DNA of 5,655 bases from Candidatus Altarchaeum sp. (lineage in GTDB: Archaea > Altiarchaeota > Altiarchaeia > Altiarchaeales > Altiarchaeaceae): NCBI GenBank assembly GCA_018260755.1, contig JAGTWP010000061.1:1-5655 (forward strand), in the 5' to 3' direction. This document shows positions 1 to 5,655 of this stretch, piece by piece (positions within the stretch are counted from its first letter, which is position 1; every line of letters begins with the position of its first letter). The notes under the pieces were generated by a model. The model saw nothing but the letters and a program-made list of their open reading frames with translations. It had not been told where the DNA came from and did not search any database. A program made the position numbers and the translations under genes.

Positions 1-130
1 AGGAAATTTAATAATATTTAATATATAAGGACTAATTAATTAAAAAAAAAATTGAAATAATAAAAAATAAATTTAATAATAAGGAAATTTAATAATATTT
101 AATATATAAGGACTAATTAATTAAAAAAAA
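1..130. repeat. Exact 49-bp direct repeat, 81-bp period
   Basis: Bases 1-49 and 82-130 are identical over 49 bp. They begin AGGAAATTTAAT and end in TAATTAATTAAAAAAAA, and are separated by a non-identical A/T spacer (50-81). The first copy sits at the window edge, so more copies may lie upstream. Each copy holds a TATA-like core (TTTAATATATAAGG) and the palindrome TTAATTAA. All + frames here are broken by many TAA codons and I see no gene. The likely reading is a duplicated promoter/leader segment before the first gene. A short minisatellite or an assembly artefact is the alternative. Confidence 0.85.
98..111 (+). promoter_or_regulatory. Candidate archaeal TATA box for the 163-744 gene
   Basis: TTTAATATATAAGG in the second repeat copy resembles an archaeal TATA element. 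It would place transcription start near 130 and leave a 5' leader of about 30 nt before ATG 163. The same element occurs at 17-30 in the first copy. The surroundings are almost pure A/T, so chance matches are easy and this is a weak call. Confidence 0.35.
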
Positions 131-162
131 TTTAAATTAAAAAAATTTAAAACACAAGTAAA

Positions 163-744
163 ATGGGAGAACTAACAGAGTCGGAAAGGGTAGAGATTGA
201 ATCAAAAAGGGAAATTATAGATAGCGTACCAAAGGTTGTTGTCTATGGAGGAATATCGGTAATGGTTTGGATTTTTACAATGCTTGTATACATACCATTA
301 GGTGGAGGTTTGATGCTTACACCGGATTTGAGTGTGTCAAATTTCATTATGATTATCGGATTTGTAGTATTATTGTTTTTTACAGTTAAGATTTTAAAAG
401 AAATAAGGGATATTTCCAATGCTATTGGCGGAATAATCGCAGTAAAAAGTGGTCCATCCGGAGCAAGCAAGGAAGAAGTTGAACATATGCAAACCGCTGT
501 GAGAGGAGTAGTATATGCAATTGTTGGTACAATATTGTTTGTGTTCCTGACAAGTGTACTTAGGGGATTAAATATAGGAGGAAATCCATATTTAGGACAA
601 ACAATTGTAGGAATTGGCCTGGTTGTGATGTTTATATGGGTAATTTTCCTGCTATACAGATCCGGAATGGCGGTCTCTAAGGAATTAACTAAGGCGGCAC
701 ACGAAAAAGCAGCAAAGATGCTTGAAAAGGCTGCAAAGGATTGA
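163..744 (+). CDS. Four-helix membrane protein, unknown function
   Basis: I do not recognise this 193-aa protein. A polar, Glu-rich N-terminus (residues 1-24) is followed by four hydrophobic segments at about 25-46, 59-77, 112-134 and 144-166. A charged cytoplasm-like loop (78-111, with the stretch KSGPSGASKEE) lies between helices 2 and 3. The C-terminus (about 170-193) is a Lys/Ala/Glu-rich helix with AAHEKAAKMLEKAAKD. Both ends and the central loop are charged, which suggests N-in/C-in topology. ATG 163 lies in an A-rich context (AGTAAAATGG) with no Shine-Dalgarno site. It is the first of four co-directional membrane-protein genes, but a stem-loop plus T-tract follows it, so it may be its own transcript. 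It lacks the E-L-K-x-N DUF350 signature of the downstream gene. Codon use looks like that of its neighbours. Confidence 0.85.
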   Translation: MGELTESERVEIESKREIIDSVPKVVVYGGISVMVWIFTMLVYIPLGGGLMLTPDLSVSNFIMIIGFVVLLFFTVKILKEIRDISNAIGGIIAVKSGPSGASKEEVEHMQTAVRGVVYAIVGTILFVFLTSVLRGLNIGGNPYLGQTIVGIGLVVMFIWVIFLLYRSGMAVSKELTKAAHEKAAKMLEKAAKD

Positions 745-759
745 TGAGATTAGGATATT

Positions 760-796
760 AGATAAAAACAGGTAAATCTGTTTTTTATCTTTTTTC
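760..796 (+). terminator. Stem-loop plus T-tract after the 163-744 gene
   Basis: AGATAAAAACAG (760-771) pairs with CTGTTTTTTATCT (778-790) around a 6-nt loop (GTAAAT), with one unpaired T. A T-run follows directly. It lies 15 nt after the stop codon. Archaeal termination depends mainly on T-tracts, which are present here and again in the T-rich stretch at about 829-885. The stem is A/T-rich, so its stability is modest. Confidence 0.55.
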
Positions 797-914
797 ATTT
801 CTTTAAAACACTAAAAAGCAATAACTTTAGTTTTATATTTTTATTTTATTTATTTTATTTTTTATTTATTTTGTTACCCCACAAAATTTTTTAAACCTTA
901 TAAAACTTCAAAAA

Positions 915-1202
915 ATGGTAAAAAGTTATAACCAAAGGATTAAGGAAATTTTAGTATATTCTGTTTTACTTGCAATAACTACCTTAATATATATTTATTT
1001 CGGGAAATTTTGGGAATTTATGTCAAAAATTTCATTTTTAAATACAAATATTGTTATTCCCGTAACAAATTTTGTAACTTTAAATGGAAAGGAAATAATA
1101 ATTACTGTATTATTATCTACAGGACTCATAATAGCAGTAATTTTACTTTACTTAATCGCACGACAGATTTTAAAAATAATCAGTGAAAATAATAAAATAT
1201 AA
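915..1202 (+). CDS. Small two-helix membrane protein, unknown function
   Basis: This 95-aa protein is not recognised. It has a basic N-terminus (MVKSYNQRIK), a hydrophobic helix at about 11-30, a roughly 30-residue polar/aromatic loop (31-59) and a second strongly hydrophobic helix at about 60-84. It ends in a short charged tail with RQILKIISENNK. The positive charge at both ends predicts N-in/C-in with the loop outside. ATG 915 is preceded by CTTCAAAAA with no Shine-Dalgarno site. Possible A/T-rich promoter elements lie at about 886-906 (TTTTTTAAACCTTATAAAAC). Only 9 nt separate its stop from the next gene, so the two are probably co-transcribed. Small membrane ORFs in AT-rich DNA can be spurious, but the helix/loop/helix layout with flanking charges favours a real gene. 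Confidence 0.7.
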   Translation: MVKSYNQRIKEILVYSVLLAITTLIYIYFGKFWEFMSKISFLNTNIVIPVTNFVTLNGKEIIITVLLSTGLIIAVILLYLIARQILKIISENNKI

Positions 1203-1211
1203 AATGACAAA

Positions 1212-1403
1212 ATGAAAATAACTGTTGAAATTGGAGATAATAATGCTAGGTTAATAGGAAAATTTTTGTTTGTACTAGGGGGATTTTTTATTTTGATGGC
1301 ATTAATGTCGGTAGCGACGACGACACTTCTATTTCCTTCCTTTATTCTTACTGTAATAGGTGGGATAATGTTACTTTCAGGACTTTTTTTGATGATGAAA
1401 TGA
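1212..1403 (+). CDS. Tiny two-helix membrane protein, unknown function
   Basis: This 63-aa protein is not recognised. Residues 1-14 are polar (MKITVEIGDNNARL). A glycine-containing hydrophobic helix lies at about 16-35 and a second at about 40-62, joined by a very short turn near FPS (41-43), so it forms a helical hairpin with almost no soluble part. It starts 9 nt after the upstream stop, in the context GACAAAATG without a Shine-Dalgarno site. Operon membership with the 95-aa gene is likely. A 68-nt gap with its own promoter-like sequence separates it from the DUF350 gene. A small accessory subunit of a membrane complex is possible but unsupported by any motif. Its size and hydrophobicity keep confidence moderate. 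Confidence 0.6.
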   Translation: MKITVEIGDNNARLIGKFLFVLGGFFILMALMSVATTTLLFPSFILTVIGGIMLLSGLFLMMK

Positions 1404-1442
1404 TGTTATTGGTTTTATGGATAAATTGATAGGATATATAGT

Positions 1443-1453
1443 TCATATAATAT
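1443..1453 (+). promoter_or_regulatory. Candidate TATA element for the DUF350 gene
   Basis: TCATATAATAT is centred about 24 nt upstream of ATG 1472. For an archaeal promoter this spacing would put transcription start at or next to the start codon, which fits leaderless translation. It is a weak sequence match in A/T-rich DNA. Confidence 0.35.
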
Positions 1454-1471
1454 TTGATAAAATTTAACAAA

Positions 1472-2479
1472 ATGGCAATAGGACAAGCAATGGGTGCAAT
1501 AGGACTCGGATTGTTCCAGCTTATAGTCGGATTGATATTAGCAATAGCATGTATATATGCAGGATTTATTTTGTTTAATAAAATATTAAAAGAAATTGAC
1601 CTGCAGGAAGAGTTAAAAAAAGGAAATACATCTGTTGGAATTGTAACTGTAGCAATAATGATAACACTTGCAGGAATAATTAGCGGAAGCGTTAGCAGAA
1701 TTACATCAAGCATATCTAGCATATCAGAAATGAATGGTATTGATATCCTAGTTAAAGTTGTTGCCCCGGGAATTGTACAATTGGCAATAGGTGTTGTGCT
1801 TGCAGTGGTTGCAATTTATATGGCATTTAAGATTTGGGGAAGGATAACTACAAAAACAAAAGAAATTGATGAACTATATAAGAATAATGTTGCAATAGGT
1901 GTTGTTATGGCAGGAATATTAATAGCAGTCGGATTTGTTATTCAGGGTTCTGTTAGTGGAATCGAAACCGCTATTGCAACATTAAAGCTCGTAGATATAT
2001 TGCTTGGATTACTTCAGTTTGCAATCGGATTAATATTGGCAATGGTATGCATATATGTAGGATTTAGTTTGTTTGATAAAATACTAACAGAAATTGATTT
2101 GCAGGATGAATTAAACAAAGGAAACACCGCAGTCGGAATTGTATCCGCAGCAATAATGATAACATTGGCAGAAGTGATTAGAAGTGCAGTTAGTGGCATT
2201 ACATCCGGACTGTTAGGACAAGAAATGAATTTTATCGGGGCAATAGTCGGAGGTGTTGTTCATTTAATAGTCGGAATCGTATTTGCAGTTATTGCTATAT
2301 ATGTAGCATTCAAGATTTGGGATAAGATAACTACAAAGATAGAAGAAACTGATGAACTAAAAAAGAACAATGTTGCAATCGGTATTGTTATGGCAGGAAT
2401 ATTAATAGCAGTTGGATTTGTTATTCAAAGTGCCATCAGCGGAATAGGAGTTGCTATTGCGACCGCATTTAAAATTTAA
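1472..2479 (+). CDS. Membrane protein with four DUF350-like units (A-B-A-B)
   Basis: This 335-aa protein is predicted to have eight membrane segments. Four homologous units lie at about 10-86 (A1), 97-170 (B1), 178-247 (A2) and 257-331 (B2). Each has a Gly-rich hydrophobic helix containing a V/I-G-hydrophobic and IY-x-x-F motif. A charged linker follows, ending in E/D-EL-x-K-x-N (EELKKGNTSVGIV, DELYKNNVAIGVV, DELNKGNTAVGIV, DELKKNNVAIGIV), and then a second hydrophobic helix. The architecture and the ELxxGN-type signature match DUF350 (YjfL-like membrane proteins), normally present as one or two units. A1 is closest to A2 and B1 to B2, so an A-B pair was duplicated. Function is unknown. The chosen start is ATG 1472 (AACAAAATGG, like its neighbours). 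An in-frame TTG at 1454 would add six residues but lacks support. It converges on the coiled-coil gene, 37 nt away. Confidence 0.85.
   Translation: MAIGQAMGAIGLGLFQLIVGLILAIACIYAGFILFNKILKEIDLQEELKKGNTSVGIVTVAIMITLAGIISGSVSRITSSISSISEMNGIDILVKVVAPGIVQLAIGVVLAVVAIYMAFKIWGRITTKTKEIDELYKNNVAIGVVMAGILIAVGFVIQGSVSGIETAIATLKLVDILLGLLQFAIGLILAMVCIYVGFSLFDKILTEIDLQDELNKGNTAVGIVSAAIMITLAEVIRSAVSGITSGLLGQEMNFIGAIVGGVVHLIVGIVFAVIAIYVAFKIWDKITTKIEETDELKKNNVAIGIVMAGILIAVGFVIQSAISGIGVAIATAFKI
1520..2457 (+). repeat. Internal duplication within the DUF350 gene
   Basis: The A-B half at roughly 1499-1981 repeats at roughly 2003-2464. Bases 1902-1929 and 2385-2412 are identical over 28 bp at a distance of 483 bp (161 codons). 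The A units recur at a slightly different distance (for example 1653 and 2151, 498 bp) because the A1-B1 linker is a few residues longer than the A2-B2 linker. Most other differences are silent or conservative, which points to an older duplication under constraint. Confidence 0.8.
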
Positions 2480-2484
2480 GAATA

Positions 2485-2494
2485 GTTTTTTTCA
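2485..2494 (+). terminator. T-run after the DUF350 gene
   Basis: A run of seven T (GTTTTTTTC) lies just after the DUF350 stop codon, in the 37-nt gap between convergent genes. T-tracts are the main archaeal termination signal. No strong hairpin accompanies it. Confidence 0.35.
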
Positions 2495-2516
2495 ATTTGA
2501 AATTTGAGAAACTTGC

Positions 2517-3767
2517 TTACATTTCTATTTTAACATTCAGTTTATCTTCTAGTTTTTCCTTTATTTCCGAAATTTCTTTTTGCAAATTTTGAATGCTTTT
2601 CTCAAATCGTTTCGCATCTTTTTTATTTTCCTCAATTTTTGTCTCTGTATCGGAGATATTATTCCGAATCTTTTTCATCTCATCTCTTACATCAAATTTC
2701 CTGATATCTTCATTTACCTTTTGTTCTTTTTCCAAAATTTCTTTATATATCTTCTTTTCCCCAACAATAATGACTGAAAAGTCCTTTTCATAAGTTAAAA
2801 TTTTATCCTGCTCTTCTTCGTTCAAATCAGCAGGCAGTTTCAGGAAATTTAATAGTTCATGAGCATCTCTTTCAAGAAAAATCTTTGGATTGTCTATATA
2901 AAGAGAAATTTCTTTTATATTGTTTTGTTTTCTTATCTTTTTTAATATTCTGCCGATTGATGAAATTTTTGAATAAACACTGGTTTCTATTCTATCTTTT
3001 TCCACCAGAATTTTTGCCTGTTCATTCATCGCATCGTTCATTAATTTAAATTTTTCCGAATTTTCCAGTTCTTTCAGATTTTCCCTGTTATTATGCAGTT
3101 CACTCTCAAAATCAGTCAACAAATTTTTTATTTCGGCAAGTCGTTTCTTCTCGTTAAGATAAGCAGCATATTGAGCATCAAGATTTTTGTGTTCTTCATA
3201 CTGCTCAACATTCATTTTATTTAAATCCATCGCATTATTAGCAAGTATTTTTAAATTTCTCCTGAAATTTTCCATCTGAGAATGTGCAGCAGCAACATAT
3301 CTTCCATACTGAATATCGGTCTCTCCGCAGGTCTGGGCAATTTTTAAAATTTTTGCTTTTATTTCGGAAATATTTGCATCTTTGTCTATCTTTGTATTCA
3401 GCACATTTTCCATAATTTTTACAAACATTGTCTTATTGGTTTGCACCATTCTTTCTGCTCTTTTATTAGGCACATTACTAATTTTTTCTGTTTTAATTTC
3501 TTCAACAATATTTTTCATATTTTCAATACATTTCAGGCATTCATCAATCAGTGGATCTGCTTTCTCCTTTAATTTTGCTTCGTCTTTTTCCTGTATTTTC
3601 TTTATACGAGCATCCAGTTCCTTATATAAAATTTTTTCCCCACCTGATTTTTCCGGATTTTTATCTGCCTGTTTATCGTTTCGTTCTGTTTTTTCGGTTT
3701 GTTTTTCTTCATTTTTTTCCTTTTTTCCGAAAATTTTGTCCAAAATTTGAGTAAATTTACCCCCCAT
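2517..3767 (-). CDS. Charged coiled-coil protein with amphipathic N-terminus
   Basis: I do not recognise a named family for this 416-aa soluble protein. Residues 1-17 (MGGKFTQILDKIFGKKE) form an amphipathic helix with hydrophobic F5, I8, L9, I12 and F13 and several lysines, typical of a peripheral membrane anchor. A disordered Lys/Glu/Asn stretch (about 17-45) follows. Long helical, coiled-coil-prone segments span about 50-275, including a CxxC pair (C77, C80). A more globular part lies at about 265-340 (SKISSIGRILKKIRK, later a hydrophobic strand SVIIVG). A C-terminal coiled coil covers about 341-412. There is no Walker A motif, hinge or transmembrane helix, so it is not an SMC/Rad50-type ATPase. 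ATG 3767 lies in CAACAAATATGG. It follows the kinase gene by 50 nt on the same strand and converges on the DUF350 gene. A membrane-associated scaffold, loosely like PspA or ESCRT-III proteins, is an inference from layout only. Confidence 0.85.
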   Translation of the reverse strand: MGGKFTQILDKIFGKKEKNEEKQTEKTERNDKQADKNPEKSGGEKILYKELDARIKKIQEKDEAKLKEKADPLIDECLKCIENMKNIVEEIKTEKISNVPNKRAERMVQTNKTMFVKIMENVLNTKIDKDANISEIKAKILKIAQTCGETDIQYGRYVAAAHSQMENFRRNLKILANNAMDLNKMNVEQYEEHKNLDAQYAAYLNEKKRLAEIKNLLTDFESELHNNRENLKELENSEKFKLMNDAMNEQAKILVEKDRIETSVYSKISSIGRILKKIRKQNNIKEISLYIDNPKIFLERDAHELLNFLKLPADLNEEEQDKILTYEKDFSVIIVGEKKIYKEILEKEQKVNEDIRKFDVRDEMKKIRNNISDTETKIEENKKDAKRFEKSIQNLQKEISEIKEKLEDKLNVKIEM

Positions 3768-3799
3768 ATTTGTTGCGTTTAATTTTAGTATTGTTAGAT

Positions 3800-3811
3800 T
3801 ACATTATAATA
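3800..3811 (-). promoter_or_regulatory. Candidate TATA element for the coiled-coil gene
   Basis: On the minus strand the 50-nt gap between the kinase stop and ATG 3767 contains CTATTATAATGT, about 33-44 nt upstream of the start. It could drive the coiled-coil gene separately from the kinase with a short leader. The match is weak and read-through from the kinase gene is equally possible. Confidence 0.3.
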
Positions 3812-3817
3812 GCAAAT

Positions 3818-4873
3818 TTATTCTATCATCTCATTGACCTTCTCTATTTCAAATTTATCATAATTCAGCACATTTCTTCCGAATTTCAAAAGTTTTATTT
3901 TTACCTCATCGTTGTCCTTATAAAATAGCGGATTTGCAACAACAACCGACCTGAATGCAAAAAATACTGACATCACTTCAAAAATTTCGTAATCATTCGT
4001 AAGTTTAAGATATTCATCCATAAAAATTTTTGTAAGTTCCATGAATTCACAGTCAAGTTTTCCGTACTTTCTTATGCTGTAATGGAGGTAATTCATAATA
4101 AAACAGGATATATCATCGGCTGGCTCTCCGTACTCCCCTCTGCTTCTATCAAGCACGGTCAAATTATCTTTGTCAAACCATATATTTCCGGGATGAAAGT
4201 CCCCGTGAATAACCGCCAGTCGCTTAAATTTATCCTTAATTTTTCCGCCTCTTTTAACTGCTTCACTCGCCATATCTGTTAAATTTATTCCCAAAAAAAT
4301 TTCCTTGTCATATAGGTCAATTATACCCATTAAGCATTCCCCGTGTCCGATTGTATCCCTTATCTTTCTCCTGTACAACGATTTTGCAACATCTTCTTTA
4401 AGATTTGGTTTTTTGTGAATTGATGCTAAAAATTTTGCTAAAAATTTTGCCTTTTCTCTGTCTTTATCGTCAATTCCTTTTTCAAAGATTTTATTTAAAT
4501 CATTGAAATAACTTTCTCCCTTTGCCTCTTCCATCAATAAATAGAACTCATACGCATTTCCGATTGAAATTAACCTGTCTTTACTCTCCCCGACAACATC
4601 AGTCGCTTTAACATGATTTTGCAATTTATTGTAGGTTGAATTTGCGAGCAGTAAAACCTGCGCCCTGTCGGATGGATAATCGTGACCGAAATTTAGCCCT
4701 TCCAATCCCTTCATTACAATCCGCTTTTCTACTTTCCTTCCGTTTTCATCGGCAATAAATTTTATCAGATATCCTGTTCCATGCACTCCCGAACCTAATT
4801 CCTTTATTTCCAAGACATCTGCCGACTTAAATTTATCTGCGAGATAGCCCTGAATTTTTTCTTTTGTCATCAT
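3818..4873 (-). CDS. APH-family phosphotransferase (kinase fold)
   Basis: This 351-aa protein of the aminoglycoside phosphotransferase/choline kinase superfamily should transfer a phosphate from ATP to a small molecule; the substrate cannot be read from the sequence. It has a nucleotide loop ELGSGVHGTGYLIKF (25-39), a probable ATP-binding Lys in IVMKG (K55) and a hinge-like YLLMEEAKGES (111-121). The helix FLASIH (148-153) matches the LLxxLH position of the family. The catalytic loop is HGDFHPGN (223-230; D225 base, N230 metal), and the metal-binding aspartate is D242 in LDRSRGEYGEPADD, with the second Asp pair at 253-254. The catalytic residues are intact, so an active enzyme is expected. 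ATG 4873 (CAATACAAAATG) is preferred over the adjacent ATG 4870 because of its ACAAA context. No resistance role should be assumed, as many archaeal members act in metabolism. It is divergent from the polymerase gene. Confidence 0.88.
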   Translation of the reverse strand: MMTKEKIQGYLADKFKSADVLEIKELGSGVHGTGYLIKFIADENGRKVEKRIVMKGLEGLNFGHDYPSDRAQVLLLANSTYNKLQNHVKATDVVGESKDRLISIGNAYEFYLLMEEAKGESYFNDLNKIFEKGIDDKDREKAKFLAKFLASIHKKPNLKEDVAKSLYRRKIRDTIGHGECLMGIIDLYDKEIFLGINLTDMASEAVKRGGKIKDKFKRLAVIHGDFHPGNIWFDKDNLTVLDRSRGEYGEPADDISCFIMNYLHYSIRKYGKLDCEFMELTKIFMDEYLKLTNDYEIFEVMSVFFAFRSVVVANPLFYKDNDEVKIKLLKFGRNVLNYDKFEIEKVNEMIE

Positions 4874-4911
4874 TTTGTATTGTATTTTTAATTTGTATTT
4901 GATTTGATTTG

Positions 4912-4951
4912 ATTTTGTTAACTAAATTGTATTTATTTTGTTAACTAAATT
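4912..4951. repeat. 17-bp direct repeat with GTTAAC core in divergent promoter region
   Basis: ATTTTGTTAACTAAATT occurs exactly at 4912-4928 and 4935-4951, a 23-bp period (about two helical turns), in the 124-bp gap between the divergent kinase and polymerase genes. Each copy carries the palindrome GTTAAC. An adjacent GATTT repeat (about 4900-4915) adds low complexity. Two same-face copies between divergent promoters would suit a regulator binding site. A simple tandem duplication in A/T-rich DNA is the alternative. Confidence 0.5.
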
Positions 4952-4997
4952 TTCTCAATTAAAAATTAAATTTTAAACAATTTATCTTATAAATTTT

Positions 4998-5655
4998 ATG
5001 GAAACAAAAACCCTGCTTGACATTGACTATATAATTGAAAATAATACTCCTGTAATTCGCCTGTTTTACAAAATCATTGCTCCCGAAAAAAATGAATCGG
5101 CGAAGGAAGTTGCCTACGTTCGAAACTTTATACCCTATTTTTACGCCGTTCCAAAAGAGAATATTGAGGAACTTGAAAACGAGATAAAACAACAAAATTT
5201 AGCAGTAATAACAAGAACCGAAAGAGTAAAAAAATTCTACCAAAACAATGAAATCCCGGTCTTAAAAATTTATACGAATTTACCTCATAACATAAGAGAA
5301 ATAAGAGAAGTGAGCAGAAATTTGCCAGCTTGTAAGGAGACATACGAAGACAATATCCCCTTTACAGAAAGATATAGCATAAATACTGGCACAATATTTA
5401 TAGAAAGCGATAAAAATTTAATAATCGGTGCTTTTGACATAGAAACATATAATCCGAAGATAATGTCACGGCCAAGTATTGACCCGATTTTAGCAATAAG
5501 TTATGCTGAGGGCAGATTAGGGGGCAATGACAGGAATAATATGAACATTAATAAAAATAACAACATTAATAACACAAATAATAACAATACAAATAACAAT
5601 ACAAATAACACAAATAATAACAATACAAATAACAATACAAATAACACAAATAATA
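4998..5655 (+). CDS. DNA polymerase, family B, archaeal type (5' part)
   Basis: The first 219 codons of a replicative-type family B DNA polymerase, cut by the window end (full archaeal enzymes are about 750-900 aa). Residues 6-25 (LLDIDYIIENNTPVIRLFYK) match the conserved N-terminal strand pair. IPYFYAV (45-51) and PVLKIY (87-92) correspond to the archaeal template-uracil pocket, including the Pro-Tyr and Val positions. EDNIPFTERY (117-126) and AFDIETYN (145-152) follow; D147 and E149 are the Exo I metal ligands of the 3'-5' proofreading nuclease. ILAISYAEG (164-172) is the next exonuclease strand. From about residue 177 the frame turns into an Asn/Thr tract with no counterpart in typical archaeal polymerases. 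ATG 4998 is the start because homology begins at once and no upstream in-frame extension is needed. No Shine-Dalgarno site is visible (CTTATAAATTTTATGG). Confidence 0.92.
   Translation, partial: METKTLLDIDYIIENNTPVIRLFYKIIAPEKNESAKEVAYVRNFIPYFYAVPKENIEELENEIKQQNLAVITRTERVKKFYQNNEIPVLKIYTNLPHNIREIREVSRNLPACKETYEDNIPFTERYSINTGTIFIESDKNLIIGAFDIETYNPKIMSRPSIDPILAISYAEGRLGGNDRNNMNINKNNNINNTNNNNTNNNTNNTNNNNTNNNTNNTNN
5568..5655 (+). repeat. 36-bp in-frame tandem repeat encoding Asn/Thr tract
   Basis: Units 5568-5603 and 5604-5639 are identical, and 5640-5655 begins a third. Each 36-bp unit is 12 codons, read as NNTNNNNTNNNT in the polymerase frame. The bases use only A, T and C on the plus strand (AAT, AAC, ACA codons). 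Before it, 5529-5567 is also Asn-rich but not periodic. Exact identity at synonymous sites indicates recent expansion by slippage or recombination. The unit is a multiple of three, so copy-number change keeps the frame. The true extent beyond the window is unknown. Confidence 0.9.

Follow-up and report, generated by a model that had tools for sequence, protein, structure and literature searches.

The window, that is, the whole stretch of DNA analyzed here (5,655 nucleotides; bases 1 to 5655 of contig C18 of genome G000), forms part of a 7,981-base scaffold in a 1.32-Mb draft genome of Candidatus Altarchaeum, the genus of Ca. A. hamiconexum, whose habitat is cold sulfidic springs at about 11 to 12 degrees C (PMC4500143). 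We compared it with the other members of a set of four Altarchaeum genomes, comprising the window's own genome (G000), G001, CG2_30_32_3053 (G002, here CG2_30), and the isolate HURL_140 (G003). The right-hand end of the window carries the 5' part of a family B DNA polymerase (PolB) gene, with an APH-type phosphotransferase gene as its neighbor (Table 1). The PolB gene of CG2_30 likewise has an APH-type neighbor, which supports the order of the scaffold. At the opposite end, positions 1 to 131 contain two copies of an AT-rich block (about 50 bp; AGGAAATTTAATAATATTTAATATATAAGGACTAATTAATT...) that lie ~81 bp apart, upstream of a membrane-protein gene that begins at 163. Positions 1478 to 2479 encode a membrane protein built from DUF350 repeats, which Pfam matched in three stretches.

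Table 1. Features around the 5' part of the polymerase gene (window coordinates).
Feature	Position	Strand	Remark
APH-type phosphotransferase gene	3818..4873	-	Divergent neighbor of the PolB gene
Family B DNA polymerase, 5' part (N-terminal domain and start of exonuclease domain)	4998..5655	+	Gene runs past the window; stop at 7738
Exo I motif FDIET	5433..5447	+	Read in frame
Beta-strand ILAISYAE, leading into the hairpin turn	5487..5510	+	Modeled as strand 162-172 in the HURL_140 orthologue
Degenerate Asn-rich lead-in (NDRNNMNINKNNNI)	5526..5567	+	Resembles the DINNN repeats of the HURL_140 orthologue
Exact 36-bp tandem array	5568..5655	+	AAT, AAC, and ACA codons only, except at the first edge; scaffold gap cuts in at 5656

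Within the window, the frame passes from FDIET through ILAISYAE and the Asn-rich lead-in to the tandem array. Position 5655 is the last base before a scaffold gap of 108 N, after which the repeat resumes (5764 to 5896). The initial annotation, which saw nothing beyond 5655, had proposed a family B polymerase and had suggested following the frame further. On the same scaffold, the frame leaves the repeat through AAYKKVFTWKK and continues into Exo II (YNGDNYDF), Exo III (YSLKD), SLYPSI, and YGDTDS before reaching the stop. Thus, all three motifs of the 3'-5' exonuclease are present (Exo I within the window, Exo II and Exo III downstream), as are both of the family B polymerase-domain motifs. The downstream part matched the Pfam families DNA_pol_B (PF00136; E value, 5.5e-87) and DNA_pol_B_exo1 (PF03104; E value, 1.7e-18), so that the assignment to family B held. 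The Asp and Glu residues of Exo I are invariant in 34 aligned archaeal PolB proteins (D145 and E147 in A2 numbering), and over the 5' part in the window, identity with the genes of the two sister species amounts to 85% and 71%. The reading frame is open on either side of the gap, and for both halves to share one frame the gap must really be 1 mod 3 long, so that 108 N is an estimate of its length. Given such a gap, and judging from frame and motifs, the gene appears to be a complete and intact euryarchaeal-type PolB of Candidatus Altarchaeum. A truncated gene or pseudogene was considered and rejected, since the frame reaches a normal stop beyond the gap.

Given that the gap falls within the array and that its N count is one base out of frame, an assembly artefact has to be weighed, either as unrelated contigs joined at a low-complexity end or as a chimeric array. 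However, the repeat and its codon register are identical on both sides of the gap, and a single sister gene closely resembles both flanks, in the same order. The upstream neighbor is shared with CG2_30, and at the site in question the independent metagenome-assembled genome HURL_140 contains an Asn insert that is resolved in full. We therefore consider an artefact very improbable.

An Asn/Thr array at the tip of the exonuclease hairpin

The exact 36-bp periodicity extends over 88 bp (about 2.4 copies), while Tandem Repeats Finder (TRF) reported 2.9 copies of the same period at 5550 to 5655, having extended the array back into the lead-in. The in-frame repeat unit is a rotation of NNTNNNNTNNNT, and on the far side of the gap one ATA codon stands beside AAT, AAC, and ACA. 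The visible insert amounts to 43 residues before the gap and 44 after it, and the copy number of the array is a lower bound because the assembly gap lies within the repeat. On either side of the gap, the longest run of Asn and Thr comprised 29 residues, compared with a maximum of 6 in 500 dinucleotide-preserving shuffles of the gene without the array. In the visible insert, which contains N, T, and a few I, K, M, D, and R only, we found neither the splicing-domain motifs nor the junction residues of inteins. Frame reading, TRF, and the exact periodicity thus agree with the initial annotation that an exact 36-bp Asn/Thr-coding repeat follows Exo I, and its view that the expansion is recent is supported as well.

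Near-perfect repeats of this kind are expected to be unstable, and the array could in principle act as a contingency locus, in which slippage would switch PolB on and off or set the mutation rate. However, the units seen are multiples of three bases, so that a change in copy number would keep the frame and leave the gene on, and we regard such a role as most improbable.

The insert occupies the tip of the beta-hairpin that follows Exo I in the exonuclease domain. Between DPIL and the point where the next strand ends, 32 archaeal PolB proteins from outside the genus have 20 to 22 residues. In CG2_30 this segment comprises 32 residues and no repeat; in HURL_140 it comprises 48, among them three DINNN-type units and, at the end, a short NNTNNTT stretch; and in the window's genome it has at least 113 residues plus the gap. 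Hence, the loop is longer than the class norm in all three Altarchaeum PolB proteins in which the region is resolved (G001 was left out of the comparison, its contig ending about 33 codons into the gene), and the loop differs in length between species, the initial annotation having suggested variability between cells. The NNTNNT end of the HURL_140 loop looks, at the sequence level, like the seed of the unit expanded in the window's genome, and a small Asn/Thr seed was probably already present in the ancestor shared with HURL_140.

An AlphaFold2 model of the HURL_140 orthologue, from the N terminus to YGD, had a mean pLDDT of 87.7, and its top structural matches were the Thermococcus and Pyrococcus polymerases 9N-7, Tgo, KOD, and P. 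abyssi PolB. Disorder was modeled on the shorter insert of this orthologue (the 48-residue segment), where residues 175 to 195 had pLDDT values of <50 and the flanking strands (162 to 172 and 199 to 204) were confident. Together with the alignment of the loop, the model bears out the earlier placement of the insert in a turn between two strands of the exonuclease domain. On these grounds, the Asn-dominated insert in this conserved domain is best seen as a predicted disordered protrusion at the hairpin tip of an otherwise normal exonuclease fold. Compared with the Thermococcus and Pyrococcus enzymes (9N-7, Tgo, KOD, and Pfu; PDB 1qht), the N-terminal and exonuclease fold, the motifs, and the hairpin are alike, but in Altarchaeum the hairpin turn is replaced by at least 90 extra residues, mostly Asn and Thr. 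To judge from this insert, PolB can accommodate about 100 additional residues in the hairpin behind Exo I.

Asparagine repeats in other genes of the genus

Counting PolB, five loci with Asn-rich repeats were found in the genus, several of them with species-specific lengths. A flavoprotein similar to geranylgeranyl reductases contains about 75 Asn codons in the window's genome, the stretch NNNSNNSNNNN in G001, and none in CG2_30. At one and the same site in the first intein of NrdD, there are six Asn residues in the window's genome and 44 in CG2_30. The linker of a Hef-type helicase-nuclease has SN and NKDET/NKGET repeats in the window's genome, PNGEY and KEGED repeats in CG2_30, and ten Asn residues in G001, and it is short in HURL_140 (L207 to L210). 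Lastly, a membrane protein on contig C30 ends in a C-terminal poly-Asn tail, with an assembly gap within the tail. The expansion is both locus specific and lineage specific, since the window's genome combines a long PolB loop with a short NrdD tract, while CG2_30 shows the reverse. With regard to NrdD, we also observed that the gene holds more than one intein in the window's genome (L197, on C62) and in CG2_30 (L194, on C39), at partly different sites, and that it is the first intein that contains the variable Asn tract.

Tracts of 12 N(N/T)N codons were found in three of the four Altarchaeum genomes versus none of the 25 other genomes of the class, part of the matches in G001 being noncoding AAT arrays. 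One such region of G001 (C51, 3086 to 3142) is a pure (AAT)n array that lies outside the listed genes. Among coding tracts, those of the flavoprotein and the NrdD intein mix AAT and AAC, and pure AAT occurs in the Hef linker of G001 and in the C30 tail. As a composition control, we searched for eight consecutive AAR codons, which gave no match in three of the four genomes and, in CG2_30, only the poly-A end of a contig and a single short AAG/AAA repeat. Such a nearly empty control indicates that AT-richness alone does not yield long codon runs. The coding arrays that were found read as Asn (or Asn with Thr or Ser) and not as the Ile, Leu, or Tyr of other (AAT)n frames, so selection at least filters what is kept.

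The situation resembles that of Plasmodium falciparum and Dictyostelium, AT-rich genomes in which Asn loops of species-variable length occur in proteins of many functions (PMC3749963); here, in contrast, the organism is an archaeon, and the known proteins are a handful that came from pattern searches. Asn has been described as underrepresented in the low-complexity regions of prokaryotes (PMC6821194); an older survey described it as abundant in the simple-sequence proteins of low-GC prokaryotes (PMC1524752). No description of Asn repeats from Altiarchaea turned up in the literature searched. The polymerase family is already known, and the insert too is of a known type, an Asn-rich low-complexity loop; what it adds is the occurrence in an archaeal PolB, together with a pattern that repeats in several proteins of the genus. 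Long Asn repeats within conserved enzymes have been regarded as a specialty of a few eukaryotes, and the same loop in unexpanded, half-grown, and giant form in close archaeal species offers a natural series for studying the origin of such repeats, the limits of what a protein can bear, and any later gain of function.

A bolder reading would make Altarchaeum an archaeal counterpart of P. falciparum, with ongoing growth of Asn repeats in core enzymes (PolB, Hef, the NrdD intein, and the lipid reductase) driven by unusual repeat instability, a proposal that we put forward tentatively and consider rather unlikely. With some genomes of the set being incomplete, the repair protein NucS/EndoMS had no match above the Pfam family cutoff in any of the four Altarchaeum genomes and had matches in 13 of the 25 others of the class. 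Loss of NucS as the cause was not retained other than as a lead, given that the remaining 12 of those 25 genomes are likewise without a match and none of them has arrays.

Tolerated expansion versus function

We consider it likely that the PolB insert is an in-frame repeat expansion in an AT-rich genome that is tolerated without having a dedicated function in the polymerase. The hairpin tip would have grown recently as a 12/36-bp unit coding for Asn and Thr expanded in tandem and in frame, most likely through replication slippage or unequal recombination. Short AT-rich units would duplicate in frame and be kept where their product is a soluble loop, and this loop would be tolerated because it is hydrophilic, presumably disordered, and away from the catalytic motifs. 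The PolB expansion would then be one of several in unrelated proteins of the genus. Slippage and unequal crossover have also been proposed as the source of the Asn repeats of P. falciparum, in which a 28-Asn repeat of Rpn6 was deleted with no detected effect (PMC3749963); by analogy, this deletion may serve as an experimental parallel for a tolerated loop in PolB.

Directly seen are the sequence and position of the insert, the intact motifs, the differences in length between species, the recurrence in other genes, and the lack of long tracts in the other genomes of the class. The near-neutrality of the expansion we infer, because the identity of the units blurs selection on the protein with duplication of the DNA; the units are almost identical, with too few independent changes for a third-position selection test to be informative. 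Two observations count against this reading, namely, that every resolved Altarchaeum loop exceeds the class norm and that the coding arrays are filtered toward Asn.

The initial annotation had suggested instead that the loop tunes proofreading or binds a partner. An adaptive loop, modulating how PolB proofreads, partitions strands, or binds partners, would fit its location within the exonuclease domain, a short distance from Exo I in the sequence, and the fact that all three resolved Altarchaeum loops exceed the class norm. However, neither its sequence nor its length is conserved between sister species, the repeat of HURL_140, the closest relative whose loop is resolved, being different and shorter and that of CG2_30 missing, while a proofreading function would predict conservation of the loop. 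Moreover, unrelated proteins, and an intein as well, have undergone this kind of expansion, and the loop is modeled as disordered. A role in proofreading or partner binding is thus unsupported, and we judge an adaptive loop in general to be improbable. Along similar lines, the description of the enzyme as an essential replicative polymerase is unproven. With PolD also encoded in the window's genome, PolB is not necessarily essential; in Thermococcus kodakarensis the enzyme is dispensable, and in some other archaea it is essential (PMC4432273).

The preferred reading, tolerated in-frame expansion, can be set beside another in-frame insertion in Altarchaeum PolB, the intein at YGD|TDS in CG2_30 and HURL_140. 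Unlike that self-splicing element, the visible Asn/Thr insert has no intein features and sits in the exonuclease domain. The open frames that include the YGD|TDS intein encode 1,275 amino acids in HURL_140 (L039) and 1,207 in CG2_30 (L040), and the PolB of the window's genome is intein free.
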